Part shown: piece by piece, positions 1 to 64,000 of the stretch
Layout: each line of letters begins with the position of its first letter
How positions within the stretch are numbered: the stretch's first letter is position 1
Source of the DNA: Parasedimentitalea marina
Lineage (GTDB): Bacteria > Pseudomonadota > Alphaproteobacteria > Rhodobacterales > Rhodobacteraceae
DNA length: 64,000 bases
NCBI RefSeq assembly: GCF_004006175.1
Contig: NZ_CP033219.1
Span: 1,426,001-1,490,000 of the forward strand
Direction of reading: 5' to 3'
The notes under the pieces: model-generated
What the model saw: the letters and a program-made list of their open reading frames with translations, nothing else
Told to the model about the DNA's origin: nothing
Databases searched by the model: none
Translations under genes and position numbers: made by a program

Positions 1-459
1 GTAATCGCCAACGCCCTGATCCTAAAGCATGTGCTGACGGACGAGCAGATTCCGCAGAGTATTGCCAACGCAATGTTGTCAGCGGGTTTTGGACCGGTGG
101 TTTTCTTGATCGTGGTCAATGTGATTCTGCTAATCGGTGGCCAGTTCATGGAGCCGTCGGGCTTGCTTGTCATCGTGGCACCGCTGGTGTTCCCGATTGC
201 GATTGAGCTGGGCATTGACCCGATCCATCTGGGCATCATCATGGTGGTGAACATGGAGATTGGCATGATCACGCCACCTGTCGGTCTGAACTTGTTTGTA
301 ACCTCGGGCGTGGCGGGAATGCCAATGATGGCGGTGGTGCGAGCGGCTTTACCGTTCTTGGCGGTGCTTTTCGTCTTCCTGATTATGGTGACTTACATAC
401 CCTGGCTCAGCACAATGATCCCAAATGCGTTGATGGGACCAGAAGTCATCATCAAATAG
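1..459 (+). CDS. TRAP transporter large permease (DctM family), C-terminal part
   Basis: The reading frame is open from the first base, so the gene starts upstream of the window; about 152 C-terminal residues are seen. The segment is almost entirely hydrophobic, with several membrane helices separated by the glycine/proline-rich GMITPPVGLN loop and by GGQFMEPSG upstream. These are typical of the last helices of the 12-helix large subunit of tripartite ATP-independent periplasmic transporters, which import organic acids using a sodium gradient and a periplasmic binding protein. The binding protein and small permease would lie upstream. The substrate cannot be told from this part. Followed by a good terminator. 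Confidence 0.9.
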   Translation, partial: VIANALILKHVLTDEQIPQSIANAMLSAGFGPVVFLIVVNVILLIGGQFMEPSGLLVIVAPLVFPIAIELGIDPIHLGIIMVVNMEIGMITPPVGLNLFVTSGVAGMPMMAVVRAALPFLAVLFVFLIMVTYIPWLSTMIPNALMGPEVIIK

Positions 460-480
460 GGGGATGACTGTAAATTTCAC

Positions 481-513
481 AAGGGCGTCCGGTTTATGGG
501 CGCCCTTTTGTAT
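481..513 (+). terminator. Rho-independent terminator of the TRAP operon
   Basis: AAGGGCG and CGCCCTT form a 7-bp stem closed by a loop of about 13 bases and followed by TTTTG. It lies 22 bases after the permease stop codon and points along the plus strand. Confidence 0.75.
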
Positions 514-535
514 ATCCACAAAGCTGTACACTGGG

Positions 536-1315
536 TTAGAACCTAAACCCAACACCGGCCAGTAGACCTTGAGTTACTGTGTCGTATTCAAAGAAGGACG
601 GAGTGCCCCGGATGCCGTCTTCGTAGTCGACCCCCAGCGCGCGATACATCATGAACACCGACGTGTTTTCCCAGCGGTCATAGGCAAGCCCGCCCATTGC
701 GTTCCAGGTGAAATCAGATCCAACGCCGAACCCGCCAACATCGCCTTGCATCATTAGCCGCCACTGAGGGGCGATTCGACGTTGCCACCGCAATCCGGCG
801 ATTGGGTCAATCCAGGATGCTCCGTTATTGACTTGGCCGGTTGCAGGGCCAGTCTGAATGGTCACTTGTGCGTCAATGTCCCAATGACGCAGGCCGGCGT
901 AGATGCTGACTTGATCGCCATTCCCGTCAAGTTGATATGTTGCAACGGCCTCAAGTACGGATTGATCGTAATTGGCCTGGATTTGCCCAACTGGACTGGA
1001 GGCGCCATTGCCCAGGTTCATAACCGAATAATCTATTGAAAATCCATAACCCGAGCCGTGCTGGCCCTCAAAACGCAGCATCCCACCGGATTCAAAATTC
1101 TCCAGAATATCCCCGGGATCAACGGAAATGTCACCGCCAACTCTGCCTAGGGTGGTAGTTCCGGAAATAGATGGGGCCAGAAGGTAGGGCGCAAAAATAA
1201 AGTCCCAGTCATCCTGTGCGGCCGACGGTTGGGCAAATAGGCAAACACAGGTCACCAAGGTCAAAACGGTGCGGGTTAGTTTTTTCTCATGTGTCTGAAT
1301 GATCTTAGCCTCCAC
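536..1315 (-). CDS. Predicted outer-membrane beta-barrel protein
   Basis: The 259-residue product has a basic N-terminus, a hydrophobic stretch and a signal-peptidase-type site near residues 31-35 (PSAAQ-DD). The mature part is rich in alternating polar/hydrophobic strands with Trp, Tyr and Gly, and ends in Phe (GVGFRF), the usual terminal signature of outer-membrane barrels. I do not recognise a named family or a function. The start is uncertain: the frame opens at a GTG (1315) with no clear ribosome site, while GGAGG lies 8 bases before an in-frame ATT codon (residue 6), so an unusual ATT start is possible. Convergent with the TRAP operon. Confidence 0.7.
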   Translation of the reverse strand: MEAKIIQTHEKKLTRTVLTLVTCVCLFAQPSAAQDDWDFIFAPYLLAPSISGTTTLGRVGGDISVDPGDILENFESGGMLRFEGQHGSGYGFSIDYSVMNLGNGASSPVGQIQANYDQSVLEAVATYQLDGNGDQVSIYAGLRHWDIDAQVTIQTGPATGQVNNGASWIDPIAGLRWQRRIAPQWRLMMQGDVGGFGVGSDFTWNAMGGLAYDRWENTSVFMMYRALGVDYEDGIRGTPSFFEYDTVTQGLLAGVGFRF

Positions 1316-1694
1316 ATTGGAACGACGAACATCGTGATTTTGATTGCGACACTTTACGACTTCAGCTGACCCCAGATTACGGCGGTAAGATTAAAACTTT
1401 CGCAACTAAGGCGAATGCGTCTCTCTGGTATATATATAGGTCATTCGGCTGCTTCGGGCGAGAAAACTGAAAATTATTTTAAGCAAGAGCGGCGATAGAG
1501 ATCGTTTCGGCAGACTAAAAGCTGTCTCTCGAAGGGTTTATTCGCCGCAACAGAACCAGTTGCTGGGCCACCAGAAAACTGCGGCGCTTTACATTATCGG
1601 CAGGCAAAACGGATCTTTGCCGTCGCGACCTCTGGACGCCCCATTTTAATATCCCTATATAATCAGTCAAGTTAACACTCGAGGCCCTGTCCTG
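1316..1694. other. Intergenic region between divergent genes
   Basis: Holds the divergent promoters of the barrel gene and sufT. The AT-rich runs around 1430-1440 and 1650-1665 could be promoter elements, but I cannot assign them with confidence. No convincing gene is seen. Confidence 0.4.
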
Positions 1695-2057
1695 ATGACC
1701 AATGCGTCCCAACCCCTTGAAGGTGCTCCATTGATTGCGCCGTCCACTGTCAGCCATCCCTTGTACGAGTCGGTGGTCGAAGCGTGCCGTTCGGTGTATG
1801 ACCCGGAAATTCCGGTCAATATTTACGAATTGGGTTTGATTTACACAATCGACATCAGTGATGAGAGCGACATTAAGGTTATCATGACGCTGACCGCTCC
1901 GGGCTGTCCTGTTGCGGGCGAAATGCCCGGCTGGATTGTAGATGCAATCGAGCCAATCGGCGGCGTAAAATCTGTGGATGTCGAGCTGACATTTGAACCA
2001 CCCTGGGGTATGGAAATGATGTCAGATGAGGCCCGGCTTGAACTGGGCTTTATGTAA
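1695..2057 (+). CDS. sufT: SufT / MIP18-family Fe-S cluster assembly factor
   Basis: A 120-residue DUF59/MIP18 domain protein. The family hallmark DPEIP is at residues 36-40 and the conserved cysteine sits in TAPGCPVAG at residue 71. Members help maturation or carriage of iron-sulfur clusters in the cytosol, often as the last gene of suf operons. Here it is followed 177 bases later by an A-type carrier on the same strand, which supports the Fe-S role; the rest of the suf operon (sufBCDS) is not in this window. The ATG at 1695 has a modest GAGG 11 bases upstream. Confidence 0.88.
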   Translation: MTNASQPLEGAPLIAPSTVSHPLYESVVEACRSVYDPEIPVNIYELGLIYTIDISDESDIKVIMTLTAPGCPVAGEMPGWIVDAIEPIGGVKSVDVELTFEPPWGMEMMSDEARLELGFM

Positions 2058-2234
2058 TTATCTGATCCTCCTGGTCTTTCAGCGGTGTACGGCATTGCCA
2101 GTTTCACAGGCTAAGATTACCCAGCAGCAGTCACATAAAAGTGCACCTTGGATAAATGTTTTATCTGCATAATCTTGAACCGGGGTTGAGCCACCCCGGC
2201 TGCGACCCTAGATTGGCGGTAGAAGGAGACATCG

Positions 2235-2594
2235 ATGTTTGGCATTCCCGGTAAGCAAGCAGTCACAATTACACCGAAGGCGGCAACTCAGATTTCCAAG
2301 CTGATGCTTTCGGCAGGGCATGCTGGTTTGCGGATCGGTGTCAAAAAGGGCGGTTGTGCGGGCATGGAATACACCATGGAATACGTTCAACAACCTGATC
2401 CCAACGACGAAGTGGTGACACAGGATGGTGCCAAAGTGATGATCGCGCCGATGGCGCAGATGTTTCTGTTCGGCACTGAAATCGATTATGAAGTTTCGCT
2501 GCTGGAAGCGGGATTCAAATTTAACAATCCTAATGTCTCGGATGCCTGCGGCTGTGGGGAATCGATCAGTTTCAAAGATATGGCAAGCGAGTAA
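2235..2594 (+). CDS. sufA: A-type Fe-S carrier, SufA/IscA/HesB family
   Basis: A 119-residue protein with the three conserved cysteines of A-type carriers: Cys41 in KKGGCAGMEY and Cys105/Cys107 in the C-terminal CGCGES motif. The family accepts Fe-S clusters from the scaffold and hands them to apoproteins. A strong AGAAGGAGA ribosome site precedes ATG 2235. It follows sufT and ends in a strong terminator, so the two may be one transcript or two small units; SufA and IscA types cannot be separated by sequence alone, but the sufT neighbour favours SufA. Confidence 0.9.
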   Translation: MFGIPGKQAVTITPKAATQISKLMLSAGHAGLRIGVKKGGCAGMEYTMEYVQQPDPNDEVVTQDGAKVMIAPMAQMFLFGTEIDYEVSLLEAGFKFNNPNVSDACGCGESISFKDMASE

Positions 2595-2619
2595 CTACGC
2601 TGACCTCGAGGTAAGAGAT

Positions 2620-2643
2620 AAGGCGGGGGTCTCCCGCCTTTTT
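2620..2643 (+). terminator. Rho-independent terminator after sufA
   Basis: AAGGCGGG and CCCGCCTT form an 8-bp stem with a small loop, ending in TTT. It lies 25 bases after the sufA stop. Confidence 0.85.
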
Positions 2644-2742
2644 GGTGTTCAGCAACAAGCTATAGGCCAAAAGTATTAGCGGTAATTGTCTCGCCGCGCT
2701 GGCAATGCTACCAAACTGCAAAACTATAGCAGGAGACGGCAG

Positions 2743-3492
2743 ATGCGGCAGAAATTGGCGGCAGGAAACTGGAAAATGAACGGCACCTCTGCGACGTTGC
2801 CGGAACTAAAAGCCCTGGCTGATACCTATGGCACTGCGGGTGTTGATGTGTTGATCTGCCCGCCTGCTGCTTTGCTGCACCGTGCAGCTGAAGTTATCGA
2901 TGGCAGTGCGGTCGCCGTTGGTGGTCAGGACTGTCATGCTGATGGGGCAGGCGCCCACACCGGTGACACCAGCGCTGAGATGTTGAAGGATGCGGGCGCA
3001 AGTTCAGTCATTGTGGGCCACTCCGAACGCCGCACGGACCACAACGAAAGTGATGCGGCGGTCTGTGCCAAGGCTGAAACGGCGATGGCAACTGGCCTAA
3101 CTGCGATTGTCTGTCTTGGGGAAAGTCTGCAGCAACGGGATGCAGGTGAGACATTGGAAGTGATTGGCTCTCAGCTTGCAGGTTCGGTTCCGGAGCAGTC
3201 GACCGGCGATAGCCTGGTGATTGCGTATGAGCCGATCTGGGCCATCGGCACAGGTAAGGTGCCAACACTTGAGCAGATTGGCGAGGTGCATGGTTTTTTG
3301 CGGGCGCAACTGGTTGCCCGGTTTGGGAATGAGGTCGGCGCAGCAGTTCGATTGTTATATGGTGGATCGGTAAAGCCTAGCAATGCCACTGAGATTTTTG
3401 CGGTGGAGGACGTGGACGGTGCGCTGGTTGGTGGTGCCAGTCTGAAGGCAACGGATTTTGCGCCAATTATTGCCGCGCTTGAAAATAGCTGA
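2743..3492 (+). CDS. tpiA: Triosephosphate isomerase
   Basis: A 249-residue TIM barrel interconverting glyceraldehyde-3-phosphate and dihydroxyacetone phosphate in glycolysis and gluconeogenesis. The catalytic residues are visible: Lys11 in AAGNWKMNG, His93 in IVGHSERR and Glu163 in [11 protein letters not shown]; the phosphate-binding [10 protein letters not shown] loop is near the C-terminus. The frame is open further upstream, but ATG 2743 has AGGAGA at proper distance and starts exactly at the conserved N-terminus. Monocistronic by appearance. Confidence 0.97.
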
Positions 3493-3520
3493 GCGGCGAT
3501 TCATCCGGGATATGAAGATT

Positions 3521-3569
3521 GCGCCTAATGGCGCAGGCCTCCGGCGGGAGTATTTGGAAAAAGATGAAG
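3521..3569. repeat. Rhodobacterales-type intergenic repeat, copy 1
   Basis: A small hairpin (GCGCC-TAAT-GGCGC, 3521-3534) is followed by GGCGGGAGTATTTGG and AGATGAAG. The second half matches a segment at 35208-35246 on the other strand (GGGATATTTCC ... AGATGAAG). I recall this as a common dispersed motif near gene ends in Rhodobacterales; that is memory, not a search. It sits between the convergent tpiA and nfeD-like genes. Confidence 0.5.
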
Positions 3570-3599
3570 CCGGAAGCCTGCGTGCTGACAGTGGGGCTG

Positions 3600-3878
3600 T
3601 CAGTCGTTGATATCGTGGTCAAAGGTTTTCACCTGACCCTGCGGACGGGCAAAGACGCGCCGCATGATGAGCCAGGCAACCAGTGACAAGGCAGCGAAGA
3701 TCAGCATTAACATCGGAAAGCTAAGCGACAAACCAGTGTTGAGCAGGATCAGTGACACTGCCGCAGCGCCGATTGCAAAGCCTAGAAAAACAAAGCCGGG
3801 GGCGAGCACTTCGACAATGGCCAGCAGCAATGCTGCTGCTGCCCAGAGCCACCAAATTGACCAAATTGGGTCGGTCAT
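3600..3878 (-). CDS. Short NfeD-like membrane protein
   Basis: A 92-residue protein made of closely spaced membrane helices (residues about 7-58) and a short charged tail. It resembles the membrane part of NfeD proteins, which pair with SPFH/stomatin proteins. The usual cytoplasmic OB-fold domain of NfeD (about 60 residues) is absent, so this is a minimal form. It overlaps the stop of the upstream SPFH gene by one base (TAATG), showing translational coupling, and most likely works with it in membrane microdomain organisation. Confidence 0.8.
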   Translation of the reverse strand: MTDPIWSIWWLWAAAALLLAIVEVLAPGFVFLGFAIGAAAVSLILLNTGLSLSFPMLMLIFAALSLVAWLIMRRVFARPQGQVKTFDHDIND

Positions 3879-4768
3879 TATTTCCCTCCAGACAGCATTT
3901 TGAAGGCATTGCCAAAGGCCTGAACCGCATCAGCCGGCAGGATGATGGTCTGCTTGCCGGCGCCGTTGCCAAGATCTGACAGGGCTTCGACCTGTTTCAG
4001 CGCCACTTGGTATTGAGCAGCCTCGATGCCGTTTTCCTTGATGGCCTTGGCTACCACTTCAGTCGCGTAGGCCTCGGCGTCGGCCTGGATGCGGCGGGCC
4101 TTGGCGGTTTGCTCGGCGGCGTAGAGTTCGGCGTCGGCGGCCAGTTCGACTGCACGGCGGGTGCCCTCGGCCTCGGTCACCTGGGCGCGACGGGCGCGTT
4201 CGGCGTTTAACTGTTGCATCATGGCGTCGCGGGTGGCCTGATCTAGGTTCACATCCAGAATCTCGGTGCGGGTCACTTCGATGCCCCAGTCATCCACTGA
4301 ATCCTCAACGGCCACTTTGATCGTTTTGATCAGTTGATCTCGGTTAGATTGCACCTCGTCCAAGTCCATTTTGCCGATCTCGGCGCGCACGATGCCAGCG
4401 ACGGTTGTGGCAATGGCAGCGTCAACGTCCCGGATGCGGTAGACGGTTTTTTCTGGTTCGATAATGCGGTAAAATACCGAGGTTTCGACCTGCACCAAGA
4501 CGTTGTCCTTGGTGATCGCATCTTGGCTGGCAGAGGGCAACTGCCGCTCCAAAATCGAAATCTTGTGCGCAACGGCATCAAGAAAGGGAATGACAAAATT
4601 GATGCCAGGTCCCAGCACCACGTGCAGGCGACCAAAGCGTTCGACGACGAATTTTTCCGATTGCGGTACAATGCGGACGCCTTTCAAGATCACCACGATC
4701 AGGAAAATTGCACCTAGCAGGTAAGTGACGTTCTGGGTTATTAGTCCTATAATCTCTTGTTCACTCAT
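3878..4768 (-). CDS. SPFH/band 7 (stomatin-like, QmcA type) membrane protein
   Basis: A 296-residue protein with one N-terminal membrane helix (about residues 10-30) followed by the SPFH domain (VPQSEKFVVERFGR...GPGINFVIPFLD) and an alanine/glutamate-rich coiled coil ending in a region with PADAVQAFGNAF. Members form large oligomers at the inner membrane and affect protease access and lipid domains. ATG 4768 is preferred over an in-frame TTG at 4780 because GAGG lies just before it. Cotranscribed with the NfeD-like gene; function beyond the family level is not known. Confidence 0.88.
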   Translation of the reverse strand: MSEQEIIGLITQNVTYLLGAIFLIVVILKGVRIVPQSEKFVVERFGRLHVVLGPGINFVIPFLDAVAHKISILERQLPSASQDAITKDNVLVQVETSVFYRIIEPEKTVYRIRDVDAAIATTVAGIVRAEIGKMDLDEVQSNRDQLIKTIKVAVEDSVDDWGIEVTRTEILDVNLDQATRDAMMQQLNAERARRAQVTEAEGTRRAVELAADAELYAAEQTAKARRIQADAEAYATEVVAKAIKENGIEAAQYQVALKQVEALSDLGNGAGKQTIILPADAVQAFGNAFKMLSGGK

Positions 4769-4946
4769 TTTTTGCCTCAATGTTTGTGTACTATGGTATA
4801 CATGTTGGGGGCAATCCCCGTGATTTCAACCTTTGTATGGGCCCTGAAGGGAGCTGTGACAAGCGGGCACAAGACTTGTCAATTCCATCAGGATAGGGCA
4901 AACGCGCCGGGTTGCGCCGCTCCGAGATAGAGATGAGGATATACCA

Positions 4947-6077
4947 ATGCCGTCAAAAGTCACATTTGATCTACAGGCCACTGATGGCAAAGCCCGAACC
5001 GGGGTGATTTCGACGCCGCGCGGTGAGATCCGCACGCCCGCGTTTATGCCAGTGGGGACCGCCGCAACGGTTAAGGCGATGATGCCGGAAAGTGTGCGAT
5101 CTACTGGAGCAGATATCCTGCTTGGCAATACCTATCATCTGATGCTGCGTCCAACGGCAGAGCGGATTGATCGTCTTGGGGGCCTACACAAGTTCATGAA
5201 CTGGGAGCGCCCCATCCTGACCGACTCGGGTGGATTTCAGGTGATGTCGCTGGCCGGTTTGCGCAAGATGACTGAGCATGGAGTGACCTTTAAAAGTCAT
5301 GTGGATGGGTCCAAGCATGAGTTGACACCGGAACGGTCGATGGAGATCCAGAAACTGTTGGGCAGTGATATCGTCATGTGTTTTGACGAATGTCCGGCCT
5401 TACCTGCAAGTGATGCCGAAGTGGCCGAGAGCATGCGGATGTCAATGCGATGGGCTGCGCGATCGCGTGATGCCTTTGGCGATCGGCCCGGCCATGCACT
5501 GTTTGGCATTCAGCAAGGTGGTGTGACGCATGATTTGCGCGCTGAAAGTGCTGAGAAGCTGCGTGAGATTGAGTTTGACGGCTATGCCGTCGGCGGCCTG
5601 GCTGTTGGTGAAGGGCAAGAGGCAATGTTCAACGTGCTGGACTATGCCCCGGACATGCTGCCGACAGATAAGCCGCGATATCTGATGGGGGTCGGCAAGC
5701 CCGACGACATCGTTGGGGCAGTGGCGCGCGGCATTGATATGATGGATTGTGTACTGCCGTCCCGCTCGGGTCGTACAGGACAGGTTTACACCCGTCAGGG
5801 TGTGGTCAACATCAAAAATGCCCGCCACATTGATGACCCGCGTCCGCTGGATGAAAACTGTGCTTGTCCGGCTTGCCGCAACTATTCGCGGGCCTATCTA
5901 AGCCATGTGTTCCGCAGCAATGAAATGATCAGTGGGATGTTGTTGACCTGGCACAACCTTCAGTATTTCCAGGACATTATGGCCGGAATGCGTGAAGCGA
6001 TAGCCGCTGGAACTTTTGCCGCTTGGCAAAGTGATTTCCATTCAGGTCGTGCGCAGGGGGATATCGATCCTCTTTAA
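4947..6077 (+). CDS. tgt: tRNA-guanine transglycosylase (queuosine biosynthesis)
   Basis: A 376-residue enzyme that exchanges guanine 34 for the queuosine precursor preQ1 in tRNAs with GUN anticodons. The substrate-binding [11 protein letters not shown] (residues 92-102), the QQGG loop near 189-192, the [15 protein letters not shown] stretch around residues 262-276 holding the nucleophilic aspartate, and the zinc ligands Cys305, Cys307, Cys310 and a downstream His in LTWHN are all present. Full length for the family. Divergent from the SPFH operon with a 178-base gap; no other queuosine gene is next to it. Confidence 0.97.
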
Positions 6078-6362
6078 TCCGTAAGGCGCAGAAGAATTGA
6101 GCGAATATGGGCGCCTGTGGCAGGGTATTCTGGCAAAAAGAAACCCAGCGTTAGGCCTGTTGCAATATTAGGAAATTGGTCACCCTGACCGCAATTGGAG
6201 ACTTGTGGTCGGACGTCACTACAGGCAAAGTGACCGCCAACTTGATGGCCAGCCGGTTGTAATCGAATGACCGCAGTACCAGATTAACAGATCCAACGAG
6301 GAGACGAACCAAGGTTGCCGAATTTCGGGACCGGATCGTCTTGCCAAAAGTAAGGACCGAGT

Positions 6363-8777
6363 ATGCAAGAGCCTCTTAATTCTTCCTATCCTGTATTGCC
6401 ATTGCGCGACATTGTGGTCTTTCCCCACATGATTGTACCGCTGTTCGTGGGTCGGGAAAAATCGGTGCGTGCCTTGGAAGAGGTTATGGCCGATGACAAG
6501 CAAATTTTGCTGAGCAGTCAGATAGACCCGGCCGATGATGACCCCGAGACGGATGGTATTTATTCCGTTGGCGTTTTGGCCAATGTGTTGCAATTGCTGA
6601 AACTGCCAGATGGAACGGTCAAAGTGCTGGTCGAAGGCCATGCCCGTGTCAGCATCACCGAATATCTGGAAAATGATAATTTCTTTGAAGCTCGCGCTGA
6701 ATATCTGACTGAAATTCCGGGCGATGTGACCACCACAGAAGCGCTGTTGCGCACTGTCGGCGATGAATTTGAACGCTATGCGAAAGTGCGCAAAAACATT
6801 CCCGAGGAAGCGTTGTCGGCGGTGGGCGAATCTGCTGAACCAGCCAAACTGGGTGATCTGGTCGCCGGGCATCTGGGAATTGAGGTCGAGCAAAAGCAGG
6901 ATCTGCTGGAAACTCTGTCGGTGTCAGAGCGTCTGGAGAAGGTCTATGGCCTGATGCAGGGCGAAATGTCTGTGCTGCAGGTCGAGAAAAAAATCAAGAC
7001 GCGGGTCAAAACTCAGATGGAGAAGACCCAGCGCGAATACTACCTGAATGAGCAAATGAAGGCCATTCAGAAGGAACTGGGTGACGGCGAAGAAGGCGAA
7101 GGCGAAATGGCCGAGCTGGAGGCCAAGATCGCCGAAACCAAGCTGAGCAAGGAAGCTCGTGAAAAGGTCGAAGGCGAGCTGAAGAAGCTGAAGAACATGT
7201 CACCAATGTCCGCCGAGGCGACCGTTGTGCGCAACTATCTTGACTGGATGCTGTCCATTCCGTGGGGCGTCAAGTCGCGTGTGAAAAAGGACCTGGCCAA
7301 AGCGCAAGAGATCCTGGATGACGATCACTATGGACTGGTGAAGGTCAAGGAACGCATTGTTGAATATCTTGCGGTGCAACAGCGCTCGACCAAGCTAAAG
7401 GGGCCGATCCTGTGTCTCGTTGGACCTCCGGGTGTGGGTAAAACCAGCCTGGGTAAATCGGTTGCCCGTGCAACTGGGCGGGAATTCATTCGTATTTCGC
7501 TTGGTGGAGTGCGCGACGAAAGCGAAATCCGCGGCCACCGTCGGACCTATATCGGGTCGATGCCGGGTAAGATCATTCAGGCGTTGAAAAAGGCCAAAAC
7601 TACCAATCCACTGATCTTGCTGGATGAAATCGACAAGATGGGTCAGGATTTCCGGGGTGACCCGGCAAGCGCGATGCTGGAAGTGTTGGATCCTGAACAG
7701 AACTCGACCTTTGTCGATCACTATATGGAGGTCGAGTATGACCTCTCGAACGTGATGTTCCTGACCACATCGAACAGCTATAACATGCCCGGTCCGCTGT
7801 TGGACCGGATGGAGATCATTCCGCTGTCCGGCTACACCGAGGACGAAAAACGCGAGATCGCTAAACAGCACCTGGTCTCCAAGCAGATCAAGAACCACGG
7901 CTTGAAAGCCAAGGAATTTGAACTGAAAGAAAGCGCTCTGACCGAAATTATCCGCACATACACCCGCGAAGCCGGGGTGCGGAATCTGGAACGTGAGATC
8001 GCGAAGGTGGCGCGGAAGTCGCTGACCAAGATCATTAAGAAAGAGACCGAAAGCGTTACGGTGTCGGCGGACAATCTGAGCGACTTCCTTGGGGTTGAGA
8101 AATTCCGCTATGGTCTGGCCGAGAAGGAAGACCAGGTCGGTGTAGTGACAGGGTTGGCCTATACATCGGTTGGCGGTGAGCTGTTGTCTATCGAGGCGCT
8201 GCGTTTGCCGGGCCGGGGGCGTATGAAAACCACCGGTAAGCTGGGCGATGTGATGAAAGAGTCGATTGAGGCGGCCTCGTCTTATGTACGTTCGATTTCA
8301 CCGCAGCTTGGCGTCAAGCCACCTCGTTTTGACCGCTGGGACATCCACGTACACGTGCCTGAGGCGGCAACGCCAAAAGATGGCCCTAGTGCCGGTCTGG
8401 CCATGGTGACCTCTATCGTGTCGGTGCTGACACAGATCCCGGTTCGCAAGGATATTGCGATGACGGGTGAGGTGACGCTGCGCGGCAATGCGCTGGCGAT
8501 TGGTGGTCTGAAAGAAAAACTGCTGGCCGCGCTGCGCGGCGGTGTGAAAACAGTGCTGATCCCGCAAGAGAATGAAAAGGATCTGCCGGAAATCCCTGAC
8601 AATGTGAAAGAGGGGCTGGAAATCATCCCGGTTTCACATGTCTCGGAAGTGCTGAAGCATGCACTGGTCAGAGCGCCTGAAGCGATCGAATGGGACGAAG
8701 AAGCAGAAGAAGAAGCGGCAGCGGCCCGGGCCGCGCTGAAACATCCCGAAGGTGGGGCAGGGGCAGTCGCTCACTGA
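6363..8777 (+). CDS. lon: ATP-dependent protease Lon
   Basis: An 804-residue soluble AAA+ protease that degrades misfolded and regulatory proteins. The N-terminal substrate domain starts at YPVLPLRDIVVFP; a charged helical linker follows (residues about 200-290); Walker A GPPGVGKT is near residue 353 and Walker B LILLDEIDKM near 420; the proteolytic domain has the catalytic serine in PKDGPSAG (about residue 676) and lysine in GGLKEKLLAA (about 718). The C-terminal tail is acidic and alanine-rich. AAGGACC precedes ATG 6363. The 285 bases upstream hold its promoter; I cannot pick out a heat-shock site by eye. Confidence 0.98.
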   Translation: MQEPLNSSYPVLPLRDIVVFPHMIVPLFVGREKSVRALEEVMADDKQILLSSQIDPADDDPETDGIYSVGVLANVLQLLKLPDGTVKVLVEGHARVSITEYLENDNFFEARAEYLTEIPGDVTTTEALLRTVGDEFERYAKVRKNIPEEALSAVGESAEPAKLGDLVAGHLGIEVEQKQDLLETLSVSERLEKVYGLMQGEMSVLQVEKKIKTRVKTQMEKTQREYYLNEQMKAIQKELGDGEEGEGEMAELEAKIAETKLSKEAREKVEGELKKLKNMSPMSAEATVVRNYLDWMLSIPWGVKSRVKKDLAKAQEILDDDHYGLVKVKERIVEYLAVQQRSTKLKGPILCLVGPPGVGKTSLGKSVARATGREFIRISLGGVRDESEIRGHRRTYIGSMPGKIIQALKKAKTTNPLILLDEIDKMGQDFRGDPASAMLEVLDPEQNSTFVDHYMEVEYDLSNVMFLTTSNSYNMPGPLLDRMEIIPLSGYTEDEKREIAKQHLVSKQIKNHGLKAKEFELKESALTEIIRTYTREAGVRNLEREIAKVARKSLTKIIKKETESVTVSADNLSDFLGVEKFRYGLAEKEDQVGVVTGLAYTSVGGELLSIEALRLPGRGRMKTTGKLGDVMKESIEAASSYVRSISPQLGVKPPRFDRWDIHVHVPEAATPKDGPSAGLAMVTSIVSVLTQIPVRKDIAMTGEVTLRGNALAIGGLKEKLLAALRGGVKTVLIPQENEKDLPEIPDNVKEGLEIIPVSHVSEVLKHALVRAPEAIEWDEEAEEEAAAARAALKHPEGGAGAVAH

Positions 8778-8800
8778 CCTGGACCTTGCGAAGATAAGAC

Positions 8801-8831
8801 AAATAGGCGGCCCAAACAGGCCGCCTATTTT
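8801..8831. terminator. Bidirectional terminator between lon and the dehydrogenase
   Basis: AAATAGGCGGCC and GGCCGCCTATTT form a perfect 12-bp stem around CAAACA. A-rich and T-rich flanks on the two sides let it serve both the plus-strand lon gene and the minus-strand dehydrogenase, which ends 12 bases further. Confidence 0.92.
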
Positions 8832-8842
8832 GCTTTTGGGGT

Positions 8843-9892
8843 CTATGCTGCGCGGCGCGCCATTTTGGCCTGTACTGTGGCAACTGCAACAGCGTCGGGG
8901 CAGGTGTTTTCCGCCCGGGCCTGAGATAGGATCGCTTGCATGGTCAGGTCCAGGGCCTCCAGCTTTTCTTCGACAAATGCGGCCTGGTCGGAAATGCGTA
9001 GAATTTCAGTGGCGACATTGATAATGCCGCCGCCGTTGGCAACAAAATCGGGCGCATACAGAATGCCTCTGGCGTGCAATGCAAGCCCATCTTGAGGAGA
9101 CGCCAGCTGATTGTTGGCGCCACCTGCCACGATACCGACGTTGAGCTGTGGTATAGTCTCTGGGTTTAGAATGCCACCAATTGCACAGGGTGCAAAAATA
9201 TCCGCCTTGGCCGCATAGATTTGATCCGGTTCAACGGCCGCGGCACCAAATGCGGTCTTGGCTTTGGATATACGTACTGCATCTGTGTCGGTAACAATCA
9301 GGTTTGCCCCTGCTGAACTAAGCTGCGTGCACAAATACCATCCGACGTTGCCCAGACCCTGGACCGCCACTGTTACACCGTCCAAATCGGCACTGCCGCA
9401 ATGGTGCCCTTGCGCCGTGCGAATGGCGTTATAGATGCCGCGTGCGGTGATCGGCGAGGGATCACCACTGGCGAACTCTCCATTGGATAACCCAGCAACA
9501 AAAGGTGTCACCTCGGCCAGATGCCCCATATCAGCGGGGGCCATGCCCATGTCTTCGGCGGTGAAATAGCGCCCCTGCAGGGTGTCGATGGCTCGACCAA
9601 AGGCGTGCAGCAATTCAGGTGTTTTGTCCGTCCCTGGATGACCAATGATCACCGCCTTGCCGCCGCCTAAGGGCAGGCCGGCTGCGGCGTTTTTGTAGGT
9701 CATTCCTTGGCTAAGCCGTTTCACATCGGTCAACGCCTCTTGCGCGCTGGCATAGGGGCGCATCCGCAGCCCGCCGGCAGCCGGGCCAAGCTGGGTCGAG
9801 TGTACAGCAATATATCCAAGCAGCCCGGTGGCAGTGTCTTCGACACAATAGATCTCTTCGTGACTGCTGGCTGGCATCGGTGTGATGATCAT
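8843..9892 (-). CDS. Leu/Glu/Phe/Val-type amino acid dehydrogenase
   Basis: A 349-residue NAD-dependent dehydrogenase. The N-terminal catalytic domain shows the glycine-rich GLPLGGGKAVI with its catalytic lysine and the MTYKNAAAG segment; the Rossmann domain has VQGLGNVGW; VANGGGIINVA is near the C-terminus. Length and motifs fit leucine/valine dehydrogenases, which reversibly deaminate branched-chain amino acids, but the exact substrate is uncertain. ATG 9892 with GGAGGAG upstream is chosen over the longer open frame. It is divergent from an Lrp-type regulator, the classic arrangement for amino-acid-responsive control. Confidence 0.88.
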   Translation of the reverse strand: MIITPMPASSHEEIYCVEDTATGLLGYIAVHSTQLGPAAGGLRMRPYASAQEALTDVKRLSQGMTYKNAAAGLPLGGGKAVIIGHPGTDKTPELLHAFGRAIDTLQGRYFTAEDMGMAPADMGHLAEVTPFVAGLSNGEFASGDPSPITARGIYNAIRTAQGHHCGSADLDGVTVAVQGLGNVGWYLCTQLSSAGANLIVTDTDAVRISKAKTAFGAAAVEPDQIYAAKADIFAPCAIGGILNPETIPQLNVGIVAGGANNQLASPQDGLALHARGILYAPDFVANGGGIINVATEILRISDQAAFVEEKLEALDLTMQAILSQARAENTCPDAVAVATVQAKMARRAA

Positions 9893-10007
9893 TCTATTTG
9901 CTCCTCCATTGCCACTTGATAAACTAGGCCGCGCGCAGGTTTTCGCCAAATCCAGCCGAGTGGTTTGCAAAATTTAGTGATTATCGCTAATTCGAAATTG
10001 AAAAATA

Positions 10008-10017
10008 GGAAATTTCC
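10008..10017. promoter_or_regulatory. GGAAATTTCC palindrome in front of lrp-like gene
   Basis: A perfect 10-bp palindrome overlaps the ribosome site of the regulator gene; the flanking bases (AATTCGAAATTG at 9989-10000) are also AT-rich and partly symmetric. It could be an autoregulatory Lrp site, judged by position only. Confidence 0.35.
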
Positions 10018-10018
10018 A

Positions 10019-10474
10019 ATGGATCCGATAGATAGAAAGATCGTTGCTGAGCTGCAGCTTAACGCCAGGCAAAAGATGGCTGATCTGTCTGAAAAGGTCG
10101 GGTTGTCGCCAACGCCCTGCGCGCGCCGGGTCTCTATCCTCGAGGACGCGGGGGTGATCACTGGGTATTCGGCGCGGGTGAATCAGACGAAACTGGGACT
10201 ACCGATAACGATTTTCGTAACGGTTGAACTGGAGAGGCAGGCCAGCGATGCCATTGCTGCCTTTGAGAGATCTGTGCAGGCTTTTGATGAAGTGATGGAA
10301 TGCTATCTGATGACTGGAAGTCGCGATATTTTACTGCGGGTGGTGTCGCGTGATCTGACCAGCTTTGATGAGTTTCTGGAGCACCATCTTCTGCGTGTGC
10401 CGGGCATACGTTCTACACAATCCAGCTTTACCCTACGTACAATGATCCAGCGCAACACCTTGCCTTCGGGATAG
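10019..10474 (+). CDS. Lrp/AsnC-family transcriptional regulator
   Basis: A 151-residue regulator: N-terminal winged helix-turn-helix (DRKIVAELQLNARQKMADL ... SPTPCARRV) and a C-terminal RAM domain that binds amino acids and drives octamer formation (GSRDILLRVVSRDL). ATG 10019 is preceded by AGGAA. Its divergent partner is the amino acid dehydrogenase at 8843, which it probably controls in response to a branched-chain or similar amino acid; this is inferred from position and from the common bkdR/ldh-type pairing. Confidence 0.92.
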   Translation: MDPIDRKIVAELQLNARQKMADLSEKVGLSPTPCARRVSILEDAGVITGYSARVNQTKLGLPITIFVTVELERQASDAIAAFERSVQAFDEVMECYLMTGSRDILLRVVSRDLTSFDEFLEHHLLRVPGIRSTQSSFTLRTMIQRNTLPSG

Positions 10475-10478
10475 ATTG

Positions 10479-10526
10479 GCGCCCAATTGACGGCTGTTAG
10501 AGTTGGCTACATCGACAATTGAGCGC
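10479..10526. repeat. Inverted repeat after the Lrp-type gene
   Basis: GCGCCCAATTG (10479-10489) and CAATTGAGCGC (10516-10526) are inverted copies with one mismatch, spaced 26 bases. It may end the regulator transcript, although no T-run follows. Confidence 0.4.
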
Positions 10527-10678
10527 TGACTTAGCGGCGAATTGTACGTATTTTGGCAACAATACTGCGTTAATGGGTGTTAACGGGCTTGATATTGGCC
10601 TGTTGTTGGCGCGGAACCGGAAACCGAGGTATGATCAGGTGTAGTTTAAAAAAACACACGCAAACCACGGGGCAAACC

Positions 10679-11188
10679 ATGGCAACGAGCACGACAAAGC
10701 GCAGCAGTGCAGGCAAATCCGTCACTTCAGGAACCACGACTGCCAAAACCACCACTCCGAAAACGCCTTCCCGGGCCGGATCCACACCTGGTCCTAAAGC
10801 TTCTCCCAAAGTGGCCAAAGTTGTGCCGACCGAAGCCGCCCGGGTGGTAGACCCAGTCGTTTCGGAGCCTCCCGTTGACGCAGCAGATCTGCCGATGCGA
10901 AAAAAAGAGCTTATAGACCTGGTTGTTGAACGGTCCGGTATCAAGAAGAAAGACGCTAAACCCGTCGTTGAAGCGATGCTTGCTGTACTTGGCGAGGCGG
11001 TTGGCCGCGGCCGCGAACTGAATATGCAGCCACTGGGGAAACTGCGCATAAATCGCAGCATAGAGCGGAGTAATGGCCGGATCGTTGTGTGCAAATTGCG
11101 GCAAAGCACTGCCACAACTGAAAATTCAACCGCAGCAGATAACACAACTGTTGGACCCATTGTAGAAGATGGAGCCGGTTTCCCATAG
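10679..11188 (+). CDS. HU-family DNA-binding protein with basic N-terminal extension
   Basis: A 169-residue protein. Residues about 1-70 are a low-complexity Thr/Ser/Lys/Pro/Ala tract; the HU/IHF-like domain follows (RKKELIDLVVERSGIKKKDAKP ... LGKLRINR). The DNA-grasping beta arms look shortened compared with standard 90-residue HU. Such histone-H1-like tailed HU variants are nucleoid proteins. ATG 10679 is chosen because it begins the basic tract; the frame is open upstream but that part looks non-coding. No operon partners. Confidence 0.78.
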   Translation: MATSTTKRSSAGKSVTSGTTTAKTTTPKTPSRAGSTPGPKASPKVAKVVPTEAARVVDPVVSEPPVDAADLPMRKKELIDLVVERSGIKKKDAKPVVEAMLAVLGEAVGRGRELNMQPLGKLRINRSIERSNGRIVVCKLRQSTATTENSTAADNTTVGPIVEDGAGFP

Positions 11189-11481
11189 GGGCGGTTAGGT
11201 CCAGAACAGCGCGTAACCCTGACTGCTGAAGACCAACAAAGAAGTGTAGTGTGGCATCCTACAGCTACCCGAAACCGGGGCATGAATGCTTCGGTTCGGC
11301 GCAAGGGGCGGCTTGCACCTCCGGATTATGGCCAGCTGAAGGCTCTCAATAACCGTTGTGTCGTCGGATCGCAGCCCGCTGTGACAGCTGTGTGAACCGT
11401 TCCAGACCGCCATCTCGCTCGCGGCTACTGTGTGGTCTTGGCCATGTGTCCTGAAGCTAGAGGTGGCAAAGGGCTTTCTAA
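11189..11481. other. Intergenic region without visible gene
   Basis: Together with the hairpin after it, this 330-base gap between convergent genes shows no recognisable gene. An open frame on the minus strand exists but has no start signal or recognisable motif. Confidence 0.4.
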
Positions 11482-11517
11482 TCTGCCTCCAAAGCGCGAA
11501 TAACCTTTGGAGGCAGA
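11482..11517. terminator. Strong hairpin between HU-like and GFA genes
   Basis: CTGCCTCCAAAG and CTTTGGAGGCAG pair perfectly, extended by one T-A pair to 13 bp, around a loop of 10 bases. It lies 5 bases past the GFA stop codon. There is no real T-run on either side, so it may act as a stabilising hairpin as well as a terminator. Confidence 0.65.
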
Positions 11518-11522
11518 AAGAC

Positions 11523-11930
11523 TTAACCCGGCATCTTCTCAAAGGCTGGTAGGCTGTCTTGGAGGACAGTCGCCTTCATTTTGCTCGACGTATAAACATT
11601 CACCTTCGGGGCGAATTCTTCATGTTCGTTGATGAGACCGGCGCGCAAGCCAAGCATGCCCGCGCGAGCAGAATTCTGTGTGAACAGTGGCGTTCCACAT
11701 GTGCCGCAAAAATGCTTGGTCATCGTGGTGCCTGCATCTGAATCGTGTTGGTAAGTTTTTGGCGTGCCGATGATTTTCACATCGTCCTGTTTCATAAACA
11801 TCAGTGTGGCATAGGCGCTGCCCGTGGATTGACGGCATGCGGTGCAGTGGCAGTTTGCCATGACCGGCACCTCACCATCGGCTTCAAATGAGATGTCACC
11901 ACAGAGGCATTTGCCGGTTAGTTTTGTCAT
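11523..11930 (-). CDS. GFA / CENP-V-like zinc protein
   Basis: A 135-residue protein of the glutathione-dependent formaldehyde-activating family. The zinc ligands are seen as CLCG at residues 8-11, the CHCTAC cluster near residue 30 and CGTCGTP near residue 80. The family fold is clear, but most members have no proven enzymatic role, so formaldehyde activation should not be assumed. ATG 11930 with AAGGAAAG upstream begins at the conserved N-terminus; the longer open frame is rejected. No cotranscribed neighbours. Confidence 0.88.
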   Translation of the reverse strand: MTKLTGKCLCGDISFEADGEVPVMANCHCTACRQSTGSAYATLMFMKQDDVKIIGTPKTYQHDSDAGTTMTKHFCGTCGTPLFTQNSARAGMLGLRAGLINEHEEFAPKVNVYTSSKMKATVLQDSLPAFEKMPG

Positions 11931-12259
11931 GGGCTTTCCTTCGAGTATGGGCTTCCTTGCCATCATGAGATTAGGGAAATTACAATGATCATCAAGGGCA
12001 GAGAAAGGGCTTGAGCGGTTGGACTTGGCTGGAGTCGCCATGCACGTCTTGGCGCCGCTAAAGCTGCAAAGGTGGCATTTGGGGGCAAAAATTTACTTCT
12101 GGACGCCTCTGTTGACAAAGTCACTTCGTGTCTTAGCATTAAGCCGATCTAGGCGGATTTGGTGGAATATGACTTACCCTATGTACGGCTCCAACCCAAG
12201 TAAACGACATGCTGGTGATGCGAATGTTTTTTTGTCCGGAGTGAAAATTTGGGTCGGTT
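11931..12259. other. Intergenic region without visible gene
   Basis: This 329-base divergent region must hold the promoters of the GFA gene and the kinase. It becomes more AT-rich toward 12240. No gene, RNA or clear operator is seen. Confidence 0.4.
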
Positions 12260-14578
12260 ATGGTCACTAATGGGGATTGGATAAAATACCTTGCCGCTAA
12301 AAGGCTGTGGATACCGCCAACTATCGCATGCATAGTGTTGGCAGTGGTTTCGCAGTATAATTTCCTTGCATTTCACACATTGGCAGAACTGACGACAATA
12401 TGCATTTCGTATGTCGTTTTCTCTCTGGGGTGGTCCACTTATGGATTTTCAAGGAATACATTCCTAATTTTTTTTGCATGTGGCTACTTTTGGGTCGGCT
12501 CGCTTGACATTTTGCACACCTTTGTCTTTCCAGGAGTGGACATATTTACTGAAGGTAATGCAAATTTATCCCTACAGTTTTGGATTGTCAGTCGGTATCT
12601 AGAGGCATTGTTATTCCTTGTGGCTCCATTTGTCTTGATGAGGGGCAACAATCCATACGCAATATTTATTGCGATTGGTTTGACCTCAGTGGTTTTTACC
12701 ACACTTATATCCCTGGGTGGATTTCCAATCACCATTATCGACGGGCAGGGTCTTACGGATTTTAAGATCTATAGCGAATACATTATTGTGTTAATGCTGA
12801 CGATTGCAGTCTTTGGTATCTATAGTCAGAGGAATGAAATTGATACTGAAGAACTGACTCTGGTTGTTGCTGCCATAATGTTTACAATGTTTGCGGAAAT
12901 TTCTTTTACTTTGTATGATAAGATACTTGCGTCGCATTTCGTGATACTGGGGCATCTTCTTAAGATTTATTCGTTTTGGTTTATTTTCCAAGCTATCGTC
13001 ATTACTAACTTAAGAAAGCCCTATGCGAATATCAAAAGGGCAGAAGAAAACCTGTCTTTTCATATCCGAAACACTCCATTAGGATGCATTTCCTGGGGTC
13101 GCGACTTTCGTATCACTGAGTGGAATAAATCAGCGGAGAAAATATTTGGGTATTCTGCCGGCGAAGTGATCGGGCGCCACGCATCCGGAACCATTTTGCC
13201 TGCAGGAATAATCGATGAGATAAATAAGGTTTTCCAATTGCTTCTTGATAACAAAGGAGGCATCCGATCCACAAACGAGAACCTTACCAAAGATGGTAAA
13301 ACGATCATCTGTGATTGGCACAACACTCCGATTGTGGATGAAAACGGTGAGGTAAGTGGCATTGCATCTCTTGTTCATGATCTCACTGACCGCAAGAATC
13401 TTGAAGATCAACTTCGTCATGCCCAACGCATGGAAGCGGTCGGTCAATTGACTGGTGGTGTAGCTCACGATTTTAACAACCTTCTGGCAATCATGCTGGG
13501 CAGTGCTGAAATGTTAGAGGATCTGGCAGGTGACAACACAGAGGCAAAAGAGTTTACCGATAATATCAAGTCAGCAGTTTTTCGAGGGTCATCTCTGACT
13601 GGCAGATTGTTGGCATTTTCACGCCAGGCGCAGCTTGCGCCGGTATCGGCTGATGTTGGGGAATTGATCGATGGACTTAATGACATTCTTCAAAGGTCCC
13701 TGGGGGAGACGGTTGATCTAAAGATCGAAGATACAGCTGGCCTGTGGCCTGCGATGATAGATACACACCAGTTTGAAAACGCCTTGGTGAATTTGGTTTT
13801 GAATGCTCGGGACGCCATGCCTCAGGGTGGTATACTTACCATCGAAGCTGCCAATGTTACCTTGGATGAAGCAAATGCAGGGCAATACGAAGAAATGAGG
13901 CCCGGACATTACGTAGAGGTCGTGGTGAGCGATACCGGTGCCGGAATTGAACCCAATATAAAGTCGAAGGTGTTCGAACCGTTCTTCACGACGAAAGAGG
14001 TGGGCAAGGGCAGTGGCCTTGGGCTCAGCATGGTTTTCGGGTTCGTCAAACAATCAAACGGACACATTACAATCTACAGTGAAGTTGACCACGGCACGTC
14101 GGTAAAACTCTATTTACCGCGATCCGAAGATGGGTTCATCGAAACGGAACAAGCACACGAAGACATTAAACACACTCAGGGATCGGGACGCATTCTCGTT
14201 GTCGAGGATGCCTCTGATGTTCGTAAGATTTCAGTCGCCTTTCTGAGTGACCTGGGGTTTGATGTTATAGAGGCCGGGAATGGCGCCGAGGCAATTGGTT
14301 ACCTGGAAACAGGTGAATCTTTTGACTTATTGTTCACAGACGTCGTTTTGCCCGGTGGAATGAACGGTGCTGAAATTGCCGAAGCTGCCAGACGTTTACA
14401 GCCCAATATCAAGGTCCTGTACACCAGTGGATACTCCGAGAACGCTGTCATTCATAAGCTGAACTTGGACCGGGGCATGATGTTGATAAGAAAGCCGTTT
14501 CTACGTGCCGAGTTGCTGGAGAAGGTAAATAAAGTACTCAGCAATGAGGCCACTGACCATTACGCGCCTCCTTCTTAA
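12260..14578 (+). CDS. MASE3 hybrid sensor histidine kinase/response regulator
   Basis: A 772-residue membrane kinase. Residues about 15-260 form seven or so helices resembling the MASE3 sensor module (DILHTFVFPGVD, FWIVSRYLEALLFLVAP). A PAS domain follows (about 265-385), then the HisKA dimerisation helix with phospho-accepting His403 in GGVAHDFNN, an HATPase domain with NLVLNARDAM, DTGAGIE and GKGSGLGLSM, and a receiver domain whose acceptor is Asp694 in LLFTDVVLPGG. The layout is that of FixL/blr-type hybrid kinases whose receiver may control the kinase. No separate output regulator is adjacent. The membrane part is AT-richer than the flanking genes. Confidence 0.88.
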   Translation: MVTNGDWIKYLAAKRLWIPPTIACIVLAVVSQYNFLAFHTLAELTTICISYVVFSLGWSTYGFSRNTFLIFFACGYFWVGSLDILHTFVFPGVDIFTEGNANLSLQFWIVSRYLEALLFLVAPFVLMRGNNPYAIFIAIGLTSVVFTTLISLGGFPITIIDGQGLTDFKIYSEYIIVLMLTIAVFGIYSQRNEIDTEELTLVVAAIMFTMFAEISFTLYDKILASHFVILGHLLKIYSFWFIFQAIVITNLRKPYANIKRAEENLSFHIRNTPLGCISWGRDFRITEWNKSAEKIFGYSAGEVIGRHASGTILPAGIIDEINKVFQLLLDNKGGIRSTNENLTKDGKTIICDWHNTPIVDENGEVSGIASLVHDLTDRKNLEDQLRHAQRMEAVGQLTGGVAHDFNNLLAIMLGSAEMLEDLAGDNTEAKEFTDNIKSAVFRGSSLTGRLLAFSRQAQLAPVSADVGELIDGLNDILQRSLGETVDLKIEDTAGLWPAMIDTHQFENALVNLVLNARDAMPQGGILTIEAANVTLDEANAGQYEEMRPGHYVEVVVSDTGAGIEPNIKSKVFEPFFTTKEVGKGSGLGLSMVFGFVKQSNGHITIYSEVDHGTSVKLYLPRSEDGFIETEQAHEDIKHTQGSGRILVVEDASDVRKISVAFLSDLGFDVIEAGNGAEAIGYLETGESFDLLFTDVVLPGGMNGAEIAEAARRLQPNIKVLYTSGYSENAVIHKLNLDRGMMLIRKPFLRAELLEKVNKVLSNEATDHYAPPS

Positions 14579-14729
14579 CACCTGAATTCCGATCGTTTCT
14601 TTTTACTGTTTTGGATCTTTGGTGCGTCACCATCTCGTGAAACGCTTAACCGTTGAATTGACGCGGGTTGGGGTTGCTGGCTAACTGATACTATATCGCC
14701 CCTTAGTTTTCCGAATGGATGAGACCGAC

Positions 14730-15242
14730 ATGAGCAATTCCTCTGCCCTTAAGGGGGCATCTGGTGCCTTTCCTGCATTCAACGCGCATACTCTTGGCTT
14801 GATGTTCATTTCCGGATTTTTTGCAACGGTTGCATTTGATCTATGGGGACAGACACTTAGCCCGGCTTTGGGGTTTGCTAACCTGTCACCGCATGGGCTG
14901 GCCAAAAGCCTGCTGGGCCGCCTTGGCTTACCGAACGGTGATTTCGCAGGGTATTTTGTGCATTTCTACCTTGTTGGGCTTATTGGTTATCCTGTTGGTT
15001 GGCTCTTTATTTTCGCACCTATTTGGCAGCGTGTCATTGGACAGACACATTGGCTGTTGTCGTCGGCGATTTATGGGTTTGGCCTTTGGTTGTTTGCGAT
15101 TGGCGGCATCACTGCCATTGCAGGGCTGCCCTTGTTTCTGAACTTCACCGGCATCACCTGGGTCGCCCTGGTTGGTCACGTTCTTTATGGCATCGTGATG
15201 GTGATGTGCCTGCAGATCATCGAGCGCCCTAAGCACAAATAG
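14730..15242 (+). CDS. Conserved-looking polytopic membrane protein, unknown function
   Basis: A product of about 170 residues with four predicted membrane helices (HTLGLMFISGFFATVAFDLWG; FYLVGLIGYPVGWLFIF; YGFGLWLFAIGGITAIAGL; VALVGHVLYGIVMVMCL). I do not recognise a named family; it resembles small integral proteins often called DUF6789-like, but that is weak. An alternative ATG lies 15 bases upstream (14715). A single gene between the kinase and glnE, with no terminator seen. Confidence 0.65.
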   Translation: MSNSSALKGASGAFPAFNAHTLGLMFISGFFATVAFDLWGQTLSPALGFANLSPHGLAKSLLGRLGLPNGDFAGYFVHFYLVGLIGYPVGWLFIFAPIWQRVIGQTHWLLSSAIYGFGLWLFAIGGITAIAGLPLFLNFTGITWVALVGHVLYGIVMVMCLQIIERPKHK

Positions 15243-15425
15243 AACCCACGTGACCACATCGCGGGGAAGGCCGGATGGCCAGAGTGAAAGCCGGTATACA
15301 AACTGCCTTTTTAAGACCGCTAAGGACCTAGCATAGACTGCGTATTTCCGGCGTGACATATTGCTTTATGTGGTTTCAACCTGAGGTTTGATGCATTGAC
15401 GCGGCCCTCTCAGCAGAACAATTAT

Positions 15426-18230
15426 ATGGGTATGAATACCACTTTGAACATAACCCGTCTGCCGCGCCCCTTTGATACTGAATTGGGAGCTGAGGTCAGA
15501 ACGTTGGTACCCGCCCTGGATGGCGAAATGGCGGCGCTGGTTAGCGGTGCGGCTGGCTCTAGTCCCTTTCTGAAAGAGCTAATCGGGCGCGAGGCGGACT
15601 GGCTGGAAGAGGCACTTGCGGATCCTGAGGCCGCAGTGGCGCAGGTGTTTGAATTTTGCCGGACCTTGCCGCTGGATCAGATCAAGCCGGGACTGCGCCA
15701 GGCTAAGCGGCGGGTGGCGTTGATTACCGCGTTGGCAGATCTAAGCGGCGGATGGGCCCTGGAGCAGGTCACCCGGGTGCTGGCTGATTTTGGTGCCTTG
15801 GCTGCAGATGTTGCGATCAAGGCTGAAATCGAAGCGCTGATCCGGCGTAACAAATTGCCGGGCATGGATGAAGATGACATTGCCACTGCCGGGGGTTTGA
15901 GCATTCTGGCTATGGGCAAGATGGGCGCTTATGAGCTGAACTACAGCTCGGACATCGACCTGATATGCCTGTTTGACGAAACCCGGTTTGACCCGGATGA
16001 TTTTCAACTGGCCCGTCAAAGCATGGTACGCGCTACGCGTAATATGTGTGCGACGCTTAGCGACCGCACCGAAGATGGTTATGTGTTTCGCACCGACCTG
16101 CGTCTGCGTCCGGACCCTTCCGTCACCCCGGTATGTCTGGCGATGGAGGCCGCCGAGCGCTATTATGAAAGCCTGGGACGCACCTGGGAACGGACCGCTT
16201 ATATTAAGGCGCGCGCCTGTGCCGGTGACATTGCTGCGGGCGAGCGGTTTTTGAAGACGCTGAAACCGTTCGTCTGGCGTCGTCACTTGGATTTTGCTGC
16301 CATTCAAGACGCCCATGAAATGCGGCTCCGTATTCGCGAAAACAAGGGGGTGGGGGGGGCAATCGTGGTTCCGGGGCATGATATGAAACTGGGCCGGGGG
16401 GGCATTCGTGAAATCGAGTTTTTCACCCAGACCCGTCAGTTGATCGCTGGTGGCCGCGACGAAAGCCTGCGCCTGCGGGGCACCGTCGAGGGGCTGGCCG
16501 CATTGGCCAATCGCGACTGGGTTGCGACCGAAGTTGCCGCAAAACTGACTGAACATTACCGCGCCCATCGCGAGGTCGAGCATCGTATTCAGATGATCCA
16601 TGATGCCCAAACCCATCGCATGCCCAAAACCGAAGAAGGTCTGGCACGGGTGGCATGCTTGATGGATCTTGATCCCGCTGCCCTGATCAGCCAGATCGAA
16701 TCCCGCCTGACAGAGGTACATGGGCTGACCGAAGACTTCTTTGCCCCGGACAATGGAACGGGCGCTACCCCTTTGCTCTCGCAAGAGCTGAACGGCGATG
16801 TCATTGCGCGCTGGCCAACTTATCCGGCGTTACGATCTGCGCGCGGTGCTCGGATTTTCGAACGACTTAAGCCTGAACTGCTAGCGCGGTTGAGTAAAAC
16901 CGCCAAGCCGTCTGAGGCGCTGATGGCGCTGGATGGTTTTTTGGCGGGACTGCCTGCTGGGGTGCAGCTGTTCTCGCTGCTCGAAGCCAATCCGCAACTG
17001 ATTGATCTACTTGTCGACATTGCTGGAACATCCCCGACGTTGGCCAGCCACCTTTCGCGAAACTCGGCGGTGTTCGATGCTGTAATTGGTGGGTCATTCT
17101 TTGATGATTGGCCCGGCACTGCGGCCTTACAGGCAGATTTATCGCTAAGACTATCGCAGGAAACCGACTATGAGGCGCAGCTGGATGGTGCTCGACGCTG
17201 GTGCAAGGAATGGCACTTTCGCATTGGTGTGCACTTTTTGCGGGGATTGACCAGCGCTCAAGACAGCGGCGCGCATTATGCCCAACTGGCAGAGGCGGTG
17301 ATTGCCGCGTTATGTCCTGTTGTGGTCGCGCAGTTTGCCAGCAAACATGGCCCGCCGCCGGGTCGCGGGGCGGCGGTTTTGGCGATGGGATCACTGGGGT
17401 CGGGGCAGATAAACGCGCAGTCTGACCTGGATATCATAGTGATTTATGATCCTCTGGGTGAAGACATGTCACAGGGTAAGCGGTCACTGGCCACGCGGCC
17501 ATATTATGCCCGCATGACGCAGGCGCTGATCACGGCACTGACCGCACCGATGGCGCAGGGGCGGTTGTACGAGGTCGACATGCGGTTGCGACCTTCGGGA
17601 TCAAAAGGGCCGGTGGCGACCAGCTGGGGCAGTTTCACTCATTATCAAAAGAACGAGGCCTGGGTCTGGGAACACTTGGCACTGACACGCGCCCGTGTGG
17701 TGGCCGGGGCCCCTGAACTGGCCCAAGATATAGAAAAATTCCGCAAGGATGTTTTGTCCGCGCCGCGCGACCGGGTTAAAATCTTGACCGAGATGGCCGA
17801 GATGCGCAGGCGCCTCGCGACGGCCAAGACGCCTGATGGTGTTTGGGATGCCAAGGTTGGCGGTGGGCGTATGTTGGATATTGAGCTGACTTCACAAGTC
17901 GGTGCCCTGCTAGAAGGAAATACAATTCAGAACGTTGGGGCTGGTTTGCAAGCAACCGTCGCAAGTGGCTGGCTGCAGGTCGCGGACGCGACATATTTGC
18001 ACGGTAGCTATGATTTATTCTGGTCCGTGCAAACAGCGGCACGATTGCTGTCCAGTACTGGGATAAACACTGCCAATCTGGGCGAGGGCGGCGCGCAGTT
18101 TCTGTGCCGGAGCACTGGGTTTGACAGCCTGGAGCATTTGCAGGATGAGTTGGAACGAAGATACGAGGCTTGCAACACGCTGATTGCGTCGGCCCTGAAA
18201 CGAGAAGGCGCAACTCTTGACCAAGATTGA
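15426..18230 (+). CDS. glnE: Bifunctional glutamine synthetase adenylyltransferase/removase
   Basis: A product of about 934 residues that attaches AMP to and removes it from glutamine synthetase in response to PII, so tuning nitrogen assimilation. It has two nucleotidyltransferase domains: the N-terminal deadenylylating one with NYSSDIDLICLFDE near residue 175 and the C-terminal adenylylating one with NAQSDLDIIVIYD near residue 668. Between them lies the PII-responsive helical region. Length fits the family (about 945). The start is uncertain: ATG 15426 or 15432 fits, and a TTG at 15396 has GAGG upstream. Confidence 0.95.
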   Translation: MGMNTTLNITRLPRPFDTELGAEVRTLVPALDGEMAALVSGAAGSSPFLKELIGREADWLEEALADPEAAVAQVFEFCRTLPLDQIKPGLRQAKRRVALITALADLSGGWALEQVTRVLADFGALAADVAIKAEIEALIRRNKLPGMDEDDIATAGGLSILAMGKMGAYELNYSSDIDLICLFDETRFDPDDFQLARQSMVRATRNMCATLSDRTEDGYVFRTDLRLRPDPSVTPVCLAMEAAERYYESLGRTWERTAYIKARACAGDIAAGERFLKTLKPFVWRRHLDFAAIQDAHEMRLRIRENKGVGGAIVVPGHDMKLGRGGIREIEFFTQTRQLIAGGRDESLRLRGTVEGLAALANRDWVATEVAAKLTEHYRAHREVEHRIQMIHDAQTHRMPKTEEGLARVACLMDLDPAALISQIESRLTEVHGLTEDFFAPDNGTGATPLLSQELNGDVIARWPTYPALRSARGARIFERLKPELLARLSKTAKPSEALMALDGFLAGLPAGVQLFSLLEANPQLIDLLVDIAGTSPTLASHLSRNSAVFDAVIGGSFFDDWPGTAALQADLSLRLSQETDYEAQLDGARRWCKEWHFRIGVHFLRGLTSAQDSGAHYAQLAEAVIAALCPVVVAQFASKHGPPPGRGAAVLAMGSLGSGQINAQSDLDIIVIYDPLGEDMSQGKRSLATRPYYARMTQALITALTAPMAQGRLYEVDMRLRPSGSKGPVATSWGSFTHYQKNEAWVWEHLALTRARVVAGAPELAQDIEKFRKDVLSAPRDRVKILTEMAEMRRRLATAKTPDGVWDAKVGGGRMLDIELTSQVGALLEGNTIQNVGAGLQATVASGWLQVADATYLHGSYDLFWSVQTAARLLSSTGINTANLGEGGAQFLCRSTGFDSLEHLQDELERRYEACNTLIASALKREGATLDQD

Positions 18231-18249
18231 ACTGGACCCAAAGTCACTG

Positions 18250-18486
18250 ATGAATGATGCCTATCACATCGATGGTATAACACCGTCCGAGTGCCGCAGC
18301 ATTTTTCTGGACTGGGCCCTAAGTCTCCCTGCTGGACAAGACAGTGCATCAGCGATCCATGTCATCCTGGCGAAGTATGGCGCCACGAATCCGGACCACC
18401 CGATGACCGAAGTCTTGCACCAAGGATTGCAAGCGGCAGCAAAACCCACACGCCGCGGCGGTTGGCGTGGGCGTAAACGGGACTGA
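18250..18486 (+). CDS. Small conserved-looking protein, unknown function
   Basis: A protein of about 78 residues directly after glnE: an acidic N-terminal part with SECRSIFLDWALSLP and a basic tail (RRGGWRGRKRD). I recall similar small proteins in related bacteria but no function. A TTG start at 18217 would overlap the end of glnE by 14 bases; ATG 18250 starts 20 bases after the glnE stop. Either way it is probably translated from the glnE transcript. Confidence 0.6.
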   Translation: MNDAYHIDGITPSECRSIFLDWALSLPAGQDSASAIHVILAKYGATNPDHPMTEVLHQGLQAAAKPTRRGGWRGRKRD

Positions 18487-18794
18487 CATGGCCTAAGGCA
18501 GGCACACTTTAGATGGCGGAAGGATTCCCCCCCCCGGTTGCCCCGGTGGTTCAAAGTGTAAGAGAGACGTTTTATAAGGATGAAGCGAGTGTCCCGTTAT
18601 TTGATATCAAATCCAAGGATGCGCTTGAAGTAACCTGTGCGAGGTGTTGCCTTGCTCATCGCCCGCCCCATTTTTGGTTAGGAAGAGCCTCAAGTTCAGT
18701 TATTTGGACTGAGTATCATGTTAGGTTGATCTCACGGACCTTCGCAACGATTGGCCGCATGGCCGGAATGCTGACAAAGTAGCCTGTGACAAAA
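18487..18794. other. Intergenic region with a doubtful ORF
   Basis: An 89-codon plus-strand frame (18513-18782) starts after a run of ten C residues and shows no recognisable motif or ribosome site, so I do not call it a gene. The region separates glnE from a convergent hydrolase pair. Confidence 0.35.
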
Positions 18795-19589
18795 TCAAAA
18801 AATACCCGCGCCAAGCGTTTTTACATCTCGTAGGTATGGCAGTCGGCTTTGCGCAGCGACGACCCTCGCGCGCTGTATCTCTCCAAAAATAATACCTGGT
18901 TCAGCACTTGCTCGCGCAAGTTCTTGTCCATCGGGGGTGGCGATGAAGCTTTGCCCCAAAAAACGCAGACCGTTTTCCTCTCCTGCGCTGTTTGCATAAG
19001 CCAGAAAAACGCCATTTTCATACGCACGGCTTGGGATCATACGCTGCGCAACCCAGCCCCACTGATCGCCAAGGGCTGTGGGCACCAGGATTAACTCTGC
19101 GCCTAACATAGCGACATGGCGGGTGGTTTCAGGGAACTCTGCATCATAACAAATTAAGGTCGCGATCCGCAGACCACGATAAGTGAACAGCTCGCAGGCC
19201 TGGCCGCAGGTAAAATGATCAGCCTCAAACCCAGGCGGAATAACCAGTTTGCGATGTCCGCCCAGCCGTATGCCATCTGGTCCGAAACACTGTGCAGCGT
19301 TGTATGTATCGGCACCGCTTCTTTCAGCATAGCCATAATGAATTGCCACGCCATTTGCCCTGGCAAGGGCAGCAATCGCTTGTGCCATGGGCCCGTCACT
19401 AAGCTCTGCGCGGCTGACAATCTGGTCGCCGATATTGTAACCCGTTGCAAACAATTCTGGCAGTAGCAACAGGTCGGCTTGCTGTTCCACGACTTCCGGC
19501 AATACGTCACGGAGCCAGTTGAGACGATCCTGCGGCCTGGCCAGTTCTGCCGGGGTTTGACCTATCGCAAGTCTGAATGCAGCACTCAT
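18795..19589 (-). CDS. Nitrilase-superfamily carbon-nitrogen hydrolase
   Basis: A 264-residue cytosolic amidase-like enzyme with the complete Glu-Lys-Cys triad: Glu45 in LLLPELFATG, Lys114 in GHRKLVIPPG and Cys147 in TLICYDAEFPE. The superfamily hydrolyses amides, carbamoyl compounds or nitriles; the substrate is not clear. It starts two bases after the stop of the upstream M24-fold gene and is certainly cotranscribed with it, so it probably acts on the product or a related nitrogen compound. An amidase or carbamoylase acting after a creatinase/ectoine-hydrolase-type step is the most natural reading. Confidence 0.88.
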   Translation of the reverse strand: MSAAFRLAIGQTPAELARPQDRLNWLRDVLPEVVEQQADLLLLPELFATGYNIGDQIVSRAELSDGPMAQAIAALARANGVAIHYGYAERSGADTYNAAQCFGPDGIRLGGHRKLVIPPGFEADHFTCGQACELFTYRGLRIATLICYDAEFPETTRHVAMLGAELILVPTALGDQWGWVAQRMIPSRAYENGVFLAYANSAGEENGLRFLGQSFIATPDGQELARASAEPGIIFGEIQRARVVAAQSRLPYLRDVKTLGAGIF

Positions 19590-19591
19590 GT

Positions 19592-20749
19592 CTAGGCTTC
19601 CGTAATGAGCAGTGAGCGTGGGTAATCGGTAATGTAGTCATACCCAGTTTCAGTCACAACAATCGAGTCGCCGATCCGGCCGGCCGTCACACCGTCAATT
19701 GAAATGCCGCCATCCACTGCAAAAGTCATGCCGGCTTGCAGGACTGTTGTGTCTCCGGCCTTGAGCTCAGGTGCCTCAAGATACGCCACACCGATAGAGC
19801 GCCCCGTGCGGTAACCAGTCTGGTATCCGCGCTCGGCATAGACGGCATTGGCAGCGGCTGCCACGTCTTGTGCCAGCACGCCGGGGCGGATGGTGGCAAT
19901 CGCGGCTTGTTGCGCTGCAATCGCAGCTTCCTGAACGCGGGCCGCTTCGTCTTTAACCTCTCCCACATGGAACATCCGGTCAAAACCCAGCTTGTATTGC
20001 TTAAATTGTGCCATGTTGCAGAAACAAAAATAGACTGGGTCGGCAGTCTCGTATCGCCGGACCGAGGCGCGGCGATGAACCATAGAAATGTCCTTGCCGC
20101 TTTGTAAGATTTGTAAATTGTGGATCATGGGAGAGATAAATCTATCCCAGCCTTTGTCCGTTAGAAAGGTCGCTGCTTTGCGAGAGCCTGCCTCAATCAC
20201 CGCCAGTGCGCTTTCGTACTCGTGCACTCCAACTCGCAGGCTGTCGTGTGCTGCCGCCATCATGGCCCCAGCGATGATCCCAGCTTCTTTCATGACTGCA
20301 ATCTCGAACGGAGATTTGATCACGCGCAGCGCACCCAAGACTGGTGAGATATCCCTGATCGGCACACCGACATAGGTATCGTCCAAGTGGTTGCGCACAA
20401 TAGCGGGGATTGTATTACGCTCTACCCAAATTTCCGAAGGCTTTTCGCTCAACGCATCTGCGAGGGCGGCACCCCAAGTCCGATCGCCGAAGTCTTCCCA
20501 AACCCTGATATCTTTGATCCACGTCATCTCCCCGACCATTTCAGATTCCATCAGTGGGGTGATGACAATGGGAGCCTCCTCTGCTTTGACCACCACCATT
20601 GAGGGTCTACCAAATTCAATCCCGAGATATCCCCAGAATCCCGCTAGATAGGCCATAGAACTTTCATCAGTGAATACGGCGCAGTGAATGCCCAGGTCTC
20701 TCATACGTTGTTGTAGGGCAATGGTACGGGTTTTGGATTCTTCGAGCAT
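19592..20749 (-). CDS. M24-fold hydrolase, creatinase/ectoine-hydrolase type
   Basis: A 385-residue protein with an N-terminal creatinase domain and a C-terminal pita-bread fold. The metal-binding residues of M24 peptidases are mostly lost: the usual GHGIG segment reads YRTGRSIG, the first Glu site reads FAVDGG, the last reads GRIGDSIVV, and the first Asp position sits in PVYFCFC. This is like creatinase, which works without metal, rather than an Xaa-Pro peptidase. GGGAGAC precedes ATG 20749. It forms an operon with the nitrilase-type gene and lies divergent from a GntR regulator. Substrate unknown; creatine-, ectoine- or similar C-N cleavage is an inference. Confidence 0.82.
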   Translation of the reverse strand: MLEESKTRTIALQQRMRDLGIHCAVFTDESSMAYLAGFWGYLGIEFGRPSMVVVKAEEAPIVITPLMESEMVGEMTWIKDIRVWEDFGDRTWGAALADALSEKPSEIWVERNTIPAIVRNHLDDTYVGVPIRDISPVLGALRVIKSPFEIAVMKEAGIIAGAMMAAAHDSLRVGVHEYESALAVIEAGSRKAATFLTDKGWDRFISPMIHNLQILQSGKDISMVHRRASVRRYETADPVYFCFCNMAQFKQYKLGFDRMFHVGEVKDEAARVQEAAIAAQQAAIATIRPGVLAQDVAAAANAVYAERGYQTGYRTGRSIGVAYLEAPELKAGDTTVLQAGMTFAVDGGISIDGVTAGRIGDSIVVTETGYDYITDYPRSLLITEA

Positions 20750-20791
20750 TGTTTGTCTCCCTTAGGATGAGGTGCCAATTGAAAAACGACT

Positions 20792-20805
20792 AGCTGTGTA
20801 CAGCT
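20792..20805. promoter_or_regulatory. Candidate GntR operator (AGCTGT-GT-ACAGCT)
   Basis: A palindrome with 6-bp perfect arms and a 2-base centre lies in the 135-base divergent region between the hydrolase operon and the GntR-type gene, at the place and size expected for an FCD-type GntR site. Assigned by position and symmetry. Confidence 0.5.
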
Positions 20806-20884
20806 GGGGTGTCAATTCTCATAATTTGCCTGTACTTTGGAGAAATGTAGGCAAGGTGTATGCATCAAGTTGGAAAAGAAAAAT

Positions 20885-21577
20885 ATGATGATTGAAGAAA
20901 CCAGTTTGAAGACAGGCAGAAAGGGTCCGGCGGAATCCATTCAAGTCGAACTTCTGCAGCGCATTTGTTTTTTGGAGTATCGTCCCGGTGACCAGTTGAA
21001 AGAAGCAGATCTTGCCGTTGAGTTTGGGGTCAGCAGAACGCCAGTCCGCGACGCAATCAACCGGATTAGCCACTTGGGATTGGTGGAAACCAGAAACGGG
21101 GTTGGAACCGTTGTCGTGGCTTTGTCCGCTGAAACGATCCACCATGTCTACGAGATGCGTTTGGAATTGGCAGAGTTGATCGGGACCGCTTCACCGCGTG
21201 CCATCACAACAGATGACCTTGCAACTGCCCGTGCATTGCACGAAGAGGCGGTCAAACTTTGCAACAGCTTTCACCCACGACACTATGTTGAACTCAACCA
21301 CCGTCTTCACCAATTGATTGCCAGCCTGATCGGCAATAGTGCGCTCCGGTCGTTTTGGTGGCAAACCTATTACCAAGCCGCAAGCACTTGGTATCGCGTC
21401 AGCAATCTGGTGGGCCCTGAGGCGGCCCAAGCACTGGTGCAAGAGTTGCGCGATACGGTGACGGCCCTGGAATATAACGATACCGCTGCCATTGGGTTTA
21501 TCCAGCGGACATATATTGGATATGGCTACCGTCGTATCAAAGCGCATCTTTCTAAGCCGGAAGTCGACGGACCGTAA
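20885..21577 (+). CDS. GntR-family transcriptional regulator (FCD/FadR subfamily)
   Basis: A product of about 230 residues with an N-terminal winged helix (LADLAVEFGVSRTPVRDAINR-type, here after RPGDQLKEA) and an all-helical FCD ligand-binding domain (MRLELAELIG, NHRLHQLIAS). The SRTPVRDA segment is the usual recognition helix. It is divergent from the creatinase-like/nitrilase operon, which it most likely represses until an inducer is bound. ATG 20885 (or 20888) with GGAAAAG upstream is used instead of the longer TTG-started frame. Confidence 0.9.
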   Translation: MMIEETSLKTGRKGPAESIQVELLQRICFLEYRPGDQLKEADLAVEFGVSRTPVRDAINRISHLGLVETRNGVGTVVVALSAETIHHVYEMRLELAELIGTASPRAITTDDLATARALHEEAVKLCNSFHPRHYVELNHRLHQLIASLIGNSALRSFWWQTYYQAASTWYRVSNLVGPEAAQALVQELRDTVTALEYNDTAAIGFIQRTYIGYGYRRIKAHLSKPEVDGP

Positions 21578-22145
21578 AGCGCCATAATGAGGAAATTTCA
21601 CACGCATGGGGGCCATGTTAGAGGAGAGGTCCAGCGGTAACTGGTGTGGATCTACCGGTGCTGCACGCTGTATGATCAGGTCTTGCAGTTAAAACCGGGC
21701 ACGATCCAGTCGCTAGGGCGTCAGATCAGTGTTTGGCACGCTGTCGGTCACTTTTTGGCGCCACAACAAGTGGCGCGGAGTTGGCCAATAATAGGTTTGG
21801 CTCACGCGTCCATGTGGGGCCAGAAACAGCGAGGGCCAACAAACCCGCACCCAAATGAGCCCCATCGATGGGTTGCAGTCGGTGCTGCACAGTGCCGCCG
21901 ACCTGCAGTGCATTTTGCAATTGCGGGGAAATTGCAGCGACTTGAACATGGGGCCGGTGCCCTGCGTGATAGCGGACCCAACACCAAAGTCCGGCTAGAC
22001 GGGGATCAGCATCAACCAGGCCGGGCGAATAAAGCGAAGATATTCAAATGATCCGGTCCTGCCTTCGATCCTTGACAGGGTCATTTGACTGAGCAGATGA
22101 ACCAGGGCAGGCCACTAGGCCAAGGGCCCAAGAGTACCATACTGG
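21578..22145. other. 568-base region without recognisable gene
   Basis: Open frames exist on both strands (longest 135 codons) but none has a ribosome site or a recognisable motif, and their composition is that of random frames. It could be decayed DNA. It separates the GntR gene from the convergent phosphatase. Confidence 0.4.
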
Positions 22146-23837
22146 TTAGTCAAACACTTCTGGCAGTGGGCCGCCGGTTGCTCCGGACGGCAGCTTGGTG
22201 CCAAGATAGGTGGTGATAGTTGGCGCAATGTCGACGGTTTCAACCCGGCGTATCACAGTTTGGGCCTTGATGCCCGGCCCCGCGAAAATCAGCGGAACAT
22301 GGGTGTCATAGCTCCACGGTGACCCATGGGCTGCCGCCACGCTTAATCCATCCAAATCGCCAATGAACCAATGCGGTTCAAACACCACATAGATGTCGCC
22401 AGATCGATCCGGGTGAAAGTTGCGGAGCACCGATTGGCTGATTGAAGTATCCGCAATCTGGCCACTTCTAAGGGCAGAGCTGGAGACGGCATAGGCAATC
22501 CCCGGCAATTTCTGAAGCTCTTGTGCCACGGCGGTCTCAACCACGCCTGCGTCCAAGCCCAGTTCGGCAATCAAGTCCTGATTGAGATAGACATAGGGGG
22601 CCGAGAAGTTCTGGACCAGTTCGCGCCCAGCTCCAAATGCATCTTGCAAGCGTTGGCCACCCGGAGCTGTATCAAGACTGTCAAAATTGAACAGCTGCGC
22701 CTCGATCCCTAGTGTTTCAAGGTAACCTGGATTGTCCGCGCCACCATGGTCAGCCGATAGAATAACCAATGTGTTCCGCAACCCAACCCGGGCATCAACA
22801 AAGAAGAGCAGTTCGGCCAATTGCTGATCTACCTGTTTGAGGTTGTCCTCGGCTTCCAAGCTGGAGGGACCAAATACATGCCCGACATAATCCGTCGAGG
22901 ACAGGCTGACGGATAGGTAGTCGGTGATCCCATCAGCACCGACCTGTTCAACGTCAATCAGTGTTTTGACAAAATCCACGGTCAGGGCATCCCCAGCCGG
23001 GCTGAGCGTCAGGAACGTGGTGAAATAGGGATTATCTTCCGGGCCATAATTATGCGGGAAAACTGTGCCCCATCCGGGCAGGTCCGTTTCCCAGGGTTGG
23101 TCATCACGATCGTCAAAATCGTAATTTTCTTCTGGCTGCGACAAGGTCCATTGTGTGTTGGCATATGCGGCCACCAGCCCCTTGTCCTGCCATGCAGCGA
23201 CCCAATCAGGGTAGTTATCCATATAATAGGTGCTGGTGACAAAGCGGCCTTCGGACTTGGAAAACCAATATGCGGTTCCCGCGTGACCAGCCAAAGATAT
23301 GGCACCGCGATCTTTGACCGATACGCCAAACACCTTAGCGTCAGGGCCAAAATATGCGGCGACTTCGTCCGAAACTGTAGAGGTCAGAATAGCCCGAGGC
23401 GACCGTCCGTCCGTTGTGGCTGCCCGCTGAGTGGGATCGATCTCGTCGTCTTTGCTGATGCCTTCAGCCCCCAGCAACGGAAACTCTTCATCCTGAACAT
23501 TATAATATTGCCGACCATTTTTGCGGTCATACCAAAGATTGGCCACCATGCCATGAATTGCCGGATCAGTGCCGGTTGCCAGCGTGGTGTGGCCAACAAT
23601 GGTTTCGGTATTGGCGTGACGGTGGTGTGCACTTTTATACACTGCACCATTGCGGAGCAGGTAATTGAAACCGCCGTCACCGAACCCTTTAGAGTACCGG
23701 CCAATAAGATCGGCGCGCAGTTGGTCTATGGTGATCTGCAACACCAGGCGTGGTTGCGAGGAGGTGGTTTGCGCTGACGCCGTCGACAAAGTGGCCCCAA
23801 TAAGCGCCGCGCAGGAAATTACAAAATGCAGTTGCAT
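22146..23837 (-). CDS. Periplasmic alkaline phosphatase-superfamily enzyme, PafA-like
   Basis: A product of about 563 residues with an N-terminal signal peptide (MQLHFVISCAALIGATLS..ASA) and the alkaline-phosphatase/phosphodiesterase fold. Metal ligands are seen in QITIDQLRADLI (first Asp), SADHGGADNPG and near TIVGHTTLATGT, where the nucleophilic Thr of PafA-type enzymes sits; AAHGSPW supplies a late His. PafA is a phosphate-insensitive monoesterase in the periplasm. ATG 23837 is preferred to the one 18 bases upstream. It follows a sulfatase gene and both enzymes act on anionic esters outside the cytoplasm. Confidence 0.85.
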   Translation of the reverse strand: MQLHFVISCAALIGATLSTASAQTTSSQPRLVLQITIDQLRADLIGRYSKGFGDGGFNYLLRNGAVYKSAHHRHANTETIVGHTTLATGTDPAIHGMVANLWYDRKNGRQYYNVQDEEFPLLGAEGISKDDEIDPTQRAATTDGRSPRAILTSTVSDEVAAYFGPDAKVFGVSVKDRGAISLAGHAGTAYWFSKSEGRFVTSTYYMDNYPDWVAAWQDKGLVAAYANTQWTLSQPEENYDFDDRDDQPWETDLPGWGTVFPHNYGPEDNPYFTTFLTLSPAGDALTVDFVKTLIDVEQVGADGITDYLSVSLSSTDYVGHVFGPSSLEAEDNLKQVDQQLAELLFFVDARVGLRNTLVILSADHGGADNPGYLETLGIEAQLFNFDSLDTAPGGQRLQDAFGAGRELVQNFSAPYVYLNQDLIAELGLDAGVVETAVAQELQKLPGIAYAVSSSALRSGQIADTSISQSVLRNFHPDRSGDIYVVFEPHWFIGDLDGLSVAAAHGSPWSYDTHVPLIFAGPGIKAQTVIRRVETVDIAPTITTYLGTKLPSGATGGPLPEVFD

Positions 23838-23917
23838 GGAAAATCCCTTAATCATGTCTGGAATAAAATCGACGCAGGCCAGTGGAACGGGCCTGATTGA
23901 CCTCCAAGCCGGATAAC

Positions 23918-23953
23918 ATCACGGTGCCGTTGGTTTCCCCTCGGCGCCGTGAT
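23918..23953 (-). terminator. Hairpin between sulfatase and phosphatase genes
   Basis: ATCACGGTGCCG and CGGCGCCGTGAT form a 12-bp stem with one G-T pair around a 12-base loop. It lies 25 bases past the sulfatase stop on its transcript. The following bases are only weakly T-rich, so termination may be partial. Confidence 0.6.
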
Positions 23954-23978
23954 TGCCCTGCATTCAAGGACCCTTTGT

Positions 23979-25565
23979 TTACTGGCTGCCCAGATTTGAG
24001 GTCATTTTCTCCATCACCTGTGCCAACGAGAAAGACGCGGCTTTTTGGCGCGGTGGGAATTCCTCAAACGTGGCAAGGAACTGAGCAACATAGGCCTGCG
24101 CTGGCACCAGAAGAAAGACGCGATCAATCACCCAATCCCAATATGTATTGGACGTCCGATATGAGCGCTCATATGGGTCGCGGCGCAGATTGAAGATCAG
24201 TGGAACTCGCAATTCGGTCCAGGGCTCTACCCAGGCACGCAAAGTGGTGTAGGCTTTCTGCTCCAGGAAAATCATTTTCCAGTCTTCATAGCGCAGCGCT
24301 GTCAGATCACCATCGTCCGAGAAGTAGAAGACCTCTTTGCGCGGCCCCTCTTCCTGTTCGCCAGTCAGCACTGGCAGGAAGTTATAGCCGTCCAGGTGAA
24401 CTTTGTACTCCCGCCCAATAGCTTGAACACCACCTTCTATCAGTTGGGCCTTAATGTCAGGGTTGCCCGCAGCAGCCAGAAAGGTCGGCAGCCAATCCAT
24501 ATGGTGCATGATCTCGTTGCTAACCGAACCGGCCTCAATCTGACCGGGCCAACGTACCATCGAAGGCACCCGCCAACCCCCTTCCCAGTTGGTGTTTTTC
24601 TCACCAAAGAACGGTGTCATGCCAGCATCGGGCCAGGTGTTCATATGGACACCGTTGTCGGTGGAGTAATGTACGATGGTATTATCGGCGATGCCCAGCT
24701 CGTCCACTTTGTCCAGCAACTGGCCCACGTGCATGTCGTGCTCTACCATGCCGTCTGAATATTCATCCTGCCCGGAAATGCCGCGCAGTTCGTCTTTGAC
24801 ATGGGTACGGAAGTGCATCCGTGTGCCGTTCCACCAAACATAAAACGGTTTTTCCTGGTCTACAGCGCGCTGCATGAAATCCAGTGCCGCAGCGACGGTT
24901 TCGTCATCGACGGTTTCCATGCGTTTCTTGGTCAGCGGGCCGGTGTCTTCGACTGTGCCATCAGCCGAGGAGCGGATAACGCCGCGTGGCCCAAAGGCTT
25001 CGAGGAAGGTGCGTCCGTCGGCCAGAACCACATCAGTAGGATAGTCCTCGTTCTCGGGCTCTTCTTCGGCATTCAAATGGTACAGATTGCCAAAGAATTC
25101 ATCAAATCCGTGATTAGACGGCAGCATCTCGTCGAGATCACCAAGGTGATTTTTGCCAAATTGGCCGGTCACATATCCTTCGGCCTTAAGCAGGCCCGCA
25201 ATGGTTGGATCTTCAACTCTCATGCCCTCTTTTGCGCCGGGAAGGCCGACCTTGGACAGACCGGTGCGGAACACACTCTGACCCATAATATACGACGAGC
25301 GGCCAGCAGTGCAGGACTGCTCACCATAATAATCAGTAAAGATCATGCCTTCTGCAGCAATTCTGTCGATACTGGGAGTCCGGTATCCCATCAGCCCCAT
25401 AGTGTAGGCCGAAATATTGGACTGGCCGATGTCGTCACCCCAGATGACCAGAATATTAGGCTTATCCTGGGCCAGTGCGGGGGCCGCCGCCAAGGCCGCC
25501 ACAGCGGTCAGGGCACCTAAACTTAGTAACAGGCCTGTGCCTTTATCACGAATGTCTTTGATCAT
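23979..25565 (-). CDS. Periplasmic type I sulfatase (arylsulfatase)
   Basis: A product of about 528 residues with a signal peptide ending at LAAAPALA-QD. The sulfatase signature is complete: Cys85 in CTAGRSS, the C-x-A-x-R motif whose cysteine is converted to formylglycine, and the metal ligands Asp44-Asp45 in WGDDIG. The C-terminal EDWKMIFLEQK and FNLRRDPYERS are typical of the arylsulfatase branch. ATG 25565 has GGAG upstream and is preferred over the one at 25607. It hydrolyses sulfate esters; the substrate is unknown. The formylglycine-generating enzyme is not in this window. Confidence 0.92.
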   Translation of the reverse strand: MIKDIRDKGTGLLLSLGALTAVAALAAAPALAQDKPNILVIWGDDIGQSNISAYTMGLMGYRTPSIDRIAAEGMIFTDYYGEQSCTAGRSSYIMGQSVFRTGLSKVGLPGAKEGMRVEDPTIAGLLKAEGYVTGQFGKNHLGDLDEMLPSNHGFDEFFGNLYHLNAEEEPENEDYPTDVVLADGRTFLEAFGPRGVIRSSADGTVEDTGPLTKKRMETVDDETVAAALDFMQRAVDQEKPFYVWWNGTRMHFRTHVKDELRGISGQDEYSDGMVEHDMHVGQLLDKVDELGIADNTIVHYSTDNGVHMNTWPDAGMTPFFGEKNTNWEGGWRVPSMVRWPGQIEAGSVSNEIMHHMDWLPTFLAAAGNPDIKAQLIEGGVQAIGREYKVHLDGYNFLPVLTGEQEEGPRKEVFYFSDDGDLTALRYEDWKMIFLEQKAYTTLRAWVEPWTELRVPLIFNLRRDPYERSYRTSNTYWDWVIDRVFLLVPAQAYVAQFLATFEEFPPRQKAASFSLAQVMEKMTSNLGSQ

Positions 25566-25809
25566 TTGTAACTCCAAAAAAATTGAGTTTTCACGCATTA
25601 CCAACACAAAAGGTGCGGGAAACAGTTGGTCGTTAGAATAAATGGATCACAGTTCAATGAGGCGGATTTTCATATCCACAGTTGAACGGGCAGTAGAAAT
25701 TGCATGTTTTTGCCGGGAACTCTTGGCTAACCCCAACCATTGTACTCAGCATAGCCATTCCAAAGCCTAACGGTCTAGGGAATTATTTGATGGTGCTAAT
25801 ACCGGCAGG

Positions 25810-27867
25810 TTATCCGCCGATATCTGCCCGTAACAGGTTCAGTTGCACGTCTTCGGGATTTTTGTCGAGCGCGGCATTTACCGTTTCGATTGCCGATTGC
25901 CTATCTCCCAGGGCCGAATGAATACGCACCATCATGATCCAAGCTTGTGTCAATTGCGGATCCATTTCTACCGCCTCGCCAAAGGCGCTTAACGCGACAT
26001 CCATCCGTCGGGTTGTAAGGCCGATGCCTGCGAGTACCAGCTGCGCCTCGGGAAAATCTGCCTTGGCAGACAATGATTTCTGCCATTCACCCATTGCAGT
26101 ATTCAGGTTCTGGTTCATCCGATCAGGCATATAAGCTATCTGCATACCTAGAAACCCACGTGCCGCAGCGATGCGGACGGCCTTAGCCGGGTCATCTAAC
26201 AATCCAACAATCCGCGCGGACCGTTCGGTTTCAGGTGCCCCACGCTGGATGGAAATCGCTGCGACTCGGATCAATGGCTCGGGGCTGGACAGAAGTGGTT
26301 CCAATCGCATGGCCATCGCTGGGTTGGCCAGTGGGAGAAGCATGTCCAATGCGGTTGCGCGAACAATGGCAGGCAATTGATCATATTCGGCCAAGCCAAT
26401 CAATGCCTCGCTCTGACCTCGTAAATCAGTGCGACCTGCAGAAAAAACCTGCGAAAAATGCGCGCCTCGTTTGGGGCTGTTTGGATACCATTCAGCAATA
26501 GTATCCGCCGCCCAGCGAGGTGTCCTGTCAGTATGGCAGTCATTGCACGCATTCGGTGACTGTGTTTGCAGGCTTAGATCGGGCCGTGGGATGCGGAAGG
26601 AATGGTCGCGGCGGCCATCAACGCCCATGTAGGTACGTTCAATCATGTGGCAGTTTCTACACTCCCCACCTGTGCTACCTTGGACATGGAAGGTATGGGT
26701 GGGATCGTCGTAGTCTTTTAACGAGAGTGTCGGAAAATCCGGATTGCCAGCGGGCGAATGACATTGCCCGCACAACGCATTTCCTTCCAGTTTCAGCTCG
26801 GCGGTATGGGGATTGTGGCAATTGGTGCAAGTGACGCCATTTGCATACATTTTTGACTGCAGAAATGATCCATAAACATAGACTTCGTCTTCAATCTGCC
26901 CGTCTGAGTGATACAGCCCATCGCGCAGATTGCTTAGACGGTATGCATCGTGAAACGGCGTACCGGGGAGCGGATTTCCATCCTCAAACGGTTCACGACG
27001 AGAGTGACACCCGGCACATTGCTGAATCTCAACCTCTGTATCGCTCAACCGGCTGATCCGTTGCTGCGTGCCCGCAAGAAACCCGCGCAGTTCAGTTTCA
27101 GCTGTGTCACTGGGGTGCAGGTTGATTACCAGTCCTACGTTGTTAACACCCGGCCATTCGGTCAGATCCAGCTGTTGATCTGTTTCCGCCCAGCTCACAT
27201 GTGCTTGGCCAGGTCCGTGGCAAGCCTCGCATCCGACACCGGTTTCGACTTGACGGCTTTGATATAAATCCGTCTTGGGATTGAAGTTCTTTTCAAATCC
27301 GGTTGCGTGACATTCGGCGCAACGTGCATTCCAGTTTTTGTAGGGTCCGCTCCAATGCAGCCCGTCGTCTGGGCTAAGATCTTGATCAGGATAGAGATGG
27401 ATCCAGCGGATTCCTTCGACGTCCCAAACCACATCAAAGGATAGCATGCGTCCGGGCGCTGTCTCGATAATATACTGTTGCAGCGGTTCAATTCCAGCAA
27501 CACCAACAACTTCAAACCTTTGCCTGCCGCCTCTGGCATCTTCAGTATCAATCACATACTGGCCATTTTCATTCAGAAACCGGGTGGTATTTCCCTGATG
27601 AAGGAAGGTGCGCCCGTCGAAAGCACCTACAACCGTATCATCAGAAGGTTTGGTCCAAGCCAATGCGTGATGCGAGCCCTTCCAGTCCGTGACTGCGTCA
27701 GCATGACAAGAACCGCAAGTTTGGGAGCCAACATATTTGGGGGCTGCAGGTTGCTCTCCCTTGGCTTGGGCAGTTAAGGCGAGAAATAACAAGGCTGCGA
27801 AAGCAGCCAGTTTTAGGCTCAGTAGCGCAACCTGTTGGTTCAAATACCGGGGTATGCTCTGTGCCAT
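25810..27867 (-). CDS. Octaheme cytochrome c (C554-like) with C-terminal HEAT/TPR repeats
   Basis: A product of about 685 residues. After a signal/anchor helix (LKLAAFAALLFLALTAQA) there are eight CxxCH heme sites: CGSCH, CAECH, CEACH, CAGCH, CTNCH, CGQCH, CRNCH and CNDCH. The last third is alpha-helical repeats, first HEAT-like (RATALDMLLPLANPAMAMRL), then TPR (AQLVLAGIGLTTRRMDVALSAF). Multiheme cytochromes of this type sit in the periplasm and pass electrons or reduce small molecules; the repeats suggest protein partners. The substrate is not known. ATG 27867 is chosen for its fit to the signal peptide. Lies upstream of the sulfatase on the same strand. Confidence 0.88.
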   Translation of the reverse strand: MAQSIPRYLNQQVALLSLKLAAFAALLFLALTAQAKGEQPAAPKYVGSQTCGSCHADAVTDWKGSHHALAWTKPSDDTVVGAFDGRTFLHQGNTTRFLNENGQYVIDTEDARGGRQRFEVVGVAGIEPLQQYIIETAPGRMLSFDVVWDVEGIRWIHLYPDQDLSPDDGLHWSGPYKNWNARCAECHATGFEKNFNPKTDLYQSRQVETGVGCEACHGPGQAHVSWAETDQQLDLTEWPGVNNVGLVINLHPSDTAETELRGFLAGTQQRISRLSDTEVEIQQCAGCHSRREPFEDGNPLPGTPFHDAYRLSNLRDGLYHSDGQIEDEVYVYGSFLQSKMYANGVTCTNCHNPHTAELKLEGNALCGQCHSPAGNPDFPTLSLKDYDDPTHTFHVQGSTGGECRNCHMIERTYMGVDGRRDHSFRIPRPDLSLQTQSPNACNDCHTDRTPRWAADTIAEWYPNSPKRGAHFSQVFSAGRTDLRGQSEALIGLAEYDQLPAIVRATALDMLLPLANPAMAMRLEPLLSSPEPLIRVAAISIQRGAPETERSARIVGLLDDPAKAVRIAAARGFLGMQIAYMPDRMNQNLNTAMGEWQKSLSAKADFPEAQLVLAGIGLTTRRMDVALSAFGEAVEMDPQLTQAWIMMVRIHSALGDRQSAIETVNAALDKNPEDVQLNLLRADIGG

Positions 27868-28218
27868 TGCTGATCTCACTTTCGCTTTATCAGCGTGCTG
27901 TACAAATATCGCGCCATACGTGTGTTTCAGATTTAACGGGGAACCGGCGTTCAATACAACATCAATTCATGAAGGTCCTGACCGGTTAAGGGCAGGATGG
28001 CCTGGAAGGGTAGTGTTTTTGGCCAAGATGTGGGGCTAGGAATTCTTCATCATACTTCATGGAGCATGCTGCGAGCATCGGTAGATCAGATTGCTCTCGC
28101 CGTTCAGAAACGGGTCTCGATCAAAAGGGGTACCCAATCGATCAAGACCTTTAATGAATATTTTCAGGTGCCCGTGTTTAGTACCGTGGCCACCCGAATT
28201 TTATGTGGGGATAAACGA
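27868..28218. other. Intergenic region without visible gene
   Basis: A 351-base spacer between the cytochrome gene and the PAS-domain gene, both on the minus strand. It should hold the cytochrome promoter. No gene, RNA or clear repeat is seen. Confidence 0.4.
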
Positions 28219-29538
28219 CTAGAACTCTGCTGCTTGAATTTCTGTGCTTAGCGTTACAATACGATCCAATTGCGCCGAGATTCTGCCCTGGAAGACACCC
28301 AGTTGATCGATGATCGCCGTCAGAGCCTCACCCTCAGTTGGGAGGCGGGCACTTTCGATTTTGCACAAAACTCTTGTTGAGCTAAGCCCAAGGAAGTGGC
28401 GGTGCATGACTTTGCAGGCATTCAGAATACGGTCAGCCTCAAAATTGACATTCGCCAAACCAGCGCGTGTGCGATCACGTTGTTCGGCTACAAGTTTGGC
28501 AAGAATTTTGCGCTCCTGGTCTAGAACAATCCCGTCTACGGAATGTTCTTCAGCTTTCAGTTGAGCGTCGCATTCATCCAAAATACGAGCCATGCACTCG
28601 ATAAACATGCTGTTGTTCACGGCGCTTTTAATCGAGGCAAAATTGCTTTCTTCACCCAAAACATGTGTCGCAAACCAGTCCGACATTGCGCGCGACATTG
28701 TGCCATAATTCTGCGACAGAACCGTCACTGGCCCACCGGCCGGTTCGATACGGGACGCAATAACGCGCAAATTATGCGGGATGGTTCTCATGGCCTCAAA
28801 CTCATGAACCAGAGCTTCTGTTTCTTGGGTCAGGTTTTCAGAGTTTTGAAGCATGAACCTGAAGTCTTTGATTTTTGGATCTTCGATACGTTTCAATCCA
28901 ACGTCTCGTGCAATCAGCTCTTCAGTCAGCGCATGGGCCGCGAAACTGTGATAATCGTCAAAGCCGAGTGCCTTTAACTGCTCCAACAAAAGTTTGGCGC
29001 TTGCCTCGGGGCTTAACGCATCATTTTTTTCAGCGGCCAATAGTGTTTCATATTCAGTGATGATTGTGGAGAACAAGGGGCTGGATGGCTTGATGCGAGC
29101 GGACAAGTAACCATCTTCGCAGGGAACAATAACTGCATAGACCCAGTAATGTAGCCCATCTGATGCTTTGTTCTTAACATAAGCGCCCATGAATTCACCG
29201 GCTTGCAGGGTATCCCAAAAGACTTGGAATACGCCGCGTGGCATATCGGGATGGCGAATGATATTATGCGGTTTACCCAACATTTCATCGGGCTGAAAAT
29301 TGGCAACGCGTTGGAATACATGGTTGAAAGCGCGAATAATTCCACGATCATCAGTGCGAGAAAAGAATACTTCGTCTAAACTGAACGGGGCCTCTCCGGA
29401 TGTTGGGCGGCTTTCTTTGCGACGATCATGAAAAGACAATAGTTCGATCCCATACAAGTTAAGTTGCTTGTGAAAACCTTTAAGGGTAACTCGTTCCAAA
29501 ACTGTTAATTCTTGCCTATGTTGGGAGTGCTGCATCAC
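28219..29538 (-). CDS. PAS-domain sensory protein, Aer-like PAS, no classic output domain
   Basis: A 439-residue soluble protein. Residues about 55-165 form a PAS domain of the Aer type (RGIIRAFNHVFQRVANF, PHNIIRHPDMPRGVFQVFWD). The rest is long alpha-helix and lacks the methyl-accepting chemoreceptor hairpin, a kinase or a GGDEF domain, so how it signals is unknown. Heme or FAD in the PAS domain is possible given the Aer resemblance. It overlaps the end of an Lrp-type gene by 23 bases on the same strand, so the two are translated together. Confidence 0.72.
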   Translation of the reverse strand: MMQHSQHRQELTVLERVTLKGFHKQLNLYGIELLSFHDRRKESRPTSGEAPFSLDEVFFSRTDDRGIIRAFNHVFQRVANFQPDEMLGKPHNIIRHPDMPRGVFQVFWDTLQAGEFMGAYVKNKASDGLHYWVYAVIVPCEDGYLSARIKPSSPLFSTIITEYETLLAAEKNDALSPEASAKLLLEQLKALGFDDYHSFAAHALTEELIARDVGLKRIEDPKIKDFRFMLQNSENLTQETEALVHEFEAMRTIPHNLRVIASRIEPAGGPVTVLSQNYGTMSRAMSDWFATHVLGEESNFASIKSAVNNSMFIECMARILDECDAQLKAEEHSVDGIVLDQERKILAKLVAEQRDRTRAGLANVNFEADRILNACKVMHRHFLGLSSTRVLCKIESARLPTEGEALTAIIDQLGVFQGRISAQLDRIVTLSTEIQAAEF

Positions 29539-29971
29539 GTTTTAACTGGTCCATTACGATCTGACTTTGGACCCGTGCCACAGCTGGATGCGGAAGCAGA
29601 ACTTCGTGCAACAAAGTGTTCAACTCGGGCAAGTCTGCACAGTAAACCCGTAGCAGGTAATCTGCATCTCCGGTCATCGTCCACGCTGACGTAATTTCAG
29701 GGCGGGTGCTGATCAGACTTGCAAAACTGGAGGATTGTTCCGGTCCATGACTGCTAAGATGGACTTGCACAAATCCCTGCACCAATAGTCCGATTTTTGT
29801 AGCATTGAGGCGGGCAAAATAGCCTTGAATGTACCCCTCGCTTTCCAATCGTTGACGGCGCCGTCCGGCCTGACTGGGAGAAAGATTCAGCAATTCACCC
29901 AGTTGCTGGGCTGTCAAATGGGCGTCAGCCTGTAACGCGGCAAGGAGTTTCGTGTCTGTGGCGTCCAGCAT
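29516..29971 (-). CDS. Lrp/AsnC-family transcriptional regulator
   Basis: A 151-residue protein with an N-terminal helix-turn-helix (DTKLLAALQADAHLTAQQL ... SPSQAGRRRQRLE) and a RAM ligand domain (MTGDADYLLRVYCADLPEL). Its stop codon lies inside the start of the PAS-domain gene. Target genes are not evident; its ATG side faces a 332-base region with no gene. It may sense an amino acid and regulate its own operon, by family analogy. Confidence 0.9.
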   Translation of the reverse strand: MLDATDTKLLAALQADAHLTAQQLGELLNLSPSQAGRRRQRLESEGYIQGYFARLNATKIGLLVQGFVQVHLSSHGPEQSSSFASLISTRPEITSAWTMTGDADYLLRVYCADLPELNTLLHEVLLPHPAVARVQSQIVMDQLKRDAALPT

Positions 29972-30303
29972 ATGCGTACCTTTGTCATATATCTTTAAAA
30001 ATCCGGGATTTCTGCGCGGAATTTTAGGAGTGTATGCAGATATCTGAGCAATTCAAGCCAATGGGCGCAGTGTGCTGTTCGGGGTGTCTGCCAATTGGTG
30101 CGATGATCAATTGCGGAGCATGAGGACAGCGGGAAGCAGCTGGAAAGGCACAGAAATCAGATCTGGAGATCCTGCGTCAAACTTGGTTTTGGCGAATGAT
30201 GTTTCAAGGCGCTCTTTAAAACGATTGAGCGTGGTGTACGAAACTTATTTGATACCGATGACTGGATCAGGCGACGACCGCCTTAGCCCACCTGTGCCAA
30301 TGT
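29972..30303. other. Intergenic region without visible gene
   Basis: A 332-base gap upstream of the Lrp-type gene and downstream of the large PilP/GspC-tailed gene. Only weak open frames are present; no RNA gene or terminator stands out. Confidence 0.4.
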
Positions 30304-32853
30304 TTAGCCGTTTGGCATTTTTAAAGTCACGTTACGCCCGCCTCTTTGGTAGCGCAATTCGGCATCACCGATCGCCACCACTTGACCACCATCAATCTTG
30401 TCGCCCACCTTAACTTTCTTATAACGGCCCGAGGACAAGCGAACCAGTGCGCGGCGGTTTGAAGGTGTTCCATAGACGCCGATCAGATTGACTTTCCTCA
30501 GATTGATCGAGTTTTCCATCGTAGCCTGCCGCGCGACTGAGGCAGAGGTTGGGATCGAAGGTGTCACTGTCGCGGGGGCAATGGACGCGGGTTGATTGAG
30601 AATTCCAGCAACGGAGGCCGCGGCTGAGGCAGGGGTATTATTATTAGAGTTTCGCCGGGCCCGGTCCACAAGATTGGCAAAATTTGCCGGCCGGGACCTG
30701 GGCACAGTTGATGTCGCAATCGCTTGATCTGTGGTGGGCAGGCTGTTTTCGTTTTCAGGTCGGGCGGTGGCGGGACGTGCCCGCGGCCGTTTTTGACCCA
30801 GTTCAGCCAGGCTGAGGCCGCCAAGCTGGGCACGTTCTGCTCGCTCCACCAGATCGTCAGGACGCGCCCGCGGCCGTAGTCGCGCCAGCACCGCTTGTTG
30901 TTCGCTGACCTGAGCTTCGGCAGCAAGATCGGGGCGGTCGGGTGTTGGCGGCGGCACTAGGTTGGGGCGGCCTAGGAAAACCATTACACCGTCGGGATTT
31001 AAGGTCCCTTCAGGAGTGGCCCGTACCAAGCCGCGTTCGTCCAGATCGAATGCACTTCCCGCGGCGGCTGGAGATATAACCGAGTTCAGTTCGGTGTCGG
31101 TGGTCAAGCTGCCCAAACTTGGCAGCGCAACTGCGTCCTGCGAAAGGTCTGTGTTGTCAATGGATGCAACGTAAAGGTTCTGAAGGCCGATAATTGCAGG
31201 TAATTCCGGTACTTCAGGGGCATTTTGCCAAATACCAACAGCGGCATATTGTGCGGCCTGAGACAGGTCTGACGGCGAAATAGCTGCGGTGTTTTCCACA
31301 CCATCAGATATAGCTTCGACATCTAAATCAGTACGCGGGGACTCCTGTAGGGCATCTAACACGGCAATGTCAGTGCCCGTCAATGCAGGCGGTTGGCTGG
31401 CCTCTTCAGTTGGAGTGACTGGCCGATCTGTCAGGTTCTCCGGCAGAGCACTAACCTGAGGTTCAATAATCTCCGTCAGTGGGTCTGGGTTGGTCACCGC
31501 AGAAGGGGCTGGTAAAACCGGGTTGACGTCTAGCGGTTGCACCGGAACGGTGTCTTCGATTGGCACCGGCGTCCCGGCAGGGTCATCAGTGGTATTCTCC
31601 TTGCCAAACGATATCCAAGTGGGATTTGAATAAACAGCCCAAGCGGCGATCGCAGCCATGAATAATATTAAGGCGGCAATCAATACAGGTCCCAGGAAAC
31701 GGGGCTTGCCGCCAATATTCTGCGGCTCCCGCATTGCAAAGGGATCGTTTTTTACTTTGCCAGACGCTGCTGTTTTGCCTGCGCCCGATGACTGGCTTGT
31801 GCCACGAGCAGCTTTAGCTGGTGCCGCCTTGGACGGGCCTGTTTGTCGGCGACTTGCGAATGCAGTATTTTCGGGCGGGGTTACCGGTGTTTCTGGGGGC
31901 GGAACCTGATCCGTGCTTGGGACCGAAGGGCCAGAAACCGATGTTTGGGAAGTTGCGGATCGCTCGATTTCCAGGCCTGGCAGAACCTGTGCATCAGAAA
32001 CAGAAGCATGTGCCAGAAGGGGGGCTGCATCCGGGAGGCGATGATCCGCATCGCCCGGTTGCAGCAAGGGCACCTGTTGAGTTGAGCTCGACTTGTCCGC
32101 CGCCGCCGTCTCCCGGCTGGCCCCCTGAAGGACCGGAGCACCATTTGTTGGTTTGTGGCGACGGCTGCTGAAACTGGGAACAGGGAGTGGGTCAGTGAGG
32201 GTAATCTGATCAGCCTGGTTTGGCTCTTCCACCTGTTTAGAACTACTTTGACTGGGCTCGTCTGGTTGGTCGTCAGCTGGTAGAGATGGTTCCGGCTGAG
32301 AAGGGGTTTTTGGAACATTGGCTGGGCCAATGTTGATCACGGCGATGCCATCAGGATCTACATCCGTGCCCCGGATGGCGCGTGCAGTGCCAAAGAAAGG
32401 TTCACCCAGAAAGGCTTCTTCGCCGGGGGCTGCAACAAAACTGGTAGGACCAAAACCATGGTTGACGGCAAAGGATTCCGCCTCTTCGAGAGTTTCAATG
32501 GCAACGGCTGCCACATGGGTCAAAACGCCGTCTTCTGAAAGGTCAAATGCCAGCTCATCAACGGGGTAGGGGGTGGCTCCATCCAGTGCAGCGCGCGCCA
32601 AATCCATCCGAACGCCGTTGTCGACAAGTCCAGTTTCCAGCGTCAGATATCGAATTTGGTCGTTTGGAACGATCAGTTTGCTGAATATCGGGCCAGAACT
32701 TAACTGTTTAGCTTTTTCCCGCAGGTCTGCCAGTGCCGCAACCAAATCGGCCGTGTCCAGTGCCACATCACCGACCAGCCGCCATCCTCCGGCGGCCCGG
32801 TGCAATAGGGAAATGCCATCCGGAGACAGCGATAGCGCAAAGCCTGGTTTCAT
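30304..32853 (-). CDS. Large single-pass protein with PilP/GspC-like C-terminal domain
   Basis: A product of about 849 residues, unrecognised as a whole. Residues 1-170 are a folded cytoplasmic domain of ASKHA-like look (FALSLSPDGISLLHR, FSKLIVPNDQIRYLTLE). A Pro/Ser/Gln-rich linker leads to one membrane helix (PVLIAALILFMAAIAAWAVY). A long, low-complexity outer part holds repeated RARP/RPRARP motifs, and the last 75 residues (VNLIGVYGTPSNRRALVRL, VKVGDKIDGGQVVAIGD) resemble the periplasmic domain of GspC/PilP secretion and pilus proteins. The plan suggests an inner-membrane scaffold with a pilus-like partner. No other pilus genes are near. ATG 32853 fits the domain start; a longer frame to 32997 is possible. 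Confidence 0.68.
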   Translation of the reverse strand: MKPGFALSLSPDGISLLHRAAGGWRLVGDVALDTADLVAALADLREKAKQLSSGPIFSKLIVPNDQIRYLTLETGLVDNGVRMDLARAALDGATPYPVDELAFDLSEDGVLTHVAAVAIETLEEAESFAVNHGFGPTSFVAAPGEEAFLGEPFFGTARAIRGTDVDPDGIAVINIGPANVPKTPSQPEPSLPADDQPDEPSQSSSKQVEEPNQADQITLTDPLPVPSFSSRRHKPTNGAPVLQGASRETAAADKSSSTQQVPLLQPGDADHRLPDAAPLLAHASVSDAQVLPGLEIERSATSQTSVSGPSVPSTDQVPPPETPVTPPENTAFASRRQTGPSKAAPAKAARGTSQSSGAGKTAASGKVKNDPFAMREPQNIGGKPRFLGPVLIAALILFMAAIAAWAVYSNPTWISFGKENTTDDPAGTPVPIEDTVPVQPLDVNPVLPAPSAVTNPDPLTEIIEPQVSALPENLTDRPVTPTEEASQPPALTGTDIAVLDALQESPRTDLDVEAISDGVENTAAISPSDLSQAAQYAAVGIWQNAPEVPELPAIIGLQNLYVASIDNTDLSQDAVALPSLGSLTTDTELNSVISPAAAGSAFDLDERGLVRATPEGTLNPDGVMVFLGRPNLVPPPTPDRPDLAAEAQVSEQQAVLARLRPRARPDDLVERAERAQLGGLSLAELGQKRPRARPATARPENENSLPTTDQAIATSTVPRSRPANFANLVDRARRNSNNNTPASAAASVAGILNQPASIAPATVTPSIPTSASVARQATMENSINLRKVNLIGVYGTPSNRRALVRLSSGRYKKVKVGDKIDGGQVVAIGDAELRYQRGGRNVTLKMPNG

Positions 32854-33024
32854 GATGTGGTCTGACCATCCAAATCGTTTGTGCCCACGAGAGTGTTGCA
32901 ACCATGTCGGCTTGCGCTCTAACTCTAGAACATGAGAGCGCCGAGGAAAAGTAAAACACTCACGATCCACCTTGTAAGTCTCGTCCACTGCCGCCATTTA
33001 TTTCCTTTTAGGGAGAGTTTTGGC

Positions 33025-33744
33025 ATGAAAAGTAATCGTTTCCTTGTTTCAGCCGTGCTTTTGGTGTTGTCAGGCGGGGTTGGATGGTCGGCTGATATAT
33101 CACCACTGCGACAGATCGCCGTCTCCGGCGAGGCCCATATCGAAGTCCCACCTTCACAAGCTTTGATTGCATTGGGCGTCGTCAACGAGGCGGATCAGGC
33201 TGGTGACGCAATGCGGGTTGTGTCAAAATCAATGGTCGCGGTGATCGATAGGTTGCATGTTGCGGGGATCGATCCCGGCGATATTCAGACCCAGCAGATA
33301 TCAGTGTCGCCCAACCGACGGCAATCCGGATCACTGAGCAGCGGCAATGACCGCAAAATTGCCAGCTTCACGGCCAGAAACACTGTGCAGATACGGGTTC
33401 GAGATCTGGATGACTTAGGCGAGATTTTGGATCAGGTGCTGCAGGCCGGAGCAAATGAATTTCGGGGCCTGCAATTTGGGGTCGCCGATACGGCAGCGGT
33501 CCGAGATCAAATCCGCGGCGCAGCGGTCAAGGATGCCATACGCAAAGCTGAGCAATTGGCCACAGCGGCAGGGGTTACTTTGGGGCCGGTGTTGTCGATT
33601 ACAGATACCGGCGGCGGCGGTGGCCGTCCCATGCCAATGGAAATGGCGCGCAGTACAGCGATCCCCATCGAGGCGGGACAGCTAAGTTTTTCGCATACAG
33701 TGTCCATGGTGTTTGAAATTTCAGCCCCTGTGACAACTGATTAA
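33025..33744 (+). CDS. SIMPL-domain (DUF541) periplasmic protein
   Basis: A 239-residue protein with a signal peptide (FLVSAVLLVLSGGVGWSA) and a SIMPL domain: ISVSGEAHIEVPP-type start (here IAVSGEAHIEVPPSQA), VQIRVRDLDDLGEILDQVL in the centre and the FSHTVSMVFEI end. The family is periplasmic or outer-membrane associated, with poorly known, stress-related roles. AGGGAGAG precedes ATG 33025. It is divergent from the large membrane protein (171-base gap) and ends in a terminator. Confidence 0.88.
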   Translation: MKSNRFLVSAVLLVLSGGVGWSADISPLRQIAVSGEAHIEVPPSQALIALGVVNEADQAGDAMRVVSKSMVAVIDRLHVAGIDPGDIQTQQISVSPNRRQSGSLSSGNDRKIASFTARNTVQIRVRDLDDLGEILDQVLQAGANEFRGLQFGVADTAAVRDQIRGAAVKDAIRKAEQLATAAGVTLGPVLSITDTGGGGGRPMPMEMARSTAIPIEAGQLSFSHTVSMVFEISAPVTTD

Positions 33745-33745
33745 T

Positions 33746-33774
33746 AAAGACCGGGCGTTTTGCCCGATCTTTCC
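33746..33774 (+). terminator. Rho-independent terminator after the SIMPL gene
   Basis: AAGA-C-CGGGC and GCCCG-A-TCTT pair with one internal mismatch around GTTTT and run into TTTCC. It lies just after the stop codon and also separates the convergent metY gene. Confidence 0.75.
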
Positions 33775-33794
33775 TGTCTGGGTGATTGCTGAAA

Positions 33795-35087
33795 TTAGCT
33801 GCAGGCTTTGGTCAAAGCCTGATCTAGATCTGCGATCAGGTCTTTGCTGTCCTCAATGCCAATGGACAAGCGTACCACATTGGGACCAGCCCCTGCTGCC
33901 TCTTGTTGTTCAAGTGACAATTGCCGATGGGTGGTCGAGGCCGAATGGATGATCAGTGATCGGGTATCGCCAAGGTTAGCGACGTGGCTGAACAGTTCCA
34001 GCGTGCTGACCAGTTCCACACAGGCATCATAGCCGCCTTTGACCGCAAAGGTGAACAGCCCGCCAGCGCCTTTAGGATAACAGGCTTTGGCCCGATCATA
34101 ATATGGCGAGGACGGTAAGCCGGCGTAGGTGACATAATCCACCCGGTCGTCATTTTCCAACCAGGCAGCAACGGTTTCAGCGTTTTCAACATGGCGCTGC
34201 ATCCGCAACGACAGGGTCTCGATCCCCATTAATGTGTAATGTGCAGCCTGTGGGTTCATGGTCATGCCCAGATCGCGCAACCCGATGGCGATACCGTGAA
34301 ACGTGAACGCCAATCCACCAAATGTTTCGTGGAACGTCAGCCCGTGATAGGCAGGCTCCGGCGCACTCAGCGATGGGAACTTGTCGTTGGCCGACCAGTC
34401 AAACGTTCCCGAGTCAACAATACAGCCGCCAGTGACGGTGCCGTTGCCCGTCAGGTATTTCGTGGTCGAATGCACAACCAGTGTCGCACCCTGTTTGATA
34501 GGGTTGCACAGATAGGGTGTCGCCGAGGTGTTGTCGACAATCAGAGGAATGCCAGCCGCGTCCGATACGTCAGCCAGCGCGCGGATGTCGGTGACATAGC
34601 CACCCGGATTGGCAATGGATTCACAAAAAACAGCGCGGGTGTTGTCATCGATCGCGGCCGCGACAGCCTCCAGATCGTCTGTATCAACAAATTTGGCGTT
34701 CCAGCCAAAGCGCTTGATGGTTTGGCTCAACTGGGTGACTGTACCGCCATACAGTCGGGTCGAAGCCACGACATTGCAACCGGGCTGCATCAGTGGAAAC
34801 AGAGCCATGATTTGCGCCGCATGCCCCGAAGAACAGCAAACCGCCCCGACTCCACCTTCCAATGTGGCGATGCGTTCCTGCAATACAGCCACTGTCGGAT
34901 TGGTCAGGCGCGAATAGATGAACCCGACCTCTTGCAGATTGAACAAGGCAGCGGCGTGGTCCGCATCACGAAAGACATAGCCTGTGGTCTGGTAAATTGG
35001 CGTCTGACGCGCGCCAGTGGCCGGGTCGGGTTTGGCGCCGGCGTGAATCTGCAAAGTGTCAAATCCGAAAGTGGGTCCGTCTGTCAT
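33795..35087 (-). CDS. metY: O-acetylhomoserine sulfhydrylase (Cys/Met metabolism PLP enzyme)
   Basis: A 430-residue PLP-dependent enzyme forming homocysteine from O-acetylhomoserine and sulfide. The PLP lysine is Lys210 in VVHSTTKYLTG; the phosphate-binding SSGHAAQ is near residue 86-92 and SRLTNPT near 59-65. Length (about 430) separates it from the shorter cystathionine enzymes. ATG 35087 with AGGGAGAC upstream overlaps the TGA of a 41-codon upstream ORF (ATGA), so translation is probably coupled. O-succinylhomoserine use (MetZ-like) cannot be excluded. Confidence 0.93.
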   Translation of the reverse strand: MTDGPTFGFDTLQIHAGAKPDPATGARQTPIYQTTGYVFRDADHAAALFNLQEVGFIYSRLTNPTVAVLQERIATLEGGVGAVCCSSGHAAQIMALFPLMQPGCNVVASTRLYGGTVTQLSQTIKRFGWNAKFVDTDDLEAVAAAIDDNTRAVFCESIANPGGYVTDIRALADVSDAAGIPLIVDNTSATPYLCNPIKQGATLVVHSTTKYLTGNGTVTGGCIVDSGTFDWSANDKFPSLSAPEPAYHGLTFHETFGGLAFTFHGIAIGLRDLGMTMNPQAAHYTLMGIETLSLRMQRHVENAETVAAWLENDDRVDYVTYAGLPSSPYYDRAKACYPKGAGGLFTFAVKGGYDACVELVSTLELFSHVANLGDTRSLIIHSASTTHRQLSLEQQEAAGAGPNVVRLSIGIEDSKDLIADLDQALTKACS

Positions 35088-35209
35088 CGTTCTGTCTCCC
35101 TGAAGTATGCATTTTTTTGTTTGGCCATAAAACACCCGATTACCCCGCTTAACGCAAGCGCGATAATTGTCAGGACATGGCCGTAAATCACTTGGATCCT
35201 CAGCTTCAT
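35084..35209 (-). CDS. Possible 41-residue membrane micropeptide coupled to metY
   Basis: A short frame from ATG 35209 ends in TGA that overlaps the metY start codon by four bases. The predicted peptide begins basic (MKLRIQ), has one hydrophobic helix of about 20 residues (VLTIIALALSGVIGCFMA) and ends in a charged tail (KQKNAYFRETER). The membrane-protein pattern and the stop/start overlap argue for a real gene; the lack of a clear ribosome site and the position of its ATG inside a dispersed repeat argue against it. Confidence 0.42.
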   Translation of the reverse strand: MKLRIQVIYGHVLTIIALALSGVIGCFMAKQKNAYFRETER

Positions 35210-35246
35210 CTGGCTGGAAATATCCCGGGGTTTGGGGCAGCGCCCC
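35208..35246 (-). repeat. Rhodobacterales-type intergenic repeat, copy 2
   Basis: Read on the minus strand it gives a GGGGC-GCT-GCCCC hairpin, then CCCCGGGATATTTCC and AGATGAAG. The spacing and the ends match copy 1 at 3521-3569. It lies between the glycosyltransferase-like gene and metY. Confidence 0.5.
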
Positions 35247-35258
35247 ATTTCCATCCTC

Positions 35259-36248
35259 TCAACGCATCCAAAATCCGGCCTTTTTGATCTGATTGCGAAT
35301 GGCCTGTTCCCGCTTGGGCAGATTGGCACGATCAAACATGGCCCGCACTTTTTCGCCGCGCTTTTGATAGACCATACGTTTCATCGGCTCTGACCCTTTC
35401 AACACTTTCTTGATCTTGTTTGGCGCGCTGATTTCAGTCAAAACATCGACCACCCGGTCGCTCTCGCGGGCATAAAGCAGCGGCAGGACCCGATAATGAC
35501 AACTGACATCTCCATCCAGATAACCCTCGGGCAGGGTCTCACGGCCTCCGCCAAAGGAATGTATGACCAGCGGTAAGACAACCTGATCCAGCCAGGGATC
35601 CAGCGTCTGCCCGATCAACTCGGGCGGCAGATCGTTGCGCACTGACTGCGCGTAGACCAAAAAGCGCTTACCAAAGGCCCGCGGGCAGGCACCGTAGAAA
35701 AAACCAGCATTGAAATATAGATATCGCTGCCAGTATTCATCTGGTTGGCCTAAATCCATGCTGCTGTCAAAATCCAGCCCAAACCGCGTATATAGAGCGC
35801 GCCAGATTTCTGTATACCCGGGACCATAGAGCGTTGGTTTCGGCCATGTCCCTTCGCGACGCATCGAGGCTGAGGGGCGGGAGAAATCAAAAGGCACCGA
35901 CATCAGATCCCCGGTGATCAATGTGTCGGTGTCAAAGAACACAAAGGGCTCGCCCTCTGGCATCTCCTTAAGGGCCTCGATCTTGTTGCCATAGGGGTAG
36001 TCTTGCCCGAATACAGAATTCTCAAACGGCAGGATTTCAGCGCCTAGCTGCGCAAGCGCCGTTAGAACAGCCTCATCGCGAATGCTGGGATCATTTTTCC
36101 AGTTTGGCCCGGGTTGCGGGACGGCAACAAACAGGCGGCCGTCGAAATCGGGTGCGCAGTGGCGCAGGGATGCGGCAAACAGCAGTGCCTCATATTGCAG
36201 GCGCCCTGATTGACCGACAACCATCACGTTAAAGGATTTATTTCCCAT
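35259..36248 (-). CDS. Glycosyltransferase-like protein
   Basis: A 329-residue protein with a GT-A-like N-terminal half: FNVMVVGQSGRLQYEALLFA, then a DxD-type FFDTDTLI near residue 112, which would bind the metal and sugar nucleotide. A Tyr/Phe-rich acceptor region and a basic C-terminal tail (QIKKAGFW) follow. No signal peptide, so cytoplasmic. The acceptor and sugar are unknown, and the call rests on the DxD and overall plan. ATG 36248 has GAGGG upstream. Confidence 0.6.
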   Translation of the reverse strand: MGNKSFNVMVVGQSGRLQYEALLFAASLRHCAPDFDGRLFVAVPQPGPNWKNDPSIRDEAVLTALAQLGAEILPFENSVFGQDYPYGNKIEALKEMPEGEPFVFFDTDTLITGDLMSVPFDFSRPSASMRREGTWPKPTLYGPGYTEIWRALYTRFGLDFDSSMDLGQPDEYWQRYLYFNAGFFYGACPRAFGKRFLVYAQSVRNDLPPELIGQTLDPWLDQVVLPLVIHSFGGGRETLPEGYLDGDVSCHYRVLPLLYARESDRVVDVLTEISAPNKIKKVLKGSEPMKRMVYQKRGEKVRAMFDRANLPKREQAIRNQIKKAGFWMR

Positions 36249-36390
36249 GCCGCCCTCATCTACCATCCCTGCCAGGGGTCTCAGTCACCTGTTAACTTGA
36301 CTATAGGTGTGGCAGCTGCAGTCCAAAAGTCTACAATCGTGTTACAGGACGATTTTCTTGAGTATAGTAGCCGGTATTGGAGTTTTAGAA

Positions 36391-36873
36391 ATGTTCGATC
36401 TTTTTATGGCAGTCGTGGCTTCAGGAGTTATGTCGGCAAGCGGGGGGACTTCAACAGGGAGCGTCACCGTGCCCATGGCGCCTGAAACGACCCTGATCGC
36501 TGAGCCGCAAGTGCCAACAGGGCAGTTTACCACCGCAGTTGAGGTGAAACCCATTTTGGGAATGACCAAGGGCAATTGGATTTCTGTCCGGGAATTTGAT
36601 GGCCAGGATCTGCTGTATGTCACCCACCTGTGGGCTTGGCGCTGCGGATTGGTGGAGTTGAAACTGGGCATCAATGGCGCCGCGCCCGAGGTTTGGCCAC
36701 TGCCCGAGTGTCATTTGGATCAAGGCGCACCCAATGGAATTACAGATGCCGATGGCCTGCCGTACCGCAGTTTTGATCTTGGATCGATCAATCAGATTGA
36801 GGTTCAGATAACTTACGATGATCTGACAAAAGAGCAGGTGACATTCGACCGAATGGGGCAGCCGAAGAACTAG
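36391..36873 (+). CDS. Small protein of unknown function, possibly exported
   Basis: A product of about 160 residues. A short hydrophobic N-terminus (MFDLFMAVVASGVMSASGG) may be a signal peptide; the rest is a compact beta-rich domain with one CxxxE-type pair (RCGLVEL ... LPECHLDQ). I do not recognise the family. GGAG lies 14 bases before ATG 36391; earlier in-frame starts exist. Divergent from the glycosyltransferase-like gene and convergent with modC. Confidence 0.62.
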   Translation: MFDLFMAVVASGVMSASGGTSTGSVTVPMAPETTLIAEPQVPTGQFTTAVEVKPILGMTKGNWISVREFDGQDLLYVTHLWAWRCGLVELKLGINGAAPEVWPLPECHLDQGAPNGITDADGLPYRSFDLGSINQIEVQITYDDLTKEQVTFDRMGQPKN

Positions 36874-36921
36874 GCTGGCGCTGATAGCGGCAAGATCTGT
36901 GTGGGCTCCTGACGTTATGGT

Positions 36922-38010
36922 TCAGGTGTGACCAACGTCGTGGCGCGCCACTGAAACGGATTTTATTACGGCATGGCAGGCAACACCCGGTGCAAGCCGC
37001 AGCGCATTTGCTGACCGCTGGGTGATCCGTGCCAGCAGGAAATCGCTGCCGCAGCGCAGTTGTACCACGACACCCGGGCCTCCGCCTGCACGAATTTCGG
37101 TCACCGTGCCCGACAGGATATTCAAAGCTGACAACCCAACCGGTATATCTCGCGACAAAATCACATCCTGGGCTAGGATACGCACCCGGGTTTTGGCCCG
37201 GGGTGGCAGGCTGATCTGCGGTAAAAACAGACGCCCACCGGTCACTGATAATTCCGTCAACCCGTCGGAATGATGTTGTGTAACATCAGCAGACAGCACA
37301 GATCCAGCCTCACGCAGACCCAGTTGGCGCACCATCGCGGGATCCGAGAATACCTGCTCAGTTGTGCCCGCCTGCGCCACTTTTCCGTGTTCCAGAACCA
37401 CCATAGTTGTTGCCAGTCGTGCCACCTCGGCGACCGAGTGGCTGACATAGAGGATCGGCAGGCCGGTAGAGTCGCGTAGCCGTTCAAGAAACGGAAGAAT
37501 CTCATCTTTGCGGGCTGAATCGAGTGCGGCAAGCGGCTCGTCCATCAATAGCATGCGTGGGTGTGACAGCAATGCGCGACCTATCGCGACACGTTGCTTT
37601 TCACCACCGGACAAAGCACCGGGACGGCGGTTTAACAGGTGCGCAATGCCAAGCAACTCGGTGACCTCCTCCAGAGAGGGGCCAGAGCTGCCCTTGGGCG
37701 CAAAGCGTTTGCCGTAATTCAGGTTTCCCAGTACCGAAAGATGCGGAAACAGGCGGGAATCCTGGAAGACATAGCCCAGACGACGACGGTGCACGGGCAC
37801 GTTAATTCCGGCCCTACTGTCGAACAGAACTTCAGACTGCGAGGTTATGCGACCTGCCTTGGGCTTCAGCAGGCCTGCAACTGCGTTGATGACAGATGTC
37901 TTACCGGATCCGGACTTGCCAAACAGTGCCGTGATGCCGCTTGGGGCCTGAAAATTCACCTGAACGGCCAGATCGCCGAAACTGTGGTTGATGTCGACAG
38001 ACAGGCTCAT
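36922..38010 (-). CDS. modC: Molybdate ABC transporter ATP-binding protein
   Basis: A 362-residue ATPase that powers molybdate uptake. Walker A GKSGSGKTS is at residues 31-39, the ABC signature is ALSGGEKQRVA and Walker B is MLLMDEPLAALD. The C-terminal part (about 290-360) is a TOBE/MOP domain that binds oxyanion (LSGTVTEIRAGGGPGVVVQL), typical of ModC. Its start overlaps the modB stop by four bases. Last gene of modABC; no ModE regulator is present in the window. Confidence 0.96.
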   Translation of the reverse strand: MSLSVDINHSFGDLAVQVNFQAPSGITALFGKSGSGKTSVINAVAGLLKPKAGRITSQSEVLFDSRAGINVPVHRRRLGYVFQDSRLFPHLSVLGNLNYGKRFAPKGSSGPSLEEVTELLGIAHLLNRRPGALSGGEKQRVAIGRALLSHPRMLLMDEPLAALDSARKDEILPFLERLRDSTGLPILYVSHSVAEVARLATTMVVLEHGKVAQAGTTEQVFSDPAMVRQLGLREAGSVLSADVTQHHSDGLTELSVTGGRLFLPQISLPPRAKTRVRILAQDVILSRDIPVGLSALNILSGTVTEIRAGGGPGVVVQLRCGSDFLLARITQRSANALRLAPGVACHAVIKSVSVARHDVGHT

Positions 38011-38705
38011 CGGCCGCTCACCCGTTTTGCCGCGCGCCGCGCCAGCAGTTCAGATGCAATCAATGCAGCCATGGCAACTGCAATCGAAACAGCGACCAAT
38101 TTCAGCGCATCGGTCTCTCCATCGGGCACCTGCAAGAACCCGTAGATCGCCGAGGGCAACGTCTGGGTCTGGCCGGGAATATTGGACACAAAGGTAATGG
38201 TCGCGCCAAACTCACCCATCGCTTTGGCGAAGCCCAGCACTGCCCCCGCGATCAAGCCCGGTAGAACCAGGGGCAGGGTGACGGTGGCAAAAACCCAAAA
38301 CCGCGAGGCCCCCAATGTGGCCGCTGTTTCCTCCAGATTGGGGTCTACGGCCTCGATGGCCATCCTGATGGCACGGACCATCAGCGGAAACCCCATGATA
38401 GCAGCAGCCAGCACAGCGCCAGTCCAGCGAAAAGCCAGCACAAGCCCAAAAGTCTGCTCCAGCCATGCGCCAATCGGTGCCCGACGACCAAATGTGATCA
38501 GCAAAAGATACCCTGTTACTACAGGCGGAAGGAACAGGGGCAAATGCACCAAAGCATTCAATAGTTGCTTGCCCGGAAACTGCCAGCGCGCCAGTGCATG
38601 TGACACCAGCAGCGCGAAGGGCAGGCTTAACAATGTGGCCCAAAACGCAACCTTTAGCGACAGCCCCAGCGCCCACCACTCTTCTGGACCCAGCCAATCG
38701 CTCAT
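38007..38705 (-). CDS. modB: Molybdate ABC transporter permease
   Basis: A 232-residue inner-membrane protein with five or six helices and the conserved EAA loop (EETAATLGASRFWVFATVTLPLV), which contacts ModC. It starts within the last four bases of modA and ends overlapping modC, so all three are translated as a unit. Confidence 0.96.
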   Translation of the reverse strand: MSDWLGPEEWWALGLSLKVAFWATLLSLPFALLVSHALARWQFPGKQLLNALVHLPLFLPPVVTGYLLLITFGRRAPIGAWLEQTFGLVLAFRWTGAVLAAAIMGFPLMVRAIRMAIEAVDPNLEETAATLGASRFWVFATVTLPLVLPGLIAGAVLGFAKAMGEFGATITFVSNIPGQTQTLPSAIYGFLQVPDGETDALKLVAVSIAVAMAALIASELLARRAAKRVSGR

Positions 38706-39478
38706 GGTTGTACCGCGGGGCGGATAAACCCATTTTTTTCAAAGACGGCCCAGGCGGTATCGCTGGTTAGAAACTCATATACGGCGCGCGCGTCAGGGGA
38801 AACCGGGTCAATCAGTGCCATCGGATAGCGAATGGGTGTGTGGCTGTCGGCGGGAAACAGACCAAGTAGTTGAACGTCTGGCGCGGCGCCAAGGTCGGTG
38901 GCGTACACAATACCCAAGGGGGCCTCGCCCGTGGCCACCAGTCGCAGCGCTGCGCGCACATTGTCTGCCTGTGCGACGTTCCCCTCGACGCTGTCCCAAA
39001 CACCCAGCGTGACCAGTGCCTCACGACCATAAATCCCGGCCGGCACAGCCTTTACCAGTGCCATGGCTAATACACCGTCGCTGAGAGACGTGGCCAGATC
39101 AAACGCTGGGGTCGGTGTCACTTGGGCAGTGTTATTGGGGGCTGCAATCAACGCCAGACGATTGCCCAGCAGATCAATGCGACTGTCTTGCGCCAGTATT
39201 CCGTCCCGTTCCAGCAGATCCATCCAGGTCTGATTAGCCGAGATAAACAACTGCGCAGGCGCGCCCTGAAGGATCTGTCGCGTCATTGATGAGCTGCCAC
39301 CATATGCAATATGCAAAGTGTCACCCGGGTACACATCTGCCAGCTCATCCAGGGCAGTTTTCAAACTGGCAGCAGCAAACAGTGTGACCTCTTCGGCAGC
39401 CAAGGACACAGGGAACAGCGCTGCAAATATAGCCAAAGCTAAACGGAGGCGACGAAAAGGGCAGGGCAGCGTTACCAT
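38702..39478 (-). CDS. modA: Molybdate-binding periplasmic protein
   Basis: A 258-residue solute-binding protein with a signal peptide (LRLALAIFAALFPVSLAAEE). The mature N-terminus VTLFAAASLKTALDELA and the YGGSSSMTRQI loop that holds the oxyanion are standard ModA features. First gene of modABC. It starts only five bases after an unrelated upstream gene on the same strand, so the operon may share that gene's transcript. Confidence 0.95.
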   Translation of the reverse strand: MVTLPCPFRRLRLALAIFAALFPVSLAAEEVTLFAAASLKTALDELADVYPGDTLHIAYGGSSSMTRQILQGAPAQLFISANQTWMDLLERDGILAQDSRIDLLGNRLALIAAPNNTAQVTPTPAFDLATSLSDGVLAMALVKAVPAGIYGREALVTLGVWDSVEGNVAQADNVRAALRLVATGEAPLGIVYATDLGAAPDVQLLGLFPADSHTPIRYPMALIDPVSPDARAVYEFLTSDTAWAVFEKNGFIRPAVQP

Positions 39479-39483
39479 TCCGA

Positions 39484-40359
39484 TCAGGGCGCAATCAGCG
39501 TAACGCCTGGAATACGCTGAAGATGGTACATGTCCTGATCATAAATCTCGGTCAAATCCTCCACTAACTCGTCTGTCCAGCCTGCCAGATCCAATTCTTC
39601 CTCCAGCGCGTCCTCTAGGGCAAACTTGTCCAAGAAAGCAGCATAAACGCGGCGCTTTTGTATTTCGCTCAGGTCGCCATGCGCGGCCAGATAAGTGCGT
39701 AAACGTGTTATGCCTTCGTCGGATAAAATAGTGGCTAACAGGTCGAGCTCACCCTCTAGTCTTTCATGTGGTTCAATCCCGGCCATGTCGCGCAGGATCT
39801 GCCCCCAGATCATTGGCATATCTTCATAACACCATACGGTGATTGCAATATCAGGTACCGCTTGCCGCAGCCGCTCCATCATTTCCGACCAACGGAGGTG
39901 ACGTGGGTTTGTTTGCTTTCGGACATCGCGCACGCGTTGCGGGGACGCCTTCTCCAGCAAAGCGGGCAGAAAACCGGCTGGGTTTCGCAGGCCCATGAAA
40001 ATCTCGATCTGGTCATAGGGAAAAAGCTGTTGCAAATACTGCATGCGCTGAACGGCCTCTGGGTACAGCAGATCACCCTCAAGAGCGCTGCGTTGAGAGC
40101 CAAAGAAATGCGGATTTGACAACACTACACGGTCGGCGTTTTCTTCATCAAGAATAGCATCCCATAACACGTCTCGTGAATTTGAGGCCGGTTCGCCCGC
40201 TTTTAGTGCAGCAAAACAGTCCTTTAGAAGGCTGCGATACTTACCAGGGCCCGGCACGGCCACACCGTTTTTGGAAAAATCTTCCTTGTTGCGCAGCAGG
40301 CTTTTCAGCAGGCGGTCTTCTTCGGTGGCATGAGCGCCCGTGTGCACGATAACCTGCAT
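39484..40359 (-). CDS. Sulfotransferase-fold-like protein, unknown function
   Basis: A 291-residue soluble protein. The start QVIVHTGAHATEEDRLL resembles the phosphosulfate-binding N-terminus of sulfotransferase-like proteins of Roseobacters, and PYDQIEIFMGLRNPAGFLPALL resembles their central R-N-P motif that binds the 3'-phosphate. The C-terminal half is helical and acidic. The acceptor is unknown, and the call is a fold-level guess. Next to modA but not functionally linked to it in an obvious way. Confidence 0.5.
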   Translation of the reverse strand: MQVIVHTGAHATEEDRLLKSLLRNKEDFSKNGVAVPGPGKYRSLLKDCFAALKAGEPASNSRDVLWDAILDEENADRVVLSNPHFFGSQRSALEGDLLYPEAVQRMQYLQQLFPYDQIEIFMGLRNPAGFLPALLEKASPQRVRDVRKQTNPRHLRWSEMMERLRQAVPDIAITVWCYEDMPMIWGQILRDMAGIEPHERLEGELDLLATILSDEGITRLRTYLAAHGDLSEIQKRRVYAAFLDKFALEDALEEELDLAGWTDELVEDLTEIYDQDMYHLQRIPGVTLIAP

Positions 40360-40533
40360 CTGACAGTTTGGTCCTTAGTGATATCCTCGACCTGTATCAA
40401 TTAATGCGGGCGGCTCGTCAGGTCAAATTTCTCGACCGTGAAGGGCGGTTTTGAAAAAAAACGTATCTAGAGTGCCACGACGCGATTTTGTCACTTGCGC
40501 CCCCCCAGAAGAGCCGCTAATCCCTCCTCAAGT

Positions 40534-40609
40534 GCCCCTATAGCTCAGCTGGTAGAGCAACTGATTTGTAATCAGTAGGTCCGCGGTTCGAGTCCGTGTG
40601 GGGGCACCA
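40534..40609 (+). tRNA. tRNA-Thr (anticodon TGT), CCA encoded
   Basis: A 76-base cloverleaf: acceptor stem GCCCCTA/TGGGGGC, D-arm GCTCAGCTGGTAGAGC, anticodon stem CTGAT/ATCAG with loop TTGTA and anticodon TGT, T-arm with GGTTCGAGTCC, discriminator A and encoded CCA. The 3' half is the attachment site of the mobile element that follows. The gene is intact, so integration did not harm it. Confidence 0.97.
40573..40609 (+). repeat. Attachment site attL (37-bp tRNA 3' end)
   Basis: The 37 bases from the anticodon stem to the encoded CCA are identical to 49821-49857. The repeat is bounded by a mismatch on each side (T vs A before, T vs C after). This is the usual trace of tyrosine-integrase insertion in a tRNA gene. 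Confidence 0.93.
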
Positions 40610-40624
40610 TTTCTTATCATAAAA

Positions 40625-40686
40625 CCCTATGTTTCCTTGTTTGTAAGGCGTTCTCGTGTCTATCACGACACACGCGGCGACACACA
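40625..40686. promoter_or_regulatory. Left-end integrase/excisionase-type sites
   Basis: CCCTATGTTTCCTTGTTT (40625-40642) is the inverse of a segment at 49774-49791 near the right end. CACGACACAC (40664-40673) and GCGACACACA (40677-40686) recur as CACGACACACA (49727) and TACGACACAC (49750). Such paired sites flanking att are expected arm-type binding sites of the integrase. GGCGTTCTC is also shared by both ends. Confidence 0.6.
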
Positions 40687-40699
40687 TCGAGGACACAAA

Positions 40700-42025
40700 A
40701 TGGCCCTGTGCACCAAAATCAAACACGTGGACCAACGGCCAAATGGTGTTCTGAGGTTTAGAAGACGATTCCCGAAAGACGTTGCCGAATCTCTTGGTGA
40801 AACAGCACTGCAAGTTCACATGCGAAATCGAGAGGGCCTCTCATTCCACCACGAGTATCACGTTATCATGCAGGGGTTCGACCGATTGGTCTCAGAGACC
40901 CGTCGAAAATTAGATGGCAAGGATACTCGGTTTCCCATTGAGAGGTGGCATGAAGCGTTGCTGAAGCGAGAGGGCTTAACAGCTAAGACCTCTGGCCTAG
41001 AGGGTGACCCAGTGTTTGCCGCTAGGGAAATCGATAAGGGCTTCTCTGAGCAGCCCAATACGGACCCCTTGTTGGTGAAGGCGCTGGTGAACCCTGATGC
41101 TGAGGCTCCCAAACTGACACTGCAGGACGCCAAGAACATGTATGCTCAGGACAAGTGGATGCCAGATAAAGAGGTCGTTCGTCTTGACCGAATTACTCGT
41201 CGCCTTGAAGAAGCCTTGGGGCCGCTCGATAGAATGACCATCGAAGATCTGCGAAGAGATCATGGCAGGCGCTACATGGACCTGATGCTTAGTTCGACCA
41301 AGTCGGATGGCCAGCCCTTGTCTGTCGCCACCTGCACAAAGGAAAGCAAGATCGTTGCGGCTATGGTCAACCATGCGATGCGTGAAGGCGACATAGAAGC
41401 CAAGAATCCGTTCATCGGTCTGCCTTGGCCCAAGGACACAGGCCCCAAGGTGAACAAAAAACTACCGCTGCCGGACGACCTAATCGAAAGGATTGAAGGG
41501 CGGCTCAATGCTGGGCACACAGAAGAGCTTCCGGTAATTTGGCAGTTGCTCAAGGGCACTGGCATGCGCCTTGGTGAAGTCGTGGGTCTTGCTCATGACG
41601 ATCTAGTGCTCGACGCTGGAACACCTCACATCCTTGTTCGTCCCAACTTCATTCGTGACCTCAAGACTACTTCAAGCAACCGCTCTGTGCCGCTTACAGG
41701 ACCCTCTCTGGTAGCCGCTCAGAAGGCCATTGAAGGTGGTCAGTCTGGCCAGCCTATCTTCCCTCGTTACGCTCGTGATAGGGGCGCAGATGCGGCCTCT
41801 GCCGTATTGATGAAAGCGGTTCGCGCCGAGACCAAAGACAAGCGGTTCACAGTGCACGGCCTGAGACACCGGGTATCGGACAAACTAAGAGACATAGGGG
41901 CACCTGTGGAGGTCCGTCATGGCTTTCTAGGGCATTCGTCAACGGCCATTGCTGAGAGCACCTATGGGTCTCCTAAGGCGCGACTGATCGAGTTTGCAAA
42001 GTGGGCCGAGAGGGCTGGGCTATAG
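40700..42025 (+). CDS. Tyrosine-type site-specific integrase of element 1
   Basis: A 441-residue recombinase that catalyses insertion into tRNA-Thr. The catalytic residues are visible: Arg290 in GTGMRLGEVVG, His386/Arg389 in HGLRH, a later His in LGHSS and the nucleophile Tyr422 in ESTYGS. The N-terminal part (FRRRFPKDVAESLG, residues 18-31) is a typical arm-binding/SAM-like domain. The frame is open back into the tRNA, but ATG 40700 with GAGGA upstream is the natural start. It lies 90 bases from attL. Confidence 0.93.
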   Translation: MALCTKIKHVDQRPNGVLRFRRRFPKDVAESLGETALQVHMRNREGLSFHHEYHVIMQGFDRLVSETRRKLDGKDTRFPIERWHEALLKREGLTAKTSGLEGDPVFAAREIDKGFSEQPNTDPLLVKALVNPDAEAPKLTLQDAKNMYAQDKWMPDKEVVRLDRITRRLEEALGPLDRMTIEDLRRDHGRRYMDLMLSSTKSDGQPLSVATCTKESKIVAAMVNHAMREGDIEAKNPFIGLPWPKDTGPKVNKKLPLPDDLIERIEGRLNAGHTEELPVIWQLLKGTGMRLGEVVGLAHDDLVLDAGTPHILVRPNFIRDLKTTSSNRSVPLTGPSLVAAQKAIEGGQSGQPIFPRYARDRGADAASAVLMKAVRAETKDKRFTVHGLRHRVSDKLRDIGAPVEVRHGFLGHSSTAIAESTYGSPKARLIEFAKWAERAGL

Positions 42026-42187
42026 ACCATTTCGTCGCGGTCGTTTGGCTCCGGCGGTAGGTGTGCTGGAGAATTTCTGTCACTGTCTATCCTGTTGGAA
42101 AGACACAAGAAATAGAAGCGCCAGTCTTGCATGTATCCCCGAAGGTATCCCTAATTTGACAGCGCAGTAAAGGTGATTACTAGTTAC

Positions 42188-42781
42188 TTACGACATAATC
42201 TTGAACCACGACCTGACCGCCAAGTTTAGGCGCTCTTGTTCCAAGTCATCGGTGTCATTGCAGTGTGCTATGGGACCACGAAGCAGGTTCAATTGGTTCG
42301 TCACGTTGCTAACCGCCCGCTTAGAAACGAAGATGGCATCGAACACATCCCAATTGTCCGTTATCAATTGCGACAGTTCACCAAAGGTTGTGTAATCAAT
42401 CATGTCCTCAGAACGAGGGGTAATACCGCTGTCGATTTCCTTTTGACGCCTTTGCTCGGCCTCCTTTCTAATCCGGTTTTCATCGACCCTGACGCTGCCC
42501 CACCAATTAGGCCCTTCGATTTCGACCATTGCATCTCGAACCAATCGACGTATTGAGTTCTCCAGACAAAAGAAGACTTCATAAATTTCGGACATTCGAG
42601 CCGCTTGCATTCGAAGGTCTGCCTCGAATTGCTGATACTCAGTGACTTTCCGAGAGTTCTCTTTAGTCGCCGACAAACCGAGTTCGTGGCCCGTATCCAT
42701 TTCGACTTTGCGAAGGTCGCTGACCACCTGCTGACCACTCATGCCAAAAGCCATGATTAAACCATCTGGGCGTCTAGCCAT
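42188..42781 (-). CDS. HEPN-domain protein (Swt1/MAE-like)
   Basis: A 197-residue, mostly helical protein. The C-terminal part has the HEPN RNase signature R-x4-H: Arg168 and His173 in LLRGPIAHC. The rest is charged helix with EVFFCLENSIRRLVRDAM at about residue 68-85, as in Swt1-type HEPN proteins. HEPN domains are often toxins or RNases in defence systems. It starts inside the end of the DUF5343-like gene (8-base overlap), so it is translated with it. Activity is not proven: the motif alone fits both active and structural HEPN. Confidence 0.72.
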   Translation of the reverse strand: MARRPDGLIMAFGMSGQQVVSDLRKVEMDTGHELGLSATKENSRKVTEYQQFEADLRMQAARMSEIYEVFFCLENSIRRLVRDAMVEIEGPNWWGSVRVDENRIRKEAEQRRQKEIDSGITPRSEDMIDYTTFGELSQLITDNWDVFDAIFVSKRAVSNVTNQLNLLRGPIAHCNDTDDLEQERLNLAVRSWFKIMS

Positions 42782-43424
42782 CGTCGGAACTCAGCAGGTT
42801 TTGCTTCAAGCTGCGAAAGATAGCGTTGAATACCTCTTGGTCGGTCGTGGCGGGTAGATTGAGATTGATCGTGTAGCCTAGGTTCAAACCTATGCCGCCG
42901 TTTTGGTTGTTAGGGGCTGCCTGCTCTTGCACTGGCGCTACGATGGGTTGCTCCGGTGGCCTATACTCCGCTTTATCAACCGATGAACTTGTGTGTGCAC
43001 CGTTGAAATCCGCATGCTCTTTCAGAGCCTTGATACAGTTGACAACGGACTTGACCGGAGTGCTGTCGTGAGCGTTCCCCGTTTCTTCCATCACCAAATT
43101 TGTCAGTTCAGCCTCTGGCAATGTATGCAAGTATTCGTTCCGCATATACAGAGGTTGATATGCGTCTCGAATGGATTCGGCGACGACCGCACCAGAGGAA
43201 CCTGGATTTCTAAATCGCCGATAGCGATCTGTTGGTGAACCGTCTGCTCCAGTGAAACCAATCTTCTTTAAGTAAGTGGTCATCTGGTCTCCGGAACCGC
43301 CGGGCACCTTTAGCACGTTCTTTACAAAGTCTTGGCTTACTTTTGGCGGTATAGCCGCCGTTCGAATGCTCTCGAAAGCCTTTGCTATGTTTCCCGCTGC
43401 TGTAACGTATGGAAGTGAGGCCAC
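42774..43424 (-). CDS. DUF5343-like protein, partner of the HEPN gene
   Basis: A product of about 216 residues. The N-terminal 145 residues resemble DUF5343 (LPYVTAAGNIAKAFESIR, FLKKIGF-type TYLKKIGFTGADGSPTD, YRRFRNPGSSGAVVAES, YLHTLPEAELTNLV); a Gln/Pro/Asn-rich linker and a C-terminal patch (LGYTINLNLPATTDQEVFNAI) follow. DUF5343 has no known biochemical role; it looks like a wing-helix or DNA-binding module. The GTG at 43424, with AGGGG 8 bases upstream, fits the family start better than the upstream ATGs. It is the first gene of a two-gene operon with the HEPN gene. Confidence 0.7.
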   Translation of the reverse strand: MASLPYVTAAGNIAKAFESIRTAAIPPKVSQDFVKNVLKVPGGSGDQMTTYLKKIGFTGADGSPTDRYRRFRNPGSSGAVVAESIRDAYQPLYMRNEYLHTLPEAELTNLVMEETGNAHDSTPVKSVVNCIKALKEHADFNGAHTSSSVDKAEYRPPEQPIVAPVQEQAAPNNQNGGIGLNLGYTINLNLPATTDQEVFNAIFRSLKQNLLSSDDG

Positions 43425-43743
43425 CTGAAATCCCCTAAGTAAATACACTGTGGATAATGTGCGCATTATGACAGAAGCTACAAGATGTGCCACAGTTGAG
43501 TGCTACGCGGAAGGGTTGCAGTTCTTCAAACCTAAAAAACCGCAAAAATCTGTCAACCCGAGATATATAGAAGTGGTGGAGCGTTTCCCCCCGGTGGGGA
43601 TACCTTCACGACCCGCTTAGATTCACCTGTGGAGTTCCCCTACTAATGCAATTAAACCAATGACTTGATGTTCTATATGGAGGTGGGCATGTTGGCTCTG
43701 CACCGGGTTGGTGCCAGCGACATCAATCCCGAAAGGATACCAT

Positions 43744-43914
43744 ATGATCATCTTCGATATTCGCTTTGGGCGCTTCTCAATCCTCGTTCAGCGCGAACCC
43801 GATTGGCGCTGCTTAAAGGTATCCCGGGAGGGGCCGGGAGAGATTTCTGTCGATCTGCCTTGTGCCCGTGTCCTCCTAACGAACTATCGGCACACTGCCT
43901 GTCATTCCCAATAG
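43744..43914 (+). CDS. Possible 56-residue protein
   Basis: ATG 43744 is preceded by AAAGGA at a normal distance. The product (IIFDIRFGRFSILVQREP ... ISVDLPCARVLL) has a regular beta-like pattern and normal residue use but no recognised family. It stands alone in a 776-base region between the DUF5343-like and membrane protein genes. It may be a small accessory protein or chance. Confidence 0.38.
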   Translation: MIIFDIRFGRFSILVQREPDWRCLKVSREGPGEISVDLPCARVLLTNYRHTACHSQ

Positions 43915-44034
43915 AGCAAGACCTAGCGGGCAATAAGTGGGGGGTATCTGAAAGCTATCCAATAGAATTGTGTTGATCTTTTGGGGACGAATTTCCCGTA
44001 AAGTTTAAACGACCAGTTGGAAGGAACTGCTACA

Positions 44035-44115
44035 GCCATCGGATACGCCCGCGTTGGGAGGAACCTCCAGGACGCGTTCATGGCCTCCTTGATGCAGTCC
44101 AGAAGCGCTTTCGGT
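44035..44115 (+). pseudogene. Remnant of a serine recombinase N-terminus
   Basis: The plus-strand frame reads AIGYARVGRNLQDA, close to the conserved start of resolvases (IGYARVSTxxQ), but has no start codon, the catalytic serine position is Gly, and the frame ends soon after. This could be a decayed resolvase end or chance. Confidence 0.33.
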
Positions 44116-44200
44116 TGTTGTTTCTCTTCAATTAGTGTGATTTATCGAAGATGAATTTGGCACGCTGTTTAATTTAATTCTCCGTTCGGCAGGTTTTACA

Positions 44201-45043
44201 ATGAGATGGTTGCTTCGGCAGGGAGTATTCGCGGCGTCGTTTCTTGCTGCAGAGATAATTCGCAGTTTGAGTTGGTCGGAGCATATCCTCGCTTTTGTTA
44301 ATGCAATTCAACAAGCCTGCGATAATATTTGGCGAAGCCTTTTGGGAATTCTGGGCGTAACGGAATACCCCGACCCCGTGCTACTAACTTTGTTGATCCT
44401 ACTGTTAGGGCCTTGGTTTGCTTCGGCGCTTCGAGAGCAGCCACTAGACTTTTCACGTGTCAAAAATCAAAAGCTGTTTCATGATAAGCTTATCGTATTC
44501 TTGACGCCGCAGCGATCGATACCTGCTGAGCCTCAAACATTTCAATCAATTGCTAGAGATTGGCTGGAATGGGTTGGGTCTATAGTCACGCTTTTCGTGG
44601 TGGTTTGGGTTTTTGATATGTGGACTTACGCGACACTGGCAGCAGGACTTGTAGCATTGCTGTTTATTGGTCGGTGTATTGAGAACTCGGCCCATGAAAA
44701 TACCTCGTCGTCCCGCGATCTGAGTAACAACGAAAAAATAGCCGCTGTAGTTGTATCTATTGCAGCTTCATGGGTCATTTCGCTTCCATTGGTTGCGGCT
44801 TGGTTGGTTTTCAATATTTTTATTGGCAAGTTTGATTTTGCCGATTTTGACCCAAACTCATGGACAACATCAGACTACGTCTGGGCCTTTGCCATGGGGG
44901 TTGCAATGTTGCTGCTGGTCCATTGCGCGATTTTTGAGAAGCGATTCTTTTGCCGATTTGGTAGTTGGGTGCTAGGGGGGCTAATCCTTGCAAAGCTGGT
45001 GGACTACGGGGACCAAATCGTGCAAAAAATCATAATTGGTTGA
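44201..45043 (+). CDS. Polytopic membrane protein of element 1, unknown function
   Basis: A 280-residue protein with about six membrane helices (for example FAASFLAAEII near residue 8-20, LTLLILLLGPWFASAL near 65-80, IVTLFVVVWVF near 127-140, WVISLPLVAAWLVFNIF near 190-206, AMGVAMLLLVHCAIF, VLGGLILAKLV). Two short charged loops join them (KNQKLFHDKLI, HENTSSSRDLSNNEKI). No family is recognised. It is alone on the plus strand upstream of the recombinase. It could be a membrane effector of the element's defence cargo; this is inference only. Confidence 0.62.
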   Translation: MRWLLRQGVFAASFLAAEIIRSLSWSEHILAFVNAIQQACDNIWRSLLGILGVTEYPDPVLLTLLILLLGPWFASALREQPLDFSRVKNQKLFHDKLIVFLTPQRSIPAEPQTFQSIARDWLEWVGSIVTLFVVVWVFDMWTYATLAAGLVALLFIGRCIENSAHENTSSSRDLSNNEKIAAVVVSIAASWVISLPLVAAWLVFNIFIGKFDFADFDPNSWTTSDYVWAFAMGVAMLLLVHCAIFEKRFFCRFGSWVLGGLILAKLVDYGDQIVQKIIIG

Positions 45044-45163
45044 CTGTGTTTTCGGAGCGCGCAAAGGGAACTTTGTTTACCGTTTAAAAGTGCCTTGTCT
45101 ACATGCTTAGAGCCACGCACTTTTCTTTCCTCGCCGCAGTTCTTCTCGCGATCGCCGATAGTA

Positions 45164-45281
45164 TTTGTTCATAAAGGTATGCCACAGTGAACGCGCTTGA
45201 GGTCAGTAGAAAGTGTGTTCATAAGGGTTGACTTTAGCTTGTGAACAATTCAGCTATGTGAACGATACCTTTGTGAACAGG
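45164..45281. repeat. res-like array of TGTTCA(T/C)/GTGAAC motifs
   Basis: Six copies of one motif on both strands: TGTTCATAAAGGTAT (45166), an inverted GTGAAC (45187), TGTTCATAAGGG (45216), and inverted GTGAAC at about 45241, 45258 and 45273. The first and last are near-perfect inverse copies (14 of 15 bases). The array ends just before the recombinase start, the usual place for its crossover and accessory sites. Confidence 0.7.
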
Positions 45282-45287
45282 TGACCT

Positions 45288-45926
45288 ATGTCCAAGACCA
45301 TTCTTTATGTCCGCGTTTCAACAACTGAACAAACCAGTGACCACCAGCTTGAACAGGCCCGAAAGGCTGGCTTTCAGATTGATGACGTTGTGAGCGATCA
45401 CGGCACCTCTGGCGTCACTACGAAACTAGCAGACAGGGACGGCGGTAAGCGCCTCTTTGATATGTTGCGTGAGGGGGACACTCTGCTGGTCCGCTGGGTA
45501 GACCGATTGGGGCGCAACTATCCGGACGTGACCGACACCATTCGGGAGTTCATCCGCGAAGGCGTGACAATCAAGACTGTGATCAATGGCATGGTCTTCG
45601 ATGGAACGACCGCAGACCCAACACAAAAGGCCATCAGAGACGCGCTGATAGGCTTCATGGCTGCGATGGCCGAAGCACAGGTAGAGGCAAATAAAGAAGC
45701 TCAGAGGGCCGGTATAGAGCACCACAAGGCCACTTCTCCGGAGAAGTTCAAGGGACGCAAGCCAACTTTCGATAGAGCTAGTTTTGAGGGGGTGCAAGCT
45801 ATGCTGAATGCTGGAATAGGTCACTCAGCCATAGCCAAGGCCACAGGAGTCAACCGCAATGCCGTTATCCGGATAGCCCAAGACCCAACCAAGGCAGAAG
45901 CTGCGCTGGTGAAATGGGGAATGTAG
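45288..45926 (+). CDS. Serine recombinase (resolvase/invertase family)
   Basis: A 212-residue recombinase. The catalytic serine is Ser11 in YVRVSTTEQ, with Arg9 nearby; VDRLGRNYPD near residue 71 and the long helix E (ALIGFMAAMAEAQVEANKEAQRAGI) follow. The C-terminal helix-turn-helix (IGHSAIAKATGVNRNAVIRIA) binds DNA. The AGGTGACCT before ATG 45288 is a fair ribosome site. A repeat-rich res-like region lies just upstream. It may resolve multimers of the excised element or regulate its own promoter; that is inferred. Confidence 0.92.
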   Translation: MSKTILYVRVSTTEQTSDHQLEQARKAGFQIDDVVSDHGTSGVTTKLADRDGGKRLFDMLREGDTLLVRWVDRLGRNYPDVTDTIREFIREGVTIKTVINGMVFDGTTADPTQKAIRDALIGFMAAMAEAQVEANKEAQRAGIEHHKATSPEKFKGRKPTFDRASFEGVQAMLNAGIGHSAIAKATGVNRNAVIRIAQDPTKAEAALVKWGM

Positions 45927-46937
45927 TGTCTCAATCCACCTACAAGAGCCATAGACGCAGCTGGATTTCGACCTGATGTCCGAGTTGTAAGTTGGTGGCC
46001 TACCATCTTGGGGGCAGGTCGTATGACCCACAACCGAACCCCAACGGGCTCAGGTTTGCAGTAATCAAGTTGGAGCGGTTTTAGGCGAATACTTGACCCA
46101 AAGCGAACTGTGCACGCCAAATCATAAAACCCACACCATAGCACTAAAGGCGGCTTCGCGCATCACGCCCCAATTACTCCCCATATTCCTGATACTCACA
46201 ATAACAAGCCGAATAACGTGGGCTTTTGACCCACCCATAGCACTAAAAATCGGCTGCACCACCGCTAGACCATTAAGCCCCAACCTAGCTCTAGTGCGAT
46301 TGACTTGAGACGTTCCTCCCCCGCCTAAGACCCAGTGATCTGCTCCCCACGAGACAGAAAGTAAAGGCATGCTTCGTTCATCTGCGCGTGAGGGGATGCG
46401 ATCAATATTTGAGGAATCTGACCCATATTAAAGACCATGTGTTGGTTACTTAAGTTGACGTGTTCCTCGCTGTGAATGCGCGCTCATAGTGAATATCTCG
46501 TCCGTGGCAAAGCCATCGGCATTGGGTCTTCTAGCGATAGCGGCATGCTAAGGTGGAGGACTGGCGACCCTTTAGTTTTTAACCAGGCTATCTGGTTCAC
46601 ACAGTCCAGCCCCTTCGAGGTTCACCTCTATTAGATTGTCGGCTGATGCCGCCATGATGATCTTCGCTCCTCCAGTTCAGCCGTTTGGATTCTTTCCTGA
46701 TTACCGTTCCCGGTTGCCCGTGATGGTTGCCCTTTAAGGTTTCCCTTTCACAAACAACAGGTTTACGGAGGGTCTCCTTGTTGGATGAATTATCGTTTGA
46801 TTTCAATCTATTACGGCCTCGATATATTTAGTTGAGACAGATGTGCCGTTCGCACCCTTCTTCTGCATCACACAAGCCTGGCCCTCATGGCCCCATGAAC
46901 TGCCTCATCGCGAGGCCCCAAAACAGAAAGCTTTCAC
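45927..46937. other. 1-kb non-coding tract with two 25-bp repeats
   Basis: No convincing gene. A 25-base motif (CCCACACCATAGCACTAAAG and CCCACCCATAGCACTAAAAA beginnings) occurs at 46130-46154 and 46230-46254, exactly 100 bases apart. The tract lies directly before the helicase-like gene, so a replication origin is one reading. The second half has minus-strand short frames, one with a good ribosome site (46572-46655). Confidence 0.45.
46572..46655 (-). CDS. Possible 27-residue peptide
   Basis: ATG 46655 has GGAGGAG 11 bases upstream. The predicted peptide is acidic (AASADNLIEVNLEGAGL then CEPDSLVKN) without a membrane segment. Could be a leader peptide or chance; the strong ribosome site is the only support. 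Confidence 0.25.
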   Translation of the reverse strand: MAASADNLIEVNLEGAGLCEPDSLVKN

Positions 46938-48242
46938 ATGCTCTATCCTAGTCGCTCGACACACACCGTTATCATCGACCGCGCATGCGGCACCGGCAAG
47001 ACCACCGAGATGCTGGCTTCTCTACAGCCCGAAAGGAAATACCTTCTGGTCACGCCATCGCTCACGGAAATTGAACGTTTCGTAGCGGATGCCCCAGATT
47101 GGGTTGAAATCGTTTCCCCCAAAGAAGGCAAAGGACCGAAGCTTGTCCAGCTTGAGAGCTTATTGAGAGAAGGCAAATCCGTAGCGATCACGCACACATT
47201 GTTCTTCATGATGCTACGTCTGGCCGACTTGACGGCTGATTATGAGATTATCGTGGACGAGGCCCCCAATCCTGTCACTTGCGTTAACACTATTGATGCG
47301 GATGCCTTCAATGAGGCGGTTGTGGGCGGTGGATATGCTACCGTTTGCCCTGAGACACGTCAGGTCCAACCCGCGGCGAAATGGATTAAGTGGCAACGAG
47401 AGAAATTGGACAGCGATGGTGAACCAACATACTCGAGTAAACTACATCCCGACATTTATAGTCCAGCTATTCAGGGTCAGCTTCACGTTGATGAAAGCGG
47501 CATCTTCGCCGTGGCGACTCCGAACCAAGTGTTGCTGTCTGGTCGTTCGTTGACAGTGATGACCTTTCTCAGCGAAGGCACATACATCCGCGCCTATCTC
47601 AAAATGCTCGCTCAATCCCAGCCAAAGGCAGCTTTCACAGTGATTGAAGAGACGCCTAGTGACTGGCTTAGGCAAGCAAGAGAGTTGGTAACTGTGGAAG
47701 ACTTGGTTCTGCCAAAGCACGTCAAACTATCTTTCTCAAAGCAGACACGTCGCTCATTGGAGACCACCTGCAAGTCCATAGGCGGTGCGCTCAAGAACCT
47801 CTTGTATCGGCGATGGAAGGGAGTCGAGCGGACAAACATCATTCTAACGTGTGCCCGTGACAAGTGGTTTGAAGACCGTAAAAGCCGTTATGCGGGTCCA
47901 TGGGCCAAGTATTCTCGGATGTTTGGTAGGGACTATGGCAAAGACGGTGTGCAGTGGCTCCCAAACAAGACACGTGGGACCAATGACTACAAACACGCCA
48001 GCCATGCTATCTACCTTTATTCGATGTCACCCAACCCCATGGTGCAGAACTTCCTCGGGGTCTCAGGGCAGAGTTTCTCTGATGAATATGCTTTGGCTGA
48101 GATGGTCCAATGGATATGGAGAACTCGCGTCCGTGATGGCTTGGCCATTACTGTAGCCATTCCTGACAAGCGTATGCGTGCTATCCTTGAAGGCTGGCTA
48201 AACAGTGCAAATGCAGACATTGATCTTGTAGAGGCGGCCTGA
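46938..48242 (+). CDS. P-loop helicase-like protein of element 1
   Basis: A 434-residue protein. The Walker A motif is ACGTGKTT at residues 16-23 and the Walker B/DEAD-like motif is IIVDEAPN at 105-111; [10 protein letters not shown] near residue 83 and the late [11 protein letters not shown], which can serve as a motif VI-like arginine segment, support a helicase of superfamily 1/2. Conserved C-terminal domains are not recognised. No primase or Rep is near, so it may initiate replication of the excised element or serve in defence. ATG 46938 begins just before the Walker A. Confidence 0.62.
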
Positions 48243-48321
48243 ACATCCATTTCTGCCATCGACTAGCAAGTGCAAGGCATCTTTGAGACCGCCTAACACT
48301 ACCCTATTCCAACCCCAAAGC

Positions 48322-48354
48322 GCCCCCTGTCGGTTCAACTGATAGGGGGCTTAT
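48322..48354 (+). terminator. Terminator after the helicase-like gene
   Basis: GCCCCCTGTC and GATAGGGGGC form a 10-bp stem including one G-T pair around GGTTCAACT, followed by TTAT. It lies 80 bases past the stop codon. The rest of 48243-48549 shows no gene. Confidence 0.65.
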
Positions 48355-48549
48355 CGATGGGCACGATCACGACAATAACTTTCTTCATTGCCGAGTTTGT
48401 CCAAACTGTGTTCCGTCACTCCCGGCCTAGACTTGCCATTCGTGCCTAACCCGTTGAACAGCAGCTTCCAGCTAAAGCAGACACGAGCATCAGATACTTT
48501 CACGAACGTTTTTGAAATGCGCCGGAAACGACCGTTAAGCCTGATGTTA

Positions 48550-48927
48550 TCAACGCCTACGGTTCATAATACTCTTGTATTCTATTGGAGGAGTTGCGCC
48601 AAAAATATCGACATAGGCTTCACAGACATTGGTCCATTTGGAGCTTTCATAAAAAGCCAAGATAATGGACTTCAGGCCTTGATAGGTGATTCCGAGTTCC
48701 TTTTCGAAATCACCTTCAAATTTGTATTTCTCCATCGTCTCACCTTTTTCCAGACGTTCGTCCCAACGTTCGAATATGTCGTGAGCCGTTTCGAGGTCTT
48801 GAGCACGCCAATCCATCGACAGAATTAGAGCTTCGACTGGATGTTTATCATAATCGATAGCTTGGCCAAGAATTGAAACGTGGTAACTAAGTTTTCTTAT
48901 GCGCTCAATGATTTCCTGATTTGTCAT
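48550..48927 (-). CDS. Small soluble protein of element 1, unknown function
   Basis: A 125-residue acidic, helical protein (EIIERIRKLSYHVSILGQA; HDIFERWDERLEKGETMEK; GITYQGLKSIILAF). No family is recognised. Its ATG overlaps the stop of the upstream membrane-anchored gene by four bases (ATGA), so the two form a coupled pair on the minus strand near the right end of the element. Confidence 0.65.
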   Translation of the reverse strand: MTNQEIIERIRKLSYHVSILGQAIDYDKHPVEALILSMDWRAQDLETAHDIFERWDERLEKGETMEKYKFEGDFEKELGITYQGLKSIILAFYESSKWTNVCEAYVDIFGATPPIEYKSIMNRRR

Positions 48928-49415
48928 GAGTTTATTCCTTGAATAGAGGCCGTCGAAGTAAGGTTAGAAATTGTGTCCTGGACCAACTTCTGCGATGTCT
49001 GCCATTCATCCAAGTTTGGCTCTTGGTGCAGGGATGAATAGTATTCGTTGAGGCTAGCTTGGGCATTGGACAATAACACGCGGGCTGAGCTTCCGACGCC
49101 TGATGTAGGTAGAGCGCTCATTGCAGTATCGAACTCTCGTCGAACGGAATCAATTTTGGAGCCGGACTTAAATCCGCGTTCTGTAACCTTGTCGGGTGCC
49201 AAATCTCGGATGTGTTCCTGAGCGGACTTCAAGCGCTCTGCCACTGCGGCTAGTTGGACTGTAGCCATTGCTTTTTTTGCATCGTTACTTGATTTGAATG
49301 CGTTTCTGGCCTGTCGGATGGCAACCGCCATGCTAGCAAGAGACGCCACTGTGCCAATAACTGTGATCCAGCTAGAAAAATCCATGTTTTCACTAATCCA
49401 GCTAGAAAAATCCAT
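48924..49415 (-). CDS. Single-helix membrane-anchored protein of element 1
   Basis: A product of about 163 residues. After a short N-terminus comes one membrane helix (ITVIGTVASLASMAVAI) followed by a long, positively charged helix and a helical region (LAAVAERLKSAQEHIRDLAP). The start is doubled: MDFSSWI occurs at residues 1-7 and again at 11-17 because of a 21-bp repeat, so ATG 49415 or 49385 may serve. An open frame continues to 49631 but looks non-coding. Coupled to the 125-residue gene. No family is recognised; a membrane anchor for the soluble partner is the simplest reading. Confidence 0.6.
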   Translation of the reverse strand: MDFSSWISENMDFSSWITVIGTVASLASMAVAIRQARNAFKSSNDAKKAMATVQLAAVAERLKSAQEHIRDLAPDKVTERGFKSGSKIDSVRREFDTAMSALPTSGVGSSARVLLSNAQASLNEYYSSLHQEPNLDEWQTSQKLVQDTISNLTSTASIQGINS

Positions 49416-49416
49416 G
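49366..49416. repeat. 21-bp direct duplication at a start codon
   Basis: Copies at 49366-49386 and 49396-49416 are identical and 30 bases apart, so the frame is kept and the start codon with the first residues is doubled. Confidence 0.85.
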
Positions 49417-49705
49417 CGTGCTTGTTCTCTTCGAAGTTGTTCGGGCGAGTTTTGGTATGCCAAAGGGTTGCTTTGATGGCAATGGGTATCAACTAGCTTC
49501 TTTCTGCTGTCTCGTTTTCGATCAACGCTTGTGGTGCCGAGAACGTCCGAGGCCTCTGATAGTCTCATTGAATTAAGCTGCGGGGCAGCGGCCTTGGTGT
49601 CGCGTAGGTCCGGTCTGAGCCAAATGCTCAACTTTGCATCGTTCGCTTACTGCCAATGTTGTTGAAAAACTCGGTGCTTGGGGAGGGCGTAGAGCCGCGA
49701 ATCTC

Positions 49706-49791
49706 AACGTGGCCTCTCGGCGTTCTCACGACACACAAAACGTGGCCTCTACGACACACTTTATTTCACAGCCGACAAGGAAACTATAGGG
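49706..49791. promoter_or_regulatory. Right-end integrase/excisionase-type sites
   Basis: AACGTGGCCTCT occurs twice (49706-49717 and 49739-49750), each followed by an ACGACACAC-type motif (49727 and 49750). GACAAGGAAACTATAGGG (49774-49791) is the inverse of the left-end segment at 40625-40642. These mirror the left end of the element and probably bind Int or Xis. No gene is seen between 49416 and the att site. Confidence 0.6.
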
Positions 49792-49820
49792 TAACCGGTT
49801 GTTTTACCTGATGTTTTTCA

Positions 49821-49857
49821 CAGTAGGTCCGCGGTTCGAGTCCGTGTGGGGGCACCA
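49821..49857 (+). repeat. Attachment site attR of element 1 (37-bp tRNA 3' end copy)
   Basis: Identical to the last 37 bases of tRNA-Thr (40573-40609). Since a second integrase gene starts 70 bases further, the same site may serve as the left attachment site of element 2. Confidence 0.93.
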
Positions 49858-49926
49858 CAAAATCAATGACTTAGCAGATACTTGAATTCGCGTCGGATTA
49901 TGTTTGTTCTGCAAATGATCCGATAT

Positions 49927-51153
49927 TTAGCGGGACTGTCTGAGTTGTACCACTTTGTTTGCACCGTCAGAACGCGCGCGTGAGTAACGGTCAGTGGTTG
50001 AGACTTCTTTATGCTGACCCGCGTCCCGTAGTGAAAAAGGATCTGCGCCAAGGTTTTTCGCTTCTGTCATAGCACCAGCCCGCAAATCCATCATCCAGAT
50101 GCCCTCGGGTATGCCAGCCTTTTTCCGTAACCGTGCCCTGGCTTGCGACCATCCGCTGACGGTGTAGGGCATGCCACCGCTTTTCTTGGAGAGAATCACC
50201 GGGCCGACCGGATTGGCCGACTGGATCTTGAATAGGCGATCTCGGATCTCTGGTATTGCTGTAAGGTCGAACACATAGGGTTCAGGCAAAGATTTCCGGG
50301 TCTTGGAAATCAGCTTGGTCATTCTAGTCAGCTCAATATCGAACATGTCCCATGTCAGCCCGTCTTGCCACCGCTTGCCATTGCGGATGATGCCACCTTC
50401 TGTTTCGTTGGTGTTCAGCCATTGGCCGCGTACATCCACGGCACGAAGGGCAAACTCGTATTGGATCATGATTCCCAGGGCGTAATGATCCAACCCCTCC
50501 TGATCAGCGGCTGCTATCACAGCATAGACCTGGTCCCGTGTTGGGGAAACTTGCCGCGCGGAGCTGTTCTGAAACCGCATTTCCGAAAGAATATCAGCCA
50601 CTTCAATAGCTGCTCTAATTTTTAGCACCTTCCCGTATCGCGAAACACGACGCAGAGTGTTGAAGAACCGGTGGATGTAAGAAATGGACCGGCCTTTGTC
50701 TATCATGGCCTTCTGGATCGTTTTGATGACTTCATAGGTCATACCTGAGATCTTTGTGCGGCCAATCACCTCTTCCAGCTTTGCCAGTTGCTGGATGTAT
50801 CCGGCTCGGGTATTTCCTTTTACTTCCTGAAATGGCGAGAATTCGTCCGTCTGGTAGCGAGCAATCAGATACTTCCAGGTCTCGGGATCTAACCGTGGCT
50901 TATCCTGATCTTCGAACCACCTGACCGATTCCTGCGTCAGTTCCCGGCATCGCAGGGCACGGGCTTTCTGGAATTCGTCTTTCTCATGGCCTGCGGGCTC
51001 GATCTTTACTTTGGTGATGGCAAATCCGGCCTTCACGTATTTGGGTTGGCACTTCCAGTGCGCATACCTGCGCTCTGGGTTCTTACCGCTCCAACTGATG
51101 CCTGGGGCATAGAGCGGGTCTGAACCGTCCCATAATGCATCTTTAAATCGCAT
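49927..51153 (-). CDS. Tyrosine-type phage integrase of element 2
   Basis: A 408-residue recombinase. The catalytic Arg is in EFALRAVDVRG, the box II segment reads MDLRAGAMTEA (the usual His is replaced, a variant seen in several alphaproteobacterial phage integrases), HKEVS supplies a His and the nucleophile Tyr is in TTDRYSRA. The N-terminal half (TRAGYIQQLAKLEEVIG) is the core-binding SAM-like domain. It starts within the excisionase-like gene (11-base overlap) and ends 70 bases from the att site, so it probably inserted into the same tRNA. Confidence 0.9.
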   Translation of the reverse strand: MRFKDALWDGSDPLYAPGISWSGKNPERRYAHWKCQPKYVKAGFAITKVKIEPAGHEKDEFQKARALRCRELTQESVRWFEDQDKPRLDPETWKYLIARYQTDEFSPFQEVKGNTRAGYIQQLAKLEEVIGRTKISGMTYEVIKTIQKAMIDKGRSISYIHRFFNTLRRVSRYGKVLKIRAAIEVADILSEMRFQNSSARQVSPTRDQVYAVIAAADQEGLDHYALGIMIQYEFALRAVDVRGQWLNTNETEGGIIRNGKRWQDGLTWDMFDIELTRMTKLISKTRKSLPEPYVFDLTAIPEIRDRLFKIQSANPVGPVILSKKSGGMPYTVSGWSQARARLRKKAGIPEGIWMMDLRAGAMTEAKNLGADPFSLRDAGQHKEVSTTDRYSRARSDGANKVVQLRQSR

Positions 51154-51424
51154 CTAGGTTCACCTCTTTTGTGGTTTCAGCAGCGCCGATGTGCAGAATT
51201 TGGTCTGCCACCTGGCGCCGACGGTTTATCCAAGCATCAATGTCGGCTTTGACATAGAGATTTGTGATCCGGTCGACCTTGGGAAAGCCGTTGGTTTCGA
51301 GGGTTTCACGCTTCTGCTTGAACCTGCTGAGCGGCCAGCCAATGCGGGCTGCGGCCCATTTGACGGATCCATTCAGGCTGATTCGCTCATGGTGTGGTCT
51401 TCGGCCATCTATTTGTTCTCCCAA
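51143..51424 (-). CDS. Excisionase/AlpA-like small DNA-binding protein
   Basis: A 93-residue protein with a helix-turn-helix of the AlpA/MerR-like type: SVKWAAARIGWPLSRFKQKR, then FPKVDRITNLYVKADIDAWI. The start could be 51424 or the HERISLNG region a little inside. It overlaps the integrase start by 11 bases; this position, directly upstream of int, suggests an excisionase or int regulator. Confidence 0.72.
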   Translation of the reverse strand: MGEQIDGRRPHHERISLNGSVKWAAARIGWPLSRFKQKRETLETNGFPKVDRITNLYVKADIDAWINRRRQVADQILHIGAAETTKEVNLDAI

Positions 51425-51430
51425 TTGGTT

Positions 51431-51973
51431 TTAGGTGGAGAGTTCGTAGAAGCGCTCAAGGAATCGCCGCTTGGCTTCCTCTGGCTGCCAGAATTCAAGA
51501 GTGATGTCGGTGGCGTTTAATTCTGCGACTATCGGCCAAACGTCCTGATTGCCCGTCGCTTTTACTTGCTCGGCGCGTAACATTTTGAGGTCCGTTAGTT
51601 TGACCTGCGGTGAAAGTGGCGGGGTGATACCGAACCGGGCAAGAACGACGGCTTCAGCTCGATCTTCAATAATCTTGTAGTCAGGTAATAGAGTTTTGAG
51701 AGGCTTGGAGATATCACCCACGAAAGCCTCTGGGGCGTCGTGCATGAGCGCTTCCATTTCGAACCCTGCCGGGACGTTGTGGCTGGCATGAACGGAATGC
51801 TCTGCTACTGAGTAGAACCGCTTGCACTGGCCAGTAAATCGGCAAATTTGTGATAGCCCGTGGGCTACATCGTCAATGGTGAAGTTGCTGCTTTCAGGAT
51901 CTTCAAAATCGAAATATGAGCCGCTGTGCAAAGCGATTGTTGGCCCAACAATATGTTTCACTTTTTCATTCAT
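51431..51973 (-). CDS. HD-domain phosphohydrolase (YfbR-like)
   Basis: A 180-residue metal-dependent phosphohydrolase. The ligands are seen as His in FYSVAEHSVHAS, the His-Asp pair in LMHDAPEAFVGD and the later Asp in KLTDLKML. The fold and length match phage-encoded HD hydrolases related to the deoxynucleotidase YfbR, which would trim the nucleotide pool during infection; the actual substrate is unknown. GGAG lies 7 bases before ATG 51973. It lies between the excisionase-like and DUF2303 genes. Confidence 0.85.
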   Translation of the reverse strand: MNEKVKHIVGPTIALHSGSYFDFEDPESSNFTIDDVAHGLSQICRFTGQCKRFYSVAEHSVHASHNVPAGFEMEALMHDAPEAFVGDISKPLKTLLPDYKIIEDRAEAVVLARFGITPPLSPQVKLTDLKMLRAEQVKATGNQDVWPIVAELNATDITLEFWQPEEAKRRFLERFYELST

Positions 51974-52062
51974 GAGGTGCTCCAGAAAAGGGGGATTTGT
52001 TGGACTTTGGCTTCCGTCGCTGGCCCCTCGATCGTGAAGGGCCAGAAAGAGAAATCAGAAAG

Positions 52063-52797
52063 TTATGTTCGACCGTAGAAAACCGGACGCCCAGTATTGT
52101 CGGCGGTCAGTGTTGCCATTTCTTTGAACGTGGCCTGGCGCATGTATTCGACCCGATGCCAGCGGAACCCAAACTGCAAGCCGCCAGCAGTCGGACGGAA
52201 CCGAAACTTTGCACGGACCTCGACTGGCTCTTCGCCGTTGTAGAGGGGGATCAAAAGACGGATTTCGGTAGGCACCGTCATATCGCCTTTGACCTTAGTA
52301 TCATCTTCATAGACGAAAGTTCGGTCGCCGTTCTCAAGGCGAATGCCGCTCTTGAAGCTTACATCCTGAGTGGCTTCCAGATCGCGGCAAATTTCCAACA
52401 TGGTTGTGTGATCTGGATCGCAAATATCTGCAACGTTCTCTTCGATAAAGAGGGCGAATTCCTCCTGGCTGTGCATATCCCCTTCCATTTTGTTCCAACG
52501 CGAATATTCCTCGCTGTCCCGAAGCTGCAGCGTTGCTGTGTGGCTTGCGTGTTGGCGGGAAAGCTCGTTGGTGTTGTCTTTGTGCCAGTCCAACCGGGCA
52601 GAGATTTTGCCGTCGTCATAATCCGCAACGAGAACTGAGCGATCATCGCTAAACCGATGGACGTAATTGGTCAGTGAATTCCGATCGTCAACTATAACCA
52701 GTTGTTGGATATGATCCGGCAGGCGGTCAGGGTCTGTAATTTCCTTTAGGGTACCTTCGAGGATCTTTTTACCGATCTGTGCTTTTTGCCGAGTGCC
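52063..52797 (-). pseudogene. DUF2303 (YfdQ-like) phage gene, 5' end missing
   Basis: The frame is open from a TGA at 52798-52800 to the stop at 52063 (about 244 codons), with no ATG, GTG or TTG in the first 68. The visible part runs DPDRLPDHIQQLVIVDD, then SLTNYVHRFSDDRSVLVADY and SARLDWHKDN, then HTATLQLRDSEEYSRWNKME and EFALFIEENVADI, and ends VEYMRQATFKEMATL: the usual order of DUF2303 proteins, found beside phage recombination genes. Only the TTG at 52593 could start translation, which would cut off a conserved part. I read it as truncated at a deletion junction. Confidence 0.72.
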
Positions 52798-53300
52798 TCA
52801 ACACTACATATCCTGTGGTGGGGTACATGAGAATTGCTTTAGATCTACCGCATCTCAAACCCGCGACAGTAGCCGCAAATGCCAAATATCGCAGGCGAGT
52901 CCCTAAAGACCCTAGAGGGATATTTGGGGAAATGTTGTGGAGTGGGCTCTTCGAACGAAAGACCCCGCTGAGATCCATGAGGCGTGGAAAGTAGTTCGCG
53001 CCAAATAAGATGCAATGGCTGGTAGAGGTTCAAAAAAATTCCACCGAGCAAATCAAACGGGAGATTGCGCAAAAGGCGGCAATTGAGCATGGCCTTGCGG
53101 CCCCGCGACAAAACGCATTCGCCCCTGGAGCAGAGTAGATCCTAGATCCAGGTTGGCATTCGCCGCGTCGCGGATTGACGGCGGTTATGCGCACATAGCG
53201 ACATTTTCGCGCCTTCGACGATAGGGCAGAATGTCCGTATTGACGAGCTGGAATGATAGAAAACGCAGGCACGCAAAACGCGAGAAATTTCCGGGCCGGA
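52798..53300. other. Junction region without clear gene
   Basis: Short plus-strand frames are present, the best being 53010-53138 (42 residues, with STEQIKREIAQKAAIEHGL) and one before it ending AEIHEAWKVVRAK at about 53006. Both look like coding remnants but are too short to assign. The tract lies between the cut DUF2303 gene and the first chromosomal gene. Confidence 0.35.
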
Positions 53301-54179
53301 TCACTTCTCCCAGTTATATTCCCGCGCGTGTTTTACCAGTGCTTGCACGGCAGGTTGGTCTTCACGGCCGCTGGGAATTGTGAGAAAAACGGATCTGTGC
53401 AATTCGACATCCTGAAACTTGACCGTTACGAGCCCCGATGCTTTGGCCGAGCTCGTTGGCATAATTGATACGCCGTGGTTTTGCATAAGAAGCGATTTAA
53501 TCCAATCTTCCCGCTCGCTGCTGGTGACAACATTTAGCTCTACGTCATGCGCGTCGGTCATCCCAACCACCATTTCCCGGAACTCGCAGCGCAGACGATC
53601 AAGATACGGATAGTCTGTCAACTTTTTCAGTGGGATGGAGCTTCGTGAAGCCAATCGAAAATTGACCCCGCAAGCAATAATCATTTCCTCCTGAAACAGC
53701 TCATGCACGCGTAAACGCGGCACCGCTTCAACTGGGCTGCCAAGTATTGCTATGTCTATTTTTCCATCCAGCAAAACATCCTGAATAGATTCAGCTGTCG
53801 CATCCAGAAGTTCGACAGCCAGGCCCGGAAATTTTTGCTGGAACTCAGCCAGGCATTCGCTGACTTTGCCTGGGTCAATTGTGCACATGACCGCGATACG
53901 AATACAGGCCGTTTCGGTCTTGGTTAACCGTGATGCAAGCTGTTCAGCACGCAGAGAGGCGTCTTCTACTTGCTGCAGGGAGGCCCGCATGCGTTCGCCA
54001 AGATGAGTCAAATGTGAAAGGCGGCCCTCACGCCGGATCAGAGATCCGCCAAATTCGGCTTCAAGCTGTTTGATGGCCTTGCTCAGAGCAGGCTGAGAGA
54101 CTTTCAATTCTCTAGCAGCCTGAGAGAAATTAAGTGTCCGGGCTAAGACGAGAAAATATCGGATACGGCGTAAGTCCAT
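53301..54179 (-). CDS. LysR-family transcriptional regulator
   Basis: A 292-residue regulator. The N-terminal winged helix is clear (MDLRRIRYFLVLARTLNFSQ, then AARELKVSQPALSKAIKQLE), followed by a periplasmic-binding-fold effector domain. It starts 105 bases from, and divergent to, two cytochrome P460 genes, which it most likely controls. ATG 54179 is the conserved family start; the longer frame is rejected. Effector unknown. Confidence 0.93.
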   Translation of the reverse strand: MDLRRIRYFLVLARTLNFSQAARELKVSQPALSKAIKQLEAEFGGSLIRREGRLSHLTHLGERMRASLQQVEDASLRAEQLASRLTKTETACIRIAVMCTIDPGKVSECLAEFQQKFPGLAVELLDATAESIQDVLLDGKIDIAILGSPVEAVPRLRVHELFQEEMIIACGVNFRLASRSSIPLKKLTDYPYLDRLRCEFREMVVGMTDAHDVELNVVTSSEREDWIKSLLMQNHGVSIMPTSSAKASGLVTVKFQDVELHRSVFLTIPSGREDQPAVQALVKHAREYNWEK

Positions 54180-54212
54180 GTCTCTCAATAACCCATGAAT
54201 ATGTGGCTGTTG

Positions 54213-54229
54213 GTTATATAATCCATAAC
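54213..54229. promoter_or_regulatory. Candidate LysR box (GTTAT-N7-ATAAC)
   Basis: A symmetric T-N11-A type site with 5-bp perfect arms lies in the middle of the 105-base divergent region, the normal place for a LysR recognition site. Confidence 0.55.
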
Positions 54230-54284
54230 ACAGACGTGCTGAAGAAAACACTAGTCTTCTATGAGGCAACAAGGAGACTACCCA

Positions 54285-54890
54285 ATGAACTTACGTCATA
54301 TTGCAGGCATTGCGGCAATTGCAGGAGTCGCTCTGACCGGTGCGGTTGTGGCTCAATCCAACTCGGGCAAAGTTGCCGAAGCATCTTTTGCAGATGATGG
54401 GGCAGTGATGGCTCCGACTGACTACCGCCGTTGGGTTTTTATCGGTGCACCACTGACACCAAATGCTTTGAATGATGGTCAGGCGTCATTTCCTGAATTC
54501 CACAATGTATACGTGGAACCGTCGGCTTTTGACCATTTCGCCGAGACAGGTGAATGGGCAGATGGGACACAGATTGCCAAAGAACTGGTTATGCTCCGCG
54601 AAGGGAGTGACTGCACAGAGGCAGATGGGGCGTGTTTCGAAGTCTCCGGAAACGGGTATTTCCAGGGGGAGTTCGTTGGATTGGAACTGACGATCAAGGA
54701 CACCGGGCGTTTCAGTGATGAGCCAGGCGGTTGGGTCTATTACAGTTTTGGGCACAGCGGCGAACCCTATGCTGAAACAGCACAAGCGTTCCCGGCGGAA
54801 TCCTGCAATTCATGTCATGAATCCAATGCGGATACAGATTTTGTTTTCACGCAGTTCTATCCAGTACTGCGTGCGGTCCAGGGAAACTGA
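54285..54890 (+). CDS. Cytochrome P460-family protein (first of two)
   Basis: A 201-residue exported protein. Signal peptide about 1-23 (IAAIAGVALTGAVVA), then a P460 domain (DYRRWVFIGAPLTPNAL, FHNVYVEPSAFDHFAETGEW) and one heme c site, Cys174-x2-Cys177-His178 in ESCNSCHES. P460 hemes carry an extra lysine cross-link and oxidise hydroxylamine or handle nitric oxide in nitrifiers; many relatives in other bacteria have unknown roles. AAGGAGAC before ATG 54285. Followed 3 bases later by a paralogue. Confidence 0.88.
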   Translation: MNLRHIAGIAAIAGVALTGAVVAQSNSGKVAEASFADDGAVMAPTDYRRWVFIGAPLTPNALNDGQASFPEFHNVYVEPSAFDHFAETGEWADGTQIAKELVMLREGSDCTEADGACFEVSGNGYFQGEFVGLELTIKDTGRFSDEPGGWVYYSFGHSGEPYAETAQAFPAESCNSCHESNADTDFVFTQFYPVLRAVQGN

Positions 54891-54893
54891 TCG

Positions 54894-55448
54894 ATGAAAA
54901 TTGCAGCGGGCTGCCTCGCTCTGATCGGTTTGATTGGAGTATCTCCCGGGTTGGCACAGGATTTTTCTGTGCCAACTTATGGCGTTGTTGGGCCAAACGG
55001 CAGCATACATATGCCCGATAGGAATTTCCGATCCAGCTGGCCCTCGCTAGGGGCCTGGACCATTCTGGACGATGGTGAAGCTGCTGGACAGCATGTGGTC
55101 TATACTCAGCCGGGGGTTATTGAACATTATTTGGAACACGGTGCGTTCCCTGACGGCGCTGTTCTGGTGAAGGAACTTCTGGAAACCGAAACCGGCAATT
55201 ACACAACCGGTACCGCAGCCTACGCGGCAGAGACAACCGGTTGGTTCGTGATGGTGAAGGACAACCATGACCGGTTTGAGGGCAATGATCTGTGGGGGAC
55301 CGGTTGGGGTTGGGCCTATTTCGGGGCAGATGACCGTGATTTGACGACCACGGAAAATTACCGTTCCGAGTGTAAATCCTGTCATATACCAGCCCGGAAA
55401 ACCGACTGGATTTACGTTGAAGCCTATCCGGTGTTGAACGCTGAATAG
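54894..55448 (+). CDS. Cytochrome P460-family protein (second of two)
   Basis: A 184-residue paralogue with a signal peptide (CLALIGLIGVSPGLA) and one heme site, Cys160-x2-Cys163-His164 in ECKSCHIPA. The domain frame is shared with the first (IEHYLEHGAFPDGAVLVKEL; GWGWAYFG) but identity is low, so the two are old duplicates, perhaps forming a heterodimer. A terminator follows its stop, so the operon has only these two genes. Confidence 0.86.
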   Translation: MKIAAGCLALIGLIGVSPGLAQDFSVPTYGVVGPNGSIHMPDRNFRSSWPSLGAWTILDDGEAAGQHVVYTQPGVIEHYLEHGAFPDGAVLVKELLETETGNYTTGTAAYAAETTGWFVMVKDNHDRFEGNDLWGTGWGWAYFGADDRDLTTTENYRSECKSCHIPARKTDWIYVEAYPVLNAE

Positions 55449-55492
55449 GGCAGGCAAAGCGAACATCCATTCGCATTAGCGCCTGCCTTTTC
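55449..55492 (+). terminator. Rho-independent terminator after the P460 pair
   Basis: GGCAGGC and GCCTGCC form a 7-bp outer stem, with an inner GCGAA/TTCGC stem, followed by TTTTCTT. It starts right after the second P460 stop codon. Confidence 0.85.
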
Positions 55493-55643
55493 TTGCCTTC
55501 GCCCAAAAGGAAATGGGCGCGGATCGGTCCCCACCGGTTCGCGCATTTAAGTTGCGGCAAGTTCACAACTGCCTTGCAATCCATTTCCAAAATCGGGCCT
55601 GGCGAATGCCAAGCGCGTCCGACCTGACCTGTGGAACAAAGAA

Positions 55644-56297
55644 ATGGACCATTTGAATGACCAACGGTGCGCACGGGGTCTGGCGGATGAATTCGGCGCC
55701 CTGACCTATATCTACGAGGTGCATGCGGTGGGACTGTATGGTCCGCGCGGCGGCGGCGTGACCGAACGTGACCGTCTGGCGCATCGGGTTGATATTATCA
55801 CCGGCACACTGGCCAAAGCCTATGGTGTGATGGGCGGCTATATCGCCGATTCCGCCAAAATATGCGATGCTGTCCGGTCTTATGCGCCGGGCTTTGTTTT
55901 CACCACAACCCTGGCTCCTGCGGTGGCTGCAGAAGCTGCGGCATCCGTGACCTTTCTGAAAGATGCGCAGGATTTGAGCATGACACACCAGAAACAGGCC
56001 GAGATCCTGAAAGGGCGGCTTAAGGGTCTGGGATTGCCGGTCATCGACCATGGCAGCCACATCGTGCCGGTGCTCGTCGGCAACCCGGTTCCTACCAAAA
56101 CTCTGTCGGATCACTTGCTGCGGGATTACGGCATCTATGTACAACCAATCAACTATCCAACCGTCCCGCGCAGAACAGAGCGGCTCCGGATCACCCCGTC
56201 GCCAATACATAGAGCACAGGAAATTGATCGTCTCGTGTGTGCAATGGATGCACTTTGGTCCCATTGTGAGTTGAACCGCGTCGCGATGGCTGGATGA
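55644..56297 (+). pseudogene. 5-aminolevulinate synthase fragment (C-terminal half)
   Basis: An open frame of 217 codons matches only the C-terminal half of the about 400-residue PLP enzyme that condenses glycine and succinyl-CoA to start heme synthesis: [43 protein letters not shown] (with the PLP lysine) and [11 protein letters not shown]. The first half, including the glycine-binding part, is absent upstream. The Asp that contacts the PLP ring nitrogen (normally YIDEVHAVG) reads Tyr (YIYEVHAVG). The fragment cannot be active. It is a remnant of a second ALAS gene next to heme proteins. Confidence 0.88.
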
Positions 56298-56335
56298 GAC
56301 AAGACCTCCCAAATCCCGTGAAGGAACAAGAAAAT

Positions 56336-57844
56336 ATGTCTGAGATATCAAACGTGGTTTTGAGTTTGCTGGAACTGCTGTCCTATGCTTTTATCTTCGC
56401 CGTCGGTGCGGGTGTCTTGTGGATCGTGGTGCTATACATCCGCGATAAGACACAAACAGAAAGCACGTTGCGCCGGAATTACCCGGTGGTCGCCCGCTTC
56501 CGGTATTTCTTTGAGCATATGGGGGAATTCTTCCGGCAGTACTTCTTTGCGCAAGACCGTGAAGAAATGCCGTTCAACAGGGCGGAGCGTTCGTGGGTTT
56601 ACCGTGCTGCCAAAAACGTGGATTCCACGGTGGCCTTTGGGTCCACACGTGATTTGCGACCGACTGGTACCGTGTATTTTGTAAATTGCCCGTTTCCAAC
56701 ATTGGAACAGGATGCCAAAGAGCCGTCCGAAACCATGGTCGGACCCTATGCACGGCAGCCCTACACGACGGACTCCATTTTCAACATCTCAGGCATGAGC
56801 TATGGTGCAATTTCAGTTCCGGCCGTCCGGGCGCTGGCTGCAGGGGCCAAGAAGGCCGGTATCTGGATCAATACAGGTGAAGGCGGGTTGTCCCCCTATC
56901 ACCTGGAAAGCGGCGCCGACATTGTTTTCCAGATTGGCACCGGCAAGTTTGGTGTGCGCAAGCCCAAAGGCGGCTTCGATGAAGACAAGCTGCGCGCAGT
57001 TGCTGCTCATGATGCTGTAAGGATGTTTGAAATCAAACTCAGCCAGGGGGCCAAACCCGGCAAAGGCGGCATTTTACCCGGCGCCAAGGTCACCAAGGAC
57101 ATCGCAACAATCCGCGGACTGGACGTTGGCAAAGACGCAATCAGCCCCAACCGCCACCCCGAGATTAACAGCGTTGATGATCTGCTGGACATGATCAGCT
57201 ATGTGCGGAACGTCACTGGAAAACCGGTTGGTTTTAAGGCGGTGATCGGTGCCTACGGGTTCTTCGACAGTCTGTGCAAAGAGATCATGCTTCGCGGGCC
57301 CAAAAGCGCTCCGGACTTTGTGACCATCGACAGCGCAGACGGCGGCACCGGGGCCGCCCCGATGAGCCTGATTGATAATATGGGCATGCCGTTGCGCGAA
57401 AGCCTGCCTTTGGCGGTTGATATTCTCACGAAATATGGCCTGCGGGACCGGGTAAAAATCTGCGCCAGCGGCAAACTGATCAATCCGTCCGAAGTGGCCT
57501 GGGCCTTTTGCGCAGGCGCCGATTTTGTGAAATCAGCACGGGGATTCATGTTTGCTCTGGGCTGCATTCAGGCGCTGCAGTGCAACAAAAACACCTGCCC
57601 AACCGGGATCACGACCCACAACTCCAAGTTGCAGTTTGGCCTTGATCCGACCAGCAAATCAGAGCGTGTTGCGAATTATGCCAAGAATATGAAAAAAGAG
57701 ATCAGCGTCATTGCCCATAGTTGCGGCGTCGCAGAGCCCCGGTTGCTGAAACGGTATCACGCGCGCATTGTGTTGGATAATGGGCGCTCGGTTTCAATGG
57801 ATGAGCTGTTTCAAGAACCGGAACGGGTGCAGGCTGCGGAATAA
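56336..57844 (+). CDS. FMN-binding glutamate synthase-like oxidoreductase
   Basis: A 502-residue protein with one N-terminal membrane helix (LLELLSYAFIFAVGAGVLWIV) and a domain like the FMN/Fe-S part of glutamate synthase: SGMSYGAISVPAVRALA, TGEGGLSPYH, GAKPGKGGILPG, IDSADGGTGAAP. The Cys cluster QCNKNTCPTGI near the C-terminus is the usual [3Fe-4S] site. The GltB glutaminase part is missing, so it is not a normal glutamate synthase; it transfers electrons to an unknown acceptor. AAGGAA precedes ATG 56336. First of a three-gene set with a ThDP enzyme and an aldehyde dehydrogenase. Confidence 0.9.
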   Translation: MSEISNVVLSLLELLSYAFIFAVGAGVLWIVVLYIRDKTQTESTLRRNYPVVARFRYFFEHMGEFFRQYFFAQDREEMPFNRAERSWVYRAAKNVDSTVAFGSTRDLRPTGTVYFVNCPFPTLEQDAKEPSETMVGPYARQPYTTDSIFNISGMSYGAISVPAVRALAAGAKKAGIWINTGEGGLSPYHLESGADIVFQIGTGKFGVRKPKGGFDEDKLRAVAAHDAVRMFEIKLSQGAKPGKGGILPGAKVTKDIATIRGLDVGKDAISPNRHPEINSVDDLLDMISYVRNVTGKPVGFKAVIGAYGFFDSLCKEIMLRGPKSAPDFVTIDSADGGTGAAPMSLIDNMGMPLRESLPLAVDILTKYGLRDRVKICASGKLINPSEVAWAFCAGADFVKSARGFMFALGCIQALQCNKNTCPTGITTHNSKLQFGLDPTSKSERVANYAKNMKKEISVIAHSCGVAEPRLLKRYHARIVLDNGRSVSMDELFQEPERVQAAE

Positions 57845-57934
57845 GTCACGCCTGCACAATTACGAAACACAGCTGCCAATATTTTTTACCGGCCAACCTT
57901 ATGCCCTTTGCCCGCATAAATTTCAGGAGATAGC

Positions 57935-59608
57935 ATGTCAGACTCGCAAAATAGCGCAACATCCTTCACCAAAGCTTCAGACCTGCTTGTCGCAGCCCTG
58001 GAAGCCGAGGGCGTCGAATATATCTTTGCCGTCCCCGGTGAAGAAAACCTGGATGTTCTGGAGTCTCTGAGAACGTCTTCTATCGAATTGGTGCTGACCC
58101 GCCATGAACAAGGTGCAGCCTTTATGGCCGCCACATATGGCCGCCTGACAGGCAAGGCAGGGGTCTGCATGGCGACGCTTGGGCCGGGTGCCACGAATTT
58201 GGCCACCCCGGCCGCCTATGCGCATCTTGGCGGTATGCCACTGATTATGATTACCGGTCAGAAACCGATCAAGAAGTCAAAGCAAGGGCAGTTCCAAATC
58301 ATTGATGTCGTGGGTCTGTTTGCTCCGATCTGTAAAATGTCCAAGCAAATTGTGCACGGCAACACCGTTCCATCGCTGATCCGCGAAGCGTTTAGGACAG
58401 CGCAGGAAGAGCGCCCCGGCGCGGTCCTTTTGGAACTGCCCGAGGATATCGCCGCAGAAGACACCGATGAAAAAGTGCTGCAGCCTCACCCGCGCCATTA
58501 TGCCGTGGCGGGAGATACGGTGCTGAATGAAGCGGCTGACCTGATCCGGTCCGCTAAAATGCCGCTGTTGCTATTGGGTGCGGGCGCTAACCGCAAACAT
58601 ACGCGGCGTGCACTCAGCCAGTTTGTAAAAGACACGCAGATCCCGTTTTTCAATACACAGATGGGTAAGGGTGTGGTGGATGAACGATCTGAACTCTGCC
58701 TTGGAACTGCGGCTTTGTCTGACGGTGATTACCTGCATTGTGCCATTGGCAGGGCAGATCTTATCATCAATGTCGGGCACGATGTCGTCGAGAAACCACC
58801 CTTCTTCATGGAAGAGGGCGGCACCAAAGTCATTCATGTGAACTATAAAGCGGCGCAGGTTGATCAAGTGTATTTTCCGCAGGCCGAAGTGGTCGGTGAT
58901 CTGGCGCAATCCATTGAGCGACTTGGGGAAATCCTGGGCGGTCCGCTGGAATTTGATCGCGGCTATTTCCTTCGCATCAAACAGGAAACTGACCTGCATA
59001 CGTCAGAAGGGTCTGATGATACCCGTTTTCCAGTCATCCCGCAGCGGTTTGTGGCGGATACCCGCAAGGTGATGGGAGACTGCGATATCATCGCGCTCGA
59101 CAATGGGATCTACAAGATCTGGTATGCCCGTAATTACAAGGCTTATCAGCCCAATACTGTCCTGCTCGACAATGCCTTGGCTACGATGGGGGCAGGACTG
59201 CCATCCGCAATGATGGCCGCCAAATTGTACCCTGAGCGCCGTGTCATGGCGATCTGCGGTGATGGCGGGTTCATGATGAACAGCCAGGAGCTGGAAACGG
59301 CTGTGCGGTTGGGACTCAATCTTGTGGTGACGGTGCTGAATGACAGTTCGTACGGTATGATCCGGTGGAAGCAGTCGCATGCCGGCTTTGCGGATTGGGG
59401 GCTTGAGTTCAACAATCCGGATTTTGTTCAATACGCGAACAGCTATGGCGCCACGGGCCACAGAATTGAACGTACAGAAGATCTGGCAGCCACCTTTGAA
59501 GCAGCCTTTGCTGCGGGCGGTGTGCATCTGATTGATGTGCCTGTCGACTACAGCGAAAACCAGCGCGTCCTGATTGACGAGCTGGCGGCGAAGGCGTGCC
59601 TGATATGA
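57935..59608 (+). CDS. Acetolactate synthase-like ThDP enzyme
   Basis: A 557-residue ThDP-dependent enzyme of the acetohydroxyacid synthase/catabolic ALS family. The catalytic Glu is in TRHEQGAAFMA (near residue 54), ATLGPGATNLATP follows, and the ThDP/Mg site GDGGFMMNSQELETAV lies near residue 445. There is no regulatory small subunit next to it, so a catabolic, not biosynthetic, role is likely. It uses a pyruvate-like or related 2-oxo donor. Ends with ATGA overlapping the aldehyde dehydrogenase start. Confidence 0.88.
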   Translation: MSDSQNSATSFTKASDLLVAALEAEGVEYIFAVPGEENLDVLESLRTSSIELVLTRHEQGAAFMAATYGRLTGKAGVCMATLGPGATNLATPAAYAHLGGMPLIMITGQKPIKKSKQGQFQIIDVVGLFAPICKMSKQIVHGNTVPSLIREAFRTAQEERPGAVLLELPEDIAAEDTDEKVLQPHPRHYAVAGDTVLNEAADLIRSAKMPLLLLGAGANRKHTRRALSQFVKDTQIPFFNTQMGKGVVDERSELCLGTAALSDGDYLHCAIGRADLIINVGHDVVEKPPFFMEEGGTKVIHVNYKAAQVDQVYFPQAEVVGDLAQSIERLGEILGGPLEFDRGYFLRIKQETDLHTSEGSDDTRFPVIPQRFVADTRKVMGDCDIIALDNGIYKIWYARNYKAYQPNTVLLDNALATMGAGLPSAMMAAKLYPERRVMAICGDGGFMMNSQELETAVRLGLNLVVTVLNDSSYGMIRWKQSHAGFADWGLEFNNPDFVQYANSYGATGHRIERTEDLAATFEAAFAAGGVHLIDVPVDYSENQRVLIDELAAKACLI

Positions 59609-60990
59609 GCAGAACACTAGACGTCGTCAACCCATACAGCCTGGAGCGTATCGGCAGCGTTGAAACGCGCTCGTGGTTGGATATCGACACCATGCTTGGG
59701 GTGGCTCATGGCCTTTTTCGGAACCGGGATAGCTGGCTGCCTGCCTTTAAAAGGATCGATGTCCTGAAAAAAACGGCCACACTGATGGCGCAACGGTTTG
59801 AAGAGCTGGCCCTGCTGATCGCAAGCGAGGGTGGTAAGCCGCTGGTTGATGCGCGCGTTGAAGTGAAGCGTGCCATCGACGGGGTTGAACTTTGTGTTCA
59901 TGAGATCGGTCAGATGGCGGGGAAGGAAATTCCCATGGATCTCACCGAGGCTGGATCAGGCCGTATCGCCTTTACACAGCGTGAACCGATTGGCGTTGTG
60001 GTGGCGGCAAGCGCCTTTAATCACCCCCTGAACCTGATTGTGCATCAGGTTGCCCCGGCCGTGGCTGCTGGATGTCCGGTGCTTGTCAAACCTGCCCTGG
60101 ACACACCGCTGTCTTGCAGGACCTTTGTTGGCATGTTGCATGAAGCTGGCCTGCCAAAGGAATGGTGCCATTTTGCCGCTTGTGAAAACGATGTGGCCGA
60201 GACGATGATTACCGATCCCCGCGTTGGCTTCTTTTCCTTTATCGGGTCGGCCCGGGTTGGCTGGATGCTGCGTTCAAAACTAGCGCCGGGCACCCGTTGC
60301 GCGCTGGAACATGGCGGAGCCGCGCCGGTTATCGTCGATGAAAACGCAGATATTGACGCGATGATCCCCTCACTTGTCAAAGGCGGTTTTTATCACTCCG
60401 GACAGGTCTGCGTATCCGTCCAGCGGGTTTTTGCGCCCCAAGCCATTGCCGACGATGTCGCACAGAAACTTGCAGAGGCTGCCAGCGCACTGAAAGTTGG
60501 TGATGCGACCAACCCGTCTGTAGACTGCGGCCCGTTGATCAGACCTGCAGAGGTTGATCGCGTCGCGCAGTGGGTGGACGAAGCCGTTCAGGGCGGGGCT
60601 AGGCTGCTGGCGGGTGGTAAACGGCTGGGCGAGACGACTTACGCGCCCACAGTTCTGTTGAACCCGCCCCAGGACGCCCGCGTTTCAATGATGGAGATCT
60701 TCGGACCGGTTGTCTGCATCTATAGCTACGACACCATGGAGGCTGCATTTCAGGCCGCGAATGACCTGCCTTTTGCTTTTCAAGCCGCAGTGTTCACCAA
60801 GTCTCTTGACGTTGCAATGGAGGCCGTGCAGCGCCTGGATGCTACGGCGGTCATGGTCAATGATCACAGTGCATTTCGGGTGGATTGGATGCCTTTTGCG
60901 GGCCGTCGCCAGTCAGGCTACAATACCGGAGGTATCGGCTATACAATACACGACATGACGCAGGACAAGATGGCTGTGATCAAATTGTGA
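59605..60990 (+). CDS. Aldehyde dehydrogenase
   Basis: A 461-residue NAD(P)-dependent aldehyde dehydrogenase. The catalytic Cys is Cys269 in HSGQVCVSVQ and the general base Glu235 is in LEHGGAAPV; FIGSARVGW is the nucleotide-binding segment and FGPVVCIYSY the C-terminal one. The start overlaps the preceding ALS-like stop (ATGA). Family length is normal (about 470). It would oxidise an aldehyde made or released by its ThDP partner; the exact substrate is unknown. Confidence 0.92.
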   Translation: MSRTLDVVNPYSLERIGSVETRSWLDIDTMLGVAHGLFRNRDSWLPAFKRIDVLKKTATLMAQRFEELALLIASEGGKPLVDARVEVKRAIDGVELCVHEIGQMAGKEIPMDLTEAGSGRIAFTQREPIGVVVAASAFNHPLNLIVHQVAPAVAAGCPVLVKPALDTPLSCRTFVGMLHEAGLPKEWCHFAACENDVAETMITDPRVGFFSFIGSARVGWMLRSKLAPGTRCALEHGGAAPVIVDENADIDAMIPSLVKGGFYHSGQVCVSVQRVFAPQAIADDVAQKLAEAASALKVGDATNPSVDCGPLIRPAEVDRVAQWVDEAVQGGARLLAGGKRLGETTYAPTVLLNPPQDARVSMMEIFGPVVCIYSYDTMEAAFQAANDLPFAFQAAVFTKSLDVAMEAVQRLDATAVMVNDHSAFRVDWMPFAGRRQSGYNTGGIGYTIHDMTQDKMAVIKL

Positions 60991-61323
60991 GACGTGGAGC
61001 GCATCATTCTCAATTGGGTACCAATCTGAAATTAAAACGTAGCCTTCCGCGTGGTTCAAACATAAAGCCGGACATCGTGAGGACCAGACATTGTAAGGAG
61101 CAGACTGGGGATCTGTCCTATCCGCCACTGTGTCGTTGGTTTGCGTCGCGGCAAAAACCCGAAGCTGGTCAATCTGTATAAGTATCCCTGACAATTAAAC
61201 AACTTTTCGGCGGTCCGCTCCGGGCTGAACCAGCCTGAAAACAAGACCAGGTTCGAGAGCGAAGATAAACCCAATTTTGGGGCAGGGGATGCTATCAAAA
61301 GAGCGGCTTCAAACCCTGTCAGC
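60991..61323. other. Intergenic region without visible gene
   Basis: A 333-base gap between convergent genes; short frames exist on both strands but none is supported by a ribosome site or motif. Confidence 0.4.
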
Positions 61324-62496
61324 TCAGGTGTTGTCGCTGCATTTGTAGGTGGACGTCGCAAGCCATTCGGGATTGATCTCCACCCCCCAGCCCGGTGCTT
61401 CGGAAACAAAAGCTTTGCCGTCAGTGATCGTATAGGGATCGTTCAAGAATAGATCGCGCTGCCAGGGGTAGTAGTCGTCACCCTCGATCGAAAATTCGAG
61501 ATATCGACCTGCGTTGGGAACAGCGCGCAGCAGGTGCATGGTGAAAAGCGTAACAAGCGAAAGGTTGGCACAATGCGGAGTGCAGCTCAGACCAGCCGCA
61601 TGGCCCATCTGGGCGACCTCCATGCTGCGCGCCATGCCACCCACATAGAGGATGTCGGGCTGAATAATGTCCACGGCGCGCATCGCGATGATCCGTTTCC
61701 ACTGCTGCAAGTCCCAGTCTTGCTCGCCGCCAGAAACATCGATGGCAAGGGTTCGCGTCACCTCAGCGGTCTGCTCTAGTTCCCAATACGGGCATGGCTC
61801 CTCGAAATGTTCATAGCCGTTGTTCTCGAGCATCCGGCCCACCTCTATCGCACGGACGGGGCTGAAACCGGAGTTGCCGTCAACCAAAAGCGCCGCATCC
61901 GACCCCATGGCCTTTCGGATAGCGGGGATGATGGCTTCGGTTCGCCCCGGCCATTCGTCGCGGTCTTGGCCGCATTCTGCGCCGACACGGACTTTGAACG
62001 CATCAAACCCGTATCTGTCACGCAGATTGATCAGACGCGCCGCTTCATCTTCCGGAGTGATGTCGCGCCGCATTGAAGAGGCATAGGCACGGACCGGACC
62101 CGCAGAGCCGCCCAGGAGTTCTGCGACAGGTTTGCCCGCTGCCTTGCCACGCCAGTCCCAGACGGCGGTGTCAAATCCGGCCATGGCACGGCGCAGGTAA
62201 GTGCCTGGAAACTTATGTTCGCGCAATGGGATCTCTGTGATTACCTGTTCCAGGGCATCCATACCGCGCCCCAGCGCCCAGGGGGCAACCTGACGATGCA
62301 GGATCTCACAGGTGAGGTCGCTGTTATAGGTCGAGACCTGCCCCCAGCCAGTGGAGCCGTCCTCGGCGGTGACGCGAACAAAACCAATCAAGGGGGTGCT
62401 GAAAGTTTCAATCCTGCGGATCCGTGGACCAGTGTCTTCCTTGCCGCGAGCATAGCTGACCGGCACTGCGCCGGACGCGGAATATGGGGTGCTCAT
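61324..62496 (-). CDS. Mandelate racemase/muconate lactonizing (enolase superfamily) enzyme
   Basis: A 390-residue enolase-superfamily enzyme. The metal ligands are Asp in LLVDGNSGFSP, Glu in FEEPCPYWE and Glu in VSGGEQDWD; the second-strand base motif reads FKVRVG (K-x-R) and a late His appears in CTPHCANL, as in sugar acid dehydratases of the mandelate racemase subgroup. It would abstract a proton alpha to a carboxylate, giving a racemase, lactonizing enzyme or dehydratase; the substrate is unknown. Its start overlaps the GMC oxidoreductase stop by 4 bases, so the two form an operon. Confidence 0.9.
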   Translation of the reverse strand: MSTPYSASGAVPVSYARGKEDTGPRIRRIETFSTPLIGFVRVTAEDGSTGWGQVSTYNSDLTCEILHRQVAPWALGRGMDALEQVITEIPLREHKFPGTYLRRAMAGFDTAVWDWRGKAAGKPVAELLGGSAGPVRAYASSMRRDITPEDEAARLINLRDRYGFDAFKVRVGAECGQDRDEWPGRTEAIIPAIRKAMGSDAALLVDGNSGFSPVRAIEVGRMLENNGYEHFEEPCPYWELEQTAEVTRTLAIDVSGGEQDWDLQQWKRIIAMRAVDIIQPDILYVGGMARSMEVAQMGHAAGLSCTPHCANLSLVTLFTMHLLRAVPNAGRYLEFSIEGDDYYPWQRDLFLNDPYTITDGKAFVSEAPGWGVEINPEWLATSTYKCSDNT

Positions 62497-64000
62497 GATG
62501 CGTCCTCCAGAATTAAGCCGGCCGCCCGATGGGCCAGCATCATGGTTGGGGCATTGGTATTACCCGAGGTAATATTGGGAAACACTGATGCATCCACGAC
62601 CCTAAGCCCTGCCACGCCGTGCACCTTCAGTCGGGGACAGACCACCGAGTCACTGGTATCTTCACCCATTCGGCAAGTCCCAACAGGATGAAAAACAGTG
62701 CCACAACGTTCCCGGAAGTCCGTAAGGATTTCCTTTGGTGACATACTGCGCAAGTCGGGGTCCATGGCGTTTTCCACCAGCCGCCCCAGAGCGTTGGTCG
62801 CGATCAGCTGCTGACACAGCTTACCGCCGGCCATGACCTGCCTTTGGTCCTCATCAGATGACAAAGAATTGGGATGGATCAGTGGCGGTGCCTCAGGGTC
62901 TTGGGCGCTGATATCGATCCGTCCTCGGCTGGTGGGTCGCGACGGCTGAAAACCCAAGATGAAACCAGGGAAAGGGTCCGGCTGTACCACGGTGCGTTTG
63001 CCGTTCGAGGTTGTGGTGTAAGTGACCGGATTGAAATAGAGCTGTTGATCAGGGTACTCGATCTCTGTTGTCGACCTGAAATAACCGCCACATTGGTTCA
63101 CCGAAAGCGACAGCGGCCCGCGTCTTGTCATGGCATACTGCAAAGCTGCGCGCAGCTTGCCGTGGAAGGGCCTTAATACGTTGTTCAATGTCGGCTCTGT
63201 CGCGCGGAAGTAATAGTTTATACCCAGGTGATCCTGCAGGTGGCCACCCACATTCGGATTATCCAGGATCGGCGTGATCCCATGAGATTTCAGCAGCCCC
63301 ACTGGGCCGATGCCCGACAGTTGAAGAATTCGCGGCGACGTCACGGTGCCTGCTGAAAGAATGATCTCTCGCCCAGCCGTGTACTGTATAAGGCGCCCCT
63401 TGTGCCGAACCTGCACCGAGGTGGCTTTGCCTGCCTCGATCCCGAGGTTCTCAACCAACGCGCCGGTCAAAAGGGTGACATTCGGCCGCTTTAGGGCTGG
63501 TGCCAAAAAGGCACGCGCTGAATGCATGCGCCGCCCGCCGCTGGTGTTGATCTGGTAAGCTGTAGCGCCTTCATTGTCCAAGCCATTGATATCGTCGGTA
63601 GCAGGCAGACCTAGTTCTTGTGTTGCGGCAAAGAAATGCCGATTTGAGGGATGGATCTGGTCCGATACATCCTGCACGTGCAGTGGCCCCGTGCCCCGTC
63701 GGCTGCCGTCCGGCTTGATTTGAGTTTCCAGCGCCTCATAAGTTTCCAGCGCCGCCGCCCAGTTCCAGCCGGTCGCACCAGCCGCCGCCCAATCATCAAA
63801 GTCTTTCGGCAGTCCGCGTGCATAGACCAGCGCGTTGATGGCGCCGGACCCACCAACGACCTTGCCCCGGGGCCAATAACCCTTTCGGCCAGCCAGTGCT
63901 TCCTCAGCTACGGTGTCGTATTTCCAGTTCACCTTGGGGTCATGGAAAGATTTGCCATATCCAAGAGGCAGCGAAATCCACGGCGACCTGCCGCGACCTC
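62493..64000 (-). CDS. GMC-family FAD oxidoreductase, N-terminal part cut by window end
   Basis: The frame is open to the last base, so the gene continues beyond the window; about 502 residues are seen. They match choline dehydrogenase-type GMC flavoproteins: PWISLPLGYGKSFHDPKV and GGSGAINALVYARG near the top, ILSAGTVTSPRILQLSGIG in the middle and the active-site FHPVGTCRMGED near the C-terminus. Family members oxidise alcohols to aldehydes. It is upstream of the enolase-superfamily gene, so both probably act on the same carbon source. The dinucleotide-binding N-terminus lies outside. Confidence 0.93.
   Translation of the reverse strand, partial: GRGRSPWISLPLGYGKSFHDPKVNWKYDTVAEEALAGRKGYWPRGKVVGGSGAINALVYARGLPKDFDDWAAAGATGWNWAAALETYEALETQIKPDGSRRGTGPLHVQDVSDQIHPSNRHFFAATQELGLPATDDINGLDNEGATAYQINTSGGRRMHSARAFLAPALKRPNVTLLTGALVENLGIEAGKATSVQVRHKGRLIQYTAGREIILSAGTVTSPRILQLSGIGPVGLLKSHGITPILDNPNVGGHLQDHLGINYYFRATEPTLNNVLRPFHGKLRAALQYAMTRRGPLSLSVNQCGGYFRSTTEIEYPDQQLYFNPVTYTTTSNGKRTVVQPDPFPGFILGFQPSRPTSRGRIDISAQDPEAPPLIHPNSLSSDEDQRQVMAGGKLCQQLIATNALGRLVENAMDPDLRSMSPKEILTDFRERCGTVFHPVGTCRMGEDTSDSVVCPRLKVHGVAGLRVVDASVFPNITSGNTNAPTMMLAHRAAGLILEDAS

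Follow-up and report, generated by a model that had tools for sequence, protein, structure and literature searches.

The 64,000-nt stretch of Parasedimentitalea marina DNA analysed here (hereafter the window) contains a 9.2-kb integrative element at a tRNA-Thr gene. It is a member of a family found in Rhodobacterales that combines a tyrosine integrase, changing cargo and sometimes a serine recombinase with an SF2 helicase (PF27199). We propose, with slightly less than even confidence, that the most probable lifestyle of the element is that of a phage satellite with defence genes as cargo. It had been described, in a sequence-only reading, as an undescribed satellite or defence element. The defence part was supported at the family level by matches of 2 of its proteins to the candidate system PDC-M34; the status as a replicating phage satellite is one that we infer, with virion proteins present in relatives only. 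The features of the element are listed in Table 1.

Table 1. Features of the tRNA-Thr element, with positions counted from the first nucleotide of the window.
Feature	Position	Strand	Evidence
tRNA-Thr(TGT), integration target	40534..40609	+	ARAGORN, Rfam tRNA; left repeat at its 3' end (40573-40609)
Left pair of CGACACAC with 12-bp spacing, putative integrase arm sites	40665..40685	+	
Tyrosine integrase	40701..42025	+	Phage_integrase, E 2.9e-13; 66% identity to L033
HEPN (Swt1-like) protein, second gene of PDC-M34 pair	42188..42781	-	PF18731, E 3.1e-9; PDC-M34B, E 9.2e-37
DUF5343 protein, first gene of the pair	42774..43493	-	PF17278, E 3.9e-37; PDC-M34A, E 3.3e-42
Hydrophobic, apparently polytopic membrane protein (judged by eye)	44201..45043	+	No match in family searches
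Putative res site with four TT(A/G)TGAACA half-sites, immediately preceding the serine recombinase gene	45166..45279	+	
Serine recombinase, read as resolvase	45288..45926	+	Resolvase, E 1.4e-26
Conserved noncoding region upstream of helicase, candidate replication origin	46488..46937	+	
13-bp iteron-like repeats	46712..46748	+	Empirical p 0.005 against 200 shuffles
SF2-type helicase, family hallmark	46938..48242	+	PF27199; phrog_2467, E 7.5e-37
DUF1878-like protein, 125 aa, downstream gene of two-gene module	48550..48927	-	PF08963, E 1e-4
Membrane/coiled protein	48924..49631	-	53% identity, starting at residue 83, to an Agrobacterium protein of 153 aa
Right pair of CGACACAC with 23-bp spacing, putative integrase arm sites	49728..49759	+	
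Right attachment repeat, 37 bp, identical to tRNA 3' end	49821..49857	+	

The perfect 37-bp direct repeat reported earlier as bounding the element was confirmed, with a spacing of 9248 bp between the 2 copies, and its 24-bp core occurred twice in the window even when 3 mismatches were allowed and in 0 of 100 shuffles. The element has the hallmarks of the tRNA class, in that the integrase adjoins the tRNA-Thr gene and the direct repeat of the 3' end lies at the far boundary. The integrase probably starts at ATG 40701 rather than at GTG 40598, because the longer frame overlaps the tRNA. The motif CGACACAC was found 5 times in the window, at 40666 and 40678 at the left end, at 49729 and 49752 at the right end, and at 46957 inside the helicase gene, and the 2 terminal pairs are putative integrase arm sites that would additionally mark the boundary. 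The left pair was exact in L032, while L033 and L034 had one exact and one variant copy. The pair with the 23-bp spacing was identified in only 4 of 21 loci (the window, L032, L033, and L034), at the right end each time and nowhere else in these loci, and the 4 elements occupy 2 different tRNAs. About 70 bp beyond the right repeat is the end of a second tyrosine integrase gene (49927-51153, minus strand), which has a small ORF upstream. It belongs to a neighbouring element, and it was excluded from the 9.2-kb unit because a 94% homologue adjoins another att copy in the congener G007 (L196).

The element showed presence/absence polymorphism between related genomes. The left flank was present in all 8 genomes of the genus, including that of the window, and the intact helicase gene was absent from all 7 congeners, with a single fragment containing a stop codon in G007. 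No unoccupied tRNA site was seen within 1.5 kb downstream of the tRNA in the 7 congeners, which shared at most 58 bp with one another in this segment and only att-like pieces with the window.

The gene set noted previously (integrase, DUF5343/HEPN pair, membrane protein, serine recombinase, helicase-like protein, and a soluble/membrane pair) was recovered in full. In a Pfam scan of the 8 larger proteins inside the element, Phage_integrase, HEPN_Swt1, DUF5343, and Resolvase passed the curated cut-off, DUF1878 barely did so (23.2 versus 23), and a match to DUF6261 fell below its cut-off. No Pfam family was found for the membrane-like protein or the helicase-like protein, and none of the 8 proteins matched relaxase, conjugation, or virion families, in line with the earlier statement that such genes are lacking. 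The earlier description of the cargo as mostly unrecognised was too strong, because only a 280-aa protein remains without a family or a recurring partner. The membrane protein at 44201..45043 had a single homologue at E ≤ 0.001, with 81% identity, in Ruegeria. The membrane/coiled protein has a probable start at ATG 49415 or 49385 rather than at TTG 49631, and on an Agrobacterium fabrum plasmid its homologue is followed by a DUF1878 family protein. The HEPN/DUF5343 pair matched both models of PDC-M34, a PADLOC candidate defence system of 2 adjacent genes. Here the 2 genes overlap by 8 bp, and they constitute one cargo module and not the whole element. No mention of PDC-M34 by name, or of DUF5343 together with HEPN, was found in the literature searched.

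PF27199 was listed for all 52 homologues of the helicase. The AF2 model of the protein had a pLDDT of 88 and its best PDB matches were DinG/XPD, with TM scores of up to 0.49, and a dN/dS of 0.06 between relatives indicated purifying selection. No close relative was found in IMG/VR, and a wider scan revealed only relatives of 22% to 28% identity among the 80 loci retained of 264. The noncoding region upstream of the helicase was 72% identical to L032 and 79% identical to L033, it formed a block with the gene, and it was also compared in a five-way alignment. The iteron-like repeats in this region are followed by a strongly conserved block (46750-46768). In the regions preceding the helicase, 3 of 14 loci reached iteron-like scores of at least 12, versus 0 of 78 control regions, and 6 of 14 loci reached p ≤ 0.025 (200 shuffles) versus 5 of 78 control regions (80 shuffles); the signal was weak in 8 of the 14. 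A structured RNA was also considered for this region, but an origin was preferred because Rfam gave no match there and the z-score for RNA folding was -0.03.

The serine recombinase was 88% identical to that in L033 and 75% identical to that in L188, which encodes a gp16-type protein. Allowing at most 1 mismatch, TT(A/G)TGAACA half-sites numbered 17 in the window, which is the level expected by chance, and 4 of these were located within 114 bp. The full-length site pattern occurred once in the window, with 3 mismatches, versus 0.07 expected, and the site was conserved in L033 and L188. The best PHROG name was DNA invertase, which fits less well than resolvase, given this site pattern and the concentration of dyad half-sites immediately before the gene. 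Serine recombinases were found in 6 of the 20 helicase loci (the window, L033, L035, L070, L077, and L082).

A tRNA 3'-end repeat bounds 14 of the 20 helicase loci (the window, L032, L033, L034, L068 to L074, L076, L077, and L079), with the copies 2.7 to 15.5 kb apart. The mobility and boundaries of the element are well supported, by the tRNA repeat, the arm-type sites, the absence of an intact helicase gene from the 7 congeners, and the tRNA repeats at 13 of the 19 other helicase loci. No tRNA repeat was found at L035, L075, L078, L080, L081, and L082. We noted that a tRNA-Ser adjoins the integrase in L035, yet no repeat was found there, and that L078 and L080 are fragments. The proteins of 246/240 aa (L072, L073) and 257/258 aa (L068, L069, L071) encoded downstream of the helicase were considered as T7-like scaffolds and dropped. 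The hhalign probabilities against 4 T7-like scaffolds were 0.5% and 1.4%, the 2 groups matched each other at 4.2%, Pfam gave nothing reliable, and a Foldseek search with the fold of one of them gave no match at E ≤ 0.001. Two module proteins searched against phages gave no match.

Isolated T7-type ejection proteins (gp14/gp16-type) were identified in 4 of 21 elements, comprising the 20 helicase loci and L188, namely in L035, L073, L074, and L188. The gp16-like protein in L074 matched phrog_342 with an E-value of 6.5e-150, the copy in L035 was 71% identical with a dN/dS of 0.13, and T7_gp14 in L073 had an E-value of 6.6e-28. L188 lies in a tRNA-bounded element of 12.7 kb that encodes gp16 and also an antirepressor of the KilAC type; the gp16 copy is split by a frame change. 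PF24072 was above the cut-off in only 1 of 390 genomes of the order, in the element of L073, with a weaker match below the cut-off in G441. In the gp16 alignment, 129 of the 390 genomes matched; near full-length copies were found in G241 and G404 (split) and a remnant in G372, and the remaining matches listed fell in the N-terminal lysozyme domain. The element of the window had no recognisable virion gene, and its nearest relatives, L032 and L033, were also without gp14/gp16. Furthermore, no terS, sid, or capsid families were found among the proteins scanned from the tRNA-bounded loci, and no terminase was found. The isolated ejection proteins in some relatives suggest that these elements travel inside the particles of other viruses.

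From the gene families and sites we propose that upon a trigger, probably infection, the integrase would excise the element as a circle across the 37-bp repeats. The SF2 helicase could then open an iteron-bearing origin upstream of its own gene and recruit replication proteins of the host or the helper, and the serine recombinase may resolve multimers by acting at the dyad site that precedes its gene. The DNA would be packaged into particles of a helper phage, a step suggested by the relatives only, and in some of these the helper may be a T7-like podovirus, because those elements encode their own gp14/gp16-type ejection proteins. After injection, the integrase would re-insert the DNA at the tRNA. 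During lysogeny, protection of the host may come from the HEPN/DUF5343 pair and perhaps also from the DUF1878/membrane pair.

Satellites of the PICI/SaPI and P4-like types have an integrase, a replication module of their own, defence or other cargo, and in some members phage-derived morphogenesis genes; those known change the size of the capsid or the choice of what is packaged. The family described here resembles them in the first 4 respects, with a candidate replication module, but relatives of the element carry gp14/gp16 ejection proteins and the putative replication protein is of another family. A more far-reaching proposal, which we regard as somewhat unlikely, is that the family represents an undescribed satellite lineage of T7-like podoviruses that hijacks delivery and not capsid size or packaging choice. 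Some members would add gp14/gp16, including a gp16 with a cell-wall-cutting domain, to the helper particle and thereby tune injection into the host of the satellite, and the core (integrase, origin and helicase) with its swappable defence cargo, of which the window has an example, would ride in any particle that it can enter. Both the PICI/SaPI and the P4-like satellites are named in PMC11389934. The phage-inducible chromosomal minimalist islands (PICMI) of Vibrionaceae, according to PMC10803314, require alpA, a DUF3987/DUF5906 primase, and the fis site. They share with the element of the window a small size, a marine host, an integrase, a replication protein of their own (a putative one in the element), the lack of capsid genes, and site-specific integration, and we propose by analogy that the satellite lifestyle may also be shared. 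In contrast, the element has an SF2 helicase and a tRNA-Thr site, and the 8 proteins scanned gave no Pfam match to alpA or DUF3987/DUF5906. VEIMEs and tycheposons are tyrosine-recombinase elements of marine bacteria, of which tycheposons are located at tRNA genes and VEIMEs were found in virion DNA (PMC11389934, PMC10187409, PMC10690885, PMC10872708). The helicase family may correspond to a VEIME cluster already described.

It is also conceivable, albeit unlikely, that the element is an integrated plasmid-like or mobilisable element that excises, replicates by means of the helicase and resolvase, and is conjugated via an oriT used by the relaxase of another element. The serine recombinase with its res-like site and the iteron-like origin are plasmid traits, and the helicase family also occurs on Acinetobacter and Bacillus plasmids and on small Macrococcoides plasmids, at 25% to 27% identity among the matches listed. 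However, no relaxase or coupling protein was found among the 8 proteins in the Pfam scan, and the ejection proteins and the Bro-N/KilAC phage-type regulators in some relatives would be needless for an element that hitchhikes on conjugation. Equally improbable in our view is a now immobile defence island, in which selection acts on the defence pair only and the genes for integrase, helicase, and recombinase have become relics. Decay does occur in the family, as in L032, where a truncated integrase frame persists along with the ends and the helicase, and as in G274 and G474, which contain helicase fragments with stop codons. In the window, however, the frames of all 3 genes are intact and the att repeat is perfect, and dN/dS values of 0.06 to 0.10 between relatives indicate strong constraint on these genes.

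The integrase, a helicase with relatives among the genes of large phages, and the gp14/gp16-type genes in relatives could also be explained by descent from a prophage, T7-like or of another type, whose structural genes have been lost. In L075, the helicase locus lies beside genes for a head maturation protease and for a minor tail protein. This helicase family is therefore found in prophage-like contexts as well, which speaks somewhat against the satellite reading and for the prophage relic. Nevertheless, we consider a relic quite improbable. The compact core recurs in the 14 tRNA-bounded loci, no virion family besides gp14/gp16 was found in the proteins scanned from these loci, and a T7-like portal was found in none of 13 host genomes, with positive results for all 4 phage controls. 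Moreover, identities of the helicase to phage genes were 24% to 26% among the matches listed.

Compact islands that encode neither capsid nor conjugation functions are common, their movement is mostly unexplained, and the family provides a testable case. It offers a core consisting of an integrase with arm-type sites and a helicase whose upstream region is conserved, to which some members add a serine recombinase and a res-like site, and the stand-alone T7-type ejection proteins in some members point to the type of helper. If satellites do bring their own ejection proteins, this would be a mode of phage exploitation without a description in the literature searched, and it would help explain the spread of defence systems among Rhodobacterales.

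The cargo survey covered 17 of the 20 loci, with one or more cargo proteins scanned in each (L032, L078, and L080 were left out); each locus was scanned in part. Defence-family matches were found in 9 of the 17 (the window, L033, L034, L068, L069, L071, L073, L079, and L081). In the 8 of 16 loci other than the window, they corresponded to restriction-modification, Mrr, SIR2/NB-ARC, CHAT, HerA/NurA-like, or KAP proteins. No such match was found in L035, L070, L072, L074, L075, L076, L077, and L082. It was noted that the cargo of these loci included DUF3102 in L035, DUF1254/DUF1214 in L070, a GHKL ATPase and Bro-N in L074, phage genes in L075, an endonuclease VII-like protein in L076, and a DNA methyltransferase in L077.

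The window carries a real integrative element, 9.2 kb in size and belonging to a recurring Rhodobacterales family, which we describe below from its ends inward. The sequence-only reading had placed its boundary at a perfect repeat of a tRNA 3' end, and this was borne out by the 37-bp right copy (see table), a core of the repeat occurring twice in the 64 kb and in none of 100 shuffled sequences. The CGACACAC pairs near the two ends, which we interpret as putative arm sites of the integrase, define the element boundary independently of the tRNA repeat. The longer form ACGACACAC had three copies in the window, all at the element ends, and 0 of 100 shuffles reached three. Among 21 loci, i.e. 20 loci with a homolog of the element's helicase gene plus L188, a locus reached through gp16, the pair with 23-bp spacing was present only in the window, L032, L033, and L034, and always just inside the right att repeat. 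The exact 12-bp left pair was found in the window and L032, and the left ends of L033 and L034 contained one exact and one variant copy. The integration target was tRNA-Phe for L034 and tRNA-Thr for the other three.

Features of the element and its surroundings (window coordinates)
Feature	Position	Remark
tRNA-Thr(TGT)	40534-40609	host gene holding the left repeat at its 3' end
CGACACAC motif, left end	40666 and 40678	two copies
Integrase start	40701	probable
280-aa hydrophobic protein	44201-45043	
13-bp repeats	46712-46748	upstream of helicase gene
CGACACAC motif, fifth window copy	46957	within helicase gene
CGACACAC motif, right end	49729 and 49752	two copies
Right att repeat	49821-49857	perfect 37-bp copy of tRNA 3' end
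Second tyrosine integrase and small upstream ORF	49927-51424 (integrase 49927-51153)	about 70 bp outside right repeat

Homologs of the second integrase and its small ORF were located beside an att copy in the congener G007 (94%, L196) and at tRNA-His in the congener G001 (77%, L197), so a second element abuts the first at the right repeat. In a third congener, G004, several further tRNA-Thr att copies followed the tRNA over about 135 kb (L193 to L195), and the 1.5 kb after tRNA-Thr held no common stretch longer than 58 bp in the seven congeners. The tRNA-Thr site is a hot spot of integration, by accretion in G004.

Within the element, the genes for a DUF5343 and a HEPN_Swt1 protein overlapped by 8 bp, and their products matched the PADLOC candidate defence pair PDC-M34A/B. 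For the 280-aa protein, a single homolog at E ≤ 0.001 was identified among 7999 candidates scored, in Ruegeria (81%). Its gene was followed by that of a resolvase-family serine recombinase, with four TT(A/G)TGAACA half-sites in the 114 bp upstream; the 17 matches to this motif in the window were at chance level, whereas the clustering of four exceeded chance. The region upstream of the recombinase could be aligned with L033 and L188. A second serine recombinase of the same genome, 57% to 58% identical (L217, G000:C1:794000-813900), was located near genes that by eye resemble a type I restriction system. On an Agrobacterium fabrum plasmid, counterparts of the last two genes, which encode a DUF1878-like and a membrane/coiled protein, adjoin each other.

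About 1 kb of noncoding DNA separated the serine recombinase from a 434-aa helicase-like protein, which matched phrog_2467 and whose homologs carry the label PF27199. An AlphaFold model built from 36 sequences (mean pLDDT 88) gave DinG and XPD helicases as the best PDB matches (E 1.2e-8 and 3e-8, TM up to 0.49), followed by further SF2 helicases, and the dN/dS of about 0.06 indicated strong constraint. The 450 bp of noncoding sequence 5' of the gene were 72% and 79% identical to L032 and L033, respectively, and contained the 13-bp repeats followed by a strongly conserved block. Of 14 loci, 3 had tandem-repeat scores of at least 12 in the region preceding the helicase, as against none of the 78 control regions; two of these loci, L076 and L079, share the type of tRNA that they occupy and may be related. 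We read the conserved region as a candidate replication origin, the most likely interpretation. Distant helicase relatives (about 27%) were noted on Macrococcoides plasmids of 10 to 12 kb and on Acinetobacter plasmids (H36, H38), all annotated as hypothetical in the plasmid entries listed.

The helicase was present in 3 of 195 relatives, counting the window's own genome and a fragment in G007, in 16 of 390 genomes of the order (E ≤ 1e-10, fragments counted), and at 4 loci in the species collection. The 20 loci inspected were the window, L032 to L035, and L068 to L082; a tRNA 3'-end repeat of 14 to 89 bp, in tRNA-Thr, -Leu, -Val, -Phe, or -Ala, bounded 14 of them and enclosed 2.7 to 15.5 kb. 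Six of the 20 contained a serine recombinase. The cargo varied between elements, and among the 17 loci with at least one scanned cargo protein, defence-family matches were found in 9 (the window, L033, L034, L068, L069, L071, L073, L079, and L081) and none in 8. The smallest, L032 (8837-11602) in Pseudooceanicola nitratireducens, is a 2.7-kb derivative in which only a remnant of the integrase is left, the body being lost, and which retains an intact helicase with its upstream region as well as the arm sites and both att ends; it might be a miniature element moved in trans. At L075 (G476:C28) the helicase relative adjoined two genes with PHROG matches, to head maturation protease and minor tail protein respectively, no tRNA repeat was found, and the contig looks like a prophage.

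The clearest new point is that sister elements contain stand-alone T7-type ejection proteins. A protein of about 1280 aa was encoded downstream of the helicase in L035 and L074 (71% identity, dN/dS 0.13), and the L074 copy matched phrog_342, "internal virion protein with endolysin domain", along almost the entire protein (E 6.5e-150). L073 encoded a T7_gp14 protein (E 6.6e-28). L188 is a 12.7-kb element bounded by tRNA-Leu, with an integrase, a Bro-N/KilAC antirepressor, a serine recombinase 75% identical to that of the window, and a gp16 gene interrupted by a frame change; no helicase turned up in this element. A Bro-N protein was also encoded in L074. Only these 4 of the 21 loci contained gp14 or gp16. 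A T7-like portal query, which recovered 4 of 4 control T7-like phages down to 30% identity, gave no match in the 13 host genomes, and T7_gp14 exceeded the cut-off in only 1 of 390 genomes of the order, in the L073 element itself, with a weaker match under the cut-off in G441. In these hosts, then, the ejection proteins are isolated, a situation more readily explained by satellites than by decayed T7-like prophages.

The gp16-bearing relatives are close to the window's element, since the L035 helicase was 73% identical to that of the window and L034 and L035 aligned in two blocks spanning the helicase and the next gene, beyond which the cargo diverged. No att repeat was found in L035, and the element of the window itself yielded no recognisable virion gene. 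Of the earlier proposal of an undescribed satellite or defence element, the defence cargo is supported by family matches, and a phage-satellite lifestyle is the best reading, to which we give slightly less than an even chance. The family carries its own putative replication module and defence cargo. It is apparently undescribed, with a possible overlap with the VEIME clusters; judged by titles and the openings of abstracts, the literature on phage satellites in connection with internal virion or ejection proteins, T7-like phages, or Roseobacter contained no description of it. The known elements considered for comparison included PICMIs, the tycheposons of Methylophilaceae, VEIMEs, and Charybdis elements.

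It was also noted that the L068 contig (1-11343) starts and finishes with an identical 89-bp tRNA-Leu repeat and may be an excised circle, or merely an assembly break at the repeat. Two further tRNA-adjacent elements, L210 and L214, gave no helicase match; RNase HI (Pfam) is encoded there alongside an integrase and a similar serine recombinase, and these elements perhaps replicate in a parallel way. In L035, too, gp16 is followed by a gene for RNase HI.
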